Assembly (NCBI GenBank): GCA_937925685.1
Contig: CALAMI010000006.1
Location: 1-64,000, forward strand
Direction of reading: 5' to 3'
DNA length: 64,000 nucleotides
Origin: Candidatus Binatia bacterium
Lineage (GTDB): Bacteria > Desulfobacterota > Binatia > HRBIN30
The first letter of the stretch is position 1. Every line of letters begins with the position of its first letter. Positions 1 to 64,000 of this stretch are shown piece by piece. The position numbers were made by a program, and so were the translations under genes. The notes beneath the pieces are model-generated. The model searched no databases. It was given only the letters and a program-made list of their open reading frames with translations, and was not told where the DNA came from.

Positions 1-3000
1 AACGGCTACGGCCAGAGTTCCCCGCTCCCAGGCGTCTTCCGTAGCGTGAGTGGCTGTTTGTCGCACACCTGCGGCCTTCTGGAGGACGGGCGGGTGCAAT
101 GCTGGGGAGATAATGGGTTCGGCCAGAGTTCCCCGCCCGCTGGCCTCTTCCGTAGCGTCAGTGCCGGTTGGCACCACACCTGTGGCCTTCGCCAGGACGG
201 GCAGGTGCAATGCTGGGGATGGAACCGCTACGGCCAGAGTTCCCCGCCGCCACTGGAGGGTGGCTGTCCGGAGCCTCCCACCATCACCCCGCTACCCACG
301 GCGTGCCCCACCTCAAGCCCCACACCGACAGCCACGCCGCAACCCCCGCTGAGCCCGACGCCCACCTTCACCCCGGAGACGGTGCTGACGCCGAGTGCCA
401 CCTTTACCGAAACGTGGTCGCCGACGCCGCAGGCTTCGCTCACCCCGAGCCAGACGCCAACGGTCAGCCCGGCACAGCCGAGCCCCACCATAACCCATAC
501 GCCACTGACTCCAACGAGCCCCCTGACACCTACAGCCACAGGGACTGCAACTCGTAGCCCAAGTGCCACACCGACGCCGTCGCCGACGGCCAGTGCCACC
601 GAAACACCTTCGGCGGTAGCGACCACGGCCGCACCGTCTGCCACCCCTTCGCCCACCATCTCGCCGAGCGCATCGGCGACATGGACGCGTACGCCCACAG
701 CCACGGCGACGACGACTCGTACGCCGAGCCCGTCGGCCACATGGACTAGCACGGCGACTTCGACCGCTACCCGCACGGCCACACTGACGCCCACGCGCAC
801 CTCCTCGCCGACGCGCACGCCCACGGAGACTCCGCGGTTGCTGGCGGCTCCGACATTGGAGGCACCTGCGAATGGGACGATCAACGCGGCCAGGGAGGTG
901 AGGTTCCAGTGGCAGGCGGTAAGCGGTGCGCAGAATTATTGGTTGACCGTGGCTACGGACCCTGGGAAGTTGCCTAGCGATCCTGCAGCAACGAGGTGTG
1001 AAGAATGCGTGATCAGTTGTACGGTGACTTCGACGAGCCACACTGCGGGTCAGAGCAGTGAGTGCACCAGCGGGCGGACAACGCAGTTAAGCTATGGCAC
1101 GACCTATCACTGGCAGGTGCAGGCGTACGTCAGTACCCCGTTGCGCAACGGGGAGTTTTCGCAGAAGTGGACGTTCTATACCGTTTTGGCCCCACCCCAG
1201 TTGCAGGGTCCGCGCAACGGGGCCACAGGCCAGTCGTTGACCCCGACGCTGAGCTGGAATCCAGTGCCCGAGGCGAACCGGTACTGGGTGTTGGTGGCCA
1301 CCTCGCCGGATGTGTTTCCCACCGACTTGCAGGCGACGACGTGTAGGGGCTGTCTTGCTGCCGGGTACACGGACAGTACCACGTACACATGGGGCGACCC
1401 TTTCCCCAAAGGCGTGAGCCAGGGCTCGACAAATCCGCCAGGGGCGTTAGCTCCGGCAACGACCTACTACTGGAAGGTTCAAGGATTCCCGAGCGGGAGC
1501 AAGAGGATGGGGGAGTACTCCCAAGTATGGAGTTTTACTACGACGCAACCGTCGCCGGCACCGCGGAGCCCGACTCCGACAGCGACTCCGACAGCGAGCC
1601 CGACGCCCCGGGGGAAACGGCCGCTGATTTTCATTCCGGGAATCATGGGGACGGAGATTGTGGACGGAAATAATAAGTTGTGGTTCAGCCTGAACAATTG
1701 TGACATTACCAAGCTGCGACCGGACGATTCGGGAGTGCCGCAGGTTGGCCGTCCCGGGAGTCTTCTATGGAGTGTTGCGTCCTATTATGACGTTTACGGT
1801 GACTTTTCTAATTATCTGAACAGCAATGCCACCAACAACCAGCTCCACTTATTTCCATACGATTGGCGGTTGAACTTGCAGACGGTGGCTGCGCAGCTGG
1901 CGGGGCTGATCGCCGCGCTTGTTAACCACACCGGCCACCAGCAGGTAGATATTGTGGCGCACAGCATGGGTGGGTTGGTGGCGAAGTGGTTTTTGAGCCA
2001 GAGCGGCAACGAGAAGCGGGTGCGGCGGCTGATCACGATTGGCACGCCGCACCTTGGAACGCCGGATGCCGTGCGGGTGTTGCTGGAAGGGAAGCCGATG
2101 AGCTTTGGGCTGCTCGAGAGGGAGCCAGTGCGCGCATACGCAGCGAGGAACATGCCTAGCGCCTACCAACTGGCACCGGGAAAGCAGTACTTGGGGTTGC
2201 AGGGATCGTATGTAGATATTTACCAGGATATTTACCAGATTGACACGTGTGAGCGGCTCGGCAACTCCGGGAAATCAGGCAGTTTACGGGAAGTGCGGGA
2301 CCTTTGGTGGAAGCACGAGGCTTGCACATACTGTCCGTCAGGATGGTGGGATACGTGTGCGGATCGGTGGGAGACGCTGAACCCGAAGGCGCTCGACTGG
2401 CTAGATGCCAGGCAAGCGCTAGACACGTGGAGCCCGCCTTCAGGGGTTACGGCTTATGCTTTGTACGGATATGGCGAGTCCACCATCACGAAGCTGGTTG
2501 TAAGCCAAAGTGGCGGGACCGGCTACGTTTGTGGAAAGGACTGGGGAGATGGGGATGGAACGGTGGTGTTGAAGAGCGCCGAGGGGGTCAATGGATGGCA
2601 GGGGCTTTTTGGCTTCAAGAAGGCTGAACACTTGGCTTTGGTGAGGAATCAGGCAGTACGGGAGTGTACGATTGCATTGTTGGCCGATACGCCGGATACG
2701 ACGAAGTGCCAGGGGGGCAGGGCGGCGGAGATGCGGCAGGAGGGGCAGGTGCCGATGCGCTTGGATGTGGCGCTTTACGGTGAGGGGGTGCGGCTGCGGG
2801 TAGTAGATGGCGCTGGGCGGGTGACCGGGTACTTGCCTGGCGGTGAGGGGGAGGGGGAGGTGACAATGGAGATCGAGGGGAGTCGGTTCGATCGTTTTAT
2901 CTTGTTCCAGAGTGCGCTGGTGGAGTTGCAGCCGTTGCGCATAGAGGCGGAGAGCGAGCGAGCTGGGGAGTTAATGCTACGGTTGCGGGTGTTGGAGGAG

Positions 3001-4029
3001 TACGAGGTGGTGCAGGAGGCGGTGTACCGGTTTGGTGTTGAGGCAGGGGGCAAGGGGGTGTTGGAGATTGAGCAGGAGGCGCTGGGTCGGCGGATGAAGA
3101 GCGCGCAGGGGCGCGGGGTTGTGGGGCGGCAGCAGCCTTACGGGCTGAGCTTGGCGCCGTTGCAGGTGGATCGGGACGGAGACGGGACCATGGAGGTGGA
3201 GGTGGATGGGTTAGAGGTGCCGGTGGCTAACGGGGGGGAGGATCAGGTGGTGGGTTCTGGGGATGTGGTGCTGTTGGATGGTTCGGCAAGCCGTGACTCT
3301 TTAGGGCGAGCGTTGGAGTACGAGTGGGTGCAAACGGCAGGACCGGAGGTGGAGTTAGAGGGAGCGAGGACGGCGGTGGCGCGATTTGTGGCACCGCGGG
3401 TGGAAGAAGAGACGGTGCTGAGTTTTTCGTTGGTGGTGCGTGCTGGTGGGGTGGAAAGCCAAGCGGATGTGGTGGGTGTGGTGGTGCGGCCGTGTGGGCA
3501 GGAGCGTTGCAACGGGGTGGACGACGACTGCGACGGGTTAGTGGATGAGGATGACCCGGAGGAAGGCGGGGTCTGTAGGTTGGCAGGAGCAGGCAAGTGC
3601 GAGTTTGGCACGCTGCAGTGTCGGGGCGGCCGCTTGCAGTGTGTAGCGGGGTTTGCAGAGTGCGAGCGCACCGGCTGCAGCAGCGATGCCGATTGCGACG
3701 ACGGCGTGTTTTGCAATGGGCTTGAGCGCTGCGTGGACCGACTGCTTTGCAGTCCGGGACCGGTGCCATGCCCCGGGGCATGCGAGCAGTGCGACGAGCA
3801 ACAGCAGCGCTGCCTGCCGGTGGCCAACTGCCAAGCACAAAGCACAGTTTGCGCTGGGGACTGCAACAATGACAGGGATGTGACCATCGATGAATTGCTG
3901 CGCATGGTCAACGTGGCCTTGGAGCTACAGTCGCTTGCGGCATGTACCCCAGGCGACACCAACCACGACGGCACCATCACCGTGGACGAAATCATCGCTG
4001 CCGTGAACCGGGCGCTAAGTGGCTGCTAG
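1..4029 (+). CDS. Mosaic secreted lipase-like protein, 5' end cut by window
   Basis: The frame is open from base 1, so the gene begins outside the window; the GTG at 46 is only an internal codon. Visible modules, in order, are RCC1-type repeats of 37 residues (a 111-base period at 10, 121 and 232), a Thr/Pro-rich linker (about 280-835), two Fn3/lectin-like repeats with WxV and YxW patterns (about 840-1560), a second short Thr/Pro linker, then an LCAT/PDAT-like alpha/beta hydrolase. The hydrolase has PGIMGTE near 1635, nucleophile motif AHSMGG (Ser codon 1963-1965), a GDGTV motif near 2550 expected to hold the acid, and an EH motif near 2625 for the histidine. A PKD-like domain (about 3220-3490), a MopE-type CNGVDDDCDG motif, a Cys-rich stretch and two dockerin/EF-hand-like DxNxDG repeats close the protein. 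Probably a secreted or surface lipid/ester hydrolase; the substrate is unknown. Confidence 0.85.
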   Translation, partial: NGYGQSSPLPGVFRSVSGCLSHTCGLLEDGRVQCWGDNGFGQSSPPAGLFRSVSAGWHHTCGLRQDGQVQCWGWNRYGQSSPPPLEGGCPEPPTITPLPTACPTSSPTPTATPQPPLSPTPTFTPETVLTPSATFTETWSPTPQASLTPSQTPTVSPAQPSPTITHTPLTPTSPLTPTATGTATRSPSATPTPSPTASATETPSAVATTAAPSATPSPTISPSASATWTRTPTATATTTRTPSPSATWTSTATSTATRTATLTPTRTSSPTRTPTETPRLLAAPTLEAPANGTINAAREVRFQWQAVSGAQNYWLTVATDPGKLPSDPAATRCEECVISCTVTSTSHTAGQSSECTSGRTTQLSYGTTYHWQVQAYVSTPLRNGEFSQKWTFYTVLAPPQLQGPRNGATGQSLTPTLSWNPVPEANRYWVLVATSPDVFPTDLQATTCRGCLAAGYTDSTTYTWGDPFPKGVSQGSTNPPGALAPATTYYWKVQGFPSGSKRMGEYSQVWSFTTTQPSPAPRSPTPTATPTASPTPRGKRPLIFIPGIMGTEIVDGNNKLWFSLNNCDITKLRPDDSGVPQVGRPGSLLWSVASYYDVYGDFSNYLNSNATNNQLHLFPYDWRLNLQTVAAQLAGLIAALVNHTGHQQVDIVAHSMGGLVAKWFLSQSGNEKRVRRLITIGTPHLGTPDAVRVLLEGKPMSFGLLEREPVRAYAARNMPSAYQLAPGKQYLGLQGSYVDIYQDIYQIDTCERLGNSGKSGSLREVRDLWWKHEACTYCPSGWWDTCADRWETLNPKALDWLDARQALDTWSPPSGVTAYALYGYGESTITKLVVSQSGGTGYVCGKDWGDGDGTVVLKSAEGVNGWQGLFGFKKAEHLALVRNQAVRECTIALLADTPDTTKCQGGRAAEMRQEGQVPMRLDVALYGEGVRLRVVDGAGRVTGYLPGGEGEGEVTMEIEGSRFDRFILFQSALVELQPLRIEAESERAGELMLRLRVLEEYEVVQEAVYRFGVEAGGKGVLEIEQEALGRRMKSAQGRGVVGRQQPYGLSLAPLQVDRDGDGTMEVEVDGLEVPVANGGEDQVVGSGDVVLLDGSASRDSLGRALEYEWVQTAGPEVELEGARTAVARFVAPRVEEETVLSFSLVVRAGGVESQADVVGVVVRPCGQERCNGVDDDCDGLVDEDDPEEGGVCRLAGAGKCEFGTLQCRGGRLQCVAGFAECERTGCSSDADCDDGVFCNGLERCVDRLLCSPGPVPCPGACEQCDEQQQRCLPVANCQAQSTVCAGDCNNDRDVTIDELLRMVNVALELQSLAACTPGDTNHDGTITVDEIIAAVNRALSGC

Positions 4030-4077
4030 GCGAGCGGTCCCACTGGCCCCTGGGCCTGGACCCGTGGCCACGAAGCT

Positions 4078-4099
4078 TGCCCCCCAACCCGTGGGGGCA
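4078..4099. terminator. GC-rich hairpin between convergent genes
   Basis: Perfect 7-bp arms TGCCCCC and GGGGGCA (4078-4084, 4093-4099) with an 8-base loop lie between the convergent ends at 4029 (+) and 4286 (-). There is no following T-run, so it is at best an imperfect bidirectional terminator. Confidence 0.3.
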
Positions 4100-4285
4100 G
4101 CATCCGGATTCGCCGTCTCGTCGCACTCTTGACACCCTTACCCCGCTTCTGGAGAGCAGTCGTGCCAGGCAACTGCACTGGCCCGCACCTCCAGCAGGGG
4201 CGAGGTTCGCATGGCTACCGCACAGCACCCCCGCTTCGATCTTCGGCGGCAGAGCTCCAGGCGCAGCGAAAAACCGACCTCAGCT

Positions 4286-6907
4286 TCACGGCCGCAACAG
4301 TTTCCTCGCCGCTACATCGCCCACGAACGCGAACATGGCCAGAGGCAGGAGGATCCACTCCAGGGTTTTTTCCTTGGTCTCGCTCCCGCGAGCACGGGTT
4401 GTTACGATCTCTTCCGGTAAGGGATCGAGGCGCCCTCCGGTCTCGCGAGTGAGCGTCTCCAGCAACGCTCGGTTCGGTTCCCGGACCTCTTCGCTCCGCT
4501 CGGCATTTTCCCGAGGGAAGTACAGAGCAAAGCGTCGTTCCTCCAAGTCACGGCCTGGAGGCCGCCAAAGCACAGTAAGTTCCCCGCGAGAGCCTGCGGC
4601 CCCGGTTGCGATCGCGGTGAGCGTTCCTTCTTGGGTTCGGGAAAAGCGTAACTCTTGTCCTTGCTCGCCCACGATCAACCGCCCCACGGCCTCGTCAGGG
4701 GCGGCAGCGTCGAAGCTCTCGAGCCACACCCTCCAGCTACCACCCTCCATCGGTTCCACACCAACAGCCAGGTCGCGAGGCGAGACTTCTCGCATGAGCC
4801 AGCGGAGCAACTGAGCCCACAACTTTGTGCCCTGCGGCCAGGCAAGCCAGGGCTCGGCACCTTCGTTCCAACCCGCCGTAAAGGCAGCAACCCGGCCCGC
4901 ACCGTAATTCCACGCCGCCAAGAGAGGGTCGGCACGCTCTCCCTGCACCGCTCGCAGCCACAACTCCGCATCGGGCTTCAAACGCGTGTAAGCGTAGCCC
5001 ACCAGTGGCGGGGCACTGTCCCAGACAATGCCCTGGAGAACTTGACTCCGTTGCCCAGGCCGCACGGTAACGAGGTTCTCTCCGCGGGGCTTTTGGGTGA
5101 CGAGCCGGTTCGTGTCCTGCAACAACAACTGCGGCAACTCGCTAGCGTCGCGTACGTGATAAAACTTGCCCCCGGTGCGCGCGGAAATCGACTGCAAAAA
5201 CTCGAGGTTGACCGTGTCGTCACCAATGCGGATGGTGGTCACGCTCACCCCTGCCTCTTCCAAGGCGCGCAGTAGAGGCTCGTGCTCGGAGGCAGAGCGA
5301 TTGGTGTCGCCATCGGTCAGTAAGATGATGTGACCCAGGCGGGCGCGGTGCCGTACTAGTTCGGCGCTCGCTCGCTTGAGTGCATCATAAAAATCCGTGC
5401 CGCCGCCTGGCTGCAATCGCCCTACGTTGTATTCCAGTAACCCGCGGTTTTCAGCAAGAGGAGCTAAAGGGGCGACTTCGTACATCTGGGAGTCGAAGGC
5501 GATCACCCCGACACGGTCTGTATCTCGTAGCTGGGCGACCAAGGAAAGCGCCGCCCGCCGCGCATAAGATAGCTTCGATTCTTCCTCGCTGCGGCGGAGA
5601 CGATCGTGAATGTGATACCCCATGCTGTTCGAGCGATCGATGAGCAAAACCAGGGACAACGGTTCGCGTTCCGGGCGCGGCGGCCGCCGCGGCTCGAGTG
5701 TGACAGGCAGTAAACTGGCCAAGTCGGTGGACCTGAGCTGCCCAGCCCCAAAGGTGGTTTCCCCGCCAACGACGAAAAGCCCACCGCCCCGCTCGACATA
5801 GCGGCGGAGTGCAGACCAAACCGTTGCGGGGACCTTGCCCGTGGGCTGCTCCCAAACGACCACATGATACGCTTCCCAATCCCACGCGCGGTCGCGCAGA
5901 GAATCGGGCACGACGCGGCGTACTTCGAAGTCTTGCGCCCGGGCTACTGTCAAGAGTGGGGAATGGGGATGCTGGCTCACCACCAGCACGCGCGGAGGAG
6001 CGGTCAAAGACAGGTTCACGCTCTTGCGCGCGGACGGGGCAAAATATCCGCCGCCGGGGGGCTCGACCTCCAACCGCACCCGGTACGATCCCGGCTCCGT
6101 TCCTCTCCACTGCAACATGATGGGGATGGTTCCCGTGCGCAGCTGGATCGTTCGCATTTCCTGCAACGTATCGTTCACCCACAACCGTAAGGTAGCGAGT
6201 TGCTCGCCACCGCGATGCTGGAGCAGTGCTCGCACTGGCACCATGGTGTTCGCCGGAGCTACCTTCGGTACCACCAGTTGTGCGACCTCCGTCCCCCCGT
6301 CGTGCCCACGCGGGGGAATCGCTGCGTAGACAGCCACCTTCATGCCGCGCAGCACCGGAATCAAATGGCGGGCATTGCCGCGGGTCTCGTTGCCGTCAGT
6401 GAGCAGCAATACCTTGCGCTCACCACTGTCGGGCAAAATGCCGCGTGCTGCCTCGAGAGCAGCAACCAGATCGGTTGCTTCGGGCTCTGGCGCTGCACCC
6501 ACCGGGCCCGCCAGCGGACCACTCTCGGGCCAACGGGCGATTCGCACCTGACCCGCGAAGACAACGATTCCGAGATGGTCTTTGGGCCCACGGCGCCGAT
6601 CCAGCTCGTAAAGAAAGCGATCCTGCCACGCTCGGCCCATTTCGCTGATGCTCGCTGAGCGATCCACTAAGGCAACGAGGGTCGAGGGCTGGTCTGGCAA
6701 TGGCACACGCAAATGTACTCCTGCAAGCCCAGCCACCGCAGATATCCAGACAACACAACGCAAGCTGACGACCAACGGCGACCAGCCAGCCCGAAATTTT
6801 CCCCAGTACACGAACCAGGCAAGTCCGACCAAAGCCACTAGTCCCCAGGGGTTCGTGACCCCAAGGGTGACCTCGGTGACCCTGGACCACACGTAGTACC
6901 AACTCAT
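4286..6907 (-). CDS. Dual VWA-domain membrane protein of the MoxR operon
   Basis: The 873-residue protein has N-terminal membrane segments (VALVGLAWFVYW and a following helix), a first VWA domain with MIDAS-type DRSAS, a region resembling a class I glutamine amidotransferase-like fold around GGGLFVVGGE, and a second VWA domain with DRSNS. A C-terminal hydrophobic segment (WILLPLAMFAFVGDV) suggests anchoring, with the bulk outside the cytoplasm. I start it at the ATG at 6907 because its ATG overlaps the upstream gene's TGA as ATGA; the longer frame to 6994 runs into that gene. It is the last gene of a five-gene operon. In this family VWA proteins are thought to act with the MoxR ATPase in complex assembly or metal/cofactor insertion; the client here is unknown. 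Confidence 0.85.
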   Translation of the reverse strand: MSWYYVWSRVTEVTLGVTNPWGLVALVGLAWFVYWGKFRAGWSPLVVSLRCVVWISAVAGLAGVHLRVPLPDQPSTLVALVDRSASISEMGRAWQDRFLYELDRRRGPKDHLGIVVFAGQVRIARWPESGPLAGPVGAAPEPEATDLVAALEAARGILPDSGERKVLLLTDGNETRGNARHLIPVLRGMKVAVYAAIPPRGHDGGTEVAQLVVPKVAPANTMVPVRALLQHRGGEQLATLRLWVNDTLQEMRTIQLRTGTIPIMLQWRGTEPGSYRVRLEVEPPGGGYFAPSARKSVNLSLTAPPRVLVVSQHPHSPLLTVARAQDFEVRRVVPDSLRDRAWDWEAYHVVVWEQPTGKVPATVWSALRRYVERGGGLFVVGGETTFGAGQLRSTDLASLLPVTLEPRRPPRPEREPLSLVLLIDRSNSMGYHIHDRLRRSEEESKLSYARRAALSLVAQLRDTDRVGVIAFDSQMYEVAPLAPLAENRGLLEYNVGRLQPGGGTDFYDALKRASAELVRHRARLGHIILLTDGDTNRSASEHEPLLRALEEAGVSVTTIRIGDDTVNLEFLQSISARTGGKFYHVRDASELPQLLLQDTNRLVTQKPRGENLVTVRPGQRSQVLQGIVWDSAPPLVGYAYTRLKPDAELWLRAVQGERADPLLAAWNYGAGRVAAFTAGWNEGAEPWLAWPQGTKLWAQLLRWLMREVSPRDLAVGVEPMEGGSWRVWLESFDAAAPDEAVGRLIVGEQGQELRFSRTQEGTLTAIATGAAGSRGELTVLWRPPGRDLEERRFALYFPRENAERSEEVREPNRALLETLTRETGGRLDPLPEEIVTTRARGSETKEKTLEWILLPLAMFAFVGDVAARKLLRP

Positions 6908-8757
6908 GGCCTTTGCCCTGGAGCAACCTGGGCTGCAAGCCAGGCTTCGAACATCAACAAAAGCATGGCAGCAATCAGCGCCGCCTGGCCCCATGGGACT
7001 CTCTGCGCACCCTGCGTGGACGATACGCTCGATCGCCGATCCCCCGTCGGGGGCCTCGGGGCAATCGCGCTTTCACGGGGATCGAGTGCCACGGCATGAA
7101 GCGACACTTGACCTTTCGGGCCACGGAGTTCGTAACGGCCCCGCCAGTGCGGGACAAAGCTCTGGGTTCCCAAAGGTAACGCGCGCTCTTCTCCGCTGGG
7201 AAGAAGCACCACTGCAGGGCTACCCACGGTCAACGGGTGAGCTTGCCCAACGGGCCACACCGCGGCTAACGGCTGCGCCGGGCGGAGCCAGGCAAAGCTC
7301 TGCAACAAAAACACCGCCAACGGAAAGCCTTGCGAAGTCAGCAAAGGTTCTCGTGCTGCATCGAAAGCTAACCATACCTGGCGGGGTGGACCTTCACTGA
7401 CCCAAGCCACACTCACCAGCTCATCCGCGGCTCGCCCCCATATGAACGGAGATGAATTGTCCGGCACCTCGATGGCGCGAACTTGATTGAAGGGCAAAGG
7501 AAATGCGGGGGTCCAACCAGAAAAAATTGGGTGGTGGGCATCCCATGCTACTACCGCGACGTCGCGCACGACACGCTCGGGCCACTGCCTGGAACCTCCG
7601 GGAGGATCGACCACCAATGCGGGGTGGGGGAAATCCTCCGGCGGACGTGCACGATAGAAAAGGTACACATCGGAGTGGGTCTGCCCCCCCGTGCAACTCC
7701 TGCTGGTCACACGAAGGTTTCCCGCCGCCTCGGCCAATGCCTGTAGCTCGCGCCATGGGCTGCCTTGTGCGGAAATCAAGCACACCTGCAGGGGCTCAGG
7801 TTCCGAAACCCAGGCACTCGCCTCGTTGTCGACTGCCAGTAAATCGTCGGTAAGGATCTTCGCGGCAATCGCCCCTCCACCTGGCACTTGCTGCACGACC
7901 CCCGTTGTTTCTCCCGGGCCGAGGGTAAACCCCCTTTGCAACAAGACTCGACCCTGCCATTCAATCACCACAAGACCGTGTTTCACCTTGCTCCCGTAAT
8001 TCCGTACGCGCAGCGAGACTTCGGCTGCAAATCCTGTCTGCCATGGCCGCTGAATTACGGCGAAGTCAGCAATGGCGACGTTGTCATCGCCGCCACCCAC
8101 GGGGAACAGGAGAGCCTCGTCCACCAAGCCACGGGGGAGGTCCGGATCCGCGAAGTCGCTGAACACAGCCACTGTTGCGCTTGCCTCGGATCCCCCAAGC
8201 AGCGAACGGGCGAGCGCCAGCCCATGAGCCAAACTCCCGCCGCTGTCGAAAGGCGCCAGAGTTCGCACGGCGTGCCGCAACCGTTCCAAGTCGTGGGAAA
8301 AGGGAACCAGCACCTCAGCTTGCTCCCCCACGACCACCAGTGCTGCTTGGTCGCCTGGCCCGAGCCCGGATAAATAGCGCTCCACCGCTTCTTTCGCCGC
8401 ATCGAGGCGAGTGCCAGTTCGGTAGCTTGCTTGCATACTCGCGGTGCGATCCACCACCAGCACGTGCCGCTCCGGCAGCAGTGGAGCGGGCCGCTCGAGA
8501 TAGGGTCCGGCCAGCGTCGCCACCAGCATGAGCAAGGCCAGCAGCTGCAGGATCAACAGCGGGTCCCAGCGGCGCCGGCGCTTTGGGGGCAAGTCCGGCC
8601 ATAAAAAGACCGCAGGCACAATCCGTGCGACCGAGCGCTCTGGTCGGAGGAAGAGATAAAGGAGTACGAGCGCCAAGCTCGCGAACATCCAAGCAACGGG
8701 TTCGGTGAAGCCCACGGTTTGCCTCGAGAAAATAGTATCAACCCACAATTCCGGCAC
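6904..8757 (-). CDS. BatA-like VWA membrane protein
   Basis: 617 residues starting at a GTG. The N-terminus looks like the aerotolerance regulator (BatA) N-terminal domain: two membrane helices (WMFASLALVLLYLFL and LLILQLLALLMLVATLAGP) enclosing the basic PPKRRRRWDPL segment, followed by a VWA domain whose metal site reads DRTAS, with Thr in place of the first MIDAS Ser. A beta-rich region follows, then a C-terminal helix (AALIAAMLLLMFEAWLA) close to the end. It overlaps the upstream DUF58 gene by 20 bases and the downstream dual-VWA gene by ATGA, so it is translationally coupled on both sides. Likely a membrane partner of the MoxR ATPase; no specific substrate can be read from the sequence. 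Confidence 0.85.
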   Translation of the reverse strand: MPELWVDTIFSRQTVGFTEPVAWMFASLALVLLYLFLRPERSVARIVPAVFLWPDLPPKRRRRWDPLLILQLLALLMLVATLAGPYLERPAPLLPERHVLVVDRTASMQASYRTGTRLDAAKEAVERYLSGLGPGDQAALVVVGEQAEVLVPFSHDLERLRHAVRTLAPFDSGGSLAHGLALARSLLGGSEASATVAVFSDFADPDLPRGLVDEALLFPVGGGDDNVAIADFAVIQRPWQTGFAAEVSLRVRNYGSKVKHGLVVIEWQGRVLLQRGFTLGPGETTGVVQQVPGGGAIAAKILTDDLLAVDNEASAWVSEPEPLQVCLISAQGSPWRELQALAEAAGNLRVTSRSCTGGQTHSDVYLFYRARPPEDFPHPALVVDPPGGSRQWPERVVRDVAVVAWDAHHPIFSGWTPAFPLPFNQVRAIEVPDNSSPFIWGRAADELVSVAWVSEGPPRQVWLAFDAAREPLLTSQGFPLAVFLLQSFAWLRPAQPLAAVWPVGQAHPLTVGSPAVVLLPSGEERALPLGTQSFVPHWRGRYELRGPKGQVSLHAVALDPRESAIAPRPPTGDRRSSVSSTQGAQRVPWGQAALIAAMLLLMFEAWLAAQVAPGQRP

Positions 8758-9691
8758 GCGCTAGCGTTCCGAGCACGCACGCTTCCAAGCCCTCCTCGGG
8801 GTCGACGTGCACATAAAAAAACCCATGGCGGTGACAGCTTTCACGTAACCTTGCCTGGTGCTGCTCCAGTGCCTTGCGATACGCCGCGCGAGCCGCAGGG
8901 CCCCAAGCAAGGGGGCGCATTTCGTTGCTCTCGGCATCGCGCACGGTCAAGGCCGCACTAGGCCAGTCCCACTCGAAATGGCTGCGCGGCAGAAGATGCA
9001 GCGCCACCACGACCAGACGCCGAGCGGCCAACCACGCAAGCGCACGCACCGCTTCTTCTCCTGGGTAATAAAAGTCGGAAATCACGATGCCGACTCCAGG
9101 CAAAAGTGCCTGCGACACGAACCTTTCCAAAGCCGCCCGAAGGTCGACCCGCCCCGAGGCGCGGGCCGTCTCGACGAAGCGGACCACCTCCAACACTTGC
9201 TTGCGGTGGCGCCACACTGCTGAGCGGCGACAGCGAGAATCCGCTCCCTCGAGCAATCCGAACATGACCGGTTCGTGACGGCGCAAACACAGGTACGCTA
9301 AGGCAACACCGAGTTTCCGCGCGAACGACAAGGGGCTTTCTCCCTGCTCCGCCACCGCCATCGAGGCCGAGGTATCCAACAAGAGGTAGGTGGCACTTTC
9401 GCGCTCGGCGCGAAATACGCGGAGAAGGAGTTCGTCGGTGCGCGCGTAAGCACTCCAGTCGAGATACCGTAAATCGTCGCCCCAAACATACCGGCGAAAG
9501 CCGTGTACCTCGAACCCGTGGGCCGCCTGGGCGCTGCGGGAACGTTGGGAACCTTCGCGCAACGCCGTTGGCCGTGGCAGGATCAACTGCACGCGGTCGA
9601 GCTTTTGTAAAAGCTCGGGGCGGAGGAATTCCGTGCGCGCTCGAGCAGCGTTGTCGTTGGGCCGATTCGCTCTTCGCCAAGGCCACGGCAT
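8738..9691 (-). CDS. DUF58 family protein
   Basis: 317 residues with the DUF58 hallmark GFEVHGFRRYVWGDDLRYLDW just before a VWA-like core carrying DTSAS. This family almost always sits beside MoxR ATPases and is thought to take part in the same chaperone-like assembly machine. The ATG at 9691 lies 7 bases after the moxR stop; the longer frame to 9739 would overlap moxR by 41 bases and adds only a low-quality basic leader, so 9691 is preferred. No membrane segment is evident. It is gene three of the operon, between the ATPase and the BatA-like protein, the usual order for these loci. Confidence 0.88.
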   Translation of the reverse strand: MPWPWRRANRPNDNAARARTEFLRPELLQKLDRVQLILPRPTALREGSQRSRSAQAAHGFEVHGFRRYVWGDDLRYLDWSAYARTDELLLRVFRAERESATYLLLDTSASMAVAEQGESPLSFARKLGVALAYLCLRRHEPVMFGLLEGADSRCRRSAVWRHRKQVLEVVRFVETARASGRVDLRAALERFVSQALLPGVGIVISDFYYPGEEAVRALAWLAARRLVVVALHLLPRSHFEWDWPSAALTVRDAESNEMRPLAWGPAARAAYRKALEQHQARLRESCHRHGFFYVHVDPEEGLEACVLGTLARAGIVG

Positions 9692-9698
9692 AGGTTGC

Positions 9699-10730
9699 CT
9701 ACTCGCGGAGGTGTCGCGCGCGCGCCAAAATACCTTCAATCAAGGAAGATGGTTCAATGCCATCGGCGAGGGCCGCGAAATTCACCACCAATCGATGGCT
9801 CAGTGCCGGTACGGCAACCGCGTCCACGTCCGCGTACGTGACGTGCACCCGGCCGTCTAGCAACGCCCGCACTTTGGCCCCCAGCAATAATGCTTGCCCC
9901 CCGCGAGGGCTCGCGCCGTAACTGACGTAGCGATTGATCGGCTCGTCTGCGGCCAGTGGGGCGTCGCCTCGGGGAAGGAACTTGGAAGTGGTGGGCATGG
10001 TGGCGCGCACCAACGCCGCCGCATACGACTCGATTTGCGGTGCCACCATGACTTGCCGCACGAGTGCGCGCATGCGCTCGACTTCCTCCGCGGCAACGGC
10101 AGCATCGAACAGTGGAGACAAGTGCAGCTCCCTCTCCCCGGTGGTCCGCGCCAGGATCCGCCGCAGCTCATCGTGCGAAGGGTAACGCAACACCACTTTG
10201 AACAAAAACCGATCGAGCTGCGCTTCCGGCAGGGGGTACGTTCCCTCCATCTCGATGGGATTTAACGTGGCCAGCACAAAAAACGGCCGCGGCAAAGGAT
10301 AGGAGTGGCCCGCCACCGTCACTTGCAGTTCGGCCATGGCTTCGAGCAAAGCCGACTGCGTCTTCGGTGTGGCGCGATTGATTTCGTCCGCGAGCAGCAC
10401 ATGGGTAAACAGGGGTCCAGGCTGAAAGCGGAACGATCGGTGTCCGTTCTCCTCTACCAGCACCCGCGTCCCGGTAATGTCGGCGGGCATTAGATCGATC
10501 GTGAACTGCACCCGGGCAAAGCTCAGGTTCAATAGCTCGCCCAAACTCCGCACGATCAGCGTCTTGCCTGTTCCCGGCAGGCCTTCGATCAGCACGTGTC
10601 CGCCTGCAAAAAAGGCAATCAGAATGAGTTCGAGATGCTCCTCGTGCCCTACGATCACACGCTGCAGCTCCGAGCGCAGGCGGTCGAAGGTGTCGACAAA
10701 AAACTGCACGTTGCGTTGTGGCGTGGTCAT
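9699..10730 (-). CDS. moxR: MoxR-type AAA+ ATPase
   Basis: 343 residues. Walker A is GLPGTGKT (residues 50-57), Walker B VLLADEIN (111-118), and sensor 1 lies in LATLNP, followed by the GTYPLPEAQLDRFLF signature of the MoxR family. The helix-rich lid domain follows. MoxR ATPases are cytosolic rings that use ATP to help assemble or activate protein complexes together with VWA-domain partners. Its ATG overlaps the TGA of the upstream membrane gene (ATGA at 10727-10730), which implies coupled translation. The complete Walker and sensor motifs indicate an active enzyme. The target complex cannot be inferred. Confidence 0.95.
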   Translation of the reverse strand: MTTPQRNVQFFVDTFDRLRSELQRVIVGHEEHLELILIAFFAGGHVLIEGLPGTGKTLIVRSLGELLNLSFARVQFTIDLMPADITGTRVLVEENGHRSFRFQPGPLFTHVLLADEINRATPKTQSALLEAMAELQVTVAGHSYPLPRPFFVLATLNPIEMEGTYPLPEAQLDRFLFKVVLRYPSHDELRRILARTTGERELHLSPLFDAAVAAEEVERMRALVRQVMVAPQIESYAAALVRATMPTTSKFLPRGDAPLAADEPINRYVSYGASPRGGQALLLGAKVRALLDGRVHVTYADVDAVAVPALSHRLVVNFAALADGIEPSSLIEGILARARHLRE

Positions 10731-12079
10731 GGCTGCGAAGCTCGCGAGAACAATCGCCGCGCCAGTGCCTCGTATTCCGGCGGCAACAATGGCTTTTCCA
10801 ACAAAGGTGCGGAAGGGCGCAAGCCGGTGGAGCGAACCATGGTGCCGTCGCGCGCCTCGCCCATCTCCGTCGAGCGGCCTTGGCGTTCCCCTCTGCCACG
10901 CCAGACGCTGCTGATGGGGAGCTCGACGACGAGAGCCTCGGTCGGGCGCGTTGCAGCACCATCGCTCGCTGCCCCAGGTTCACCATAGAGTCCCGTGCCA
11001 TCGGCCCCCGTACCAGCCATCCCCTGGTTCCCCCCCCGGGCAGTGGACGAATCCCCACTGGGGTACGGCTGATCTTTTTCTTCGAGCGGATTCCCCTCCC
11101 GCCTTTCTGCAGCAGTTTCTGCTGATCGTGCAAGCGGTTCGGAAAGCGAACCCGAGGCACGGTTATCTCGTGGTTCCGATGCTTCGGCACGTGTCCCTCT
11201 CTCCGAGCTGCTGCGGGTCTGTACCCGGCTATCGTTTCGTCCGCTAGCATCGGTGCGATTCTTCGAATGCCCACCAACTCCTCCCAGGGCGATTCTGCTC
11301 TGTGGCTCCGTGTCGGCGCGTCCGTCGGAGGTATGGCCGCGACCAACAGCGGCCCTGTTGGTTTCGTGACCGCCCGCTAAAGTGGCGGCGTCGCTCCCAC
11401 TTCCGCCGGTAGATTCTTCCGTCTCCCCCTGGGTCAGCGCCTCTCCTTCGCCCTGGGATGCAAGGGCCTGGGAAGCCCCAGTGTCGGATGAGGCGAAGCG
11501 CCTTCCATCTTCGCTGGCGTCAGCAGATGCCGACTCTTGTTCTGGAACAACCCTGGGTGCGCTTTGCTGTTCCACTGGCGCCTCGGGCAGGCGAGCCAAT
11601 GCCAGTGCAAATGCAAGGAGCCCCGCGCAAACAGCAGCAACAGGTTTTAGCGGCTGCCAAGGAACCAGGGCAGTCGGCTCATAGCGTGGGAGCAACCGCC
11701 AAAGCTGAAGCAAAAGAACAGGGAAAAGCGGAGAGCGCCTGGAGGCGCCGTTGCAATCGACAAACGTGACCAAACGCAAGTTCAGCCGAGCTTCGCGATC
11801 CACCCAAGCAGCCACGGTTGGCCCATCGAGCCTGCGCTCCCGTAGCCCGCTTATTACCGCGGTGAAGGCAACGGTAAGGGCAACGAAGAGCACTGCAGAC
11901 CATGCCAGCTGCCGTCCAACCGGCCACTGCCCCCCGAAACACAGTGCCAGCGCATTGAAGAACAACATCATACCGAGTGCATAACCCAGCCCGTGCAATC
12001 GCGTTCGCATTCGCAAGCGCCGCTCGATCGCCTGCAGCCGCTCCTCGATGTCGTGCGCACTCAGGGAAAGCGCCGCCAT
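10727..12079 (-). CDS. Membrane protein with long Ser/Gly-rich acidic tail, first gene of MoxR operon
   Basis: 450 residues. I start it at the ATG at 12079, before a short coiled-coil-like helix (SAHDIEERLQAIERRLRMRTRL). The frame stays open to 12343 but that part lacks protein-like character and overlaps the divergent mutY. Two N-terminal membrane helices (about residues 25-70) and a third near PVAAVCAGLLAFALALA are followed by roughly 200 residues rich in Ser, Gly, Glu and Thr, then a short conserved-looking basic end. It is coupled to moxR by ATGA. Membrane proteins with low-complexity tails commonly head MoxR-VWA operons; no enzymatic motif is visible and I do not recognise a named family. 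Confidence 0.75.
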   Translation of the reverse strand: MAALSLSAHDIEERLQAIERRLRMRTRLHGLGYALGMMLFFNALALCFGGQWPVGRQLAWSAVLFVALTVAFTAVISGLRERRLDGPTVAAWVDREARLNLRLVTFVDCNGASRRSPLFPVLLLQLWRLLPRYEPTALVPWQPLKPVAAVCAGLLAFALALARLPEAPVEQQSAPRVVPEQESASADASEDGRRFASSDTGASQALASQGEGEALTQGETEESTGGSGSDAATLAGGHETNRAAVGRGHTSDGRADTEPQSRIALGGVGGHSKNRTDASGRNDSRVQTRSSSERGTRAEASEPRDNRASGSLSEPLARSAETAAERREGNPLEEKDQPYPSGDSSTARGGNQGMAGTGADGTGLYGEPGAASDGAATRPTEALVVELPISSVWRGRGERQGRSTEMGEARDGTMVRSTGLRPSAPLLEKPLLPPEYEALARRLFSRASQP

Positions 12080-12226
12080 AGTTCCACTCGTAGCGGCAGC
12101 ATAATCGACACCTTCCCTCGTGGTCAACGTGAACGGCCGGAGCCCACTCCGGGACGATCCCGGCAAGGCTTCTCCCCAAAGCCGCCGCGCCGGAGGAGTG
12201 GGGCCACTTGATTGTTCGCCGGCATC

Positions 12227-13426
12227 ATGTTGCCCGTAGCAGTGCCAATGCTTCCCACTCTTGCACAGCGGCGCAACGGCCGCGGCCCGCGAAAAACGCC
12301 AGAGCCTCGCCCGGCGACGGCTTCGACCAGCAGGAAAGGTCAACTACTCGATCCAGCAGACGTTCTTTGGCTCCGCCGGCGGTTGTTGCGTTGGTATTAT
12401 CGCCACGCACGCCCCTGGCCGTGGCGCGCTTCCACCAACTCCTACGAGGTGTGGGTTGCCGAGGTCATGCTGCAGCAAACCCGCGTCGAAGTGGTGGGCC
12501 AAGCGTTTCCTCGTTTTATGGCACGCTTTCCACGTCTCGCCGAACTCGCTTCGGCTCCGCTGGAGGAGGTGCTCGCAGCGTGGTCCGGCCTTGGGTACTA
12601 CCAGCGCGCCCGCAACTTGCACCGCGCCGCCCAGTGGCTGTGGCAGCGTGGTTACAGCGAGTTTCCACGCGAGCCGGCTGTCGCCCGCGCTTTACCAGGT
12701 GTAGGCTCCTACACTGCAGCGGCTGTGCTCTCGATCGCCTACAACAAACCCTTGGCGGCGGTCGACGCCAACGCGAGGCGCGTGTTACGGAGACTCGTCG
12801 GCCTCACCAACGCCACCAATAGTGAAGAGCTTTGCCAGCAGTTAGCTCTGGCGCTGCTCAACCGCAGGGTCCCCGGCCACTGGAATCAAGCCCTCATGGA
12901 GTTGGGGCAACGGTGCTGCACGCCGCAGGCCCCGCAATGTCGAGCATGCCCGTGGCAAGGCCGCTGTGCCAGCGCCCAAAGTTCCAACTTCACCTCCACG
13001 GCATCGCGGCCGCGGCGACGTTCCACGCCAGAGCGAATGGAACTCGACGCCGACCTTGTCTTCGACGCCACGGGGCGCATCGCCATCGAAAGAGGCGTTT
13101 TCCCTTACCTGCGGCATTTATGGCTCCCCCTCTTGCACCGACGGGCCACGTCTTCTCCCGATATGGCCGCTCATCGCGGACGGCTCCTGGGAACGATCCG
13201 TCACGCCATAGGCAAGCGGCAGTTTTCCGTATCGGTGTATTGCCGGACAATTTCCGCCACGGAGGGCAGCGAGTTACTGCGTAAAGTGCAACCACCCGGG
13301 GAACGAAGATGGGTAACGGCAAAGGAGTTAGAGCACCTCGGGCGGTCGTCGCTGCTGCTCAAGTGTTGGGTCCTATGGCAAAGATTAGAGAGCGAGAGGC
13401 TTGCCTCTGGCAGGGCCAAGGAATAA
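12227..13426 (+). CDS. mutY: A/G-specific adenine DNA glycosylase
   Basis: 399 residues from the ATG at 12227 (a TTG at 12212 is also in frame). Removes adenine mispaired with 8-oxoguanine in base excision repair. The WVAEVMLQQT block holds the catalytic Glu (about residue 79), the helix-hairpin-helix is LPGVGSY (156-162), and the catalytic Asp is in AVDANARRV (about 180). The [4Fe-4S] cluster ligands C-x6-C-x2-C-x5-C lie at 231, 238, 241 and 247. The C-terminal part is a short, divergent NUDIX-like 8-oxoG recognition domain. The first 40 residues are basic and unlike the family, so translation may begin later. It is transcribed away from the MoxR operon, sharing the 12080-12226 region. Confidence 0.93.
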   Translation: MLPVAVPMLPTLAQRRNGRGPRKTPEPRPATASTSRKGQLLDPADVLWLRRRLLRWYYRHARPWPWRASTNSYEVWVAEVMLQQTRVEVVGQAFPRFMARFPRLAELASAPLEEVLAAWSGLGYYQRARNLHRAAQWLWQRGYSEFPREPAVARALPGVGSYTAAAVLSIAYNKPLAAVDANARRVLRRLVGLTNATNSEELCQQLALALLNRRVPGHWNQALMELGQRCCTPQAPQCRACPWQGRCASAQSSNFTSTASRPRRRSTPERMELDADLVFDATGRIAIERGVFPYLRHLWLPLLHRRATSSPDMAAHRGRLLGTIRHAIGKRQFSVSVYCRTISATEGSELLRKVQPPGERRWVTAKELEHLGRSSLLLKCWVLWQRLESERLASGRAKE

Positions 13427-13449
13427 CGAAGCGAAATTACGAGGTCAGC

Positions 13450-14514
13450 ATGGGTGGATATCGTGTCATTCAGTGGGCTACCGGCCACGTCGGTAAGCAT
13501 GCACTGCGAGCCATACTGCAACATCCGGACCTCGAGCTCGTGGGTGTATGGGTGTCGAGCCCGGACAAGGCAGGGCGCGATGCGGGTGAACTGTCTGGAC
13601 GAGCAGCCACCGGGATTCGAGCGACGAACGATGCAGAAAGTCTCCTGGCCACCTCAGCCGACTGCGTATGTTACACCGCGGCAACGGACTATCGGCCAGC
13701 GGAAGCCATCGAAGACATGTGCCGCATGCTCGCCTCGGGGAAAAACGTCGTCACGAGTTCCTTTGTCCCGTTGATTTATCCCTGGCAGGTGGTGCCAGCC
13801 TTTGCCGAGCAACTAGAAGACGCCTGCCGCCGTGGGCAGTCGAGTTTTTATTGCTCCGGCATCGATCCCGGGTTCTCCCCTGACTTTCTGCCGATTACGC
13901 TGTCGAGCCTGTGCGAACGGATCGATTCCATCCGGGCACAGGAAATCTTCAATTATGCCACTTACGATCAGCCGCAAACGCTCTTCGAAGTCATGGGCTT
14001 CGGCAAGCCTCCCGGCACACCGGTGCCGTTGTTGGCTCCCGGGGCGTTGTCGATGGCTTGGGGTGCATCGGTGCGCATGGTTGCCGATGCTCTCGGGGTC
14101 ACGCTCGACGGCATCGAGCAACGCCACGAAGTCGAGGTGGCTCCGGAAAATTTCGAAATCTCTTGCGGCACCATTCCTAAGGGAACGGTCGCTGCACTGC
14201 GCTTTGAAATCATGGGCATCGTCAGGGGCGAACCGCGCATCGTGGTGGAGCATGTGACCCGGCTGCGCGACGACTTAGCACCGCACTGGCCGAAAGCTGT
14301 GGGGCCTGGAACCTACCGGGTGACGATCGAGGGCATGCCTTCGCTGCGCTGCGACTTGCAGGTGGGCTTTCACAGCACCGACCACAACATCGATGGTTGC
14401 GTGGCTACCGCCATGCGTTTAGTGCACGCGATCCCCGCCGTTTGCCAAGCGAGCCCAGGGGTCAAAAGTTCTCTTGACCTGCCACTCACGCCTGGACGGT
14501 ACGCTCTGCGGTGA
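13450..14514 (+). CDS. DapB-like NAD(P)-binding oxidoreductase
   Basis: 354 residues starting at the ATG at 13450, preceded by GAGG. The N-terminus YRVIQWATGHVGKHALRAIL is a Rossmann dinucleotide-binding loop of the dihydrodipicolinate reductase N-terminal type, and the following VWVSSPDKAGRDAG is typical of the family annotated as dihydrodipicolinate reductase-like or 2,4-diaminopentanoate dehydrogenase-like. The usual DapB catalytic HH...K signature is not seen, so true lysine biosynthesis DapB is unlikely. The start lies 23 bases after mutY, so the two may be cotranscribed. The substrate is unknown; homologues in actinobacteria and environmental proteobacteria are often near lipid or CoA-ester metabolism, which the neighbours here do not confirm. 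Confidence 0.8.
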   Translation: MGGYRVIQWATGHVGKHALRAILQHPDLELVGVWVSSPDKAGRDAGELSGRAATGIRATNDAESLLATSADCVCYTAATDYRPAEAIEDMCRMLASGKNVVTSSFVPLIYPWQVVPAFAEQLEDACRRGQSSFYCSGIDPGFSPDFLPITLSSLCERIDSIRAQEIFNYATYDQPQTLFEVMGFGKPPGTPVPLLAPGALSMAWGASVRMVADALGVTLDGIEQRHEVEVAPENFEISCGTIPKGTVAALRFEIMGIVRGEPRIVVEHVTRLRDDLAPHWPKAVGPGTYRVTIEGMPSLRCDLQVGFHSTDHNIDGCVATAMRLVHAIPAVCQASPGVKSSLDLPLTPGRYALR

Positions 14515-14832
14515 GGCTAGCCTGGGTAAGGGTGCCGTCGAGTCGCTATCGCAGGAATCTGGCTGGGACGGCTGCCTAAGGGGCGCGCCACTTCACCCTC
14601 GGCCTGGCGCCGTGCTCCATCAAGGGCGCCAACCACCTTGCGTTCAAGCACTCGTTTCTTCTGCGACAGTTCGATATAAGGGCGCCGTGTCGCAGCAGCC
14701 CCCAACACACTCAAGTGGCCGTGGACGTGGCCACTGGCAACGTTCACGGCTGAGGAGAATGCACACAGGAGTTGTGTGGCGGAGCGGTGCGAGGGCGGTC
14801 TTCTCCTGTGCAATGGCTCGAGGAGACGCGTC
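14515..14832. other. Intergenic stretch before aminotransferase
   Basis: 318 bases with no convincing gene. The only functional signal seen is the Shine-Dalgarno-like AGGAGA at 14821-14826 for the next gene. Short frames here have no recognisable product. Confidence 0.5.
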
Positions 14833-16212
14833 ATGACAGATACCATGCATCGGTTTGCCCCTCGCCATTTGGTTTGCGGGTTTGTGTCACCCTACCAAGT
14901 GATGCAGCAGGGAACCCTGCGGCTAGTCAAAGGCCGAGGCATTTACGTGTGGGATCAGCACGGACGCCGCTACATCGACGGTCTTGCCTCTCTGTGGAAC
15001 GTCGCTGTGGGGCACGGCCAGCCCAGCATCGCCCGCGCGGTGGCGCGGCAAATGAACCATCTCGCTTACGCGCCCACGCTGCTCGGGTTTTCCTCCCGCC
15101 CAGCCGAGGAACTCGCCCGGCGCATCGTGAAGCTGGCTCCGCGCGGGCTTACGCGTGTGCTCTTCACCTCCGGAGGCTCGGAGGCCAACGAGTCGATCAT
15201 CCGTCTCGTGCGCCTGTACTGGCGCTTGAAAGGACATCCGGAAAAGTTTCGCATCGTCACGCTGAATCGCGGCTATCATGGATCGTCCACCGGTGCTGCG
15301 AGTTTGACCGGACTTGCGTACTTCCACCAGTACTACGAACCGCTACTGGAGGGTGTTATCCGCCTGCCTCGCCCCCACTGCCGTCGTTGCGAGCTCCGAC
15401 TTCAGTACCCCTCCTGCGAGATTGCGTGCGCAACGGAGCTGGAGCAACTTATCGAGCGTGAAGGAGCCCACACCATTGGCGCCGTGCTCGTCGAGCCGGT
15501 CCAAGGTGTCGGTGGGGTCATCGTGCCCCCCGAGGGCTACCACCAGCGACTGCGGGAAATTTGTTCGCGGCACGAAATCCTACTTGCGTGCGATGAGGTG
15601 ATCACCGGCTTTGGTCGCTTGGGCTATCCGTTTGGCATCCAACGCTGGCAAGTGACGCCGGATTTGATCTCGTTTGCCAAGGGCGTAACCAGCGGATACC
15701 TACCGCTCGGCGGTGTGTTATTGAGCGAGGACATTTACCGCACCCTCGTGCAAGCCGGGCCCGAGTTTTCTTTGCACCACGGGTTCACCTATTCCGGACA
15801 CCCGGCGGTTTGTGCCGCAGCACTTGCGAATTTGAATCTCATGCGGCGGCGGCGACTGATGTCGCGCGCGCGGCGACTGGAAGCTTACCTGTCGAACCTT
15901 CTCGAACCCTTACGCCGGCACAGCGTCGTGCGAGAAATCCGGGTGATCGGGCTGATGGCAGCGGTGGAATTCGACGACAGCTCCGCACCTCCGGGCAGCG
16001 GCCAGTGGCCTCTAGCCGTGCGCGTGCGCCAGGCATGTTTAGAACGCGGCCTCATCGTCAGGGCCAGCGGCGACGTGGTGGCGGTCTGCCCGCCCCTGGT
16101 GGTGAAAACTGCGCAGCTCAAGCAAATCGTCGCCACTCTCGATGAGGCAATTGAGTCGGCCGTCGCCGAGGTCAGCGAGCCAGCTTGCCGGTCGAATCGC
16201 GCGAACGGTTGA
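14833..16212 (+). CDS. Class III PLP-dependent aminotransferase
   Basis: 459 residues from an ATG 8 bases after AGGAG. Fold type I class III aminotransferase: GGSEANE (about 114-120) binds the cofactor phosphate, Asp254 in LLACDEVITGFGR contacts the pyridine nitrogen, and Lys283 in ISFAKGVTSG is the Schiff-base lysine. A Cys-rich insert with C183, C186, C195 and C199 (PHCRRCELRL...YPSCEIACA) recurs in one branch of omega-amino acid:pyruvate aminotransferases; whether it binds a metal is unknown. The family transfers omega-amino groups from diamines, beta-alanine, GABA or similar substrates. The neighbour argC follows 33 bases later on the same strand, so an acetylornithine-type role is possible but not shown. 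Confidence 0.88.
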   Translation: MTDTMHRFAPRHLVCGFVSPYQVMQQGTLRLVKGRGIYVWDQHGRRYIDGLASLWNVAVGHGQPSIARAVARQMNHLAYAPTLLGFSSRPAEELARRIVKLAPRGLTRVLFTSGGSEANESIIRLVRLYWRLKGHPEKFRIVTLNRGYHGSSTGAASLTGLAYFHQYYEPLLEGVIRLPRPHCRRCELRLQYPSCEIACATELEQLIEREGAHTIGAVLVEPVQGVGGVIVPPEGYHQRLREICSRHEILLACDEVITGFGRLGYPFGIQRWQVTPDLISFAKGVTSGYLPLGGVLLSEDIYRTLVQAGPEFSLHHGFTYSGHPAVCAAALANLNLMRRRRLMSRARRLEAYLSNLLEPLRRHSVVREIRVIGLMAAVEFDDSSAPPGSGQWPLAVRVRQACLERGLIVRASGDVVAVCPPLVVKTAQLKQIVATLDEAIESAVAEVSEPACRSNRANG

Positions 16213-16245
16213 GACGGCCGCAGCGGGCCCCTACACCTAAGGGTC

Positions 16246-17196
16246 ATGCGACCGAAAATCTACGTGGACGGCCAAGAAGGGACCACCGGGCTTCGGATCC
16301 GCGACTGGCTGTCTTGGCGCGGAGATCTTGAACTGATCGTGCTCCCTCATGCACGGCGCAAAGACCCAGAAGCGCGCTACGAAGCCATGGCCGCTGCCGA
16401 TGTGGTGGTTCTCTGTTTGCCTGACGAAGCCGCGCGCGAGGCCGCCACCTGGGCGATAAAAGCGGGAACGCGAGTGATCGATGCAAGTACCGCCCACCGC
16501 ACGCACCCCGAGTGGGTGTACGGCCTCGCGGAAATTGCACCGGAGCAAGAAGCCGCGATTCGCAGAGCGCAACACGTCGCCAACCCAGGTTGTTACGCCG
16601 CCGCCTTTATTTTGCTGCTCCGCCCATTGATCGACCGCGGCTTGCTCGACCCGAAAACGCCCATCGTTTGCCACGCTCTTTCCGGCTACTCTGGAGGAGG
16701 CCGGTCTCTGATCGAACGATGGGAAGATCCACAAAGAGGACTCGGCGGCCTTCCCTACGAAGCACCGTATGCCTTGCAGCGGGTACACAAACACGTAGCG
16801 GAAATGATGCGTTACACCGGGCTCGCTGTCGAACCTTACTTCGAACCAGCTGTGGGTGCGTTTCGCTGCGGAATGCGGGTGCAAGTTCCGCTGCATGGGC
16901 GCTTGCTCCGTGGCTCTCCCCGGGATGTTTGGCATGCGCTAGCGCAGCGGTACGAAGGGCAAGCCTTCGTGCGCGTGCAGCCATACGCGGAAGACGGCGA
17001 TTTCGAGGAACAAAGCTTGAGTCCGCTCGCTTGCAACGACACGAACCGCATCGATTTGCATGCCATTCCTCACCCTTCGGGCCACGTGCTCCTGGTGGCT
17101 ATTCTCGACAACCTCGGGAAAGGTGCGGCTGGCAACGCCATTCAAAACCTCAACCTCATGCTGGGGCTGCCTGGGCATACGGGTCTCCCCTCATAG
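16246..17196 (+). CDS. argC: N-acetyl-gamma-glutamyl-phosphate reductase, short type
   Basis: 316 residues, the length of the short (type 2) ArgC branch. Catalyses NADPH-dependent reduction of N-acetyl-glutamyl phosphate to the semialdehyde in arginine biosynthesis. It lacks the standard N-terminal GxTGYxG and instead has DGQEGTTGLRIRDWL, typical of type 2. The catalytic cysteine is Cys116 in ANPGCYA, and the ALSGYSGGGRSLIE and HKHVAEM blocks are family signatures. It follows the aminotransferase closely on the same strand. Other arginine genes are absent from the window, so the pathway must be scattered. Confidence 0.93.
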   Translation: MRPKIYVDGQEGTTGLRIRDWLSWRGDLELIVLPHARRKDPEARYEAMAAADVVVLCLPDEAAREAATWAIKAGTRVIDASTAHRTHPEWVYGLAEIAPEQEAAIRRAQHVANPGCYAAAFILLLRPLIDRGLLDPKTPIVCHALSGYSGGGRSLIERWEDPQRGLGGLPYEAPYALQRVHKHVAEMMRYTGLAVEPYFEPAVGAFRCGMRVQVPLHGRLLRGSPRDVWHALAQRYEGQAFVRVQPYAEDGDFEEQSLSPLACNDTNRIDLHAIPHPSGHVLLVAILDNLGKGAAGNAIQNLNLMLGLPGHTGLPS

Positions 17197-17305
17197 GGGA
17201 GCTGGAAAAGGACGAGGAGTCGCGACAATCCGGGCAGCGAACCACCCGCGGCGAACCTGCTCTCGCCGCAGGAGGATTTGCCCACTGCTCGAGGCTTCGC
17301 GTGCG

Positions 17306-18322
17306 TCAACCCTCGGCAACCGACTCGACGAGCAACACGCCCGTGCCCTCCAAGCCATCGTGCTTCAGCCGCCGCAAGGCCTCGTTCGCCTCCACCAGGG
17401 GAAACACCGTAGTGTGGGGACGGATGGGAATTTCTCCTGCAAGGGTGAGTAGTTCTTCTCCATCGGCACGGGTATTAGCGGTAACGCTGCACACGTTCTT
17501 CTCGTAAAACAAGTGGCGCTCGTACTGCAGTGGGGGTACGTCGGTCAAATAAATTCCCGCGATGGCCAACGTGCCGCCTCGGTCGAGTGCCTCCAAAGCC
17601 GGGGGGACGAGGCGCCCCACAGGTGCGAATAAAATCGCCGCATCCAACGGTGCGGGAGGTCGCTCGGCCGCGTCGCCTACCCAAACCGCGCCAAGGGTGC
17701 GAGCTAGCTCCCGATGCTTGAGCTCGCGCGTCATCACGTACACCTCGCAACCCCAATGACGGGCCACCTGGATGGCAATGTGAGCCGACGAGCCAAAGCC
17801 ATACAGGCCCAAACGGCACCCTGGACGCGTGTTCGCGCGCCGCAAAGCTCGGTAACCGATGATGCCCGCGCAAAGAAGGGGCGTTGCCTCGGCATCGCCC
17901 AGGGAGGGAGGAATAGGGTAAGCAAATTTTTCGGGTACGACGGCGTACTCGGCGTAACCGCCATCGACGTGGTATCCGGTGAAGCGGGCGTCAGGACACA
18001 GGTTTTCCTGTCCCCGACTGCAGTAACGGCAGCGGCCACAGGTCGATTGTAGCCAAGCGATCCCCACACGGTCGCCAAGGCGAAAACGCGACGTGCCCGG
18101 GCCCAACCCAGCGACCGTACCCACGACTTGATGGCCGGGGACCACTCGGTCCCGCACCGGCGGCAGGTCGCCTTCCACGACGTGCAAATCCGTGCGACAC
18201 ACCCCGCACGCCCGTACCCGCACCAGTAACTCGCCGCGACCCGCCTCTGGCGGCGGCAGCTCCATCAGCTCGAGTGGTCTTTCCTCGATTGGCCGCGGTT
18301 GCCGTACGACAAGGGCTTTCAT
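17306..18322 (-). CDS. Zinc-dependent medium-chain alcohol dehydrogenase
   Basis: 338 residues starting at the ATG at 18322 (MKALVVRQPRP), the family-typical start; an in-frame extension to 18388 has no protein-like character. Catalytic zinc ligands are expected in ACGVCRTDLHVVEGDLP and GHQVVG. The structural zinc cysteines are in CGRCRYCSRGQENLC. The NAD(P) loop is the unusual LGLYGFGSSAHIAIQ rather than GxGGLG, as in the adh_fam_2 subfamily of zinc-binding alcohol dehydrogenases. It probably interconverts alcohols and aldehydes; the physiological substrate is unknown. It lies 78 bases downstream of the dCMP deaminase with a hairpin in between, so it may be a separate or readthrough unit. 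Confidence 0.9.
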   Translation of the reverse strand: MKALVVRQPRPIEERPLELMELPPPEAGRGELLVRVRACGVCRTDLHVVEGDLPPVRDRVVPGHQVVGTVAGLGPGTSRFRLGDRVGIAWLQSTCGRCRYCSRGQENLCPDARFTGYHVDGGYAEYAVVPEKFAYPIPPSLGDAEATPLLCAGIIGYRALRRANTRPGCRLGLYGFGSSAHIAIQVARHWGCEVYVMTRELKHRELARTLGAVWVGDAAERPPAPLDAAILFAPVGRLVPPALEALDRGGTLAIAGIYLTDVPPLQYERHLFYEKNVCSVTANTRADGEELLTLAGEIPIRPHTTVFPLVEANEALRRLKHDGLEGTGVLLVESVAEG

Positions 18323-18380
18323 CGTTTTTTTGATTACCGCGGCAGGCGGTTGCCGGCAACGCGCGTCGTAACACAGCAAC

Positions 18381-18400
18381 GGGCGCACTGCCGTGCGCCC
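18381..18400. terminator. Perfect hairpin abutting dCMP deaminase stop codon
   Basis: GGGCGCAC and GTGCGCCC (18381-18388, 18393-18400) form an 8-bp perfect stem with a TGCC loop. The base next to it, 18401, is the last base of the deaminase stop codon, so on the minus strand the stem begins right after the stop. No U-tract follows; it may be a terminator, an mRNA 3' end stabiliser or a REP-like element. Confidence 0.4.
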
Positions 18401-18859
18401 CTACAAATCCACTTTGTGCAGGCGAACGTGGGGAGTGTACTCGAGCAGGGGGCTCAGCGTGTGCAGTTTGTACTCTTTTTCGTAACAAATGCGCACAATG
18501 CCAGTGTTCACCAGCACCTTGAAACAATGAATACACGGGGTGTGAGTGATGTAGATCGTGGCGTCGCGAATGGACGTGCCATTTTTCGCTGCCTGGGCGA
18601 TCGCGTTAATTTCAGCGTGAATGGTGCGGAAACAATTCTCCTCCACTTCCCCTGTGGGGGTGGTCGAGCGATAAATCAGGCATCCCACATCGAGGCAATG
18701 CGGCAGACCCGAAGGCGCTCCATTGTAGCCGGTGGCAAGAATGTTCTTGTCGCGCACGATCACAGCACCCACCTTGGCCCGCAGGCAGGTCGACCGTTCT
18801 GCCACGGTGCGGGTAATCGTCAAAAAGTACTGATCCCAACTTGGACGCACGTTTGCCAT
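18401..18859 (-). CDS. Deoxycytidylate (dCMP/cytidine) deaminase family protein
   Basis: 152 residues from the ATG at 18859, two bases after the M50 protease gene. Zinc ligands sit in the classic [10 protein letters not shown] and TPCIHC motifs, with [12 protein letters not shown] upstream, the ComEB/dCMP deaminase pattern. It deaminates dCMP to dUMP, feeding thymidylate synthesis, in the cytosol. The frame remains open far upstream to 19324 but that portion is the shadow of the protease. The enzyme has an additional Cys60 and the usual C-terminal length. It is the last member of the gshA, SAM hydrolase, protease, deaminase group. Confidence 0.92.
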
Positions 18860-18861
18860 CG

Positions 18862-19908
18862 CTACGCTTCCTGCAAGCCCAATTCCCGAATTTGCTCTCG
18901 GTGTCGCTCCTCGGGTACACCTTGCAAAGGCACCGATTCGTTGGGGTACATCGGGGCCAGGGGTTTCGGAACGAACAACGCAACAAACAACAAGCAGGTG
19001 CACAGAAACCCCCAACGGCGCCAACCCCGCAGCGGAATCCAATCGGTTCGTGTCGGCGGATGATCGAAGCCCAACAGCAAGGGGAAAATCGCCCAAAAGT
19101 ACCAGCCTGGCCAGAAAAACAACGCACACGCCACCACCCCGACCCAAGCGAAGCGCGCCCACAGTGCATGCCGCCGACCAAAGAAGGCGTAAGTGACATG
19201 GCCGCCATCGAGCTGGCCTAACGGAAGCAAGTTCAAGACGGTGACGAAAAAACCCACCCATCCCGCAAAGGCAACGGGGTTGAAATACAACGCGTAGCCG
19301 TCGGGCACCGGACCATGAACCCAATGCACGAGGAGCTTCGTCAGTAGCGAGTCCCCTAACTCCAGACCCATGCCGTCAGACGGCAACGGTTCGATGCGCG
19401 AGTGGCGCAAGCCGATGACGAACGCAACCACCGCTGCGATAAAACCAGCCCAGGGCCCGGCGGCACCAACGTCAAAGAGCGCAGCTCGACTATGGGGAAT
19501 CGCCTCCATCCGGATAAACGCTCCGAACGTTCCGATAAAAAACGGAGGCGCTGGCAAGAAATAGGGCAAGCTTGCGGGCACTCGATGATACCGAGCTGTA
19601 AAGTAGTGGCCCAACTCGTGAATCGTCAGAATGGACATGAGAGCGACCGCAAACGGCAGGCCCGCCCCGACTCCGGAAGGGTTTTGCCACAAGTCCACGC
19701 CTTCTAGAAGCGCGCCGTTGATGGTCACGGTGGCAAACGTGACCAAAAACAAGGTGAGGTGAACCCAAAGGCGCGTTCGCCGGCGCGCAGGCGCCACCCC
19801 CTCTGGAATGGCCCTGTACGGGTCCTCGACTCGACCGATCCACCTGGGCAACGGCTCTGGCTCAGTTTCTACCGCACTGGGAGTTCTGTTTCGTTGCCAC
19901 CACCTCAT
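18862..19908 (-). CDS. Site-2 protease-like M50 membrane metallopeptidase
   Basis: 348 residues from the ATG at 19908; a longer start at 19959 would increase the overlap with the upstream gene to about 98 bases. The zinc motif HELGH is at residues 97-101 within a membrane helix ([16 protein letters not shown]), and the second motif [12 protein letters not shown] supplies the Asp ligand. About six hydrophobic segments are seen. No PDZ domain is present, so this belongs to the compact site-2-protease branch rather than RseP. Such enzymes cut transmembrane substrates. The gene overlaps the SAM hydrolase gene by 47 bases and the deaminase follows after 2 bases. The substrate is unknown. Confidence 0.9.
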
Positions 19909-20671
19909 CGCCGATACTCGCCTGGAGGCAGTGCGATGCGTTCCCGTTGCGCAGCGCAATCTCTACGAGGCCCCAACTCCCGAACAGGGCCCCTAAAGTA
20001 CCCTCGGGCAAATGGGCATAGGTCGGAACAAGTCCCTGTATCCATGTCCCGCGGATCCTAAACCAAAGCCGACCCCCAGCAAAGTGCGCTAAAGAAGGAC
20101 TGTCGAAATTAGTAATTAAGTTGCCAAAGCGATCGACATAAAGCACTTGGCCAACCAGCTCCTCACCGACGCGCATGGGCCGGGGCATTTCGAGTTCCAC
20201 CAATTCGGACACTTCCGGACCGATTCCATCGAAGCTGCAACCCTTCGCCAAATGGCCGGCAACGGAAGCAAAAATATCCCGCCCGTGAAAGGTGTTCGCC
20301 ACCGGGTGACAGAACAGCGCATCGTTGGCAATCTGCCGCACTTCCTGACGGCGCGCCGGTGGAGCAGCCAAGGTCAGCAAACCATTGTCCGGACCGAGGA
20401 ACACATGCTCTTCGGTGGCGATGCCGATCGCTCTGCGATCCGAACCTACGCCCGGGTCGACCACCGCCACGTGCACCGTGCCCGCAGGGAAGAAAGGCAC
20501 TGCGCTACGCAAGGCCAAGGCGCCAAGAAACACTTGTTGCGGAGGGATGTCATGGGTCAAGTCGACAATGACCGCTTGCGGCGCGCGCGTTAAGATCACA
20601 GCTTTCATCATGCCGACATAAGGGTCGGCAAGCCCAAAGTCGGTGAGCAAGGTCACAATGCGCTGCTTCAT
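19862..20671 (-). CDS. S-adenosylmethionine hydrolase (DUF62 family)
   Basis: 269 residues. The family (COG1912, SAM hydroxide adenosyltransferase) hydrolyses SAM to adenosine and methionine and is related to fluorinase and chlorinase. Signatures visible are TLLTDFGLADPYVGMMKAV at the N-terminus, DLTHDIPPQ, VVDPGVGSDRR containing the Asp-Arg pair of the catalytic triad, LGPDNGLL, and FHGRDIFA with the His. These fit the hydrolase rather than a halogenase. It starts 18 bases after gshA. An enzyme acting on SAM next to glutathione synthesis suggests sulfur-metabolite control, but that link is inferred only from position. Confidence 0.92.
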   Translation of the reverse strand: MKQRIVTLLTDFGLADPYVGMMKAVILTRAPQAVIVDLTHDIPPQQVFLGALALRSAVPFFPAGTVHVAVVDPGVGSDRRAIGIATEEHVFLGPDNGLLTLAAPPARRQEVRQIANDALFCHPVANTFHGRDIFASVAGHLAKGCSFDGIGPEVSELVELEMPRPMRVGEELVGQVLYVDRFGNLITNFDSPSLAHFAGGRLWFRIRGTWIQGLVPTYAHLPEGTLGALFGSWGLVEIALRNGNASHCLQASIGDEVVATKQNSQCGRN

Positions 20672-20689
20672 GAAAGCGAATTTTGCTGG

Positions 20690-22063
20690 CTATTTTTCTC
20701 CTCCGCTCGACCGGTACGCCATGCCGGCCACCAAACGGCTCGGTTCACGGTTCCAGGTTCCGACCCACTTCTCGATCACCCGCTCGGCCGGGGAAATCCC
20801 TTTCCGACTCCAGTCGCGGAGCTGCTCCAGGTACATCGCCTCGCTTTCCTCCCCAGGGGGGCGCTGGCGGTCGAGGCCGTATTCGGCGATATCGATCAGC
20901 TCCCGTGCAAATTCGCGCAGTTCGAGGTTGCGAATCCGGGCATGCAGACCTTGGCGGTGGACGGCGTGATACAATCGAAGCAGCTCCTCCCAACGCCAGC
21001 GCTTCACTAAATCCCAAGCGGCCAGCAACGCATCGGAATCGTAAAACACACCTTTGACGAGCGCCGGCACTGCCAACATGAGCTCGGGCGTTTGGCTGTC
21101 GACCGAGCGGATCTCGATGTACCGCTTCATCCGCGCCTCGGGAAACAACGTGGTCAGGTGGCAATGCCAGTCGGAGAGGGTAGCCCGCTCTCCTCGATAG
21201 CCGTCGCGCCAAAACGCGCGGAACGTCGTGTGCGTCATGTCGATCCATTGTTCGCCACGGACGATGAAGTACATCGGTACGTCGAGAGCGTATTCCACGT
21301 AGTCACTGAAACCTGCCTGGGCCGAGAAGACAAACGGCAGCAAACCGCAACGAGCCGCATCCGTTTCGGTCCACACGTGCCCGCGGAAACTCAAAAACCC
21401 GTTCAAATCCCCGTCACTCAGTGGCGAGTTGCCAAACATCGCATTGAGCAAGGGGGCGAGCGCATTGCCCAAGCGCAGCTTGGCCATCGCGTCGGCCTCG
21501 CTGGCAAAGTCGATGTTCACCTGCACCGTAGCCGTTTGTTTCATCATGCGGTGCCCGAGCGTGCCAACTTTTTCCATGTACGGAGCCATAATTCGGTAGC
21601 GGCGCTTCGGCACCCACTCGATGTCTTCCACTCGGCTGATGGGCTGCATGCCCAGCCCCAGGAACACAATCCCCAACTCCTCGGCCACAGCGACGATTTG
21701 GCGCACATGTTCGCGAAACTCCCGCGCGGCTTCGTGGACGCTACGCCACTGTTCGCCACTCAGCTCCAACTGGCCCCCGGGTTCGAGTGTAATCGAGGCT
21801 CGCTCCCCGCTCAGCGCGACGACGCGGCCATCTTCCACCACCGGTTTCCAGCCGAACCGCTCTGCCATCTGCCGCAGAATTTCTTCGATTCCCCCGCTGA
21901 ACGGTGCCGCCACGCCATCTGCAGCGCGCACCCCAACCTTCTCGTACTCCGTGCCGATACGCCACTGATCGCGCGGCTTACAGGCCGACTCGAAATACCG
22001 CACGAGGTCTTCGAACGACTCGATGGGCACTTCCTCCGATTGGTTGGCTATGTACTGAGACAT
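20690..22063 (-). CDS. gshA: Glutamate-cysteine ligase
   Basis: 457 residues, the length and pattern of the plant/alphaproteobacterial-type GCS2 enzyme. It joins glutamate and cysteine with ATP in the first step of glutathione synthesis. Motifs seen are RIGTEYEKVG near residue 36, ITLEPGGQLELSG near residue 92, and a long KQTATVQVNIDF block. The C-terminal RYIEIRSVDSQ is characteristic. No gshB is in the window. It heads the tight minus-strand group gshA, SAM hydrolase, M50 protease, dCMP deaminase. The ATG at 22063 is the first start, 178 bases after the ATPase gene. Confidence 0.95.
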   Translation of the reverse strand: MSQYIANQSEEVPIESFEDLVRYFESACKPRDQWRIGTEYEKVGVRAADGVAAPFSGGIEEILRQMAERFGWKPVVEDGRVVALSGERASITLEPGGQLELSGEQWRSVHEAAREFREHVRQIVAVAEELGIVFLGLGMQPISRVEDIEWVPKRRYRIMAPYMEKVGTLGHRMMKQTATVQVNIDFASEADAMAKLRLGNALAPLLNAMFGNSPLSDGDLNGFLSFRGHVWTETDAARCGLLPFVFSAQAGFSDYVEYALDVPMYFIVRGEQWIDMTHTTFRAFWRDGYRGERATLSDWHCHLTTLFPEARMKRYIEIRSVDSQTPELMLAVPALVKGVFYDSDALLAAWDLVKRWRWEELLRLYHAVHRQGLHARIRNLELREFARELIDIAEYGLDRQRPPGEESEAMYLEQLRDWSRKGISPAERVIEKWVGTWNREPSRLVAGMAYRSSGGEK

Positions 22064-22241
22064 GGACGCACCGCACCAGCAGGGAACTTCACCTTACCCG
22101 TGGTGTTCGTTTTGGCGCAAGCCGCACCGCCCCCCTCGTGCATGTGGAGGCACGGTCCGCCGAACCCGTTCACCGACTCTCCGCACTGCTCTGGGTGGCC
22201 ATCTGGCCCGAGCGCCGGATCATTCCCTTTCGTTCGGGGCC

Positions 22242-24863
22242 TTAGGGCGGCAAAGCGACGGGGTGACGGCGGAAGAAGGACCGTTTGGCCTGTTCGACAA
22301 CGAACAGGTAGGTCAGCGCCAAGACAGCCAACACGGCGAAGAACAACGGGGGCAAAGGGGTAAAGCCCAGGTAACGGGCAAACGGAGCGAACGGTAGGAA
22401 CACAGTCAGGGCGACAACCGCGAGTGCAGCCGCAGCGAGAGCTGGGTGGGGGCGGCTACGGAACGGGCTCCGCCGCGTTCGAATGACGAAGATGACGAGT
22501 ACTTGAGTGGCCACCGACTCGACAAACCAACCCGTATGGAACAACACCTGGTCGGCAGCAAATAACGCCAGGAGCAAATAGAACGTGAGAAAATCGAACA
22601 CCGAACTGATGGGCCCGATCGACAACATAAAATCGCGAACGAAGCGCATGTCCCACCTGCGCGGCTCGCGCAAGTCTTCCTCGTCGACTTGGTCCAAAGG
22701 TAAGGGGATTTCTGACAGGTCGTAGAGCAAATTGTTCAGCAGGATTTGCAATGGCAACATGGGCAGAAACGGCAAGAACAACGTGGCACCCGCCATGCTG
22801 AACATGTTTCCGAAGTTGGAGCTGGTCGCCATCATGATGTATTTCATCACATTGCCGAACGTGCGCCGCCCTTCGCGAATGCCGGCATGGAGCACGCTCA
22901 AGTCCTGTTCGAGCAAAATGAAGTCAGCTGCCTGCTTGGCCACATCCACGGCGGTATCGACCGAAATCCCCACGTCGGCCGTGTGCAAGGATGGAGCATC
23001 GTTAATGCCATCGCCCAGATAGGCCACGACATGGCCCCGCGCCTTCAGCGCCAGCAGGACGCGGTTTTTTTGCATGGGGTCGAGCCGGCAAAAGACATTG
23101 CACCCCTCGATACGGGCCTGCAAGGCTTCGTCGCTCATGGCCGCGACCTCTTTGCCTGTCAGTACCCCGGTCACGGAGAAGCGGAGTTCGTCGCAGAGGT
23201 GGCGGGTGACTCGCTCGTTGTCGCCAGTGAGGATTTTCACTGCCACCCTGCTTTCGGCCAACGCCTCTATGGCTCGAGCGGCCGAAGCTTTGGGCGGATC
23301 GAGGAAGGCAGCCAAGCCAGCAAAAACCAAGTCCGTCTCGTCGGCCACCGATGCGTGACTGCGCGTCGGCTCCACTTCTTTCCAAGCGATGGCCAGCACG
23401 CGGAACCCTTGCTCGCTGAGCTCGTCGAACAGCTTGGCCGCACGCCCCCGTGCGGCGTCGTCAAGCCCTTGCACCCCGCGGCCACGGACCTCGAACGAGT
23501 TACAGTGAGCCAGGACTTCCTCTGGAGCACCCTTGACCACCAGCAAACGAGGGCCTTGCTGCGGCTCCAGGAGCACTGAAACCCGCCTCCGTTCGAAATC
23601 GAAGGGAACCTCGTCGATTTTGCGCCACGGCGACGGATCGACCTCGCGATGCTCCAAGATCGCGTCGTCCAAAGGGCTCTTGAGCCCCGTTTCGAAAAAG
23701 CTGTTGAGATAAGCAAGTTCGAGTACCCGTTGGCTCACGTTTCCATCGATGTCTACATGTCGTTCCAGGCGAATCTTGGCTTGGGTTAAAGTGCCGGTTT
23801 TGTCCGTGCACAAAACGTCCACCGAACCCAAGTCCTGAATGGCGGACAGCCGCTTGACAATCACTTTTTCCTTCGCCATGCGCAGGGCGCCGCGGGCGAA
23901 CGTGACCGACAAGATCATCGGTAACAGTTCCGGCGTCAGACCCACGGCCAAAGCCACCGCGAACAGAAACGACTCCAGCAGCGGGCGCTCGAACAGAAGA
24001 TTGACCAACAACACGAACAGCACGAGGCCAACGGTGAAGCGCATGATCAACATGCCGAAGCGCCGCGTGCCCACCTCGAATGCCGTCGGCGGCGCTGGGC
24101 GCTGCAAGGTGCCTGCGATGCGCCCCAGAAAGGTGCGCGCTGCAGTCTGCAGCGCCAACATGCGGCCGGTTCCACTCACCACGGAACTTCCCAAGAACAC
24201 AGCATGAGGGCTGTCCGGGGGCAGCGCTTCTGCTCGCTTCGCAAGAGTTTCCACCGGCGCAGGATATTTCTCCACGGGGTAGGGCTCGCCGGTGAGGGCG
24301 GCTTGGTGGACAAAAAGGTCCTTCCCCTCCAACAACACACCATCGGCGGGAACCAAGTCACCTGCAGCCAGCAGAACCACGTCACCTGGCACGATGGCGG
24401 AAAACGGCACTTCACGCCTCTCACCATCGCGGAGCACGTGCGCCGTCAATGCCACCCGCTGCGCCAGTGCCTCGGCCGCCCGTGCTGCACGATGTTCCTG
24501 AACGAAGTCGAGCGAGACGCTCATCAGGATAATCGCGGCGATGATCCCGGCCCCCGCGACATCGCCGGTGAACGCGGATACTGTGCTGGCAAACAGCAAG
24601 ACCAGCACTAGCGGGTTGGTGAAGCGCAAAGCCAACTCACGCAGGAACTGCACGCGGCGAGCGTTCCCAAGTTCGTTCGGCCCAAAGCGCTCGAGCCGTT
24701 CACGGGCCTCCTGGCTCGACAAACCGCTGCCCAGGTCGATCACGCTGCTCGTCGGGTTAGCACGATGTGGCCCATCGATGCGAGGGTACGGGCCGCGGCG
24801 TTGCGGACGCATCGCAATGGCGAGCGCAGACCATCCTTGCTCGTCGACCCGGCTCGTGACCAT
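22242..24863 (-). CDS. mgtA: Magnesium-translocating type P-type ATPase
   Basis: 873 residues from the ATG at 24863; a GTG at 24887 is also in frame. The protein has a P-type ATPase cation N-terminal region (GLSSQEARERLERFGPNE), an actuator TGEPYPVEK loop, phosphorylation motif CTDKTGTLT, KGAPEE in the nucleotide domain, and the hinge GDGINDAPSLHTADVGISVDTAVDVAK. Membrane segment 4 carries VGLTPELLPMILSVTFARGA, the P-L-P-type MgtA/MgtB signature, which argues for magnesium uptake rather than calcium. About ten membrane helices are seen. No Mg riboswitch or leader was recognised upstream. The neighbour on the other side is the decayed esterase region. Confidence 0.9.
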   Translation of the reverse strand: MVTSRVDEQGWSALAIAMRPQRRGPYPRIDGPHRANPTSSVIDLGSGLSSQEARERLERFGPNELGNARRVQFLRELALRFTNPLVLVLLFASTVSAFTGDVAGAGIIAAIILMSVSLDFVQEHRAARAAEALAQRVALTAHVLRDGERREVPFSAIVPGDVVLLAAGDLVPADGVLLEGKDLFVHQAALTGEPYPVEKYPAPVETLAKRAEALPPDSPHAVFLGSSVVSGTGRMLALQTAARTFLGRIAGTLQRPAPPTAFEVGTRRFGMLIMRFTVGLVLFVLLVNLLFERPLLESFLFAVALAVGLTPELLPMILSVTFARGALRMAKEKVIVKRLSAIQDLGSVDVLCTDKTGTLTQAKIRLERHVDIDGNVSQRVLELAYLNSFFETGLKSPLDDAILEHREVDPSPWRKIDEVPFDFERRRVSVLLEPQQGPRLLVVKGAPEEVLAHCNSFEVRGRGVQGLDDAARGRAAKLFDELSEQGFRVLAIAWKEVEPTRSHASVADETDLVFAGLAAFLDPPKASAARAIEALAESRVAVKILTGDNERVTRHLCDELRFSVTGVLTGKEVAAMSDEALQARIEGCNVFCRLDPMQKNRVLLALKARGHVVAYLGDGINDAPSLHTADVGISVDTAVDVAKQAADFILLEQDLSVLHAGIREGRRTFGNVMKYIMMATSSNFGNMFSMAGATLFLPFLPMLPLQILLNNLLYDLSEIPLPLDQVDEEDLREPRRWDMRFVRDFMLSIGPISSVFDFLTFYLLLALFAADQVLFHTGWFVESVATQVLVIFVIRTRRSPFRSRPHPALAAAALAVVALTVFLPFAPFARYLGFTPLPPLFFAVLAVLALTYLFVVEQAKRSFFRRHPVALPP

Positions 24864-25259
24864 CCACCGGCGCACGCCACAAGCCACAGGGAAGTACGGG
24901 GTGTTTGCTCTCCTTGCCTGTGATGTCAGAGGTCGTGCTGCTCCCCGTTCTGCTACCCTCCGTCCCTTGGCCGCTAGGCCCTGTTACGGCATCGTGCCAA
25001 CGGGCACTTTCCGCGGTCGCCGGCGAACTTGTCTCGGCGGCGGTACCCGCGTGACCCATGGATGCGCAACCAAGCAGGACGCAGCAGCAGTGCCACTGCC
25101 CAGCGCTGGTCAGGGACATGGAATCCGCGCCCCTGAGGGGCTCCACCGGCCGGACACGAATGGCAGCTCCAGCGGGCTTGAGCGGGGATCGCCAGCGAGC
25201 ACCTTGCTGCAGCCGGCACACGGAACGCTCCCCACTGGGGCGAACGTTGTTGCATCACT
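24864..25259. other. Intergenic stretch between ATPase gene and pseudogene
   Basis: 396 bases. The only frame is a short minus-strand one across 24757-25221 with a hydrophobic stretch and a Cys, but it overlaps the ATPase start and has poor protein character. I do not call a gene here. Confidence 0.4.
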
Positions 25260-26210
25260 TCACCCGAGCAGCCATGGTCGTGGATTGGCCACCGCTTTGG
25301 TCGGTGCACACCTCGGTCTGATCCCATATGCCATGTGGCTATTCCACCCCTTGTAAATGCGATAGTTGCTCGAGTTCGCTTTGCAGCTGGCACTAAGCTG
25401 GCTCACCGCCAACGTGTTCCCGGTGCGCACGCTTCCCACCAGCAGATCCACTGAAGCACATTAAAGCGGGGTTCGATACGATGTCGCAAAAACCACTTTG
25501 GTCGCCCGAACCGCCGGCGTATGCCGTCGTGTAGTGACCCCAGGCCGTGTCGGCAAAGTAACACGGCCTGGCATTCGTGTACGCAGGCAGTCCGCCCCCT
25601 TCGAGCGCCGCTAAAACCCCGGCGATGTTGCCGGGCACGTGTGCCGTCAAATTCCACGTGGGCAAATCGTCCACGATAAACCTGGTGGTGACGACACCGT
25701 TGCCTGCATCGCCAAGCACGGGAAACTGCGAGGCGAACCAGACGAAGTGGTGCATGGAAAAAAGCTCCGTACGCCGCGGCACTGGTCGCGGCCAGGCAGA
25801 CTGCATCTGGGCTCACGAAATGCTTGGGCACCCATTTTTCCACCACACGGGGGTTGCGGTGGCCGCGGGGTAAGAGGGTGACGTCGGTCGACCCCACGTA
25901 AAGGCGATCAGCGTCGCCCAATCAAGGTTTGCGGTGCAATACGGCACCCAGACGATGTCCCGATCGCCGAACGGATTTCTCGGATCGCTCAGGTTCGCAA
26001 CGCCTGCAGGACTTGCGAGGTCGTTGGGTTGGTCCGAGCCCGCCGGATCCGCGCTAAAGTCGAACGCAAACAAGTCGCCATATGTCACCCGGTTCCAACA
26101 AGCGCCTCCGCCCTGGTAGGGAATCAAAAGATTGTTCGTGGCGCCCCGCTTGGCAAAAAACGCTACGGACAACAGAATGCACAGCGTGAGCGGAGCAACT
26201 TCCCTTGGTA
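25260..26210 (-). pseudogene. Frameshifted pectinacetylesterase/Notum-like hydrolase
   Basis: Four minus-strand segments in shifting frames line up with one secreted hydrolase. From about 26200: KRGATNNLLIPYQGGGACWN and NPFGDRDIVWVPYCT. Then, in a new frame from about 25921: GDADRLYVGSTDVTL and LAATSAAAYGAFF. In a third frame: PVLGDAGNGVVTTRFIVDDL. After about 25450, in a fourth arrangement: NYRIYKGWNSHMAYG. This order matches the bacterial pectinacetylesterase-like family (QGGGACW, PYCTGD, GSSAGAYG, NYR...H). Shifts fall near 25915-25919 (C-run), 25745-25763 (A6 run) and 25440-25460. The nucleophile motif is also altered. Either a decaying gene or clustered indel errors; three shifts make decay likelier. 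Confidence 0.7.
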
Positions 26211-27178
26211 ACTCGCCTCCGTGGCCGGGGGCACCATCCGGAACGAATCGTCTGGCACTGGGGGAACAGTGTGGCGAGCTCGATGACTCCCAATCCCGTC
26301 TTCGATCAGCGCCTGGCCTGCACTCTCGGCCGCAGGTGGACGGACAGTTCTCTTGCGTGGCCTCGAGCCACGCGCCGGCGAACCGACCTGCTGCCCGATT
26401 TCTTTGCGCGCGCTTGCTCCGTTGCGGGTCGGGGTGCGACCGTGCCACCGAGATCGCTTCCGCGACCAAAAAGGCTCCGCATTCCGCCCCGGCTGCCCGA
26501 ACCAGCGTTCGACGACGGCGTGGGTGCGGCAACCTGTTCCAGTGCAGGCCAGACTGAATCGTGCTTCGCTACGTTCCCAGCCACCTTCCACCGTATTTTT
26601 GACCGTGGCGACAGGGGCGGTGGTCGCACCGCAATCGACTCCTTTTTCCACAGCGATCGCCTCTGCCTTGGTTCCAGGCCGACGTACCACCTCCGTTGCT
26701 TTGGCAATGGCAGCATCACGCTTCGACGCGTGGTGCGCCACGGCCCGTCCCGCCCAAACACGAGACACCGTACGAGATCACGCCGCTGCACCGCTGAGTT
26801 CGGCGCCTACGCACCGATTTCTCAGATACACCGGCCACTGCTCGCCAAGCCGTTGGCGGGCACACAGCACCATGCCTAGAACAACGGCAGGGCCGTGCCT
26901 CTTCGTTCCCCCTTTCCGGCGTCGTGCCCGGACGTTCTCTGCAGTCTCGCTACAGATGCAATCAGGAGAGTTCGCGGCGGCGTTCCCGCATGCTTGCCCG
27001 CAACAGCCAGGAGCGCTAACCGCCGAATGGTTCCGTTGCAATCCTGGGGCACATCGGCTACGCGAGCCAACCACTCAAGCGCGTTCATGCACGAAGGAAT
27101 GCGGGCCGCAGCTCAACCACAACCAGTGCTGGTGAGGGAGTGACCAGGCGACGCGGTCAACTGCAACGAGAGGGAACA
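26211..27178. other. Intergenic stretch upstream of pheA
   Basis: 968 bases without a recognisable gene. Several overlapping frames on both strands have no motif and uneven composition. It could hold the decayed 5' part of the esterase gene (minus strand) and must hold the promoter of the aromatic amino acid operon, which I could not locate. Confidence 0.4.
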
Positions 27179-28267
27179 GTGCGAAGACCGACTTCCATCG
27201 AAGAGATCCGAGCTCGCATCGACGAGATCGACAAGAAATTGCTTACCCTATTGAATCGTCGGGCACGTTTGGCGCGCGAAATCGGCGAGCACAAGCGCCG
27301 GCAAAACACCGCGATCTATGCTCCGGCACGGGAAAAAGCCATTCTCGCTCGTTTGCAACGTGCCAATACCGGCCCACTGCGAGCAGACCAAGTCCGCAGT
27401 ATCTTCCGGGAAATCATCAGTGCTTGTCTTGCCCTGGAACAGCCGCTGAAAATTGCTTGCCTTGGACCGTTGGGCACCTTTTCGCACCAAGCTGCCGTGC
27501 AACAGTTCGGCAATCAGGCCGATATCGTACCGCTGCCGAGCATTCCGGAGGTGTTCGAGGAGGTGGAGCATTATCGTGCAGATTACGGCGTCGTACCGGT
27601 GGAAAACTCGACGGAGGGCGTGGTCGCGGTCACGCTCGACCGCCTTGCCGAGTCGCCCTTGACAATCAAGGCAGAAATTCTGCTGCGAGTCGAACCCTGC
27701 CTGCTGTCTCGTGCGAGTCGATTAGAGGACATCAAACTTGTCGTGGCTCACCCGCAAGCGCTGGCGCAATGTCGCCTCTGGTTGCGCCACCACTTGCCCA
27801 ACGTTCCGCAAATGGGCGCCTCGAGTACCGGAGCGGCAGCGCAACGTGCGCAACGGGAGCGCGGTGTCGCTGCCGTGGCCAGCAAGCTAGCCGCTTCGCA
27901 TTACAACTTGAACATTCTCGCAGAAAACATTCAGGATCTTCCCAACAACTTCACCCGTTTCTTGGTGCTCGGGCACGACGGTGTCGCCAACCCCAGTGGC
28001 GAAGACAAAACCTCCGTCGTGATTTCGACTCGCCACGAGGCCGGCGCCCTGTACCGTGTGCTGCAACCGTTCGCCGAGCATGGGGTGAGTTTGTGCAATA
28101 TCGAGTCGAGACCGTTGCGCCATCGGCCGTGGGAGTACTTGTTCTTTCTCGACATGGTCGGGCACGTGCAAGAGCCCAACGTGGCGCAAGCGCTAGCCGA
28201 AGTCGAACGCCGCTCGTTGTTTTGCAAGGTGTTGGGGTCGTACCCAGCGGCAGCACGGCCGGCCTGA
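27179..28267 (+). CDS. pheA: Bifunctional chorismate mutase/prephenate dehydratase
   Basis: 362 residues from the GTG at 27179, which follows GAGAGGG; the in-frame start at 27140 has no such signal. The AroQ-type chorismate mutase occupies about residues 6-90 (RARIDEIDKKLLTLLNRRARLAREIG), the prephenate dehydratase about 95-270 (ACLGPLGTFSHQAA, GVVPVENSTEG, NNFTRFLVLG with the catalytic Thr-Arg-Phe), and the ACT regulatory domain the end (GALYRVLQPFAEHGVSLCNIESRPLR). It converts chorismate through prephenate to phenylpyruvate; the ACT domain normally gives phenylalanine feedback inhibition. First gene of the operon with hisC, tyrA and aroA. Confidence 0.95.
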   Translation: MRRPTSIEEIRARIDEIDKKLLTLLNRRARLAREIGEHKRRQNTAIYAPAREKAILARLQRANTGPLRADQVRSIFREIISACLALEQPLKIACLGPLGTFSHQAAVQQFGNQADIVPLPSIPEVFEEVEHYRADYGVVPVENSTEGVVAVTLDRLAESPLTIKAEILLRVEPCLLSRASRLEDIKLVVAHPQALAQCRLWLRHHLPNVPQMGASSTGAAAQRAQRERGVAAVASKLAASHYNLNILAENIQDLPNNFTRFLVLGHDGVANPSGEDKTSVVISTRHEAGALYRVLQPFAEHGVSLCNIESRPLRHRPWEYLFFLDMVGHVQEPNVAQALAEVERRSLFCKVLGSYPAAARPA

Positions 28268-28289
28268 CAGACCCGGGCGAATCATCGCG

Positions 28290-29414
28290 ATGACCACGAA
28301 ATTGGAGCAGATCGCCCCCGAGTGGATTCGCACTCTTGCCCCCTACCCACCGGGAAAACCGATCGAAGAATTGGAGCGGGAGTACGGAATTAGCGATTCG
28401 ATCAAGCTTGCCTCCAACGAAAATCCCCTCGGCCCTTCCCCCCGTGCGTTAGCTGCAATTCAGGAGGCTTTGAGCCAACTCCACCGCTATCCGGACGGAA
28501 GCTGCTACTATCTCAAGCGCGCCTTGGCCCGAAAACTTGGCGTGTCGCCTGACGCCCTGATCTTCGGCAATGGCTCGAACGAGCTGATCGAACTCGTCGT
28601 CCGTACGTTTTTGCGTCAAGGCGAGGAAGCCGTGATGGCCGATCAGGCCTTTGTCATTTACCGCCTCGTTGTGCAGGCGCAGGGAGGCCGGTCACGTGTC
28701 GTCCCCTTGCGTCACTACACCCATAATCTCGACGCCATTGCTGACGCCATCTCGCCAGCCACGCGCATGGTCTTCCTCGCCAACCCGAACAATCCCACCG
28801 GGACCATTTTCTTTCGCGACCAATGGGAGGAGTTTCTCGCTCGGGTACCGGAGGACGTGATCGTGGTGATGGACGAAGCATATTTCGAGTATGTGGACGA
28901 CCCTCGTTACCCTGATTCGCTTTCGAGCCAAGCGCCAACACGAGCGCTGCTGACCCTGCGCACGTTTTCGAAAATTTACGGCTTAGCGGGCCTACGCATC
29001 GGGTACGGGATCGCCCCACCGGCGCTGGTGGATTTAATGGATCGAGTACGTGCTCCCTTCAACGTCAGCAGCCTTGCCCAAGCGGCAGCCATAGCTGCTC
29101 TGGAAGACGACGAGCACGTGCAGCGTACCCGACGGGTTAACCGCGAGGGGATGGAATTTCTGCGCCGCGAATTCGAGCGGCTGGGGTTGGAGTACGTGCC
29201 AAGTTGGGCAAACTTTATCCTCGTTCGAGTTGGCAACGGAGCGCGGGTCTACGAAGCACTGCTGCGCCGAGGCGTGATCGTGCGGCCCATGGGGGTTTAC
29301 GGATTCCCCGAGCACGTTCGCATCAGCATTGGCACGCCCCCGGAAAACGAGCGGTGCATCGCGGCGCTGGAGCAGGTGCTCCGGGGAGGAGGGTTGCGTG
29401 CCTCCACGTTTTGA
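28290..29414 (+). CDS. hisC: Histidinol-phosphate/aromatic aminotransferase
   Basis: 374 residues, fold type I. Motifs are LASNENPLGPSP (substrate side), GNGSNELIE (cofactor phosphate), ANPNNPTGT, and Lys228 in TFSKIYGLAGLRIGYG. The family is HisC. Placed between pheA and tyrA, it may serve as an aromatic aminotransferase that aminates phenylpyruvate or prephenate, as HisC-like enzymes do in several bacteria; which activity dominates cannot be told from sequence. It begins 22 bases after pheA and overlaps tyrA by 17 bases. Confidence 0.92.
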   Translation: MTTKLEQIAPEWIRTLAPYPPGKPIEELEREYGISDSIKLASNENPLGPSPRALAAIQEALSQLHRYPDGSCYYLKRALARKLGVSPDALIFGNGSNELIELVVRTFLRQGEEAVMADQAFVIYRLVVQAQGGRSRVVPLRHYTHNLDAIADAISPATRMVFLANPNNPTGTIFFRDQWEEFLARVPEDVIVVMDEAYFEYVDDPRYPDSLSSQAPTRALLTLRTFSKIYGLAGLRIGYGIAPPALVDLMDRVRAPFNVSSLAQAAAIAALEDDEHVQRTRRVNREGMEFLRREFERLGLEYVPSWANFILVRVGNGARVYEALLRRGVIVRPMGVYGFPEHVRISIGTPPENERCIAALEQVLRGGGLRASTF

Positions 29415-30273
29415 CCGCGTCGCCGTGATTGGAGTCGGTTTGATTGGTGGATCGCTCGCGCTGGCCGGTCGAGCGGCGGGAGTGTTCGGACGCGTCGTGG
29501 GCGCCGGCCGTACTCTGGCAACCTTGGAGGAAGCGGTTCGTCGCCGAGTGGTCGATTCTTACACCGTAGACCCGCGGGGAGCAGTGGCGAACGCCGACTT
29601 GGTCGTGCTGTCGGTACCGGTCCGGGCAATGGCTCCAGTCGTGGCCCAGTGTCGCGACGCCCTTCGGCCCGGGACCATCGTTACCGATGTGGGTAGCGTT
29701 AAACGTTACGTGCTCGATGCCGTGGAGCCTTTACTCCCCGGGGGAGTTTCCTTCGTCGGAGCGCATCCCATCGCGGGAACCGAAGCCAGTGGGGTAGCGG
29801 CGGCCACTGCGGATTTGTTTCGCGGCCGGCGTTGCGTGATTACGCCGGGACCTCGGTCCGACGCCGAGGCGGTCTCCCAGGTGCGCGCACTGTGGGAAAC
29901 GGTGGGCATGAAGGTGGTGGAAATGAACCCCGACCAGCACGACAGCGCTTTGGCTTGGGTGAGCCACTTGCCTCACGTGCTCGCGTTTGCTGCCAGTCGA
30001 GCGGTCGACCGTCACTTTCCACAGGCCGCGGGGTTAGCGGGTCCCAGCTTTCGCAGCCTGACGCGGGTTGCGGCAAGCAGTGCGGAGACCTGGGTCGACA
30101 TTTTCGTTGCCAATCGGGCTCAAATCGCCCGGGCTGTGGATCGTTTCCTGACCACTGTAGAGGAGTTACGCCACGCCATTTGCGCAGCGACACCGGAGGA
30201 GTTGCGGGCGTGGCTAGAAGGCAGTCGAGAAGCCCATCAGCGTCAGCTTCGCGCCAGCCGAGAGGACAAATGA
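29398..30273 (+). CDS. tyrA: Prephenate/arogenate dehydrogenase
   Basis: 291 residues from the GTG at 29398, chosen for the strong GGGGAGGAGGG ribosome site just upstream and because it overlaps hisC by only 17 bases. The N-terminal VAVIGVGLIGGSLALA is the dinucleotide-binding loop. DVGSVKRYVLDAV and GAHPIAGTEASGV, the latter with the catalytic-site His, are the TyrA signatures. It makes 4-hydroxyphenylpyruvate (or tyrosine from arogenate) by oxidative decarboxylation. No ACT domain is present, so feedback by tyrosine would be through the active site. Its stop overlaps aroA as ATGA. Confidence 0.95.
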   Translation: MPPRFDRVAVIGVGLIGGSLALAGRAAGVFGRVVGAGRTLATLEEAVRRRVVDSYTVDPRGAVANADLVVLSVPVRAMAPVVAQCRDALRPGTIVTDVGSVKRYVLDAVEPLLPGGVSFVGAHPIAGTEASGVAAATADLFRGRRCVITPGPRSDAEAVSQVRALWETVGMKVVEMNPDQHDSALAWVSHLPHVLAFAASRAVDRHFPQAAGLAGPSFRSLTRVAASSAETWVDIFVANRAQIARAVDRFLTTVEELRHAICAATPEELRAWLEGSREAHQRQLRASREDK

Positions 30274-31553
30274 GCCGCGACGAAATTTACTGGGTTCGGC
30301 CCCTCACCCGTCCCATCGATGCAGTGGTTACGGTTCCAGGTTCCAAGAGCCTGACCAACCGCGCTTTGCTCCTCGCCGCGCTAGCACGCGGCGATAGCAC
30401 GCTCGAAGGAGCATTGTTCAGCGACGACACCCTGTATATGGCAGAAGCGTGGCGCTCACTCGGGATTCCCGTCGAAGCAGACCGTGCCGGTGCCCGTTTC
30501 CGGGTGCAAGGCGGGGCAGGCAGCTTCCCGGCGCAGACGGCCAATTTGTTCGTGGGCAACGCCGGAACGGCGATGCGCTTTCTTGTCGCCGCACTGTGCT
30601 TGGGCCACGGGCACTTCCGCATCGACGGATCGGCTCGCATGCGTCAGCGTCCCATCCAAGCCTTGCTCGATGCCTTGTGCCAGCTCGGTGCCGACGTACG
30701 TGCCGAGCAGCTCAATGGTTGCCCCCCAGTGGTCGTGTACGCCCGCGGTTTGCGGGGCGGTCGCGCCTGCCTCGATGCCAGCAAAAGCAGTCAGTTCCTT
30801 TCGGCGATTTTGCAGGTGGCGCCGTGCAGCGACGAAGGAGTCGAGGTGCAGTTGGTCGGCCAGCTCATTGCCGAACCTTATGTGGAAATGACCATGCGCG
30901 TCATGCGTGCCTTTGGCGCGACGGTGGAGCGCCCATCGGAGCGCTTCTTCCGGATAAGTCGCCAAGGGTATGCCGGCAGGCAGTATCCAATCGAGCCCGA
31001 TGCCTCCAGCGCACATTACTTCTGGGCGGCAGCGGCACTTTGCGGCGGGCGCGTGCGCGTGCCGGGGCTCCATCGCACCTCGCTCCAGGGCGACGTACAG
31101 TTTGCCAGCGTGCTCGAAGAAATGGGCGCAGAGGCCGAGTTCGGTAACGAATTTGTCGAGGTGCGTGGCAGCGGTGTGCTCCGCGGAATTGACATCGACA
31201 TGAATGCCATCTCGGACACGGCCATGACATTGGCGGCCATTGCTCCGTTCGCCAGTGGGCCGGTAAGAATCCGCAACGTCGCTCATTTGCGCTTGCAAGA
31301 AAGCGACCGGCTCCATGCCATGGCCACCGAGCTGAATCGGCTCGGGGCCAAGGTGGAAGAAACGGTGGATTCTCTGACCGTATATCCCAGCAAAGTGACC
31401 CCGACTGTGGTCGAGACGTACGACGACCATCGTATTGCCATGAGCTTGGCCCTAGTGGGCTTGCGGGTCGAAGGTATAGGCATCCGCAACCCGCAGTGCG
31501 TGCGCAAAACCTTTCCCGATTTTTTTGCTCGCTTGGAGGCGTTACACGCATGA
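30270..31553 (+). CDS. aroA: 3-phosphoshikimate 1-carboxyvinyltransferase (EPSP synthase)
   Basis: 427 residues from the ATG at 30270, overlapping the tyrA stop as ATGA. It joins shikimate-3-phosphate and phosphoenolpyruvate. Motifs are VPGSKSLTNRALLLAALA at the N-terminus, NAGTAMRFLVAAL with RMRQRPI (substrate binding), ASKSSQFLSAIL, and RLQESDRLHAMATEL plus DDHRIAMSLAL at the C-terminus. The NAGTAMR loop, where class II enzymes typically differ from class I, matches the class I type. The longer open frame back to 29832 is a shadow of tyrA. Its own stop overlaps cmk by ATGA. Confidence 0.96.
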   Translation: MSRDEIYWVRPLTRPIDAVVTVPGSKSLTNRALLLAALARGDSTLEGALFSDDTLYMAEAWRSLGIPVEADRAGARFRVQGGAGSFPAQTANLFVGNAGTAMRFLVAALCLGHGHFRIDGSARMRQRPIQALLDALCQLGADVRAEQLNGCPPVVVYARGLRGGRACLDASKSSQFLSAILQVAPCSDEGVEVQLVGQLIAEPYVEMTMRVMRAFGATVERPSERFFRISRQGYAGRQYPIEPDASSAHYFWAAAALCGGRVRVPGLHRTSLQGDVQFASVLEEMGAEAEFGNEFVEVRGSGVLRGIDIDMNAISDTAMTLAAIAPFASGPVRIRNVAHLRLQESDRLHAMATELNRLGAKVEETVDSLTVYPSKVTPTVVETYDDHRIAMSLALVGLRVEGIGIRNPQCVRKTFPDFFARLEALHA

Positions 31554-32239
31554 AACCGGTTGTGGTGGCCATCGATGGTCCGGCCGGCGCCGGGAAAAGC
31601 ACCGTGAGTCGGCGCTTGGCGCAGCTTCTAGGGTTTCAGTACGTGGACACCGGCGCCATGTATCGCGTCGTCGGTGTACTCGCCGCAGAGCGGCGTATTG
31701 CTTGCGAGGACGTAGAAGCCCTGGATCGGCTGTGCCGCGAGACCTCGATTACTTTCCGAGACGATGCTGAAGGGCGCACTCATGTATATGCGGACGGCCG
31801 CGACCTCACCGACGCGATCCGCACGCCGGAAGCTGCCCAGTGGGCATCCAAAGTGTCCGCCGTGCCCCAAGTACGTGCCCATCTTGTCGCGCAGCAACGG
31901 GCACTCGCGGCCAAGGGTGGCGTGGTCATGGAGGGCAGGGACATTGGCACCGTGGTCTTCCCCGACGCTGTGGCCAAGTTTTTCCTCGATGCGTCGCCGC
32001 GCGAACGAGCACGGCGACGCGCTGCCGAACTACATCAGCAGGTGAGCGAGGACGAGATCGAGCGAGTGGCGCGGGACATCGCCGAGCGCGACGCGCGCGA
32101 TCGTACCCGAGCCCACGCTCCGCTCAAACCAGCGCACGACGCGGTGTACGTCGACACGACGGGCAAGAGCATCGACGAAGTCGTGCAATTGCTCTACGAG
32201 ATCGTTACTGCCCGTCGCGCAGAACTTGCAAGGCTATAG
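31550..32239 (+). CDS. cmk: Cytidylate kinase
   Basis: 229 residues from the ATG at 31550, coupled to aroA by ATGA. It phosphorylates CMP and dCMP to the diphosphates. The P-loop is DGPAGAGKST (about residues 9-18), with TGAMYR for monophosphate binding and MEGRDIGTVVFPDA conserved; SPRERARRRAAELHQ is the lid region. The gene order aroA-cmk-rpsA-ihfB is widely conserved in proteobacteria, which fixes its identity. The last bases (32226-32239) overlap an upstream extension of the rpsA frame, but rpsA itself starts later. Confidence 0.96.
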   Translation: MKPVVVAIDGPAGAGKSTVSRRLAQLLGFQYVDTGAMYRVVGVLAAERRIACEDVEALDRLCRETSITFRDDAEGRTHVYADGRDLTDAIRTPEAAQWASKVSAVPQVRAHLVAQQRALAAKGGVVMEGRDIGTVVFPDAVAKFFLDASPRERARRRAAELHQQVSEDEIERVARDIAERDARDRTRAHAPLKPAHDAVYVDTTGKSIDEVVQLLYEIVTARRAELARL

Positions 32240-32249
32240 GTGTGACGAT

Positions 32250-34001
32250 ATGAAGAACCGCAGTTCAGCCCCAGGGGGTACCCTGTACATGGAACAAGCA
32301 AGAGACGAAGCTGCGCCCAGCAGCCAGGACGACTTTCGGCAGCTTTTTGAGCAAAGTGCCCGTGCACCCCGCCCAGGGCAAGTCGTTCGCGGTCGTGTGG
32401 TCGAGGTCTCACAAGACACTGTCACGGTGGACATTGGTTACAAGTCAGAAGGAAGCATTCCCGTCGCGGAATTCACCGACCGCGAAGGAAACGTCGAGGT
32501 TCGGCCTGGCGATGAGATCGATGTGTTTCTCATTGGAGTCGACCCGGAAATGGGCACGGTGTACCTCTCCCGGGTCAAGGCGGAACAACTGCGCGTCTGG
32601 AACGATATCGAGGAGGCAGAGCGGACGGGAAAAACCATCGAAGGGACCATTGTCGGCAAAGTCAAAGGCGGGTTGAAGGTCGACGTCGGTGTGCCCGCTT
32701 TCTTGCCGGCATCTCAGGTAGACGTCCGCCCGGTACGTTCACTGGATCGCTTCATTGGTCAACGCTTACAGTTCGCGGTGATCAAGTGCAGTCGCGCGCG
32801 CGGCAACGTGGTGTTGTCGCGCCGCAAGGTCATCGAAGAAGAGCGCGAGCTCATGCGCAAAGAGACCCTCGCCGTGCTCGAAGAGGGGGTGATTTTGGAG
32901 GGCGTAGTGAAAAACATCACCGACTACGGCGCCTTTGTCGATTTGGGCGGGATCGACGGCCTTCTGCACGTCACCGACATGGCGTGGGGACGGGTGAACC
33001 ACCCCTCCGACGTGGTGAAAGTGGGGGAGCGGGTGAGGGTCGTGGTTTTGAAATACGACCCGGACCGCGGTCGGGTCTCTCTGGGCATGAAACAAATCAT
33101 GCCTGACCCGTGGCAGGGTGCGAAAGAGCGCTATCCCATTGGGTCGCGCGTGCGTGGCCGAGTGGTGAACATTGCCGACTACGGCGCGTTCGTCGAGCTC
33201 GAGCCGGGCATCGAGGGGCTGGTGCACGTGTCGGAAATGTCCTGGACAAAGCGAGTGGTGCATCCCTCGAAGATCGTCGAGCTGAACCAGGAGGTCGAGG
33301 TGGTTGTACTCGACGTCGACGAAACCAACCGGCGCATCTCGCTCGGCCTGAAACAGGCCGTACCGAATCCTTGGGATCTGCTGCGCATCAATCATCCCGT
33401 GGGATCGCGCATTACCGGGGTGATCAAGCACGTCACGGACTTCGGTGTCTTCGTCGGGATTGCCGAGGGTATCGATGGACTGGTCCACGTATCCGACATG
33501 CACTGGACGAAGAAAATCAAGCATCCCTCGGAGCTTTACCAAAAGGGTGACACGATCGAGGCCGTGGTCCTGAGCATCGATCCCGAACACGAACGGGTAG
33601 CCCTGGGAGTGAAGCAGCTCACCGAAGATCCGTGGAACACCATGGCACAAAGGTATCCCGTAGGGAGCCGGGTACGGGGAAAGGTGACTTCGGTCACCGA
33701 CTTTGGCGTGTTTGTCGAACTGGAAGAAGGCGTCGAAGGGCTGATTCACGTCTCGCAGTTAAGTCGCGAGCGCGTAGATCGTCCGCAGGACTTGTTTCAA
33801 CCGGGCCAAGAAGTGGAAGCTGAAGTCACGTTGGTCGATCCCAAAGATCGCAAGATCAGCCTCAGTATCCGCGCGCTGCGCCGTACCGAGGAGCGCTTAG
33901 AGATGGAGTCGTACCTGCAACGGGATCGGAACCAGGGACGCTTCTCCTTGCAGGACATCATGGCTGAGCAGCTCCGCGTGGACCCGGAAAAGAAGGAATA
34001 A
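32250..34001 (+). CDS. rpsA: 30S ribosomal protein S1
   Basis: 583 residues if started at the ATG at 32250, which follows AGGTG; an ATG at 32289 after AGGGGG is almost as good and would shorten it by 13 residues. Six S1 RNA-binding repeats are seen, each with the GxxVxGxVxxVxDxGxFVxL pattern. The first two are divergent (ribosome binding) and the last four canonical (FVDLGGIDGLLHV, FVELEPGIEGLVHV, FVGIAEGIDGLVHV, FVELEEGVEGLIHV). S1 brings mRNA to the small subunit. It lies between cmk and ihfB, the usual proteobacterial order. Confidence 0.95.
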   Translation: MKNRSSAPGGTLYMEQARDEAAPSSQDDFRQLFEQSARAPRPGQVVRGRVVEVSQDTVTVDIGYKSEGSIPVAEFTDREGNVEVRPGDEIDVFLIGVDPEMGTVYLSRVKAEQLRVWNDIEEAERTGKTIEGTIVGKVKGGLKVDVGVPAFLPASQVDVRPVRSLDRFIGQRLQFAVIKCSRARGNVVLSRRKVIEEERELMRKETLAVLEEGVILEGVVKNITDYGAFVDLGGIDGLLHVTDMAWGRVNHPSDVVKVGERVRVVVLKYDPDRGRVSLGMKQIMPDPWQGAKERYPIGSRVRGRVVNIADYGAFVELEPGIEGLVHVSEMSWTKRVVHPSKIVELNQEVEVVVLDVDETNRRISLGLKQAVPNPWDLLRINHPVGSRITGVIKHVTDFGVFVGIAEGIDGLVHVSDMHWTKKIKHPSELYQKGDTIEAVVLSIDPEHERVALGVKQLTEDPWNTMAQRYPVGSRVRGKVTSVTDFGVFVELEEGVEGLIHVSQLSRERVDRPQDLFQPGQEVEAEVTLVDPKDRKISLSIRALRRTEERLEMESYLQRDRNQGRFSLQDIMAEQLRVDPEKKE

Positions 34002-34039
34002 GCATTGACGAAGAGGCATCCGACTGGGGAGCGATCGGT

Positions 34040-34369
34040 ATGACAAAGCGAGAGCTGGTCGACGAACTGGGCCGCCGATTCCCGTACTGCCCGCGACGAG
34101 ACCTCGAACTGGTCGTTCACACCGTGTTCCGCAGCATGGTGGAAGCGTTACAGAAAGAGGATCGTGTGGAGATCCGTGGCTTCGGCACCTTCCAGTTGCG
34201 CCAGCGACAAGGGCGGGAAGCACGGAATCCGAAAACCGGTGAGGTGCTGCACATTGCTCCGAAGCGAGTGCCGTTTTTCCGTGCCGGGAAGGAGTTACGG
34301 CTTCGCGTCGACGGGCAAAAACCCAGGAAAGCGTCATCGACCACAGCCCCCAAAACGGCACCTCGATGA
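34040..34369 (+). CDS. ihfB: HU/IHF family DNA-bending protein
   Basis: 109 residues. The HU/IHF fold is evident: an N-terminal helical dimer region (MTKRELVDELGRRFPYCPRRDLELVVHTVF), then VEIRGFGTFQLRQRQGREARNPKTGE, the DNA-binding beta arm with the Pro that intercalates, and a C-terminal helix. A Lys/Ala/Thr-rich tail of about 15 residues extends past the normal end. The position after rpsA and residues near the arm favour the IHF-beta class, though HU cannot be excluded. It bends DNA at sites that assist recombination and sigma-54 transcription; a sigma-54 activator is encoded 11 kb away. Confidence 0.9.
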   Translation: MTKRELVDELGRRFPYCPRRDLELVVHTVFRSMVEALQKEDRVEIRGFGTFQLRQRQGREARNPKTGEVLHIAPKRVPFFRAGKELRLRVDGQKPRKASSTTAPKTAPR

Positions 34370-34378
34370 AGGGGCAGA

Positions 34379-34915
34379 GTGGGCAACAACACTGAGCGGT
34401 CTCGTGCCCGGAAACGGAAGGGAGCGGGTCGGTTGGTAGAAGTTTTATGGGCCCCGTGGCGGGGAGTGTATCTGAGCCAGCCCAAACCCGCCGAGTGCAT
34501 CTTTTGCCACGCACGCGATGCGAACGACCCAGCGGAGCAGTACGTGCTTACGACCTCGCCGGTCGTGATCATGCTCAATAAGTTCCCCTATGCCACGGCC
34601 CACTTAATGGTTGCCCCGCGCCGTCATACGGCAGACTTCGCCGGCATGCCGTCCCACGAATCGTGCGAGCTGATCACCGCCGTTCAACGCGCCGCCGCCA
34701 TCCTGCAGCAGCTGTACCAGCCAGATGGAATGAACATTGGCCTCAACCTCGGCGTTGCCGCCGGAGCTGGGTTCGCCGATCATTTGCATTGGCACGTGGT
34801 CCCGCGCTGGACCGGAGACACCAACTTCATGCCCGTGGTAGGGGGTATCAAGGTGATGCCCGACCACCTGACCGCCGTCTACGAGAAGCTCAAGCCGCAC
34901 TTCTCGAATCGTTGA
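34379..34915 (+). CDS. HIT family phosphorylase/hydrolase
   Basis: 178 residues from a GTG 7 bases after AAGGGG. The histidine triad motif is HLHWHVVPRW, with the nucleophilic middle His, and the N-terminal LWAPWRGVYL and CIFCHARD (a zinc-type CxxC) mark the Ap4A-phosphorylase-like branch. NKFPYATAHLMVAPRRHTADF is typical for this HIT type. It likely acts on AMP- or ADP-linked dinucleotides. It starts 9 bases after ihfB, so it is probably in the same transcript. Confidence 0.88.
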   Translation: MGNNTERSRARKRKGAGRLVEVLWAPWRGVYLSQPKPAECIFCHARDANDPAEQYVLTTSPVVIMLNKFPYATAHLMVAPRRHTADFAGMPSHESCELITAVQRAAAILQQLYQPDGMNIGLNLGVAAGAGFADHLHWHVVPRWTGDTNFMPVVGGIKVMPDHLTAVYEKLKPHFSNR

Positions 34916-35031
34916 TCGACTCCGCTTCGACATTACCGTTGGCGCGGTCGTCATCGCCAGTTCCGCGTAGGGGCCGGTTGTTGTCGATTTCCCTCGGCAA
35001 CGGTACCACTCGGATCCGCTGAGCTACCTGG

Positions 35032-35697
35032 CTAGGCGTACGCTCGAAGCAACACCTCCACTGCCTGGCGCACCACTCGCCGCCGTTCCGACCGGCTAGG
35101 ACGTCGCCGGCCACCGATCGACAACCCTACATGGATCGTGCCAAGCCACATCCCGAGCAACTGCTCCGCGGCGAGTTCGCTGTCGTGGCGGCGGAGGTCG
35201 CCACGGCGCTGCGCGGCGGCAAGAATCCGAGCAACTTTTGCCCGTATCACCTCCGGGCCCTCGCGGTACGTCAGCGGCCCGAGGCGGCGCCGAAGTGCCG
35301 GCTCCGCCGCAAGCATGCGCTGCAAGGCAATCGCTTCCTTGCCGGTGAGAAAATCGAGCAAAGTCTCACCGAAATTCACCAACGATCTTCGTACGTCCGA
35401 GGTACTTTGGGGCAGGCGATCGAGAGCCGCCGTCATGGTCTCCCGCTGACTTTGGATGACGGCGCGAAGCAAAGCATTCAAGCTAGGGAAGTACGCGTAA
35501 AGCGTGGCCTTGGATACGCGGGCCTCGCGGGCCACTCGTTCCATCCGCAAAGCCCGTGGTTCGCCGCCGAAAAACATCCGTGCGGCGGCAGCGAGAATAG
35601 CCACACGTTTGCTGAGGTCGGGCGGTCGTCCCCTGGGTCGGCGCAAGCGCTTATCCAGGTGTGGCAATGGCTCGCCCCGTTTTTTTCCCCTCGCCAT
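35032..35697 (-). CDS. TetR family transcriptional repressor
   Basis: 221 residues. A basic N-terminal tail precedes the DNA-binding helix-turn-helix, RVAILAAAARMFFGGEPRALRMERVAREARVSKATLYAYFPS, in the usual TetR form, followed by an all-helical ligand/dimer domain. It is divergent from the efflux genes with only 42 bases between the start codons. A perfect palindrome lies 4 bases upstream of its own ATG, inside the efflux promoter. It therefore probably represses both itself and the pump and is released by a pump substrate. The ligand is unknown. Confidence 0.9.
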   Translation of the reverse strand: MARGKKRGEPLPHLDKRLRRPRGRPPDLSKRVAILAAAARMFFGGEPRALRMERVAREARVSKATLYAYFPSLNALLRAVIQSQRETMTAALDRLPQSTSDVRRSLVNFGETLLDFLTGKEAIALQRMLAAEPALRRRLGPLTYREGPEVIRAKVARILAAAQRRGDLRRHDSELAAEQLLGMWLGTIHVGLSIGGRRRPSRSERRRVVRQAVEVLLRAYA

Positions 35698-35725
35698 TTA
35701 CTGAACGGTGCCGTTCAAATATACT
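35697..35725 (+). promoter_or_regulatory. Efflux promoter with palindromic TetR operator candidate
   Basis: TTTACT at 35697-35702 and TATACT at 35720-35725 form a sigma-70-like promoter with a 17-base spacer. The palindrome TGAACGG-TG-CCGTTCA at 35702-35717 fills that spacer. Read on the minus strand the same AT-rich bases give TATATT, usable as a -10 for tetR. A start about 7 bases after the -10 would leave a 5' leader of only about 8 bases on the efflux mRNA, and no Shine-Dalgarno is visible before the ATG at 35740. Confidence 0.6.
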
Positions 35726-35739
35726 TCGTTCCCGCGTCT

Positions 35740-36816
35740 ATGGGCTCGCATCGTCGGCGGCAACCTTGTTGGCACAGGGCCGCGTGCACTGCAATGTTCC
35801 TCGGGCTTCTGGGGGGCTGCCGCCAAGGAGCTGATGTGCAGCAGCGGGAACTGCCCCCGCTGGTCCGCGTCGCCAGAGTGGAGCACGCAGAGCCGATGCT
35901 CTGGAGCCTCACGGGAACGATTCGTGCGCGCCACGAGACACCGGTCGCCTTTCGCATCGGGGGGCAGATTCGGCAGCGCAGGGCACAAGCAGGAGAACGG
36001 GTCCACGCCCGGCAAGTGCTGTTCGAGCTCGACGACGAGGACCCTCGGCAAGCGGTCACTGCCGCCAAGGCGCAGGTTGCAGCTGCACTGACGGAAGCGG
36101 AGCACGCCGAGCGCGAGCGCTCACGAGCAGCACTGCTCCGCGAACAAAACATCGTCAGCGAACAAGCGTACGAACTTGCTGTGACCGCCGCCACTGCAGC
36201 CCGCGAACGCTTGCGGGCAGCCAAGGCTCAGCTCGCCCAGATCGAGAACTTGCTTCAGTACACCAAATTGGAGGCCCCTGCCGATGGCGTGATTACGGAA
36301 CTCTATGCTGAGCGCGGCCAGATAGTGGCACCCGGGCAAACGGTGGCCGTGCTTGCCCTCGACGGCCCACGAGAGGCGGAGGTGTTTTTGCCAGAAGCCC
36401 GCCATGCAGACCCCCCGAAAGAGGCGGTGGCGTCCGTCTGGGGCGATTCGCGCCAGTGGCATGCGTCGCTGCGAGAACGCGCCGGAAGTGCTGACCCGGT
36501 TGCACGTACGTGGCGAGCCCGCTTCGCGTTGGCTGGGGACACGGCAGCCTTGCCGCTCGGTGCCACGGTGCGTCTAATGTTCCAGGAAAACGCCGGCGCG
36601 TTGCGGCGTGTGCCGTTGTCGGCCATTTTCGAAAACGGCGATGGCGCACACCTGTGGCTCGTACGCAACGAGCGGGTGGAACTCACGGCCGTTCGTGTGC
36701 ACAGGATCGATGGAGATTCCGCTTTTGTGGAAGGGTCTCTACCCGCTGATGCGATGGTGGTGACGCTCGGGGTGCACCTATTGCACTCCGGGCAGGCGGT
36801 CCGCGTGGCCCCATGA
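35740..36816 (+). CDS. RND efflux periplasmic adaptor lipoprotein
   Basis: 358 residues from the ATG at 35740. The lipobox LLGGC follows a short hydrophobic stretch (AMFLGLLGGC), so it is probably anchored to the inner membrane. The HlyD/MFP pattern is seen: VRVARVEHAEP, a lipoyl half (GGQIRQRRAQAGERVHARQVLFELDDED), a long alpha-hairpin (about 110-180), the second half (APADGVITELYAERGQIVAPGQ), and beta-barrel domains. The open frame back to 35131 is an antisense shadow of tetR. It partners with the RND pump, whose ATG overlaps this stop (ATGA at 36813-36816). No outer-membrane channel is in the window. Confidence 0.88.
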   Translation: MGSHRRRQPCWHRAACTAMFLGLLGGCRQGADVQQRELPPLVRVARVEHAEPMLWSLTGTIRARHETPVAFRIGGQIRQRRAQAGERVHARQVLFELDDEDPRQAVTAAKAQVAAALTEAEHAERERSRAALLREQNIVSEQAYELAVTAATAARERLRAAKAQLAQIENLLQYTKLEAPADGVITELYAERGQIVAPGQTVAVLALDGPREAEVFLPEARHADPPKEAVASVWGDSRQWHASLRERAGSADPVARTWRARFALAGDTAALPLGATVRLMFQENAGALRRVPLSAIFENGDGAHLWLVRNERVELTAVRVHRIDGDSAFVEGSLPADAMVVTLGVHLLHSGQAVRVAP

Positions 36817-39800
36817 CCAGCTTTGAGTTCAACCTTTCTGCAGTTGCCGTTCGGCAACGGTCGGTTACCCTGTTTTTCCTCATCGCCGCGGCTCTGGCCG
36901 GAGCACTGGCGTTCTGGTCGTTGGGGCGCGCCGAAGATCCCGCATTTACCGTGCGCGCTCTGGTCGTTTCCGCTCTCTGGCCCGGTGCCACCGCCCAGCA
37001 AATGCAAGAGTTGGTGGCCGACCGCCTGGAGAAACGCATCCAGGAAGTGGAGTACTTCTACCGCATGGAAACGACGGCCCGCGCAGGCAGGGTGGACATC
37101 ATCGTCGAGTTCCAGGACTTCACGCCGGCGGCCAAAATCGCCGACTTGTTTTATGAAGTCCGCAAGCGAATGCTCGATGAAGCACCACGGTTACCGCCTG
37201 GGGTACGAGGGCCGTTCGTCAACGACGACTTCTCCGACGTCTACTTTGCCCTCTACGCACTGAGGGCTCCTGAAATCCCCTCCCGGCAACTTGTGCGCGA
37301 GGCGGAAAAGATACGCGACCGGCTCCAGGCCATTCCTGGCGTGCAGAAAGTGCAGATCCTGGGCGAGAAACCTGAGCGGGTATTTGTGCGTTTCGACAAC
37401 CACCGCCTGGCCCAGCTGGGAATTTCGGCAGCGCAAGTGCAAGATGCGGTGGATGCGTACAACCGCTTGCTACCCTCGGGGTTTTTCGAGAGCCGGGGGC
37501 CACGAATTCTCGTGCGCGTCGATGCCGATTTGGCCGACTTGGAATCCATCCGCAACGTGCCGCTGCGCATCGGCAGCAGGCTGGTGACGCTCGGCGAAGT
37601 GGCCGAGGTTCAACGCGGATACGAGGATCCTCCAACCTACAGCACGCGTGCCTTCGGCATCGAGGCTGTGCTGCTCGGCGTCGTTATGCGCAAGGGCGAA
37701 AACGGCTTGGCTTTGGGAGAACGGTTGCGCCGTTTCCTGGAACACCAACAACAGTTGCTGCCGCTAGGTTTGCATTTAGACGAGCTTACCAACCAGGCCC
37801 ACGCCATCGAGCAAGCGATCGAGCTTTTTCAAGCAAAGTTCTTCATCGCTGTAGCTGTAGTCACGCTCGTGAGCCTGTTCGCGCTCGGGCTGCAAGCCGG
37901 TGTCATCGTCGGCCTCGCGGTTCCGCTCACCTTGGGCCTGACGTTTTTGCTCATGTGGATCACAGGAATCAACCTCGATCGCGTCTCGCTTGGCGCCCTG
38001 ATCTTGGCGCTCGGGTTGTTAGTGGACGATGCAATTATCGCTATCGAGATGATGGTGGTGAAGTTGGAGGAGGGGTGGGAACGCACGGCCGCGGCAGCTC
38101 ACGCCTGGAACGTCACGTCTGCGCCTATGCTCACCGGCACGCTGGTCACGGCGTTGGGGTTCCTGCCCATTGGCTTTGCCCGCTCTGGGGTCGGGGAGTA
38201 CGCCGGAAACATGTTTTGGGTGTTGGCCTACGCGTTATTGATTTCTTGGCTGGTTGCCGTAGTGTTCACTCCGTATCTGGGAGTCACCCTCCTCTCCGAG
38301 TTCAAGCGAGGGAGGTCAGGCGGGGAATCGCTATACGACACTCCGCCGTACCGAAAATTGCGGCAAGTCATCGAATGGTGCGTGCAGCGACGGGTGCAGG
38401 TTGCCACGATTAGCGGCCTCGTCTTGCTTTCGAGCGTCGTCGTGATGCAAACGGCTGTGCCACGACAATTCTTTCCCACATCGGATCGGCCGGAAGTGAT
38501 CGTCGATCTCTACCTCCCGCAGGGCACGAGCATCGAGGTCACCGATCGAGTGGCCCGGCGCATGGAAGAATTCCTCCGCCGAAAACCGGAGGTTCGAAGC
38601 CTGTCCGCATATGTCGGCGCAGGGGCCCCGCGGTTTTTCATCTCGCTGAACCCTGAATTGCCCAACCCAGCGTTCGCAAAAGTGGTGGCCGTGACCGGCT
38701 CCGCCCACGAGCGCGATCGGGTCATCACCGCGATCCGCGAGGCGGTCACGGAGGGGCAGTTCCCCGAAGCTCGGGTGCACGCACATCCTCTATTCTATGG
38801 CCCGCCTGTTCGGTGGCCCGTCAGCTTTCGAGTTTTAGGGCCCGATCCGATCCAGCTACGGCACCTGGCGCGCGAGGTGCGCGACGTGGTCGGGCAAAAT
38901 CCCTACACCGTAGATGCTCACGTGGAATGGCAAGAGCGTGTGCCGGTGTTGCGCTGGCGCATCGACCGCGAGCGGCTCCGGGCGATCGGACTCACCCCGC
39001 GTGAGTTGGCACATCAGCTCGAGTTCGAATTTGCTGGTCTTCCAGCCACCGAGCTACGTGATGGAACGCGCAACGTGCCCTTGTACCTTCGAGGGGTCGA
39101 CGACCAACAAATGAGCGCCTTACAGGTAAAGACACTCGATGGACGGTCGATCCCTCTGAGCCAAGTGGGCACCTTGCAACTCGATTTCGAGGATCCCGTG
39201 CTCAAACGGTACAACCGCGAGCCTTTCATCGCCGTCAATGCGGAGGTGCGTGGCGCCCAGGCCACGGAGGTAACCTGGCAAATTTGGGAAGCCCTAGCTC
39301 CGTTGCGGGCGCGCCTTCCCTGGGCGTACCGCATCGACATCGGTGGAACGGTCGAGCAGTCGCAAACAGGCGAACGGTCGATCCAAGCGGTGCAGCCCGC
39401 CATGCTTCTGCTCATGCTCATGGTGATCATGCTGCAGATGCGCAGCTTCCGAGGTACCCTTTTGGTGGTCGCTACGGCCCCACTGGGGATCATCGGCGCC
39501 ACTCCGGCGTTGCTCCTGACCGCAAAGCCATTGGGCTTCGTGGTCATGTTGGGAATCATTGGATTGGCTGGAATTCTGATGCGGAACACGCTCATCTTAG
39601 CCAAACAAATCGACGACAATCTCGAGGCGGGCATGGCCCCGCGCGAGGCGATTGTCGAAGCTACCGTGCGCCGCGCCCGTCCTGTGGTCTTGACTGCTAC
39701 GGCGGCGGTGCTCGCCTTCGTCCCGTTAGCGACCGATACCCTGTGGGGGCCCATGGCCATTGCGCTCATGGGTGGAGTGGCCGTGGGGACCATCGTCACG

Positions 39801-39866
39801 TTGCTTTTGCTGCCCGCACTGTACGCTTTGTGGTTCGGGCTGCGGCCGGTGGCCGTGGGACCGTAG
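36813..39866 (+). CDS. RND multidrug/metabolite efflux pump
   Basis: 1017 residues of the AcrB/HAE1 class. Twelve membrane helices are expected; a cytosolic-facing N-terminal helix, two large periplasmic loops, and the LILALGLLVDDAIIAIEMMVVKLE motif (helix 4 acidic pair for proton relay) are clear. Near the second half, MVMLGIIGLAGILMRNTLILAKQIDDN is the equivalent of helix 10 with its conserved Asn/Lys region. It takes protons in and exports substrates with the adaptor encoded just upstream. It is coupled to the adaptor by ATGA and controlled in all likelihood by the divergent TetR. Substrates are unknown. Confidence 0.95.
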   Translation: MTSFEFNLSAVAVRQRSVTLFFLIAAALAGALAFWSLGRAEDPAFTVRALVVSALWPGATAQQMQELVADRLEKRIQEVEYFYRMETTARAGRVDIIVEFQDFTPAAKIADLFYEVRKRMLDEAPRLPPGVRGPFVNDDFSDVYFALYALRAPEIPSRQLVREAEKIRDRLQAIPGVQKVQILGEKPERVFVRFDNHRLAQLGISAAQVQDAVDAYNRLLPSGFFESRGPRILVRVDADLADLESIRNVPLRIGSRLVTLGEVAEVQRGYEDPPTYSTRAFGIEAVLLGVVMRKGENGLALGERLRRFLEHQQQLLPLGLHLDELTNQAHAIEQAIELFQAKFFIAVAVVTLVSLFALGLQAGVIVGLAVPLTLGLTFLLMWITGINLDRVSLGALILALGLLVDDAIIAIEMMVVKLEEGWERTAAAAHAWNVTSAPMLTGTLVTALGFLPIGFARSGVGEYAGNMFWVLAYALLISWLVAVVFTPYLGVTLLSEFKRGRSGGESLYDTPPYRKLRQVIEWCVQRRVQVATISGLVLLSSVVVMQTAVPRQFFPTSDRPEVIVDLYLPQGTSIEVTDRVARRMEEFLRRKPEVRSLSAYVGAGAPRFFISLNPELPNPAFAKVVAVTGSAHERDRVITAIREAVTEGQFPEARVHAHPLFYGPPVRWPVSFRVLGPDPIQLRHLAREVRDVVGQNPYTVDAHVEWQERVPVLRWRIDRERLRAIGLTPRELAHQLEFEFAGLPATELRDGTRNVPLYLRGVDDQQMSALQVKTLDGRSIPLSQVGTLQLDFEDPVLKRYNREPFIAVNAEVRGAQATEVTWQIWEALAPLRARLPWAYRIDIGGTVEQSQTGERSIQAVQPAMLLLMLMVIMLQMRSFRGTLLVVATAPLGIIGATPALLLTAKPLGFVVMLGIIGLAGILMRNTLILAKQIDDNLEAGMAPREAIVEATVRRARPVVLTATAAVLAFVPLATDTLWGPMAIALMGGVAVGTIVTLLLLPALYALWFGLRPVAVGP

Positions 39867-39982
39867 AGGCGCCGAGGGCGGCGACAAGGGGGTGCAGACC
39901 TCGACGATCGGCTGGGGCTCGAGCGGACCAACCTGCCAGCTCCGCTCCCGAGATCGCCGAGCCCGAGTCCAGAAGGCGAACT

Positions 39983-40609
39983 TCACCGCGCCGAAGGGTT
40001 GATGGCGTAGACTCCTGTGATCCGCGCCTGGCCGAGTACGTGCCCTTGGAGCAGGCGCAACACGTCGCCGCCCGAAAACTTTCCCGAAAGGGGGAAGCGA
40101 TCGAAATCGGTGGCATACAACGTGAAGTGGTAGTGGTGAACGATCTCGTCGTTCCACGGCGGGCACGGGCCATCGTAACCATAATAATCGCCGGCCATTT
40201 GGGGATCGTTCGCAAACCAATTCGTGTAATCGTTGATACCCTGCCGGGTGCCACGAGGACCTTCTGGTCCTGGCTTTCCCCGAGGCACGATACCGTTGGA
40301 AAACTCGCCCTCGGCAATTTCCGCGATGCTCGGCGACACGTCGACGAGCACCCAGTGAAAGAAATCCACTCGCGGCAAAGAAGCTGGCACCACGACCCCT
40401 TCCTTGTTCACCTCGTCGGCACGGCTGGGAACGTCCGAATCGTGACACAAGAGCACGAGCGATTTCGTTCCTTGCGGCAGGTCAGACCAAGCCAAGTGCG
40501 GGTTCTTGTTGTCGCTGAGTTCCAGGTGTGTCGTTGGGTGGTACTTGCCAAAAGCGCACCGTTCGGGGATGCGTCCGCCGTCGGTAAAACTCTCGCTCCA
40601 CAACTTCAT
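39983..40609 (-). CDS. YbhB/YbcL (PEBP, Raf kinase inhibitor-like) protein
   Basis: 208 residues from the ATG at 40609, preceded by GAGGG; a short in-frame extension to 40639 is unneeded. Signatures are NKNPHLAWSDLPQGTKSLVLLCHDSD, DFFHWVLVDV, NDYTNWF and the ligand-pocket motif YDGPCPPWNDEIVHHYHFTLYATD. PEBP proteins bind anionic ligands such as phosphorylated lipids or peptides; the bacterial members have no settled role. It is followed on the same strand, upstream, by the MoxR/CoxE-like pair and may be cotranscribed with it (35-base gap). Confidence 0.92.
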   Translation of the reverse strand: MKLWSESFTDGGRIPERCAFGKYHPTTHLELSDNKNPHLAWSDLPQGTKSLVLLCHDSDVPSRADEVNKEGVVVPASLPRVDFFHWVLVDVSPSIAEIAEGEFSNGIVPRGKPGPEGPRGTRQGINDYTNWFANDPQMAGDYYGYDGPCPPWNDEIVHHYHFTLYATDFDRFPLSGKFSGGDVLRLLQGHVLGQARITGVYAINPSAR

Positions 40610-40644
40610 AGCGAGCCCTCCTCTTCGCCTACGGTCCAAAGAGC

Positions 40645-41850
40645 CTACTGCGTGCTAGATGTAGCCACTCTTGCGCCTACAAGACATTGCACTGCTTCCG
40701 TCAACCCGTCAACGCTCAAGTAAAACATGGGAAAGAGCTTGCGGATGATACGGCAGGTATCTGCATCCCAGTAGGCTGGTTTTTCCGGGTTCACCCAAAC
40801 CGAGCGATCGAAGTACGCGGCGATGCGTTTGAGCCAAACCAGTCCTGGCGTGGCGGAAACGCGGCGCGGATCGATGTTGCCAAAGGGCTCGAGAAGTTCT
40901 GCTGGATGCATCGACGCATCGCCGACAATGAGCACTTTCCAGCGGGAGTCGAGGCGGCGCAGCAAATCTCCTGTGGGCACGGCGTCGCTGCGCCACATGC
41001 GCGCGCGAGTGTAGACATGATCGTAAATGCAGTTGTGAAAGTAGTACGCCTCGAAAGCACGCAAGCCGCGTTCTTCGTGGAGAGCGGTTAAAAGCTGGCT
41101 TACCGGTTCGAAGTAAGGATCCATGGTGCCGCCGACATCCATGAACAAAAGCAAGCGCACGTCGTTGCGCCGAGGTGGCCGAAAAATCAATTCGATTTCT
41201 CCGGCATTGCGACACGTCTCGTCTACGGTACGGTCGAGGTCGAGTTCCGTGGCCTCGCCGGTGCGGGTGAGGTGGCGGAGACGGCGCAAAGCAACGCGGA
41301 TTTGGCGTACGTCCAGGCTGACGTCGGTGCGATAGTCCTGAAACCGGCGCTCCTCCGCCACTTTCATTGCCGAACGGCTGCGCGGCGGCCCGCCAACGCG
41401 GATTCCCGTGGGGTGTTGCCCAGAGTGCCCGAAGGGAGAGCGTCCGCCCGTGCCGATCCATTTGTCGCCGCCATCGTGCCGCTCGCTCTGCTTCTCCAGC
41501 GTTTCCAGAAAGCGGCGCATGAGCTCATCGTGGCTCAATCGTTCTAGGCGAGCGAGTTGTTCCGGGGTCAGGTTGGGAAAGTTTTTGGGGTTGCGGAGCC
41601 AATCGAGAACTTTTTCGACGAGTTCCCCTCCGAGCGATCCTTCGACCCCGCGAAACACTCGAGCGAAAACGCGGTCGTACGCATCGAAGTAAGTTTCGCT
41701 TTTGATCAAGCAAGCGCGGCCGAGTTGGTAAAAACCGAGCAGGCTCGACCCATGAAGGCCTTTTTCCAGCGCCTCGAGGAAGGTCATCCATTCCTGGATG
41801 CCCACCGGGACCCCTTCCTCGCGCAAACCGTAAAACAGTTCGAGGAACAT
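40645..41850 (-). CDS. CoxE-like VWA protein with degenerate MIDAS
   Basis: 401 residues from the ATG at 41850. The C-terminal half is a VWA domain typical of the CoxE branch: LLLFMDVGGTMDPYFEPVSQLLTAL. The metal site reads DVGGT, not the DxSxS of the classical MIDAS. An N-terminal helical region and a Gly/Arg-rich linker with basic motifs precede it. It is encoded next to a MoxR/CoxD-like AAA+ ATPase, the usual pair. In the carbon monoxide dehydrogenase systems CoxD and CoxE assist enzyme maturation, but no cox structural genes are here, so the client is unknown. Confidence 0.85.
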   Translation of the reverse strand: MFLELFYGLREEGVPVGIQEWMTFLEALEKGLHGSSLLGFYQLGRACLIKSETYFDAYDRVFARVFRGVEGSLGGELVEKVLDWLRNPKNFPNLTPEQLARLERLSHDELMRRFLETLEKQSERHDGGDKWIGTGGRSPFGHSGQHPTGIRVGGPPRSRSAMKVAEERRFQDYRTDVSLDVRQIRVALRRLRHLTRTGEATELDLDRTVDETCRNAGEIELIFRPPRRNDVRLLLFMDVGGTMDPYFEPVSQLLTALHEERGLRAFEAYYFHNCIYDHVYTRARMWRSDAVPTGDLLRRLDSRWKVLIVGDASMHPAELLEPFGNIDPRRVSATPGLVWLKRIAAYFDRSVWVNPEKPAYWDADTCRIIRKLFPMFYLSVDGLTEAVQCLVGARVATSSTQ

Positions 41851-41881
41851 GACCTCCACTCGCTACGTCGCCTCGGACGGG

Positions 41882-42763
41882 TCATTGATGATATCGCGGG
41901 CCGAGTTCCGCCCAGGACTTGGGGAAACGTCCACCAGCCGCGTCGTAACGAAGAAGGGCGTCCACGTCTTGTTCCTTTTTCAAGAGCGCTCCCACAAAGG
42001 GGATATGTTCTTCCACCTTATCGAGGCTCACCCCGGCTCGGACCAGTGCCGCGATCCAGTCGATCAGCTCGGAGGTGGAGGGCTTCTTGCGCAACTCTGG
42101 TTGCTCGCGGAGCCAGTAAAACTTGATCAAGACTTGGTCCAAAAGCTTGGCATCGAGGTGCGGGTGGTGCACCGCCACGATGCGGCGCATGAGCGCGGGG
42201 TCGGGAAACTCGATGTAGTAAAAAATACAACGCCGCAAAAACGCGTCGGGGAGTTCCTTTTCGTTGTTGGAGGTAATGATCACGATCGGGCGGTGACGCG
42301 CCACGATCTCCTCTCCCGTCTCCACGATGGTAAAGCGCATTTCGTCCAGTTCGCGCAATAAGTCGTTGGGGAACTCGAGGTCGGCCTTGTCGATCTCGTC
42401 GATGAGCAGCACCACGCGCTCGGGGGAGGCAAACGCTTGCCCCAACGGACCGAGCTTGATGTACCGGCGGATATCGGAGACATCGCCGGTACCGAAGCGG
42501 CTATCGTTGAGGCGCTGGACCGTATCGTAGACGTACAACCCTTCGGCCGCCTTGCTCGTGGACTTGATGTGCCAAGAAAGCATCTTCAGTCCGAGCCCTT
42601 CGGCTACGTGGCGGGCCAGAACCGTCTTGCCCGTTCCGGGCTCTCCCTTGATGAGCAACGGACGCTCCAAAGCAATGGCGCAGTTGACTGCATCCACGAG
42701 CGCAGGCGAGGCAATGTAACCAGCAGTACCTTGAAATCGTTTGAACCCATTCTCCCGCGACAT
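41882..42763 (-). CDS. CoxD/CbbQ-like MoxR-branch AAA+ ATPase
   Basis: 293 residues. Walker A is GEPGTGKT (residues 40-47), Walker B VVLLIDEID (116-124), and the Arg finger region lies in DAFLRRCIFYYIEFPDP, a MoxR-branch signature. The start MSRENGFKRFQGTAGYIAS is characteristic for this ATPase subgroup. It is transcribed just before the CoxE-like VWA protein (31-base gap) and presumably forms a chaperone complex with it, separate from the MoxR operon at 4286-12079. The two ATPases are clearly different paralogues. Confidence 0.92.
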   Translation of the reverse strand: MSRENGFKRFQGTAGYIASPALVDAVNCAIALERPLLIKGEPGTGKTVLARHVAEGLGLKMLSWHIKSTSKAAEGLYVYDTVQRLNDSRFGTGDVSDIRRYIKLGPLGQAFASPERVVLLIDEIDKADLEFPNDLLRELDEMRFTIVETGEEIVARHRPIVIITSNNEKELPDAFLRRCIFYYIEFPDPALMRRIVAVHHPHLDAKLLDQVLIKFYWLREQPELRKKPSTSELIDWIAALVRAGVSLDKVEEHIPFVGALLKKEQDVDALLRYDAAGGRFPKSWAELGPRYHQ

Positions 42764-43090
42764 GGCCCCTCTTGGTATCGGTCAGCGCCGCAACACGCAA
42801 CCCGCTCCCCCGCGGGCGGACACATAGGTGTGGCCCTGCGCTGCGCCCTCACATCCCCCCGCCCCCTGCAGCGCCAGTGTGCACCAATGGCATCGTGGGT
42901 GGACATGTAGGTCCACCCCAGCCACGCGGGTGCCGCCGGCATCACCCGCGGCACCATGTACGACGCAGGCCATCTGGTGGCGGGCATGCGCACGCCCTTA
43001 CGGCCCTCCGGCGGGTGCGGCCGTCGAGGTCGTAATGCGATCAGAGAAGCACGACGAGCCGCCGTGCGGCGGAACGCGGCGGCACCGATG
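42764..43090. repeat. Hairpin-rich intergenic island upstream of CoxD-like ATPase
   Basis: 327 bases without a gene. Two perfect 8-bp stems are seen: GGGTGGAC/GTCCACCC (42897-42904, 42911-42918) and CGCGGGTG/CACCCGCG (42925-42932, 42943-42950), with more imperfect GC-rich pairs up to 43075. It separates tRNA-His from the divergent-looking gene block. It could be REP-like elements or remnants; it shows the same style as 48991-49250. Confidence 0.35.
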
Positions 43091-43164
43091 GGTGAGTGAA
43101 GGGGCTCGAACCCTCAACCCCCGGAGCCACAGTCCGGTGCTCTGCCAGTTGAGCTACACTCACC
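43091..43164 (-). tRNA. tRNA-His (anticodon GTG)
   Basis: The minus strand folds as a tRNA with an extra G at position -1 paired to C73, the histidine identity element. The acceptor stem is GGTGAGTG against CACTCACC, the anticodon loop GAC-TGTGGCTC carries GTG, and the T loop is GTTCGAGCC. CCA is not encoded. Third of three tRNAs transcribed together after rdgB. Confidence 0.95.
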
Positions 43165-43241
43165 ACGCACGGGCGCCATGCCGGCAAGCCCTCAGGAATA
43201 TGCAAAGGCGCTCGCCCTCGCAAGGGCGATCGTCTCACGAG

Positions 43242-43315
<74 letters not shown>

Positions 43316-43356
43316 TTACACAGACTTAACCGAGAACTTCCCATCGTGGAAATCAA

Positions 43357-43430
43357 TCGGGGTGAGAGGATTTGAACCTCCGACTCCCTGCGCCCAAGGC
43401 AGGTGCGCTACCAGGCTGCGCTACACCCCG
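43357..43430 (-). tRNA. tRNA-Pro (anticodon TGG)
   Basis: The minus strand folds with acceptor stem CGGGGTG/CACCCCG, anticodon loop CTTGGGC carrying TGG, and T loop GTTCAAATCC. The discriminator is A; CCA is not encoded. It lies 174 bases downstream of rdgB on the same strand and precedes tRNA-Arg and tRNA-His, an arrangement also seen in enterobacteria. Confidence 0.95.
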
Positions 43431-43604
43431 CCACGATTTTCCCTTTCGCCGGCCACTACAGGCCAAGCTTGGCTAACAGTACCCCTTGGAGAAATCAACG
43501 CAAGCGAGCGCTCCGTCACGAACTACCACCGCCCTTTCCTCGACCCCCCCGCGCACCACAGTCCACTGTCGCATGCCTGTAGTGACCTGGCCCACCCGCC
43601 CCGC

Positions 43605-44249
43605 TCAACCGCACGCAGTTCCCCCGCTGCCATCGTTTGTCAGGAAGCTCAGCAAAAGCCCTCGTAACTTGTGCGCCGCGCGCGCTCTGTGGGAGTATCG
43701 ATTTTTTTCCTCCGGGCTGAGCTCGGCAAACGTTCTTTGACAACCCAGGGGCACGAAAACCGGGTCGTAACCAAAGCCGCCACTGCCACGGGGCTCCAAG
43801 GCGATTGTGCCCTCGCAGCTTCCCTCGACGGTCAATGTCTTGCGGTCGGGCCGCGCCACAACCAAGACGCAACGAAATCGTGCGCCGCGCTTGTCCGGCG
43901 GCAACCCTGCCAAAGCAGCGAGCAACTGGGTGATGTTCGCTCGATCGTCGGCTTTCGGGCCGGCAAAGTAAGCCGAGTCGACACCGGGGGCGCCGCCGAG
44001 CGCATCCACTTCCAAACCCGAGTCGTCCGCCAATGCTGGCAAGCCGCACCACGCCGCAATGGCTTGGGCCTTCCGGGTCGCATTTTCCACGTACGTACGG
44101 CCAGTTTCCTCGACCCGAGGGTAGCCAGGGAAGTCGAGCAAGGACAAACACTCGACGCCCGCGTTGGCCAAGAGCTCGCCCAGCTCCTTCACCTTGCCAG
44201 GATTCGCCGAGGCTAGAACCAGGCGAGGCTTCGGCTCTCGGTGACTCAT
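43605..44249 (-). CDS. rdgB: dITP/XTP pyrophosphatase
   Basis: 214 residues from the ATG at 44249, overlapping the rph stop as ATGA. The HAM1/RdgB enzyme removes inosine and xanthosine triphosphates from the nucleotide pool. Motifs are [39 protein letters not shown], and [11 protein letters not shown]. The open frame to 45008 is an antisense or shadow extension over rph and should not be used. The rph-rdgB pair is conserved widely and often reflects linked tRNA/nucleotide quality control. Confidence 0.96.
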
Positions 44250-44962
44250 GGAAGCGCGCGTTCCTGGGCCCGCAGCAACTCCTGGATGCCCGACCAAGCT
44301 AAATCCGCCAACTGATCGAGGGTGGCGCGACTGAAGGGATTCCCCTCCGCCGTGCCTTGGACCTCCACAAAACGGCCCGCATCCGTCATGACGAAGTTCA
44401 TGTCCACCTCGGCCCGGGAATCCTCGGCGTAACACAAGTCCAACATCGCCACTCCATCTACCACCCCAACACTCACTGCCGCCACCGCCCCGCTCAGTGG
44501 AGTCTGATCGATCAGCCCACTCTCCAACAATCGCCGCACTGCCAGCGCCAACGCCACATATGCGCCCGTGATCGCCAACGTCCTCGTGCCTCCGTCGGCT
44601 TCGATCACATCGCAGTCGATCCAAATCGTGCGCGGCCCAAGCTTGGCCAGATCCACCACCGATCTCAAGCTGCGCCCAATCAGACGCTGGATTTCGTGGG
44701 TCCGTCCCCCGAGCCTTCCCCGCGCCGCCTCTCGCTGAATCCGCTGTGGGCTCGAGCCTGGCAGCATGCTGTACTCGGCAGTTAGCCAACCCTTCCCCGT
44801 ATTTTCCAAAAACGGGGGCACGCTTTCCTCGACAGACGCCGTGCAAATCACTCTCGTGTTGCCAGCCTCTGCGAGCACTGACCCTAACGCCTGTCGTATG
44901 AACCCAGGATGCAACACCAGCGGGCGAAGCTGCGTTGGCTGGCGGCCATCGATGCGACTCAT
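44246..44962 (-). CDS. rph: Ribonuclease PH
   Basis: 238 residues from the ATG at 44962 ([14 protein letters not shown]), the standard length and start. It trims tRNA 3' ends phosphorolytically. Motifs include [49 protein letters not shown], and [25 protein letters not shown]. Three tRNA genes lie immediately downstream of rdgB on the same strand, none encoding CCA, so its product matters for the same transcripts. A short in-frame extension to 45028 lacks support. Confidence 0.96.
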
Positions 44963-45181
44963 CTGCAGAGCCCTCCGTGAGAAAAATGTGAACTTCCAAC
45001 TGTACCAAGCTCGAAGGAAAGGAAGCAACCTTTCATACCCGCGGCACTACTATACACTCGGCGCGCGCTTCGCAGGTCAAGGCTGCGATGGTGGGGACCG
45101 CCACCATAAAAAAATTTCCTCCCTTGGGTTGCTCCACAAACGAACTGGCGCTAATTTTTTGACGCTTTTCACGGGAGGCCC

Positions 45182-46162
45182 ATGGAGCCGCACATTGTCA
45201 AAGGCAACCACCCGGTCATGGAGAAAATCTTCCAGATTTGTGACCGCGTGGCCCCCACGGACTCGACGGTACTGATTCAAGGGGAAAGTGGTACGGGGAA
45301 AGAATTGGTGGCCCGTTACATTCACGCGCGCAGTCGTCGGGCGAACAATCCCTTCATTCCTGTTAACTGTGGGGCCATTCCTGCCGATTTGTTGGAATCG
45401 GAGATGTTCGGTCACGAAAAAGGGGCTTTCACCGGTGCTGTGTCAGCCCGCATGGGGCTGTTCCAGTACGCCAACGGGGGCACCATTTTCTTGGACGAGA
45501 TCGGGGAAATGACCCCGGCATTGCAGGTGAAGCTCCTACGTGTTTTGCAAGAGCGGGAAATTCGCCCAGTCGGGGCTGACCGAACGATTCGCGTCGATGT
45601 GCGGGTGATCGCGGCAACCAACCGGGACCTGTCTGCAGACGTAAAAAGCGGGCGCTTCCGCGAAGACCTCTTTTACCGCTTACAGGTGATCCCGATCACC
45701 ATCCCGCCATTGCGGGAGCGGCGGTCAGACATCCCGCTGCTGGTTCAGTACTTCCTGGACAAACACAACAGCCAACGCCCAGGCCAGCCGGTGCGTATTT
45801 CCGACGAGGCGATGGTACACCTGTGGGAGTACGACTGGCCGGGCAACGTGCGGGAACTGGAGAACTTGGTCGAGCGGCTGGTGATCCTGAGCGAGGACGG
45901 GATGATTCGCGTGGAAAACCTACCGTCGAACATTCGCACTTTCATCTCCGATAAAAAGATTCCACGGCCCACGCTGACCGACGAGGGCATCGATCTCAAC
46001 CGTGCCGTAGAAGAGTTCGAGTATCGGTTAATTGACGAGGCGTTGAGACGGACCAAAGGGAACAAGCAGGCGGCCGCACGGCTCCTGGGTTTGAAACGCA
46101 CCACCTTGGTGGCGAAATTGCGGCGCAAGGCCAGTAGTTCGGATCAAGGGTGCGTTCTCTAA
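45182..46162 (+). CDS. Sigma-54 activator without receiver domain
   Basis: 326 residues. The AAA+ domain has Walker A GESGTGKE (34-41), the sigma-54 contact loop GAFTGA (81-86), Walker B GGTIFLDEIG (98-107), and YDWPGNVRELENLVERL. The C-terminal Fis-type helix-turn-helix is DEALRRTKGNKQAAARLLGLKRTTLVAKLRRK. It has no N-terminal receiver or sensor domain: the frame upstream of the GGGAGG ribosome site has a stop at 45152. A stand-alone receiver gene begins 19 bases downstream, a possible split NtrC-type system. It activates sigma-54 promoters by ATP-driven open complex formation. Confidence 0.9.
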   Translation: MEPHIVKGNHPVMEKIFQICDRVAPTDSTVLIQGESGTGKELVARYIHARSRRANNPFIPVNCGAIPADLLESEMFGHEKGAFTGAVSARMGLFQYANGGTIFLDEIGEMTPALQVKLLRVLQEREIRPVGADRTIRVDVRVIAATNRDLSADVKSGRFREDLFYRLQVIPITIPPLRERRSDIPLLVQYFLDKHNSQRPGQPVRISDEAMVHLWEYDWPGNVRELENLVERLVILSEDGMIRVENLPSNIRTFISDKKIPRPTLTDEGIDLNRAVEEFEYRLIDEALRRTKGNKQAAARLLGLKRTTLVAKLRRKASSSDQGCVL

Positions 46163-46181
46163 CACAAGAAAGGCGTCAAGT

Positions 46182-46634
46182 ATGTCCGATGCTCTCAAAG
46201 GTCGAATCCTGGTCGTGGACGACGACGAGAATGCCGTGGAAATCCTCACCCGAATGCTGGCCCGAGAAGGCCACACCAGCGTTGCCGCTTCCTCCGGTGC
46301 ACAAGCGCTCGAGACCCTGCGGCGGGAAAACGTGGACGTGATTTTATTAGACGTGATGATGCCCGGCATGGACGGGTTAGAAGTCTGCCGGCAGCTGCGG
46401 GAAGATGAAAGGCTGCGCCAAATCCCGGTGATTTTACTGACCGCGAAAGACGACATGGACACCCGTACCCGCGCAATGGAGCTGGGAGTGAGCGAATTTC
46501 TCACCAAACCGGTGAATCGGCGGGAGCTGTTCACTCGGATCGATGCTCAACTGCACGCACGCAGTCTGTCGCGTGAGTTGTCGGCGACGGTAGAAAAAGT
46601 TTTACAGCCCCCCACCGACCCCGACGGCGAGTGA
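46182..46634 (+). CDS. Stand-alone response regulator receiver protein
   Basis: 150 residues with a single CheY-like REC domain. The acidic pocket is DDDE (13-16), phospho-acceptor Asp57 in VILLDVMMPGMDG, Thr87 in ILLTAKDD, and Lys109 in FLTKPV. A short helical tail of about 30 residues follows and there is no output domain. It starts 19 bases after the receiver-less sigma-54 activator, so it may supply phospho-signal input in trans. No histidine kinase gene is in the window. Confidence 0.9.
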   Translation: MSDALKGRILVVDDDENAVEILTRMLAREGHTSVAASSGAQALETLRRENVDVILLDVMMPGMDGLEVCRQLREDERLRQIPVILLTAKDDMDTRTRAMELGVSEFLTKPVNRRELFTRIDAQLHARSLSRELSATVEKVLQPPTDPDGE

Positions 46635-46656
46635 ACACCCCGTCTGCCTCTGTTCG

Positions 46657-47823
46657 ATGTACCTACGCCTCGCTGCTGGATTGGCGTGTTTGCTTTTGCC
46701 CCCTTCGATGGCACCGAGCCGAGAGGCGCTGCCCGGTCTGGCAGCGCTGCGGGCTTGTCGGGGCAGCGGCGGCGATGCATTCGTCCGGCCCTTGGCCTCC
46801 CCCTCAAAGCTGGGCGAATTTCCTTGGCTCGCCCCCAGCGCGGCCGACGAAGACATGACCACGCTCGGGCGATCCGAGTGGCCCACTCCGCTCTGGTCCA
46901 AGGTTTTGCTGGTGGCGCCCCACCCAGACGATGAAACTCTGGCGGCGGGAGGGTTGATTCAAAGGATCCTCAAAGCGCGGGGGGTCGTGCGCATCGTGTA
47001 CGCGACGAACGGAGACGGTTACCTCGAAGCTGTTCAGGCCCGCACGCAAAGGCGGCAGCTTTCCGCGGAGGATTTCCAGCGCTACGGGCGCCAGCGCCAA
47101 GCTGAAGCCATAGAGGCACAACTGGAGCTTGGGGTTCCACCTGCCTGGCTGAAGTTTCTTGGGTTCCCCGATGGGGGAATCCGTGCGCTTTGGGGTCGGT
47201 ATTGGTGTTCGCCAGAGCCGTACGTGTCGCCCTTCACTCTCCAAAGTCAGTCGCCGCAAGGCCAAGGGCTGCAATACCGGGGCACTGAACTGGAGGAAGA
47301 ACTGGTCCGTATTTTGTTCAGTTGGCAACCAACTATCGTGATTCTTCCCGATCCCCGCGATCTCCATACCGATCATTGCGCTCTCGGTGGTTTCGTGCTC
47401 GACGCCGTGCGCGAAGCGCGCCGAAGGGGCGCCACGGCAGAGCCCAAGGTTCTAGGCTACCTGGTGCACTTCCCGAGTTACCCCGGTGACCCCAGTTGGA
47501 GGCAAGCAGTGAAGCGCAGTGGCGTATGCGGCAGCGAAGAAGGGATGCACGCTCTATCGAACACGACATGGTTGCGGATCGAACTCGACCAGCAGGAACT
47601 TAGGAGCAAAGAATCGGCTTTGTGGAAGTATACCTCGCAGGTGCAGATCATGCGGTCGTTCCTCGAGCAATTCGCTCGATCGGAAGAGTGGTTCTCGGTC
47701 TTACAGCCAAAGCACTGGCGTCTTCCGCGCATCGTGGCTGAGGAACGAAAGCCGACAAGCCCACCCCAAGGTTGTTCGGTCAACGGAACCGTGATAGGCA
47801 CGAGTTCTCTGCCGGAGAGGTAA
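46657..47823 (+). CDS. LmbE/PIG-L family deacetylase
   Basis: 388 residues. The N-terminus is a hydrophobic signal-like segment (LAAGLACLLLPP), so it is probably exported. The catalytic zinc-binding motif AHPDDE appears as APHPDDETLAAGG near residue 85, with DLHTDHCAL as the second histidine site. Family members hydrolyse N-acetyl groups of sugars such as GlcNAc in cell-surface or thiol biosynthesis. It follows the receiver gene by 22 bases and may be part of the same transcript. The C-terminal part is unusually long with a Ser/Pro-rich end. Confidence 0.85.
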   Translation: MYLRLAAGLACLLLPPSMAPSREALPGLAALRACRGSGGDAFVRPLASPSKLGEFPWLAPSAADEDMTTLGRSEWPTPLWSKVLLVAPHPDDETLAAGGLIQRILKARGVVRIVYATNGDGYLEAVQARTQRRQLSAEDFQRYGRQRQAEAIEAQLELGVPPAWLKFLGFPDGGIRALWGRYWCSPEPYVSPFTLQSQSPQGQGLQYRGTELEEELVRILFSWQPTIVILPDPRDLHTDHCALGGFVLDAVREARRRGATAEPKVLGYLVHFPSYPGDPSWRQAVKRSGVCGSEEGMHALSNTTWLRIELDQQELRSKESALWKYTSQVQIMRSFLEQFARSEEWFSVLQPKHWRLPRIVAEERKPTSPPQGCSVNGTVIGTSSLPER

Positions 47824-47934
47824 TGGGTAGGCGAATGGACAACCACCGCCGTTCTACTCCAACCGGCGGCTACGAGCGCAACCGCACCACGCTCAATGGA
47901 GCCCGCCAACTCGCCCTTTGGCTAAAGGTGTTCT

Positions 47935-48990
47935 ATGCAATTGGTCAATCCAGCGACATACGAAGTCGATCTCGAGGGCAACCGAACTCGCTTAGAGCAA
48001 CTGCGCAAGGTCGTCGGCGACGCTGAGCGCGTTGCCTTGTTGTTGCAAGACGATCCCGACCCCGACGGTATCGCCAGCGCGATCGCTTTGCGCACCGTGC
48101 TGGGGCGCAATCGGTCGACCACGCCAATTTTCACCTTTGGGCAAGTCACCCGCGCGGAGAATCTAGCCATGATCCAACTGCTAGATGTGTCCGTGGAGCC
48201 GGTGAATACGGAAACCCTGCGCGCCTTCCCCCGAGTGGCCTTGCTCGACGTACAACCAGGGTATTTCGGTGAGCGACTGCCACACGTACACATCGTGATC
48301 GACCACCATCCGCGCTGCGGACCGTTGGATGCCGAGTTTTGCGACGTACGCACTTCCTACGGGGCCACTTCCACAATCCTCACCGAATACCTCGAGGCCG
48401 CCGGTGCAGACGTGAGCCAGCGCCTCGCCACTGCGTTGTTGTACGGGATCAAGAGCGACACCCTCATGCTCAATCGCGAAACCGGCCCAGCTGACTTACG
48501 GGCCTTCATGGCACTGTACCCCCTGACGAACTACAACGTGCTTCGCCGCATCGAACGGCCAGAGTTGCCGCTAGCGTTCGCAAACTTCCTGTCGCGAGTA
48601 TTGCCCCGAATTCGCAAGCGCGAAGAGTTACTGACGTTGCACGTCGGTCGAGTCGACCGCGAAGACGTGATCCCCCAACTTGCCGACTTTTGCATGCAGT
48701 TCGAGAACACCGAGTGGGTGGTGGTGTCAGGCAAAACTCACCATTCCATCGTACTCTCCGTGCGCAACCCTGGTTACGTGCGCAGTGCTGGCGATGTCGT
48801 GCGCCGCCTGTTTGGCAACGTGGGGCGCGCTGGCGGCCATCGTTCCATGGCAAAAGCCATCGTCTCGCTGCGTGCGTGGAGGAAGGCTTTCGGATCGACC
48901 CGCGACAGCCACATTGCCGAATGCATCGAACAGCTGTTTTGGAAAGAGCTGTACGGGGAAGGGACGCAAGCCTTGCAAGCGAGCGCCTAA
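47935..48990 (+). CDS. DHH-DHHA1 phosphoesterase (NrnA-like)
   Basis: 351 residues. DHH motifs are DDPDPDGIASAIAL (about residues 39-52) and the DHH core IDHHP (about 122-126), and the DHHA1 end contains GRAGGHRSMAKA. Such proteins are manganese-dependent phosphodiesterases that degrade nanoRNA oligonucleotides, pAp or cyclic dinucleotides. The D-x-D motif at the start is written DPDPDG, the usual form. It starts 111 bases after the deacetylase. Which substrate it prefers is not readable. Confidence 0.88.
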   Translation: MQLVNPATYEVDLEGNRTRLEQLRKVVGDAERVALLLQDDPDPDGIASAIALRTVLGRNRSTTPIFTFGQVTRAENLAMIQLLDVSVEPVNTETLRAFPRVALLDVQPGYFGERLPHVHIVIDHHPRCGPLDAEFCDVRTSYGATSTILTEYLEAAGADVSQRLATALLYGIKSDTLMLNRETGPADLRAFMALYPLTNYNVLRRIERPELPLAFANFLSRVLPRIRKREELLTLHVGRVDREDVIPQLADFCMQFENTEWVVVSGKTHHSIVLSVRNPGYVRSAGDVVRRLFGNVGRAGGHRSMAKAIVSLRAWRKAFGSTRDSHIAECIEQLFWKELYGEGTQALQASA

Positions 48991-49394
48991 CGTAGGCGAC
49001 GTGGGTGATACAAGGGCGACGCCAGCTGCCGCGCAGGCGGCGGGCGCAGGGCCAGCCTATACGGCCGGCGACCGGAACGGCATGTGGAGCGCGGCAGCCA
49101 TGCTGCGGCGTGCGGGCGCAACGCCCGCAGTAAAACCCCACCGGCCGGAATGCGCTGCGCCTGCAACGCTAGCCGCGGCCCTATGGCCGTGCGCCGACCA
49201 GCGTGCAGGGGCATGCACGGGAAATAGAGGGTTGCCTTTAGCAAACAAATCACGAGATCGAGTTTGTATGGCAACCAGCGAGACATTCGTCATGCATCCT
49301 TAGCCGTCCCCGAGAACAAGGGGGTCGACAAAGCTGTAAAGCATGTTACAGAAACTCACGCTAAGCCTCGAAACGCTCAGGAGGGAAAAGACCG
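48991..49394. repeat. Hairpin-rich intergenic island
   Basis: 404 bases without a gene before the 49395 gene. Perfect stems include TGCGGGCG/CGCCCGCA with a CAA loop (49111-49129) and small ones GCAGC/GCTGC and GTGCA/TGCAC nearby. The style matches the island at 42764-43090. It may end the upstream transcript. From about 49250 the sequence is AT-richer and could hold a promoter. Confidence 0.35.
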
Positions 49395-49775
49395 ATGAGA
49401 GATCCCGATTTGCGCCTCGATGAGTTGTTGCAGCGGGGAAGGCGAAGGACGGAGAACCTGAAACTTTTGAACGTCAAGGTCCCTTCCAGCATGCTCGATC
49501 GCATCGATCGGCTGGCGACGTTACTTCCCGCAACCAAAGGGGAGATCGTTGTGGCACTGCTCAACGAGGGCCTGCTCACCGCCGAAAAAGAACTCCAAGG
49601 CTGGAGGCCACCTACAAAGCCACCGGTTCCCAAGGAACGTCGGTGCACAGTGAAGGGATGCGAGCGGGAGCGTGTGGCCAAGGGGCTTTGTGCCACTCAT
49701 TACCAGGCCCAACGCCGGGCTCTCATGGCTGGCAAACCCGCTCCGATACTCGTTCCGGAAAACGGCACGCAGTAA
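49395..49775 (+). CDS. Small ribbon-helix-helix plus zinc-motif protein
   Basis: 126 residues, unnamed. Residues 21-65 look like a ribbon-helix-helix DNA-binding fold (KLLNVKVPSSMLDRIDRLATLLPATKGEIVVALLNEGL): a strand followed by two helices. The C-terminal part carries a C-x4-C-x9-C-x2-H zinc-type motif in RRCTVKGCERERVAKGLCATHYQAQRR, which occurs in small phage and actinobacterial proteins and HNH-type contexts. The combination suggests a DNA-binding regulator. Its neighbours offer no clue; it has a GAGG-type site upstream. Confidence 0.7.
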   Translation: MRDPDLRLDELLQRGRRRTENLKLLNVKVPSSMLDRIDRLATLLPATKGEIVVALLNEGLLTAEKELQGWRPPTKPPVPKERRCTVKGCERERVAKGLCATHYQAQRRALMAGKPAPILVPENGTQ

Positions 49776-49791
49776 CCTTGGTGGACGCACA

Positions 49792-50097
49792 ATGGATTTG
49801 ACCACCCCGGGGGTGACGCCGAAGGCGGGGGTCGTTTTGTCTCGGCCCCCGAGGACGTCTACTGCTGGCAGAGGCAAAAAGAGGCGGAGCGTTTTTTGCG
49901 CGATGGGCGTTGGCTTTTGCCTCTTCGTTGGTGCCTGCGGCGACGACGACATTGTTGTGGGCGGAGTCATCCCCACCCTGCCCCCGCGCCCCTCACCCAC
50001 GCCCACCCGTGCTTTGGGGCAGCCCGGCGACGCTTGCAACCGCAGTATCGACTGCGTCAGCGGGATTTGCGACCCTGCAACGTTGACGTGTCGGTAA
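49792..50097 (+). CDS. Small Cys-containing lipoprotein
   Basis: 101 residues from the ATG at 49792; a TTG at 49840 (MSRPPRTSTAGRGKKRR) is an alternative, and an ATG at 49903 lacks a basic n-region. The signal region KKRRSVFCAMGVGFCLFVGAC ends in a lipobox, followed by GDDD and a Pro-rich spacer, then a Cys-rich end (CNRSIDCVSGICDPATLTC) probably held by disulfides. Such Cys patterns recur in surface proteins of this kind of genome. Function unknown. Confidence 0.6.
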   Translation: MDLTTPGVTPKAGVVLSRPPRTSTAGRGKKRRSVFCAMGVGFCLFVGACGDDDIVVGGVIPTLPPRPSPTPTRALGQPGDACNRSIDCVSGICDPATLTCR

Positions 50098-50249
50098 ACT
50101 ACGGCCCGCGACGTGCGCTTCCCTCGAAGTAGCGCACGTCGCTCCGACGGGGACGGACCCGCAGCGTCTCCCGATGCCGCCCGGAAGAATCGCTGCTGTT
50201 TGCCGTGCTCGCCTCGCTGGCGCAATCAAGGCACGTGGCGTGACTTCCG

Positions 50250-50522
50250 TCAGCCGGTAACCACCCACAGAAACCACAACGCCCACGCAAGCACCGCAGC
50301 AACGAGCAGGGCGCTTCCAACGTACGATCCCGTGCGCCGTGGCCGAAAAGCCGACTCCGGGGTTACCGGAATGGCCCCGCGCCGAGACTTCGGGGATACC
50401 GCCAGCACGCGCCACTCTTTGAACCCTGCGGAACGCAGCCGCTCCTCCACAGCCAAGCGAGCGGCAAGGGCATCTGGTTCATTGATGTCCAAAATTTTTA
50501 CTTCCACCTCGTACTGCGGCAT
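50250..50522 (-). CDS. Small protein with C-terminal membrane anchor
   Basis: 90 residues from the ATG at 50522, preceded by GGGGGGAG; the frame reaches 50558. A soluble alpha-beta part (YEVEVKILDINEPDALAARLAVEERL) is followed by a basic stretch and one C-terminal membrane helix (VGSALLVAAVLAWALWFLWVV). I do not recognise the family. The N-terminal part resembles small ferredoxin-like or ACT-type folds in length only. It is cotranscribed, if at all, with the lipoprotein gene 39 bases upstream on the same strand. Confidence 0.6.
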   Translation of the reverse strand: MPQYEVEVKILDINEPDALAARLAVEERLRSAGFKEWRVLAVSPKSRRGAIPVTPESAFRPRRTGSYVGSALLVAAVLAWALWFLWVVTG

Positions 50523-50561
50523 GACCCGACTCCCCCCGGGGTGCAACGCGGCGTACAAAGC

Positions 50562-51518
50562 TTACGGTACCCGCACCACAATTTGCGCCGGCTCACCAAC
50601 GTTTCCCCCGATGTCTCGCAATCGCACCGTGACTATCGTTTCACCCGGCGGAAAAGTCAACGCGTCGTTAATCAATGTGCAAAACTGCACTGTCGAGCTT
50701 GGGTTACGGTAAACAAAATTCGCTCCACGGTCTTGCGTACACGCAAAGTCAGGTTCCGCAAAAACACGAAAGCGACAGCCCAAGTCGTTCAGAGCGTCGG
50801 TCACATTCTGAACAGGATCGAAGACCCCTAACAACGTACCGGGCACACCACCCACGCGCGGGTACGTAGCATCGCATACCGCTTCGCTGCCGTCTCCCAA
50901 GGCGCGGTTGACCTGAATTTGCAAATCTGGCTGTGCCAAGGGATCGCCGCGCTTGGGGTTGAAGACCACGGTAGAGACAGGGAGCTGGCTGCGTCCCGGA
51001 CGCCCTTCGACGAACAGAATGAAGCCTGCCTCTTCAGTGCGAGTGAAAATCGGCCTTCCCGCCTCGTCCCGCCCCACGGGCTCATTGACTAGCCCGCCGG
51101 CGTCAGCCAGGCCAAGAGCAGTCACGATAGGACCAGTGGAGATGGTCGGAGTTGGCGTAAGCGTGGGTACGGAACTAGGGCTGTGGGTGGCGGTAGGAGT
51201 AGACGATCGCGTCGGAGTTGCCGTCAAAGTCACCGTCGGCGTCACTGTCCATGTCGGTGTGTTGCGTGCCTCCGGTTCCCGTGTCGCAGTCGCCGTGGGC
51301 TCTCGGGGGGTCATCGAAGCGTTGGGGGTAGAGGAGGGAGTCGGGGTTCGGGTCGGCAGCGCAACGGGGATGGGCGTCAATGTCGGCGACGGCGACGGCG
51401 ACGGCGACGGCAAAACCATCCTCGATGATCCACCGCCGCTGCAACCGATCGTAGTCACCAAGATGACGACAAAACCAACGTGGCCGGCGCTCCCGTTACC
51501 ACTCCACCCCGTGAGCAT
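50562..51518 (-). CDS. Thr/Pro-rich lipoprotein
   Basis: 318 residues. Signal helix VGFVVILVTTIGC ends in a lipobox (TTIGC). A long Thr/Pro/Ser linker (about 35-130, TPTPTPT-like) connects to a C-terminal beta-rich domain (about 130-318) with SRLPVSTVVFNPKRGDPLAQPDLQI and YRNPSSTVQFC, containing paired Cys. It probably sits on the outer surface with an extended stalk. The linker style is the same as in the proteins at 1-4029 and 61232-63778. Function unknown. Confidence 0.75.
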   Translation of the reverse strand: MLTGWSGNGSAGHVGFVVILVTTIGCSGGGSSRMVLPSPSPSPSPTLTPIPVALPTRTPTPSSTPNASMTPREPTATATREPEARNTPTWTVTPTVTLTATPTRSSTPTATHSPSSVPTLTPTPTISTGPIVTALGLADAGGLVNEPVGRDEAGRPIFTRTEEAGFILFVEGRPGRSQLPVSTVVFNPKRGDPLAQPDLQIQVNRALGDGSEAVCDATYPRVGGVPGTLLGVFDPVQNVTDALNDLGCRFRVFAEPDFACTQDRGANFVYRNPSSTVQFCTLINDALTFPPGETIVTVRLRDIGGNVGEPAQIVVRVP

Positions 51519-51643
51519 GCGGCGGGTATCGCTACCGGCGCCGGAGAAGTCAAGGATTCTTGCGCCTGCCCTGCAGCGGCCGCAAACGCGAGAGCGGGAA
51601 GATATCTCCGCCGACAGCAGATTCGACGCAAGGGAGGCAGTTC

Positions 51644-52981
51644 ATGAGCTGGCAAGATTGTTACCGCCACAAGCTTTGCACACCTGAAGAGGCAGTCTCT
51701 TCGATCCCCAACTACGCATCCGTGAGAATACCCATGGGCCAAGTGCCCCTCACTCTGGTTCGCGCGTTGGCCCGACGAGGTGACCGTTTGCAAGGCATTC
51801 GGCTCTATCAAGGCTCGTCGCGCCAACCACTGCCCTTTCTCGAAGAACCGCAACGGTGGCAGGGAAAGGTCGAGGCGATCACCGATTTCGTCTCCGTGAT
51901 TCTCCGGCCCGCCATCGAGCAACGGTGGGCCGATTTCCTCGTCACCGACTACAGCATTGGCTCGCGAACCCAGTACTTCGATCGCAACGATATTTGGCAC
52001 CCGGACGTGTTCCTGGCCGCGGTGTCCGAGCCTGACAGCCAAGGGCTGGTCAGCTTCGGCTACACGCTCTGGCATTCCCGTCAGTTCTTGCAAAACGCCC
52101 GTTTGCGGATTGCTGAGGTGGCACCCGACGTGTTGCACACCTTTGGGGATAATGCTGTGCCCCTCGACGCCTTCGATTGGATCGTCGAAGCTCGCGAGCA
52201 CCTGCCGCCCCCTCCACCTCCCGAGCTCAGTGCCGAACGGATCGAAGTCACAGAAGTAATTGGGGCTTACGTGTCCACCCTCGTACGCGATGGAGATACG
52301 GTACAGATCGGCACCGGGACAGTGTCTTCCTGCATGGGGTTTTACCTCACGGGGAAAAACGACCTGGGTATCGATGCCGAGATTCTGGTGGCCACGGCCG
52401 TCGATCTCGTCAAACTCGGCGTGGCCACAGGCAAGTACAAAACCTTTCACCCGGGCGTGGCCACGGCGTCGTTCATCGTCCCTGGAAGCGACTTCGCGTT
52501 TTGCCACCGCAACCCCCGCATTGCCCTGTATGACATCGAGTGGTGTAATTCTCTTCCGCGCATCGCCCAGATCGAAAACCTCGTGGCCATCAACCAAGCC
52601 TCCATGATTGACCTGACCGGGCAAGTGGCTTCGGAGTCGATCGGCCCGGTGATGTACACGGGGCCAGGTGGTCAGCTCGTTTGGTCCATGGGAGCCTTGT
52701 ATTCCCCCGGAGGGAGGTCCGTGCTGGTGCTGCCCTCGACGGCACAGCGAGGCACTGTTTCCCGCATCGTGGCAACGTTACCTCGAGGGACCCTGGTTAC
52801 TGTGCCACGCACCTTCGTGGATTATGTGGTGACGGAGTATGGAATCGCCAACTTACAGGGGCGAACGCAGCGGCAACGGGCACAAGCCCTGATCGAAATT
52901 GCCCATCCACGATTTCGCGATGCATTGACCGAATATGCCCGACGAGCTTTCTGGCCACACCGGCGGGTTTTCGGACCCTGA
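51644..52981 (+). CDS. Acetyl-CoA hydrolase/CoA-transferase family protein
   Basis: 445 residues from the ATG at 51644 after AGGGAGG. It belongs to the Cat1/4-hydroxybutyrate CoA-transferase group, with family blocks VRDGDTVQIGTGTVSS, NLVAINQASMIDLTGQVASESIGPVMYTGPGGQLVW and GGRSVLVLPSTAQRG, and a C-terminal TEYGIANLQGRT. CoA-transferases of this class use a catalytic glutamate to move CoA between acids, or hydrolyse acetyl-CoA. It is divergent from the lipoprotein gene; the start-to-start distance is 125 bases. The substrate is unknown. Confidence 0.9.
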   Translation: MSWQDCYRHKLCTPEEAVSSIPNYASVRIPMGQVPLTLVRALARRGDRLQGIRLYQGSSRQPLPFLEEPQRWQGKVEAITDFVSVILRPAIEQRWADFLVTDYSIGSRTQYFDRNDIWHPDVFLAAVSEPDSQGLVSFGYTLWHSRQFLQNARLRIAEVAPDVLHTFGDNAVPLDAFDWIVEAREHLPPPPPPELSAERIEVTEVIGAYVSTLVRDGDTVQIGTGTVSSCMGFYLTGKNDLGIDAEILVATAVDLVKLGVATGKYKTFHPGVATASFIVPGSDFAFCHRNPRIALYDIEWCNSLPRIAQIENLVAINQASMIDLTGQVASESIGPVMYTGPGGQLVWSMGALYSPGGRSVLVLPSTAQRGTVSRIVATLPRGTLVTVPRTFVDYVVTEYGIANLQGRTQRQRAQALIEIAHPRFRDALTEYARRAFWPHRRVFGP

Positions 52982-53408
52982 AACTCGCCTTCCACTGCAT
53001 CCGACGCCGGGAAGCAATGGAAACAAAGAACGGCCTCTTGTTCGGCCTCACCAGACAGCCACCAGCTCTCCATAAGGCAGGCGCCTCGAGCCCTCCGGCA
53101 ACGCAAGGCAGCCAAGAATCTCCAGGTAACGTTCCTCATCATCGAGGCTTCCACCACCGAAGTTCACGCCTTACCCGTCTGCGCTCTCGACCCCAACGTA
53201 ACCACTACCGCCTAGAACTCCCGCTACCAGCAACCGCCCAGTCGCTGGTGCCCAAGCACCGCAGCGCAGTGGATGCGGCGTGAAACACCGAGGTTACGGC
53301 AGACGGGCCGCCCTGTTCCCACTCGGGTGCTCGGTATCGCTGCCGGCTCGCCGTGGGCCGGTTGGGCGAGACGATCCGACCCCTAGAAGCACGTCGACCT
53401 CAGGGAAA
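52982..53408. other. Intergenic stretch between convergent genes
   Basis: 427 bases between the CoA-transferase stop and the mnmE stop. I see no gene or strong terminator; a short imperfect GGGAA/TTCCC stem lies beside the mnmE stop. Confidence 0.5.
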
Positions 53409-54785
53409 CTACTTCCCGATGCAAAACCGGCGAAAGACGTCATCCAGTACGTCCTCTGCGCCCACTGTACCGGTGATCGAACCAAGCGCGTCGACCGCGG
53501 TGCGCAGCTCGACGCTCAATATATCCAAGGGCAAACCAGCGCTGAGCCCTTGCTCCGCTCGGTCGAGGGCCTCCAGAGCACGCTCCACTGCGGCCACGTG
53601 TCGCGGATGAGTCAACACCAGGTCGTTCCCCTGCGTTGGCGCGCTGCCGCGCAGGTGCCGCGCGACGACAGAGCGAAACTCGCTCACACCAAGCCCTGTC
53701 CGTGCAGAAACGGCGACGACGTCCTGCGGGGGCACCGCGAAGGGCAAGGCTGCGGGGCTAAGATGCGGCGGCAAGTCGCTTTTGTTCAGCGCAACGAGGA
53801 GTGGCCGCGAGCTCACTTGGTCCCATGCATGAAAATCCTCAGTTTGAAGGGGCTGACTGCGGTCTAACACGAGAACGCACAGATCGGCGCGCTCGATTAC
53901 TTGCTTCGCACGCTGGATGCCGATGCGCTCCACCGGTTCGGTGGCCTCCTCGGCCCGCAATCCGGCAGTGTCCGTGAGAATCGTCGGTATTCCGTCGCAG
54001 TCCCAAACCTCCTCGAGGGTGTCACGCGTGGTACCGGCAAACTCGGTAACGATCGCCCGTTCCGTACCTAACAAACGGTTCAGCAAACTCGATTTCCCCA
54101 CGTTCGGTCGCCCTACCAAGGCAACGGTGGCGCCTTGCCGCAACAAGGCGCCCGCGCGGTACGATGCTCGCAGCCGCACGAGTTCCGCGCGAACATCGTG
54201 GAAGGCAGCGAGGGTTCGCTCCACGGGCAGTTCGATTTCGTCACCGAAGTCAATTTGGACTTCCAGCAGGGAGAGCGCATGAACCAGCTTGTCCCGCAAC
54301 GACTCGAGAGTTCGCGACAGTTGGCCGCCAAGGAGGCGCGCGGCCGCAACGGCGCTGCCCAAGGTTCGAGCCTCCACCAAATCAGCGACGGCTTCGGCCT
54401 GGGCCAGGTCCAAGCGGCCGTTCAAAAAAGCCCTTCGCGTAAATTCTCCTGGCTCTGCATGACGCGCACCCGCAACCAACGTATGGGTGAGAAGATGCTG
54501 GAGGACGACCGGGCTACCATGCGTATGCAATTCGAGCACGTCCTCGCCAGTGTAGCTGTGCGGGGCCCGCATGAGAACGGCAAGGCCACGGTCCATGACC
54601 CGGCGCTCCTGGTCGAGAAACTCGCCAAAGTAAAGCCGATGCGATTCCCATTGTTCCGGGGCTCGGCGCGCCTGGAATACTGCCCGAGCAATGGCGCTGG
54701 CCCTAGGGCCGCTGACGCGCACAATGCCGATGCCAGCGCGCCCCGGGGCTGTGGCAATGGCGGCAATGGTGTCCTGCTCGTACAT
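53409..54785 (-). CDS. mnmE: tRNA uridine-5-carboxymethylaminomethyl GTPase
   Basis: 458 residues. Makes the 5-carboxymethylaminomethyl group on U34 of tRNA with MnmG. The N-terminal tetrahydrofolate-binding domain (IAAIATAPGRAGIGIVRVSG), the helical domain with GEFTRRAFLNGRLDLAQAEAV, and the GTPase domain with GRPNVGKSS (225-233), TRDTLEE, DTAG (272-275) and NKSD are all in place. The C-terminal CIGK has the cysteine needed for modification. It lies 58 bases after jag, closing the rpmH-rnpA-yidD-yidC-jag-mnmE series; mnmG is not in the window. Confidence 0.97.
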   Translation of the reverse strand: MYEQDTIAAIATAPGRAGIGIVRVSGPRASAIARAVFQARRAPEQWESHRLYFGEFLDQERRVMDRGLAVLMRAPHSYTGEDVLELHTHGSPVVLQHLLTHTLVAGARHAEPGEFTRRAFLNGRLDLAQAEAVADLVEARTLGSAVAAARLLGGQLSRTLESLRDKLVHALSLLEVQIDFGDEIELPVERTLAAFHDVRAELVRLRASYRAGALLRQGATVALVGRPNVGKSSLLNRLLGTERAIVTEFAGTTRDTLEEVWDCDGIPTILTDTAGLRAEEATEPVERIGIQRAKQVIERADLCVLVLDRSQPLQTEDFHAWDQVSSRPLLVALNKSDLPPHLSPAALPFAVPPQDVVAVSARTGLGVSEFRSVVARHLRGSAPTQGNDLVLTHPRHVAAVERALEALDRAEQGLSAGLPLDILSVELRTAVDALGSITGTVGAEDVLDDVFRRFCIGK

Positions 54786-54843
54786 GGCAGGTCAACCTTG
54801 ATGGAAGAGGAGCGCGAGCGCAATTGCCCGGCGCCGCCCAGGC

Positions 54844-55548
54844 TCACGCTCCGGAGCGGCTCGGTTGTTTGGGCGCGATCACCAAGCGGCGATAATAGCC
54901 CTCACCCGTACTCCTCGTAGTCAATGCTGGATCGCTTTGCAGGGTGATGTGGATCACACGCCGGTCGCGGGGACTCATCGGTTCCAATTCGATCGGCTTG
55001 TGCTTGCGTTTCACCTGGGCGCCCAACCGGCGCGCCAACCCTTCCAGGTATTGCCGACGTCGCTCGCGGTATCCTTCTACATCCAACGTGATCTGCTGAG
55101 CGTGCGGTTCGTCGCGCACGGCGATGCGATTTACCACATATTCCAACGCGTCGAGCATTTGCCCGCGCTTGCCAATGAGGAATCCCGAAGTCCCCCCGAC
55201 TAGGTTGAAGATCACCTGCCCTGCGCTTCGGTTCACCTCGATCTTCACCGACGCATCGAGCAGGTGGCAAATTTCCGCAAGCGCTGCGCGTGCGCGTTCC
55301 ACAGCATCGGCGGTCACGCTCTCGGCCGCCCCCTCGCCCGTCGACGGCTCCGCTGCGACCGCCTGCGGAGAAATTTCGCGCACGAGTTCCAGGCGCACTC
55401 GTGCCTTGCGAACCCCTAAGCCGAGCACCCCACGAGATCCAGGATCGAGCACCGTCACCCGCACATCCTCCGGCGACACAGCCAGCTGGCGCAAGCCTTC
55501 TGCCACGGCAGCGTCAACCGTATCTGCTTCGAGTTCTATGGCGCGCAT
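54844..55548 (-). CDS. jag: Jag/KhpB RNA-binding protein
   Basis: 234 residues. An N-terminal Jag-N domain (IELEADTVDAAVAEGLRQL) and GSRGVLGLGVRKARVRL lead to a KH domain with GKRGQMLDALEYVVNRI and an R3H domain near PMSPRDRRVIHITLQSD. It binds RNA and is linked to YidC in many bacteria. It follows yidC by 31 bases and is 58 bases before mnmE. The spacer of about 40 residues between the Jag-N and KH domains is variable. Confidence 0.94.
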   Translation of the reverse strand: MRAIELEADTVDAAVAEGLRQLAVSPEDVRVTVLDPGSRGVLGLGVRKARVRLELVREISPQAVAAEPSTGEGAAESVTADAVERARAALAEICHLLDASVKIEVNRSAGQVIFNLVGGTSGFLIGKRGQMLDALEYVVNRIAVRDEPHAQQITLDVEGYRERRRQYLEGLARRLGAQVKRKHKPIELEPMSPRDRRVIHITLQSDPALTTRSTGEGYYRRLVIAPKQPSRSGA

Positions 55549-55579
55549 GGTTGTGTTTCCTCCGCACCGCTCGTGGCGG

Positions 55580-57241
55580 TCATTTGGTTGTTCGCGTCAT
55601 GTAATACTGCTGGGCGATGGTCAAGACGTTGTTCACCAGCCAGTACAGGGTCAGCCCGGAAGGGAATCCGATAAACATGAAGGTGAACAAAACCGGCATG
55701 ATCAGCATCACTTGGCGCTGGGTGGGATCGCCAACGCTTGGCGTCATCCACTGTTGAACGAACATGCTCGCACCCATCAGCAAGGTGAGAACTGGGATCC
55801 CCGGAGGCTCCACGAACGGAATGGCGATGGAGCCGAGACGGTCGGGAGCCGACAGATCCCGAATCCATAAAATAAAAGGAGCGTGGCGCAACTCGACAGC
55901 GTGGGTCAAAGCGGAATACAGGCCAATGAACACGGGGAGCTGCAACAGCATCGGCAAGCACCCCCCCAGGGGATTGACCTTGTGCCGCCGGTACAGTTCC
56001 AAGAGTTCCTTGTTCATCTGCTGGGGGTCGTCCTTGAATTTCTCGCGGATTCTGGCCATTTGCGGTTGCAGCTTCTGAAGCTGCTGCATCGACTTAAAAC
56101 TGCTTTGCGTCAGCGGGACAAAGAGAAGCTTCACCAGCACCGTCAGGAGAATGATATCGATGCCATAATTGCCGGTGAAGCGGTGCGAGAACTGCATGAT
56201 GTGAAGCAGCGGCACGGCAACGAAGCCAAACCAGCCCAGGTCAACCGCGCGGTCGAAGCGGTGGCCAGCCTGTTGTAAGGCGTCCACGTCTTTGGGTCCG
56301 AGGTAAGCCGTCATTTGCAGCGTCAGGTTCTGCCCACTCAACGGCAGCAGCCATTTCTGTTCGACCCACGAGCCGCGCTCCTTCAGCCACAGTCGTCGTG
56401 GCTGGTCGGCAGCCACATCCAGAGCGAGACCGGCAAAGAAGTAGTGGTCGGTAAAGGCTGTCCACCACACTTCGCCCGAGAGAATCACGCCTTTTTCCAG
56501 GTCGCTAAAGTTTTGCTCCAGCAACTTCTTGCCCTCTAGGTACGCAACCTTGGAGAACACGGGCGGGAGGCGCGTTTTCGGCTCCCGTGCGCGCGACCAA
56601 GAGGTCACCAACTCGTTATACCCGGGGGGCACCTCCGAAACGGACAAGGTGTGTCCGATATCGTATCCCTCTGCTCGGAAGATAAAGGTTTTCACCACCT
56701 GCGCGCCTTCCATCTTGCCGCGAAACACAAGAGTGACCGGTTCCGAGTCCGAGACGGCGAGTCGCTCTTGGCTCGGCTCATAAGCAACTCGCCGGTCATC
56801 CAACTTCGGTACTGCAGGGCCGCGCAATTCCACCGCAAACGGGGCCTCGCCTTCCGGAGCTGGTAAAATCAATTCCAGAGGTGGACTTTGCGGCTCGACG
56901 GTGGTGCGGTACTTTTTCAAACGCCAACTCACCAGTCGGCCGCCGTGAGTGCTGAACTGTGCCACCCACAACGGCGACTCCACCTCGACGATTCGTTCCG
57001 GCACGGCGGGCGTGGGAACCGCGCCCACGGCCGGCTCCTCTATTGGAGGTCCGGCTGCCTCGAGAGCCGCCGGGGCGGCTTCGGTTTGTTGGGGAGCGAG
57101 TTCCGGCAGAGCTTGGCGACCAGCGCTGCGCTCACCTTCCGTAGGCGAGGGTGGCGTGCCGTAATAGAAGCGCAAAAATTGCTCGTAGGCGATGAGAATC
57201 AACAGCGACAGGACAACGGCCAATAACGCGCGGCGGTCCAT
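55580..57241 (-). CDS. yidC: Membrane protein insertase YidC
   Basis: 553 residues, the length of Gram-negative YidC. An N-terminal helix (ALLAVVLSLLILIAYEQFL) is followed by a Pro/Ala-rich linker and the large periplasmic beta-sandwich, then five membrane helices from about 345 (NYGIDIILLTVLVKLLFVPLT...). The hydrophilic groove loop QSSFKSMQQLQKLQPQMARIREKFKDDPQQMNKELLELYRRHKVNPLGGCLPMLLQLP is standard. It inserts and folds membrane proteins with or without SecYEG. Between yidD and jag in the conserved rnpA-yidD-yidC order. Confidence 0.97.
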   Translation of the reverse strand: MDRRALLAVVLSLLILIAYEQFLRFYYGTPPSPTEGERSAGRQALPELAPQQTEAAPAALEAAGPPIEEPAVGAVPTPAVPERIVEVESPLWVAQFSTHGGRLVSWRLKKYRTTVEPQSPPLELILPAPEGEAPFAVELRGPAVPKLDDRRVAYEPSQERLAVSDSEPVTLVFRGKMEGAQVVKTFIFRAEGYDIGHTLSVSEVPPGYNELVTSWSRAREPKTRLPPVFSKVAYLEGKKLLEQNFSDLEKGVILSGEVWWTAFTDHYFFAGLALDVAADQPRRLWLKERGSWVEQKWLLPLSGQNLTLQMTAYLGPKDVDALQQAGHRFDRAVDLGWFGFVAVPLLHIMQFSHRFTGNYGIDIILLTVLVKLLFVPLTQSSFKSMQQLQKLQPQMARIREKFKDDPQQMNKELLELYRRHKVNPLGGCLPMLLQLPVFIGLYSALTHAVELRHAPFILWIRDLSAPDRLGSIAIPFVEPPGIPVLTLLMGASMFVQQWMTPSVGDPTQRQVMLIMPVLFTFMFIGFPSGLTLYWLVNNVLTIAQQYYMTRTTK

Positions 57242-57256
57242 GAGTTTGCCTCGTCG

Positions 57257-57580
57257 TTAGGGCACGGGGTCCCAGCCCCCCGGGTGCCACGGGTGACACC
57301 TCAGGATGCGGCGGGCAGCTAACCCAACACCACGCTTCAAGCCGTATTTCCCTAACGCCTGGCGAGCGTACTCCGAGCAGGAAGGGGCAAAGCGGCAGTT
57401 CCGACCGAGAAGCGGGGAAAGGGCAACCTGATACAGCCGAACCAAGGCTATGGCGAAGGCAGTTGCCCAGCGAGACCAGTGCAAGCTCTGCGCTCGGTCG
57501 CTGCCTAGGCTCGCTTTTTCCGCCTCGAGGAAACGCTCACCGCCATCAACGGCGAAGGCCCAAGGCGCTCGCCAACTCAC
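57257..57580 (-). CDS. yidD: Membrane protein insertion efficiency factor
   Basis: 107 residues from the GTG at 57580, preceded by GAGGTG; the start overlaps rnpA by 35 bases. The YidD signatures are [19 protein letters not shown] and [14 protein letters not shown]. It helps YidC-dependent insertion. An N-terminal extension of about 35 residues over the common length is visible; a later start is possible but the ribosome site supports the GTG. It precedes yidC by 15 bases. Confidence 0.93.
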
Positions 57581-58094
57581 GTTTCACCTCTTCGAATTTC
57601 AGCTTTGCAGCCTGCGGACGGGCAATGACCACTACATCCGCTGGGGGTTGGATACATTCCACGTACCTCCGAAAAAATTCCCTTACCAAGCGCTTCACCC
57701 GGTTGCGAACAACGGCTCGGCCGACCTTACGACTGGCAGTTACACCGAGCCGCGACGGCCCTTCTTGCCGCCGCAAGACCAGCACGACAAATGCCCCCCG
57801 CACCCGCCGCTCGCCGTGTGCTTGGACACGAAGAAAGTCCTGGCGTCGCCGCAGGCGCAGCGCTTTAGGAAACCGCTGTGTCTTTACCCGCGGTGTTGGC
57901 TGGGTTGTTTGGGCGGGATGGTCACCGTGAGTCGTTTGCGCCCCTTGGCCCGGCGCCGTTTGAGTACAGCCCGTCCTCCCGGGCTCGCCATCCGCGCTCG
58001 GAAGCCGTGAGTTCGTTTGCGTCTGCGATTGTGAGGTTGATACGTTCGTTTCATGGTTGCCTCGTTGCAAGTCGCGACTGGCCGCGTTCACCAT
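57546..58094 (-). CDS. rnpA: RNase P protein, long frame enclosing rpmH
   Basis: The RNase P protein domain begins near 57875 ([19 protein letters not shown]...) and includes [27 protein letters not shown], the RNR signature. Its expected start region has no ATG, GTG or TTG: in this frame none occurs from the TTG at 58070 until a GTG well inside the domain (near 57806). The valine at the normal start position is GTA (57887) overlapping the rpmH stop. The frame is open to 58196 and includes ATG 58094, GTG 58091 and TTG 58070, all upstream of rpmH. If one of these is used, rnpA has a Ser/Thr/Gln-rich extension of about 60-70 residues and rpmH lies entirely inside it out of frame, as in Thermus. 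Noncanonical initiation is the alternative. The listed start 58094 is provisional. Confidence 0.7.
57884..58054 (-). CDS. rpmH: 50S ribosomal protein L34
   Basis: 56 residues, ATG at 58054, TAA at 57884-57886. The sequence [20 protein letters not shown] then [20 protein letters not shown] is unmistakable L34. The family is usually 44-46 residues; here about 10 more ([12 protein letters not shown]) reach into the RNase P region, where they overlap rnpA. A GAGG site lies 6-9 bases upstream of the ATG. The gene is read in a different frame from rnpA, which stays open across all of it. No dnaA neighbours it. Confidence 0.95.
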
Positions 58095-58311
58095 GGTCGA
58101 GCCATCCGCGGCCGAGCTTATTGCCGGCGCGAACACGCCCTTGAACCACAAAGGAAGCGACCTGTCAATTTGCTCCTCCATTTCCGTTAAGAGCACGAGA
58201 TTTACCGGCTAGAGTTTGCCGCCCTGCGGTGCAAGCGTTCCATCCACGGTTGTCGCAGCTCCTGTCCTCGGCCCTCTCGCGCTTTGAGCGACACTAGATT
58301 AGGGAGAGCGC

Positions 58312-58812
58312 ATGCCCGAGGAGAAAGCTCGTTACGCCCTGGAATCACTGTTCGGACCCGGTGTGGAAGGAATGGTCAAACACACGCCCCACGCGGACTA
58401 TCTTGGTATTCGCGTGGTCGAAATCGGTCCGCGCTATGCGGTGATGACGTTGCCTTACCGCGAGGAGTTCGTGGGCGACCCAGCACGTGGGGTTGTCTTT
58501 GGCGGCGTTATTACCACCTTGATCGATCATGCCTCCGGTTTGGCCGTGGCCTGTTCGCTCCCGGAATTGGTGGCCATCGCCACTATCGACTTGCGTGTCG
58601 ACTACTTGAGAGCCGCGGCCCCCAGGAAGGACTTGTTCGTTCGTTCCGAATGTTATCGGCACACAAAGAACGTCGCCTTCGTTCGCGCCAGCGCCTGGGA
58701 AGAAGACCCCAACGACCCGTTTGCTTTCTGTCTGGCAACGTTCATGTTGGGCGCAAACCGTGCTGGGAGCCCATTTCCCACAGGAGAGACACACCGTGGC
58801 CAATCCCTCTAA
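58312..58812 (+). CDS. Hotdog-fold thioesterase (PaaI-like), first of two
   Basis: 166 residues. The hotdog thioesterase pattern of the PaaI/YbgC-like 4HBT group is seen: GIRVVEIGPRYAVMTLPYREEFVGDP, then GGVITTLIDHASGLAVACSLP with the helix Asp/His of the active site, and TIDLRVDYLRAAAPRKDLFV. It hydrolyses acyl-CoA thioesters, substrate unknown. ATG after AGGGAGAGC. The second thioesterase overlaps its end by 17 bases, so the two are translated together and may form a heteromer. It is divergent from rpmH. Confidence 0.88.
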   Translation: MPEEKARYALESLFGPGVEGMVKHTPHADYLGIRVVEIGPRYAVMTLPYREEFVGDPARGVVFGGVITTLIDHASGLAVACSLPELVAIATIDLRVDYLRAAAPRKDLFVRSECYRHTKNVAFVRASAWEEDPNDPFAFCLATFMLGANRAGSPFPTGETHRGQSL

Positions 58813-59200
58813 CCGGACGCAAAGTCTCTTGGATGGGATCCCGTATGCTCGCTTCCTCGGGGTGCGGGTCGGTGGGAGCAAGGGCCACCGGGAGCTCGTC
58901 TTGCCGTTCCGCAAAGAGCTCATTGGCAATCCGGTTCTTCCTGCAATCCACGGAGGTGTTCTGGGCGCCTTTTTGGAACTCACAGCAATCTTGTGCTTGC
59001 TCGATGCCGGGGTACGCGACCGGATTCCAAAACCGATTAACTTCAGCATCGACTACTTGCGCATTGCTCGACCGCGCGACACGCACGCCCGGGCGGAGAT
59101 CTTCAAGCTGGGCCAACGGATTGCCAATGTACACGTGGTCGCGTGGCAAACGGATCCCGGCAAACCGGTGGCGTCGGGCAACGGTAAGTTTCTCTGGTAA
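58796..59200 (+). CDS. Hotdog-fold thioesterase (PaaI-like), second of two
   Basis: 134 residues from the GTG at 58796, preceded by AGGAGA; the longer frame back to 58721 has no ribosome site. Patterns match the first protein: FLGVRVGGSKGHRELVLPF, IHGGVLGAFLELTAILCLLD with a Glu where the partner has Asp/His, and INFSIDYLRIARPRDTHARAEI. Two small hotdog proteins overlapping in one operon suggest a heterodimer or a duplicated enzyme. The catalytic motif difference may mean one subunit is inactive. Confidence 0.85.
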   Translation: MANPSNRTQSLLDGIPYARFLGVRVGGSKGHRELVLPFRKELIGNPVLPAIHGGVLGAFLELTAILCLLDAGVRDRIPKPINFSIDYLRIARPRDTHARAEIFKLGQRIANVHVVAWQTDPGKPVASGNGKFLW

Positions 59201-59494
59201 AGACACGGTGAACTGCCAGCAGTGTGCCTGATCAGCGAACGCATGCTCAACCAGACAAAAGTTCCGTACCTTTCGTAACGCTGCAGCGGGCACGGCCGGT
59301 TCGTTCGTCACCCTCGCTGCGTTTCTTCAGCCACACCGCCTACTGGTGGGTAGTGGCTCTCGGACGCCGCAATGGGCAGCACCAGCTTTCTCCCCTCTTC
59401 CCTTGCTCAGCCACAGCGCACCGACTTACGACCCTCCGGGCGCTCAAGTGACGACCCTGCCTTCGACGCAGCGGCTGTAGAGCCGACCGCGGTC

Positions 59495-60790
59495 TCACCG
59501 CTGCTCTTCGCTGCGCAGGAGCGCGCCGTACCTGCTCTCGAGATACTGACGCACGACGGCAAGGTCCGCCAACGATCGAAACGGGCGACCCCCGCCATAA
59601 GGAGGCGTATCGAAGCTCCGGGGAAACAAAGGCCGCTTCGCCAACAACGGATCGAGATTGGGATCGTCGATACCCTTTTGGTAGATCCGTTGAGCCCAGC
59701 GTCCAAGCTCGGCGGTGAGGGAGAAGCCAACGCGAAAAACCGTGATCAGGGGCGTGCGCTCCAACACTCCGCGTGCCACCTCCGGCGAGCCTTGCGCTAG
59801 ATACTCCAGTCCGAGCGACACAGTCGCCAACGCGCGCGCGCTCACAGTCCGTACGTGATCTGGTTCGCCAGGGTCAACCCGGTCTGCGGACAACACACGG
59901 TTCACCAACGCCAGCAATGCCTCCGCCAGGTCTTGCGCGAACGCCTCGTCAGCAATCGATGCAAACACCGTGGCGAAGAAGCCGCCCTCCGCGAACGCGT
60001 CGGCCACTGGAACCGGCAACACGACCGGTGCCTCCCGCGGACCCCGCGGGCGCCAATCGACCGCAGCCGCCTCCTTCGCCTCCACCGGATCGATGCGTGC
60101 ATAGACTGCAATCGCCTCGAAGTACTCTACGAAGCCAAGATCTTCCAGCCGCCCCCGCCGCCACCGATACGCTGTTTCTTCGAGTTCGCTCTCTAGCCCC
60201 CACTTCGCCTCGAGAAGAAGCCGGCGCGCAAACTGCTGATCGGCAGCGTAAAGCCGATCGAGCAAACGCTCCCAGGCGAGCGCCGTGGCGGCATCGGTTT
60301 CCGGCAAAAACTCCACGACAAAGAAGGTGTCGGGTGTGAGGTAGCGCGGCAAATTGGAGTTTTCGTCCACGCCTTCCTCGAGCGTCCGATCGTAAATGTG
60401 GCAGCTGCGCCGTAGCCACAAGGCCAAAAGCTCGATGTCGACCCCTCCGACAGCACGAAGCAAACGGCTTGGCAAAAACCCCTCCAGCATCACTTCGAAC
60501 CAGCGGCGCAGACGGGCAATGTCCACGCGATCCTTATCCCACACGTCCAAATCCAGACAGCCTTGAATTTGCTCTGGGCTGGCAAGCGCAAGCAGCTCTG
60601 CGGCATCCGTAAGGCCAAGCTCCTTCACTAAGTAATAAAAGTCTTGCACGGGCAACTGCGCCACTAGATGCGCGGCGCTCGGGTGTTCGAGCAGTCGTTC
60701 GACCCGCACCCGTGCCGGAAGCGTCGACCGTACCAGGCCGGGCACGTCGGGAAGAACAAGTTGCTTGAAATCGGAACTGGCCGCAGTCAT
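59495..60790 (-). CDS. DUF6178 family protein
   Basis: 431 residues from the ATG at 60790; the frame upstream to 60886 has no protein character. Long helical protein with LLEHPSAAHLVAQLPVQDFYYLVKELG near the N-terminus and no signal or membrane helix. It fits the DUF6178 family found mainly in deltaproteobacteria, whose role is unknown; the assignment is from memory of the family and should be checked. The C-terminal half keeps GGGRPFRSLADL near the end. Confidence 0.7.
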   Translation of the reverse strand: MTAASSDFKQLVLPDVPGLVRSTLPARVRVERLLEHPSAAHLVAQLPVQDFYYLVKELGLTDAAELLALASPEQIQGCLDLDVWDKDRVDIARLRRWFEVMLEGFLPSRLLRAVGGVDIELLALWLRRSCHIYDRTLEEGVDENSNLPRYLTPDTFFVVEFLPETDAATALAWERLLDRLYAADQQFARRLLLEAKWGLESELEETAYRWRRGRLEDLGFVEYFEAIAVYARIDPVEAKEAAAVDWRPRGPREAPVVLPVPVADAFAEGGFFATVFASIADEAFAQDLAEALLALVNRVLSADRVDPGEPDHVRTVSARALATVSLGLEYLAQGSPEVARGVLERTPLITVFRVGFSLTAELGRWAQRIYQKGIDDPNLDPLLAKRPLFPRSFDTPPYGGGRPFRSLADLAVVRQYLESRYGALLRSEEQR

Positions 60791-61231
60791 GCCGCTGAGC
60801 CTACGCGTGGGACAATACGCCAAATTCCTTAAGGAAAGTGTGGCGCAACTTCCAGGCCAACGCCCCCAAAGGAGATACGCGCGCACGGAGTCGACGCCCC
60901 GCAGTCGTCAGCCAAGAACTGAGCGGCCGGGGTGGGATTGAGGCGGGCACTCGACCCCCCGGACAACGCCCAGGTTCAGGCCGCGTTGGACGAGCCAAGC
61001 CCTAGACAAGCCAGTGCTCCCTGCGAGGCAATCTCGGAGCCATCCTCAGCCGAAAAAACCTTTCGCCCTGCCATTCTGGCCATTGAGTCATTTGCCCGCT
61101 TGACAACGAGATGCCAGCTCGCCTAGCGTGCCGCGCTTTGCAGCCAGCGCCCACTGCCGCCATGGGCTCTCGGGTTGCATCGCAAAAAAGACTCGGGTCG
61201 CATCGTAGAACACATTAGGAGTGGGCAGAGG
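60791..61231. other. Intergenic region between divergent genes
   Basis: 441 bases between the DUF6178-like start and the hydrolase start. No small gene or RNA was recognised; it must hold two divergent promoters. Confidence 0.5.
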
Positions 61232-63778
61232 ATGGCCGGAACGTTCGAGCAAAAGGCTTCGCGAATTGTAGGCAGCTTTTCCTTACTTGCACTTCTGCTC
61301 GTCGCTGCGGGTTGCGGCGGCAGTGACGATCAGGTTGTTTTGCCGGTAACACCCACGGCAACTGGTCCGGCGCCGCGCTTTTCCCCTACCCGAACACCTG
61401 CGATTTCCACCCCCACGGCAACCGCTTCGTTCACCCAAACAGTCAATCCGACTGCGACGGCGACGCTCCCTCTCCCTACTTTCACAGCCACACAAGCCGT
61501 GCCCACGGCCACGTCAACTCCGCTGCCTGACACGCCGACATCGGTACCCACTCCTACGGCGACACCGCAACCGCAAACGCCGACCGCTTCACCCACGGTT
61601 ACGGCAACCCCAAGCCCTGCTTCTGGTCTCGGCTTCCGCGTGCAAAGCAGTATCCGCCAACTTTTGATTCTCGATGCCACACCCGGAACAACTTTGGCGG
61701 TGCGCAACGCCTCCGGCGAGGTGTTGCAAAGCGGAACGGTAGACGACCAGGGCACGCTCATTTTCCGCAACCTCGAGCGGGGTAGTGGTTACGTTGTGTT
61801 CGAGGCAGGTGAGGGTCCGAGCACCGATGGCGAGCCAACGGAATCGCAGCCTACCGATGTGTGGGGGGTGGAGGACGTTCCAGCCAACGAATTTTACACT
61901 TCGCAGCGCCTCGTGAACGGCTACCAATACATTACGACCCGTGACGGCACGAAGCTCGCGGTCAACGTCATTCTGCCGGGTCCGCCCGAAAATGGCCCGT
62001 ATCCCACTTTGGTGGAATACTCAGGTTACGATCCCGCGAATCCCGACTCCCCGCAACCCAGCACGATGCTCGCCCAAATTCTCGGGTTCGCTGCAGTGGG
62101 GGTGAACATGCGCGGCACCGGGTGTTCGGGGGGGTCGTTCAATTTCTTCGAACCCGCCCAGATTGCCGACGGCTACGACGCCATCGAGATCATCGCGCAA
62201 CAGTCGTGGGTGAAGTTCAACAAGGTGGGCATGGTGGGGATCTCTTATCCAGGTATTTCGCAGCTTTTCACGGCACAAACACGGCCGCCACACTTGGCTG
62301 CGATCGCACCTCTGTCCGTGATCTCCGACATCGGACGAGGAATCCTGTACCCAGGAGGGATTCTCAACAACGGATTTGCCGTGGAGTGGGCCCGGGAACG
62401 TCAGGAACAGGCCCGCCCGTTTGGTCAGGCTTGGGCCGCAAAGCGGCGAGACCAAGGCGACCAAATCTGCATCGACAATCAACGCTTCCGAGGGCAAAAC
62501 CCCGATCTTCTGCAGATGATTCGGGAGAACCGTTACTACAACCCGGTGGTAGCCGATCCATTGAGCCCAACCACATTCGTGCACAACATCGACGTGCCGG
62601 TGTTCCTTGCGGGCGCTTGGCAAGATGAACAGACCGGTGGCTATTTCCCCACGATGATTCCGAACTTCACGGGAACCAGCAAAGCTCGCTTCACCATCAC
62701 CAACGGTGGCCACGTAGATTCGTTGGGGCCAGCAATCTTTACCCGGTGGTACGAGTTCCTCTCCTTTTACGTACGCCGCGAAATTCCGGTGCTGCCCCTT
62801 AACGCAAAGTTTGCTCTCACCGTGCTTGCGCAAGAGATTTTTGGGGTCCAACGCGTGCCCGTGGAGCCGGATCGCTTTGCCAACGAGCGTGACTTCGAAA
62901 CCGCCTTAGCGAAGTTCGAGGCAGAACCCCGCGTTCGTATCCTACTGGAAAACGGGGCGGGCAATTCACAGCCGGGAGCTCCCGTTCCGCGCGCGGAGCT
63001 CAACTTCGATCAATGGCCGCCCCCGAATACACAACCCGTCATTTGGTACTTCGATGCTGGCGGGCGTCTGGTGCCCGCGCCCCCCACGGCAGAGTCTGGA
63101 GCCGATTCTTATTTGTACGACAGCGCTCAGGGACAGCAGACGACTTTCGATGGCGGCGACGGCGGGATTTGGAGGGCCTTGCCCCAGTGGAACTGGCGCC
63201 CATACCTGCCGGGCAAAGCGGTAGCTTACGAGACCGAGCCGTTGACGGAAACGATGGTCATGGTCGGTTCCGGTAGCGCGGATTTATGGATTCGTTCGAC
63301 AGCGCCAGACAGCGATCTCGAGGTCACCCTGAGCGAGGTTCGACCGGATGGCAAGGAAGTGTACATTCAAAATGGGTGGGGACGCGCAAGCTTCCGCAAG
63401 CTCGATTTGAGCCAGAGCACTTTGTTGCGCCCGGCATACAGCGGAAGGCGCGAAGACGTAGAGCCACTGCCGCCGGATGAATTTTCCCTTGTGCGGATCG
63501 AGATCTTCCCCTTTGCACACGTGTTCCGTAGCGGATCGCGCGTCCGCGTGGTCGTAGACAGCCCCGGAAATTCTCGCCCCCGCTGGAAGTTCGAGACGCT
63601 GGAGTTCGACGAGCCGGTGACCAACTTTGTTGGGCGCTCGGCATCGGCCCCGTCGCGCATTGTCTTGCCGTGGATTCCCGGCGTGACTGGAATTCCGGAA
63701 ACGTTGCCGCCTTGTCCATCGCTGCGCCTCCAATACTGCCGTGATTACCAGCCGGTCGTGAACACTGCCGCCCAGTGA
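61232..63778 (+). CDS. CocE/NonD-type hydrolase lipoprotein with Thr/Pro linker
   Basis: 848 residues from the ATG at 61232, preceded by GAGG; the TTG at 61175 is an unneeded in-frame start. A signal helix (SFSLLALLLVAAGC) ends in a lipobox at Cys28, followed by a Thr/Pro linker to about residue 135 and a small beta domain. The alpha/beta hydrolase of the CocE/X-Pro dipeptidyl peptidase family has nucleophile Ser338 in GISYPG, an Asp in AGAWQDE and a His in TNGGHVD. The C-terminal jelly-roll (SGSADLWIRSTAPDSDLEV) is the X-Pro C-terminal domain. It hydrolyses esters, amides or acylated compounds outside the cell; substrate unknown. Confidence 0.9.
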   Translation: MAGTFEQKASRIVGSFSLLALLLVAAGCGGSDDQVVLPVTPTATGPAPRFSPTRTPAISTPTATASFTQTVNPTATATLPLPTFTATQAVPTATSTPLPDTPTSVPTPTATPQPQTPTASPTVTATPSPASGLGFRVQSSIRQLLILDATPGTTLAVRNASGEVLQSGTVDDQGTLIFRNLERGSGYVVFEAGEGPSTDGEPTESQPTDVWGVEDVPANEFYTSQRLVNGYQYITTRDGTKLAVNVILPGPPENGPYPTLVEYSGYDPANPDSPQPSTMLAQILGFAAVGVNMRGTGCSGGSFNFFEPAQIADGYDAIEIIAQQSWVKFNKVGMVGISYPGISQLFTAQTRPPHLAAIAPLSVISDIGRGILYPGGILNNGFAVEWARERQEQARPFGQAWAAKRRDQGDQICIDNQRFRGQNPDLLQMIRENRYYNPVVADPLSPTTFVHNIDVPVFLAGAWQDEQTGGYFPTMIPNFTGTSKARFTITNGGHVDSLGPAIFTRWYEFLSFYVRREIPVLPLNAKFALTVLAQEIFGVQRVPVEPDRFANERDFETALAKFEAEPRVRILLENGAGNSQPGAPVPRAELNFDQWPPPNTQPVIWYFDAGGRLVPAPPTAESGADSYLYDSAQGQQTTFDGGDGGIWRALPQWNWRPYLPGKAVAYETEPLTETMVMVGSGSADLWIRSTAPDSDLEVTLSEVRPDGKEVYIQNGWGRASFRKLDLSQSTLLRPAYSGRREDVEPLPPDEFSLVRIEIFPFAHVFRSGSRVRVVVDSPGNSRPRWKFETLEFDEPVTNFVGRSASAPSRIVLPWIPGVTGIPETLPPCPSLRLQYCRDYQPVVNTAAQ

Positions 63779-63959
63779 AACGGCAAGGAGCTACATCGAA
63801 AATATTTTGCCCGATGCCTTGCGCTGGGTCCCAGAAGCGGGTACAAGCCAAATCCAGTTACGCCGGAATGGTTGTTTACATTCCGTTGGGCAAAAACAAG
63901 GCCTTGTAGGACATGCAGCACCTCCGGTTAACGAGTTTCGAAGAAAGGAGGGATCGCGC

Positions 63960-64000
63960 ATGGCAGTTGGAACCGTGAAGTGGTTCAACCCTGAGAAGGG
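63960..64000 (+). CDS. Cold-shock protein, 3' end cut by window
   Basis: The last 41 bases encode MAVGTVKWFNPEKG, the start of a CspA-type cold-shock protein, after a strong AAGGAGGG ribosome site at 63944-63951. CspA proteins bind RNA and single-stranded DNA. The rest lies outside the window. Confidence 0.9.
   Translation, partial: MAVGTVKWFNPEK

Follow-up and report, generated by a model that had tools for sequence, protein, structure and literature searches.

The window analysed here, a stretch of 64,000 nucleotides from an uncultured Candidatus Binatia bacterium of the HRBin30 order, has the first base of contig C6 as its own first base. Positions 1-4029 on its forward strand form a single frame that is open at the 5' end, has its stop codon at 4027-4029 and encodes 1342 amino acids. 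A preliminary description, made from the sequence alone, had proposed this frame as the gene of a mosaic protein, and the ORF was confirmed as real. The modules which that description listed are present; since the window starts at the contig edge, the N-terminus of the protein is absent and the domain order, there and below, is incomplete.

1-4029 (+): 5'-truncated mosaic gene, 1342 codons and stop (open frame at the edge of contig C6)
1-243 (+): C-terminal part of an RCC1 repeat region, aa 1-81 (two PF13540 stretches, E 1.4e-20)
265-837 (+): Thr/Pro/Ser-rich linker, 191 aa (32% Thr, 22% Pro, 14% Ser)
847-1548 (+): pair of homologous repeats, each about 115 aa long, aa 283-395 and 396-516 (36% identity, z 16)
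1549-1614 (+): second, short Pro/Thr linker (sequence)
1618-2670 (+): predicted alpha/beta hydrolase of the LCAT/group XV phospholipase A2 type (PF02450, E 2.5e-15; PDB 4x90, E 7.2e-8)
1963-1965, 2554-2556 and 2629-2631 (+): putative lipase triad Ser655, Asp852 (or Asp850) and His877 (alignments)
2671-3222 (+): region after the lipase, without a Pfam family (local alignment to a lipase paralog)
3235-3486 (+): PKD domain, aa 1079-1162 (PF22352, E 2.4e-9, above cut-off)
3484-3846 (+): MopE-like motif CNGVDDDCDG (3508-3537) and a cysteine-rich stretch (PF11617, 23.0 bits, cut-off 27)
3850-4026 (+): predicted C-terminal dockerin with two F-hands, loops at 3859-3894 and 3955-3990 (genome matches, alignment, AF2, PDB folds)

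The RCC1 repeats, placed at 61-126 and 151-237, score above the Pfam cut-off for RCC1_2, and further repeats presumably lie 5' of the contig edge. The lost 5' end was not recovered among the other RCC1 matches of the genome, as these lie on C15 and C17, away from contig ends. The Thr/Pro linker was borne out by its composition and the PKD-like module by its match to the K319L-like PKD family. The two repeats that follow the first linker had been described as Fn3/lectin-like; the duplication is supported (identical residues in 41 of the 114 aligned columns, with z computed against 300 shuffles), but the label is not, as a Pfam scan of the protein and of separate segments gave no Fn3 match in them and the hints of Pur_ac_phosph_N (PF16656, 7.5e-5) and PBP (PF01161, 0.0012) remained below cut-off. 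The MopE motif is likewise present but weak, with PF11617 reaching 19.6 bits in the whole protein and the listed, still insufficient score when the segment was scanned alone. No Pfam family was found at E <= 0.01 in 2488-3225 scanned alone.

The predicted lipase and its paralog

A profile search, which the preliminary description had named as a possible refutation of the hydrolase, was run, and the hydrolase survived it, with LCAT above the Pfam cut-off. The motifs called complete in that description were also recovered: Ser655 and GDGDGTV were aligned with group XV phospholipase A2, and His877 was aligned with a histidine of a paralog, and of this paralog only. The catalytic Asp is most likely Asp852, since it precedes Gly-Thr-Val and is the sole candidate Asp kept in the paralog; an ungapped BLAST alignment instead pairs the Asp of the paralog with Asp850. 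The Ser-Asp-His triad appears complete, and the protein may be an active lipase.

The paralog, encoded in the same genome, is 2189 aa long and shares the lipase, PKD and dockerin modules but has a different N-terminus. The mosaic had been called unusual; the combination is indeed present, but it is less singular than thought, since the paralog repeats much of it and the dockerin end recurs in 48 ORFs. The lipase was not found in the two congeners, a point against the docking role proposed for it below, and a scan of genome contigs with the lipase as query gave no relative. Weak alpha/beta-hydrolase matches to it occur in 8 of the 14 other order genomes, with no close relative among them, and the matching ORFs carry no dockerin module within the loci of about 3 kb that were examined, some of which cut the ORF.

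The C-terminal module and the cohesins of the same genome

The DxNxDG pair at the C-terminus scores 15.6 bits against Dockerin_1, below the cut-off of 22.9, and exceeds the EF-hand_1 cut-off when scanned alone. An AF2 model of the module (pLDDT 93.1) has helices at residues 17-27 and 49-61. In Foldseek, ranks 1-30 for this model are all dockerins, with no E-value below 0.001. In VIA, rows 1-30 are also all dockerins, mostly near full length, with a best Z of 7.3 over 62 residues, and the first non-dockerin row is GCaMP2 (Z 2.2); the note that accompanies VIA rates a Z below 8 as middling, and the weight rests on the 30 leading dockerin rows. An ordinary calmodulin-type EF-hand pair was considered and rejected: by sequence alone, calcium sensors outscore dockerins in the PDB, whereas the predicted fold ranks dockerins first. 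The last 59 residues of the lipase protein are therefore assigned as a predicted dockerin by fold, not by the Dockerin_1 profile, in line with the dockerin-like end first proposed.

This dockerin holds four cysteines (aa 1284, 1288, 1315 and 1342). Modules were pooled from 191 alignment rows, leaving sets of 91 and 90 after removal of partial and duplicate modules; the ends of the 91-module set are clipped by local alignments, so the terminal cysteines were counted in the 90-module set. Both are kept in 82 modules and both absent in 4, only the first is absent in 4 and only the last in none, in a count whose rows are not independent (paralogs), which requires the third cysteine and which accepts a cysteine a few residues off its place. 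As the terminal cysteines are lost together, the dockerin is probably clasped by disulfides, judging from these alignments.

A dockerin fold could also exist without a cohesin partner, as a cap stabilised by calcium or disulfides or as a sorting signal for an export or anchoring machine, with the genome's own cohesins serving other dockerins. The last calcium-loop position of cellulosomal dockerins is classically Asp. In most modules here the loop ends in Glu, as in EF-hands, which favours the partnerless alternative and counts against the lipase being a dockerin client. On the other side, the repeats are equally well conserved, a trait of dockerins that bind in two modes: across the 90 modules, one F-hand shares on average 48% identity with the other, against 6-9% out of register, and 11 of 23 positions are identical in the window module.

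With the terminal 66 aa as query, the four-cysteine module was matched 49 times in 48 ORFs of the same genome, the window's included, which is far beyond chance. Thirty of these modules are C-terminal, at most 18 residues from the end of the protein, and 16 are close to the N-terminus, an either-end placement unusual for a sorting signal. Dockerin_1 recognises only 2 of the 49 above its cut-off; six other ORFs carry dockerins that do exceed the PF00404 threshold, and under the partnerless alternative these could be what the cohesins really bind. The module-bearing ORFs include propellers, peptidases (trypsin, subtilase), cytochromes, MauG, FG-GAP proteins and the lipase, and are apparently secreted, with signal peptides judged by a crude hydrophobicity scan only. 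On plasmids, a search with a made-up consensus of the module gave no match.

The preliminary description had suggested that the dockerin-like end might bind a cohesin outside a cellulosome, and a search elsewhere in the genome located cohesins on contig C24. An 802-aa ORF (C24:19493-21901) is a predicted lipoprotein that combines three cohesins (PF00963, E 1.3e-26) with a lipobox and a Thr/Pro linker, and a single-cohesin gene adjoins it. The second cohesin of this candidate scaffoldin was modelled by AF2 at pLDDT 98.2, with a Foldseek E of 2.4e-11 and Z 18.5 to CaCohA2 over 130 residues. A cohesin profile matched PDB sequences at E <= 0.1 in 13 cases, all 13 from cohesin entries. The cohesin row L140:9984-10268 (containing unknown residues) and one G056 row had been dropped before the model was built. 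The cohesin domain of the C4 paralog, a seed of an earlier profile, was found again with a profile built without it. As far as the sequence goes, the predicted dockerin fold and these cohesins support binding outside a cellulosome. Own-genome cohesins are few compared with 49 modules, which counts against the lipase being a client and is again in favour of a partnerless module.

The explanation preferred here, with a probability of about 0.7, is that the lipase, closest to LPLA2/LCAT, is exported and belongs to the clients that a cohesin-dockerin system of the HRBin30 lineage, distinct from a cellulosome, docks. The lipase protein, whose N-terminus is missing, would be exported, after which its terminal module would fold around calcium, with its cysteines paired in disulfides, and plug into a cohesin. 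The most likely receptor would be the predicted C24 surface lipoprotein together with the neighbouring single-cohesin protein, and the lipase and about 47 other module proteins would be kept on the cell surface or within a common assembly outside the cell. Since the module is common to dozens of proteins and candidate receptor cohesins are encoded, the lipase probably travels as one of many passengers in a large system of surface assembly unrelated to cellulose.

The cohesin and dockerin folds do match cellulosomal ones, as they would if the lipase were an accessory of a complex degrading plant fibre. Single Pfam scans of 45 of the 48 module ORFs gave no glycoside hydrolase, polysaccharide lyase or carbohydrate-binding module, and none is among the 25 of 53 Pfam families listed for all 48; Laminin_G_3 (lectin/glucanase superfamily) is the sole match in the carbohydrate direction. 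With no fibre-degrading clients seen and only Cohesin found by Pfam in the scaffoldin at E <= 1e-4, the cellulosomal reading was dropped as highly improbable.

Spread in the order and the phylum

The module was found in all 15 order genomes examined, at 13 to at least 150 per genome, and PF00963 cohesins in 14 of the 15, so the two co-occur across the order. At most 150 candidates per genome were scored in the order and at most 21 in the phylum sample, so that high module counts are lower bounds. Because 41 of the genome's own 49 modules went into the module alignment, finding them again there is circular, and the real check comes from the remaining 14 genomes. In the rest of the phylum, the module was seen among the scored candidates in 3 of 295 sampled genomes and PF00963 cohesins in 26 of 295; there, cohesins occur without the module in 25 of 295 genomes and two of the three module-bearing genomes have no PF00963 match, which counts against the client interpretation.

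Among the cohesin loci read, a subset of those listed, a multi-cohesin locus of lipoprotein type (lipobox or GCGGD) is present in 6 of the 15 order genomes, and 5 of these 6 loci contain a dockerin-bearing gene with a divergent kind of module. Multi-cohesin ORFs without a lipobox were found in G299, G301 and G305, the last with two PF00963 matches in one frame. In addition, some proteins carry a cohesin and a module directly joined. Both the joined proteins and the divergent module genes argue against a module without a partner. The congener G303, 95% complete, argues for it: this genome has 58 modules and no visible scaffoldin, with no multi-cohesin protein among two weak matches to the own-cohesin profile and one to PF00963. 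Family f97 (G297-G301), with 104 to at least 150 modules per genome, showed, in the loci read, no multi-cohesin protein with a lipobox, and a PF00963 search finds no cohesin in G297; these results also weigh against the client interpretation. Overall, a partnerless module is considered unlikely.

The joined proteins could also form chains, with modules and cohesins linking proteins from cell to cell, or to a matrix or polymer, rather than docking enzymes onto the own cell, and cohesin/dockerin proteins of syntrophic sulfate reducers have been proposed as adhesins in the accessible part of one study (PMC10553843). Such an adhesive role appears less probable still, as enzymes (lipase, trypsin, subtilase, MauG) are among the clients and the six genomes with a lipobox- or GCGGD-type multi-cohesin protein have one suited to the own surface.

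Extending the client interpretation, it is conceivable, though at slightly less than even odds, that the whole order uses the dockerin as a general secretome adaptor. Disulfide-clasped dockerins, mostly missed by the standard profile, would plug lipases, peptidases, cytochromes and propellers into cohesin-bearing scaffoldins that include lipoproteins, forming a modular non-covalent surface 'socket' without a link to cellulose.

Comparison with known systems

According to the available text of a 2024 survey of sequenced bacteria, which excluded metagenome-based sequences, dockerin number increases nearly in proportion to the number of dockerin-bearing plant-fibre hydrolases (R2 0.81, PMC11557425). 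The HRBin30 order seems to break this rule, since the single genome with scanned clients showed dozens of dockerins and no such hydrolase. The open-access literature searched yielded no paper that connects Binatota with dockerins or cohesins, and the accessible part of the HRBin30 paper, which reports that genomes of the lineage came from thermal springs, mentions neither (PMC8262859). If the binding is real, cohesin-dockerin assembly would be a general way of organising a secretome, and four-cysteine dockerins of a thermal-spring lineage could be sturdy parts for protein assembly. The results also suggest testable roles for about 48 proteins of this uncultured organism.

The predicted lipase resembles LPLA2/LCAT in that its PYDWR, HSMG and GDGDGTV motifs were aligned with LPLA2, with the histidine aligned in the paralog, and differs in being bacterial and set inside a mosaic of at least 1342 aa. 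Cellulosomal type I pairs, such as CaCohA2-CaDoc0917 of C. acetobutylicum, share with the present system the dockerin fold (Z about 7 over some 60 residues), the cohesin fold (at the Z given above), duplicated F-hands and a multi-cohesin scaffoldin on a linker. In contrast, no cellulases or carbohydrate-binding modules were seen here, the modules have four conserved cysteines and a loop ending in Glu, the scaffoldin has a lipobox and few own modules pass the Dockerin_1 cut-off. The 'Planctosome' of freshwater Planctomycetes, as far as the accessible text goes, is a proposed non-cellulosomal cohesin-dockerin complex on the outer membrane, likewise with hydrolytic clients, but with a peptidase-centred set and a lamin-tail anchor (PMC6461901); the present system instead has a tandem-cohesin lipoprotein, from tens to more than 100 dockerins in each genome and a mixed set of clients, a lipase among them. 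In ANME archaea and the sulfate reducers that partner them, many dockerins outside cellulosomes are likewise encoded, along with scaffoldin-like proteins, their role being uncertain; these belong to other lineages, their clients are ABC binding proteins and adhesins, and the accessible parts of both reports describe no disulfide-clasped module of the kind predicted here (PMC9012536, PMC10553843).

The mosaic gene and its hydrolase

The source genome is assembled in 51 contigs (3.7 Mb), and the window is the initial 64 kb of one of these, C6. The gene at its start is 5'-truncated, since the open frame begins at the contig edge; the visible product comprises 1342 residues.

Parts of the mosaic gene, from the N-terminus
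1 to stop at 4027-4029: mosaic gene, 5' end open
N-terminal-most visible part: RCC1 repeats, over the Pfam cut-off
After RCC1: linker of 191 residues (32% Thr, 22% Pro, 14% Ser)
After the long linker: pair of mutually homologous repeats, each about 115 residues long (36% identical; z 16 relative to 300 shuffles)
Between these repeats and the hydrolase: second, short linker
After the second linker: alpha/beta hydrolase (LCAT), over the Pfam cut-off
C-terminal to the hydrolase: PKD domain, over the Pfam cut-off
After PKD: cysteine-rich stretch with a MopE-like motif, MopE under the Pfam cut-off
C-terminal end: pair of DxNxDG loops, Dockerin_1 under the Pfam cut-off

The RCC1 repeats, Thr/Pro linker, LCAT-type lipase and PKD domain of the preliminary description are thus all recovered, and the hydrolase, whose failure in a profile search would in particular have refuted that description, keeps its assignment. 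The two repeats described as Fn3/lectin-like are indeed homologous to each other, but no Fn3 match was obtained in this protein, and the claimed MopE module is not supported at the Pfam cut-off. Downstream of the gene, minus-strand frames of 902, 617, 333 and 343 aa (window 4286-10730) resemble a Bat/MoxR-type operon. Three tRNA genes (His, Arg and Pro) are clustered on the minus strand at window 43090-43430.

Among solved structures, the hydrolase is nearest to group XV phospholipase A2 (E 7.2e-8) and LCAT, and its PYDWR, HSMG and GDGDGTV motifs align to the former. The catalytic motifs had been described as apparently complete, which agrees with the predicted catalytic residues Ser655 and His877 and with an Asp that is most likely Asp852, preceding Gly-Thr-Val. 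A paralog of 2189 aa is encoded on contig C4 of the same genome; the alignment spans the lipase core into PKD with the His in register, and the paralog's single Asp pairs with Asp850 in the ungapped BLAST alignment. At its N-terminus this paralog differs, with a beta-helix and a TSP3 repeat; it also carries a cohesin-like domain and shares the module at its end. The combination of lipase, PKD and module is thus repeated, whereas RCC1 repeats in front of a lipase were seen in the window protein only. The lipase itself looks like a variable passenger, as it had no match in the two congeners searched.

The terminal module and its predicted fold

Using the last 66 residues as a tblastn query, the module was found at 49 places in the genome, in 48 ORFs. 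Thirty copies end at most 18 residues from the stop, 16 near the N-terminus, mostly shortly behind a hydrophobic segment, and three are internal. Four cysteines are invariant or nearly so in an alignment of 41 copies. Textbook dockerins differ from this module, in which the loop closes with Glu and the four cysteines occur, and the Dockerin_1 cut-off is reached by two of the 49 copies.

AlphaFold2 was run on this alignment with the window's own module as the predicted protein (pLDDT 93.1). In comparisons with the PDB, dockerins fill the first 30 places in both Foldseek and VIA-align, and the earliest non-dockerin VIA-align row is GCaMP2 (Z 2.2). The best matches (Foldseek E 0.089, probability 1.00; VIA-align Z 7.3, rmsd 3.3, 62 residues) have values that are weak in absolute terms for such a small module. 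EF-hand proteins rank top in the sequence-only comparison, and it is the ranking of the predicted fold that identifies the module as a dockerin. The dockerin-like end noted earlier is therefore retained on predicted fold but not on the profile cut-off. A second dockerin class is present in this genome, in six ORFs over the PF00404 cut-off and outside the 49 modules (C10:14747, C8:176145, C8:179443, C5:171849, C5:13243 and C2:221825).

The two F-hands of a module share a mean identity of 48% across 90 modules, falling to 6-9% at shifts of one to three residues. A like symmetry is found in cellulosomal dockerins, where it is linked to dual binding (PMC4728124). Of 90 modules, 82 keep both the first and the last cysteine and four lack both; only the first is lost in four and only the last in none (Fisher p 2.7e-5 for 90 distinct modules, the rows not being independent). 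From this joint loss we infer that a disulfide ties the ends of the module together, in the place where other dockerins have a non-covalent clasp (PMC4728124).

Cohesins and module-bearing proteins

Cohesins had been suggested as a search target elsewhere in the genome, and PF00963 yields four, two of them over the cut-off.

The cohesin locus on contig C24
C24:19493-21901: three-cohesin protein, 802 aa, LTGC lipobox-like site after a hydrophobic stretch, Thr/Pro linker
Adjoining gene: one cohesin, hydrophobic segment ahead
Third gene: begins with a divergent module

Four module proteins contain internal cohesin-like domains according to a cohesin profile built for this analysis, and a fifth has one below the PF00963 cut-off. 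The second C24 cohesin, modelled with AlphaFold2 from an alignment of 20 such cohesins (pLDDT 98.2), has CaCohA2 as its best PDB match (Foldseek E 2.4e-11; Z 18.5 across 130 residues), and all 13 PDB sequences matched by the cohesin profile at E <= 0.1 come from cohesin entries. Dockerin and cohesin are adjacent in one protein at four places (L137:6620-8245, L137:10663-12444, L143:8501-10216 and L121:2-3667), alternating several times in the last; such proteins could chain head to tail.

Pfam scans of single module ORFs covered 45 of the 48, three short ORFs lying outside. Propellers (NHL, FG-GAP, BNR, lactonase-type), peptidases (trypsin, subtilase, matrixin), MauG, MbnP, DUF3604, Laminin_G_3, bacterial Ig domains and an MtrC/F-like multihaem cytochrome were detected, with LCAT in two ORFs (the window protein, with RCC1, and a second one). 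No family was found at the threshold used in 17 of the 45, and four had only EF-hand matches from the module itself. Glycoside hydrolases, polysaccharide lyases and carbohydrate-binding modules were not found among these 45 ORFs, nor among the 25 of 53 families listed for a pooled scan of all 48. The multihaem protein (C2:238129-240765; L096:2130-4763) is possibly a docked extracellular electron carrier. At C17:9431-10215 (L092:6432-7213), an RCC1 ORF overlaps a Pro/Thr linker and dockerin ORF in a different frame, suggesting a frameshifted RCC1-linker-dockerin gene and a second RCC1/dockerin pairing beside the window protein.

Distribution, probable docking and known systems

Because the source contigs run parallel to those of Bacterium HR30 (about 67-78% DNA identity over kilobases), the window can be placed in the HRBin30 lineage, and we infer the order label. 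HRBin30 has been described as an order within the Binatota whose genomes came from thermal springs (PMC8262859). The module alignment has matches in all 15 order genomes searched, with 13 to at least 150 per genome. Among 297 genomes sampled from the phylum, with the best 21 or fewer candidates scored per genome, the module occurs once each in three of the 295 that remain when two order members are set aside, one of the three (G237) having cohesins in the same frame; none was found in 10 genomes from the rest of the class (best 21 or fewer candidates each). PF00963 cohesins occur in 14 of 15 order genomes versus 26 of the 295 others, and the own-cohesin profile matches all 15. Among the loci read, which are part of all cohesin loci, a lipoprotein-type multi-cohesin locus is present in six genomes, with a lipobox in G000, G302, G304, G307 and G309 and a similar GCGGD site, missed by the lipobox pattern used, in G056; five of the six have a dockerin-bearing gene within the locus. 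Multi-cohesin frames that lack a lipobox occur in G299 and G301, and G305 has one frame with two PF00963 matches.

Judging from sequence and predicted folds, the lipase would dock via its module onto a cohesin, with a probability of about 70%. The main rival is that the module is a partnerless stabiliser or sorting signal. It is kept, and docking put no higher, because no multi-cohesin protein was found in the congener G303 (95% complete, 58 modules), the lipobox scaffoldin was absent from the loci read in the family G297-G301 (104 to at least 150 modules), cohesins occur without the module in 25 of 295 other phylum genomes, and the six PF00404 ORFs might be the true partners of the genome's own cohesins.

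Cohesin-dockerin systems outside cellulosomes are already known: the proposed planctosome (PMC6461901), those of ANME archaea (PMC9012536) and of their bacterial partners (PMC10553843), and those of a few 'scaffoldin-containing' bacteria (PMC11557425). Relative to what these four papers describe, what is new is the size of the repertoire and its order-wide spread outside cellulosomes, a module with four cysteines that the standard profile mostly misses, and a scaffoldin predicted to be a lipoprotein.
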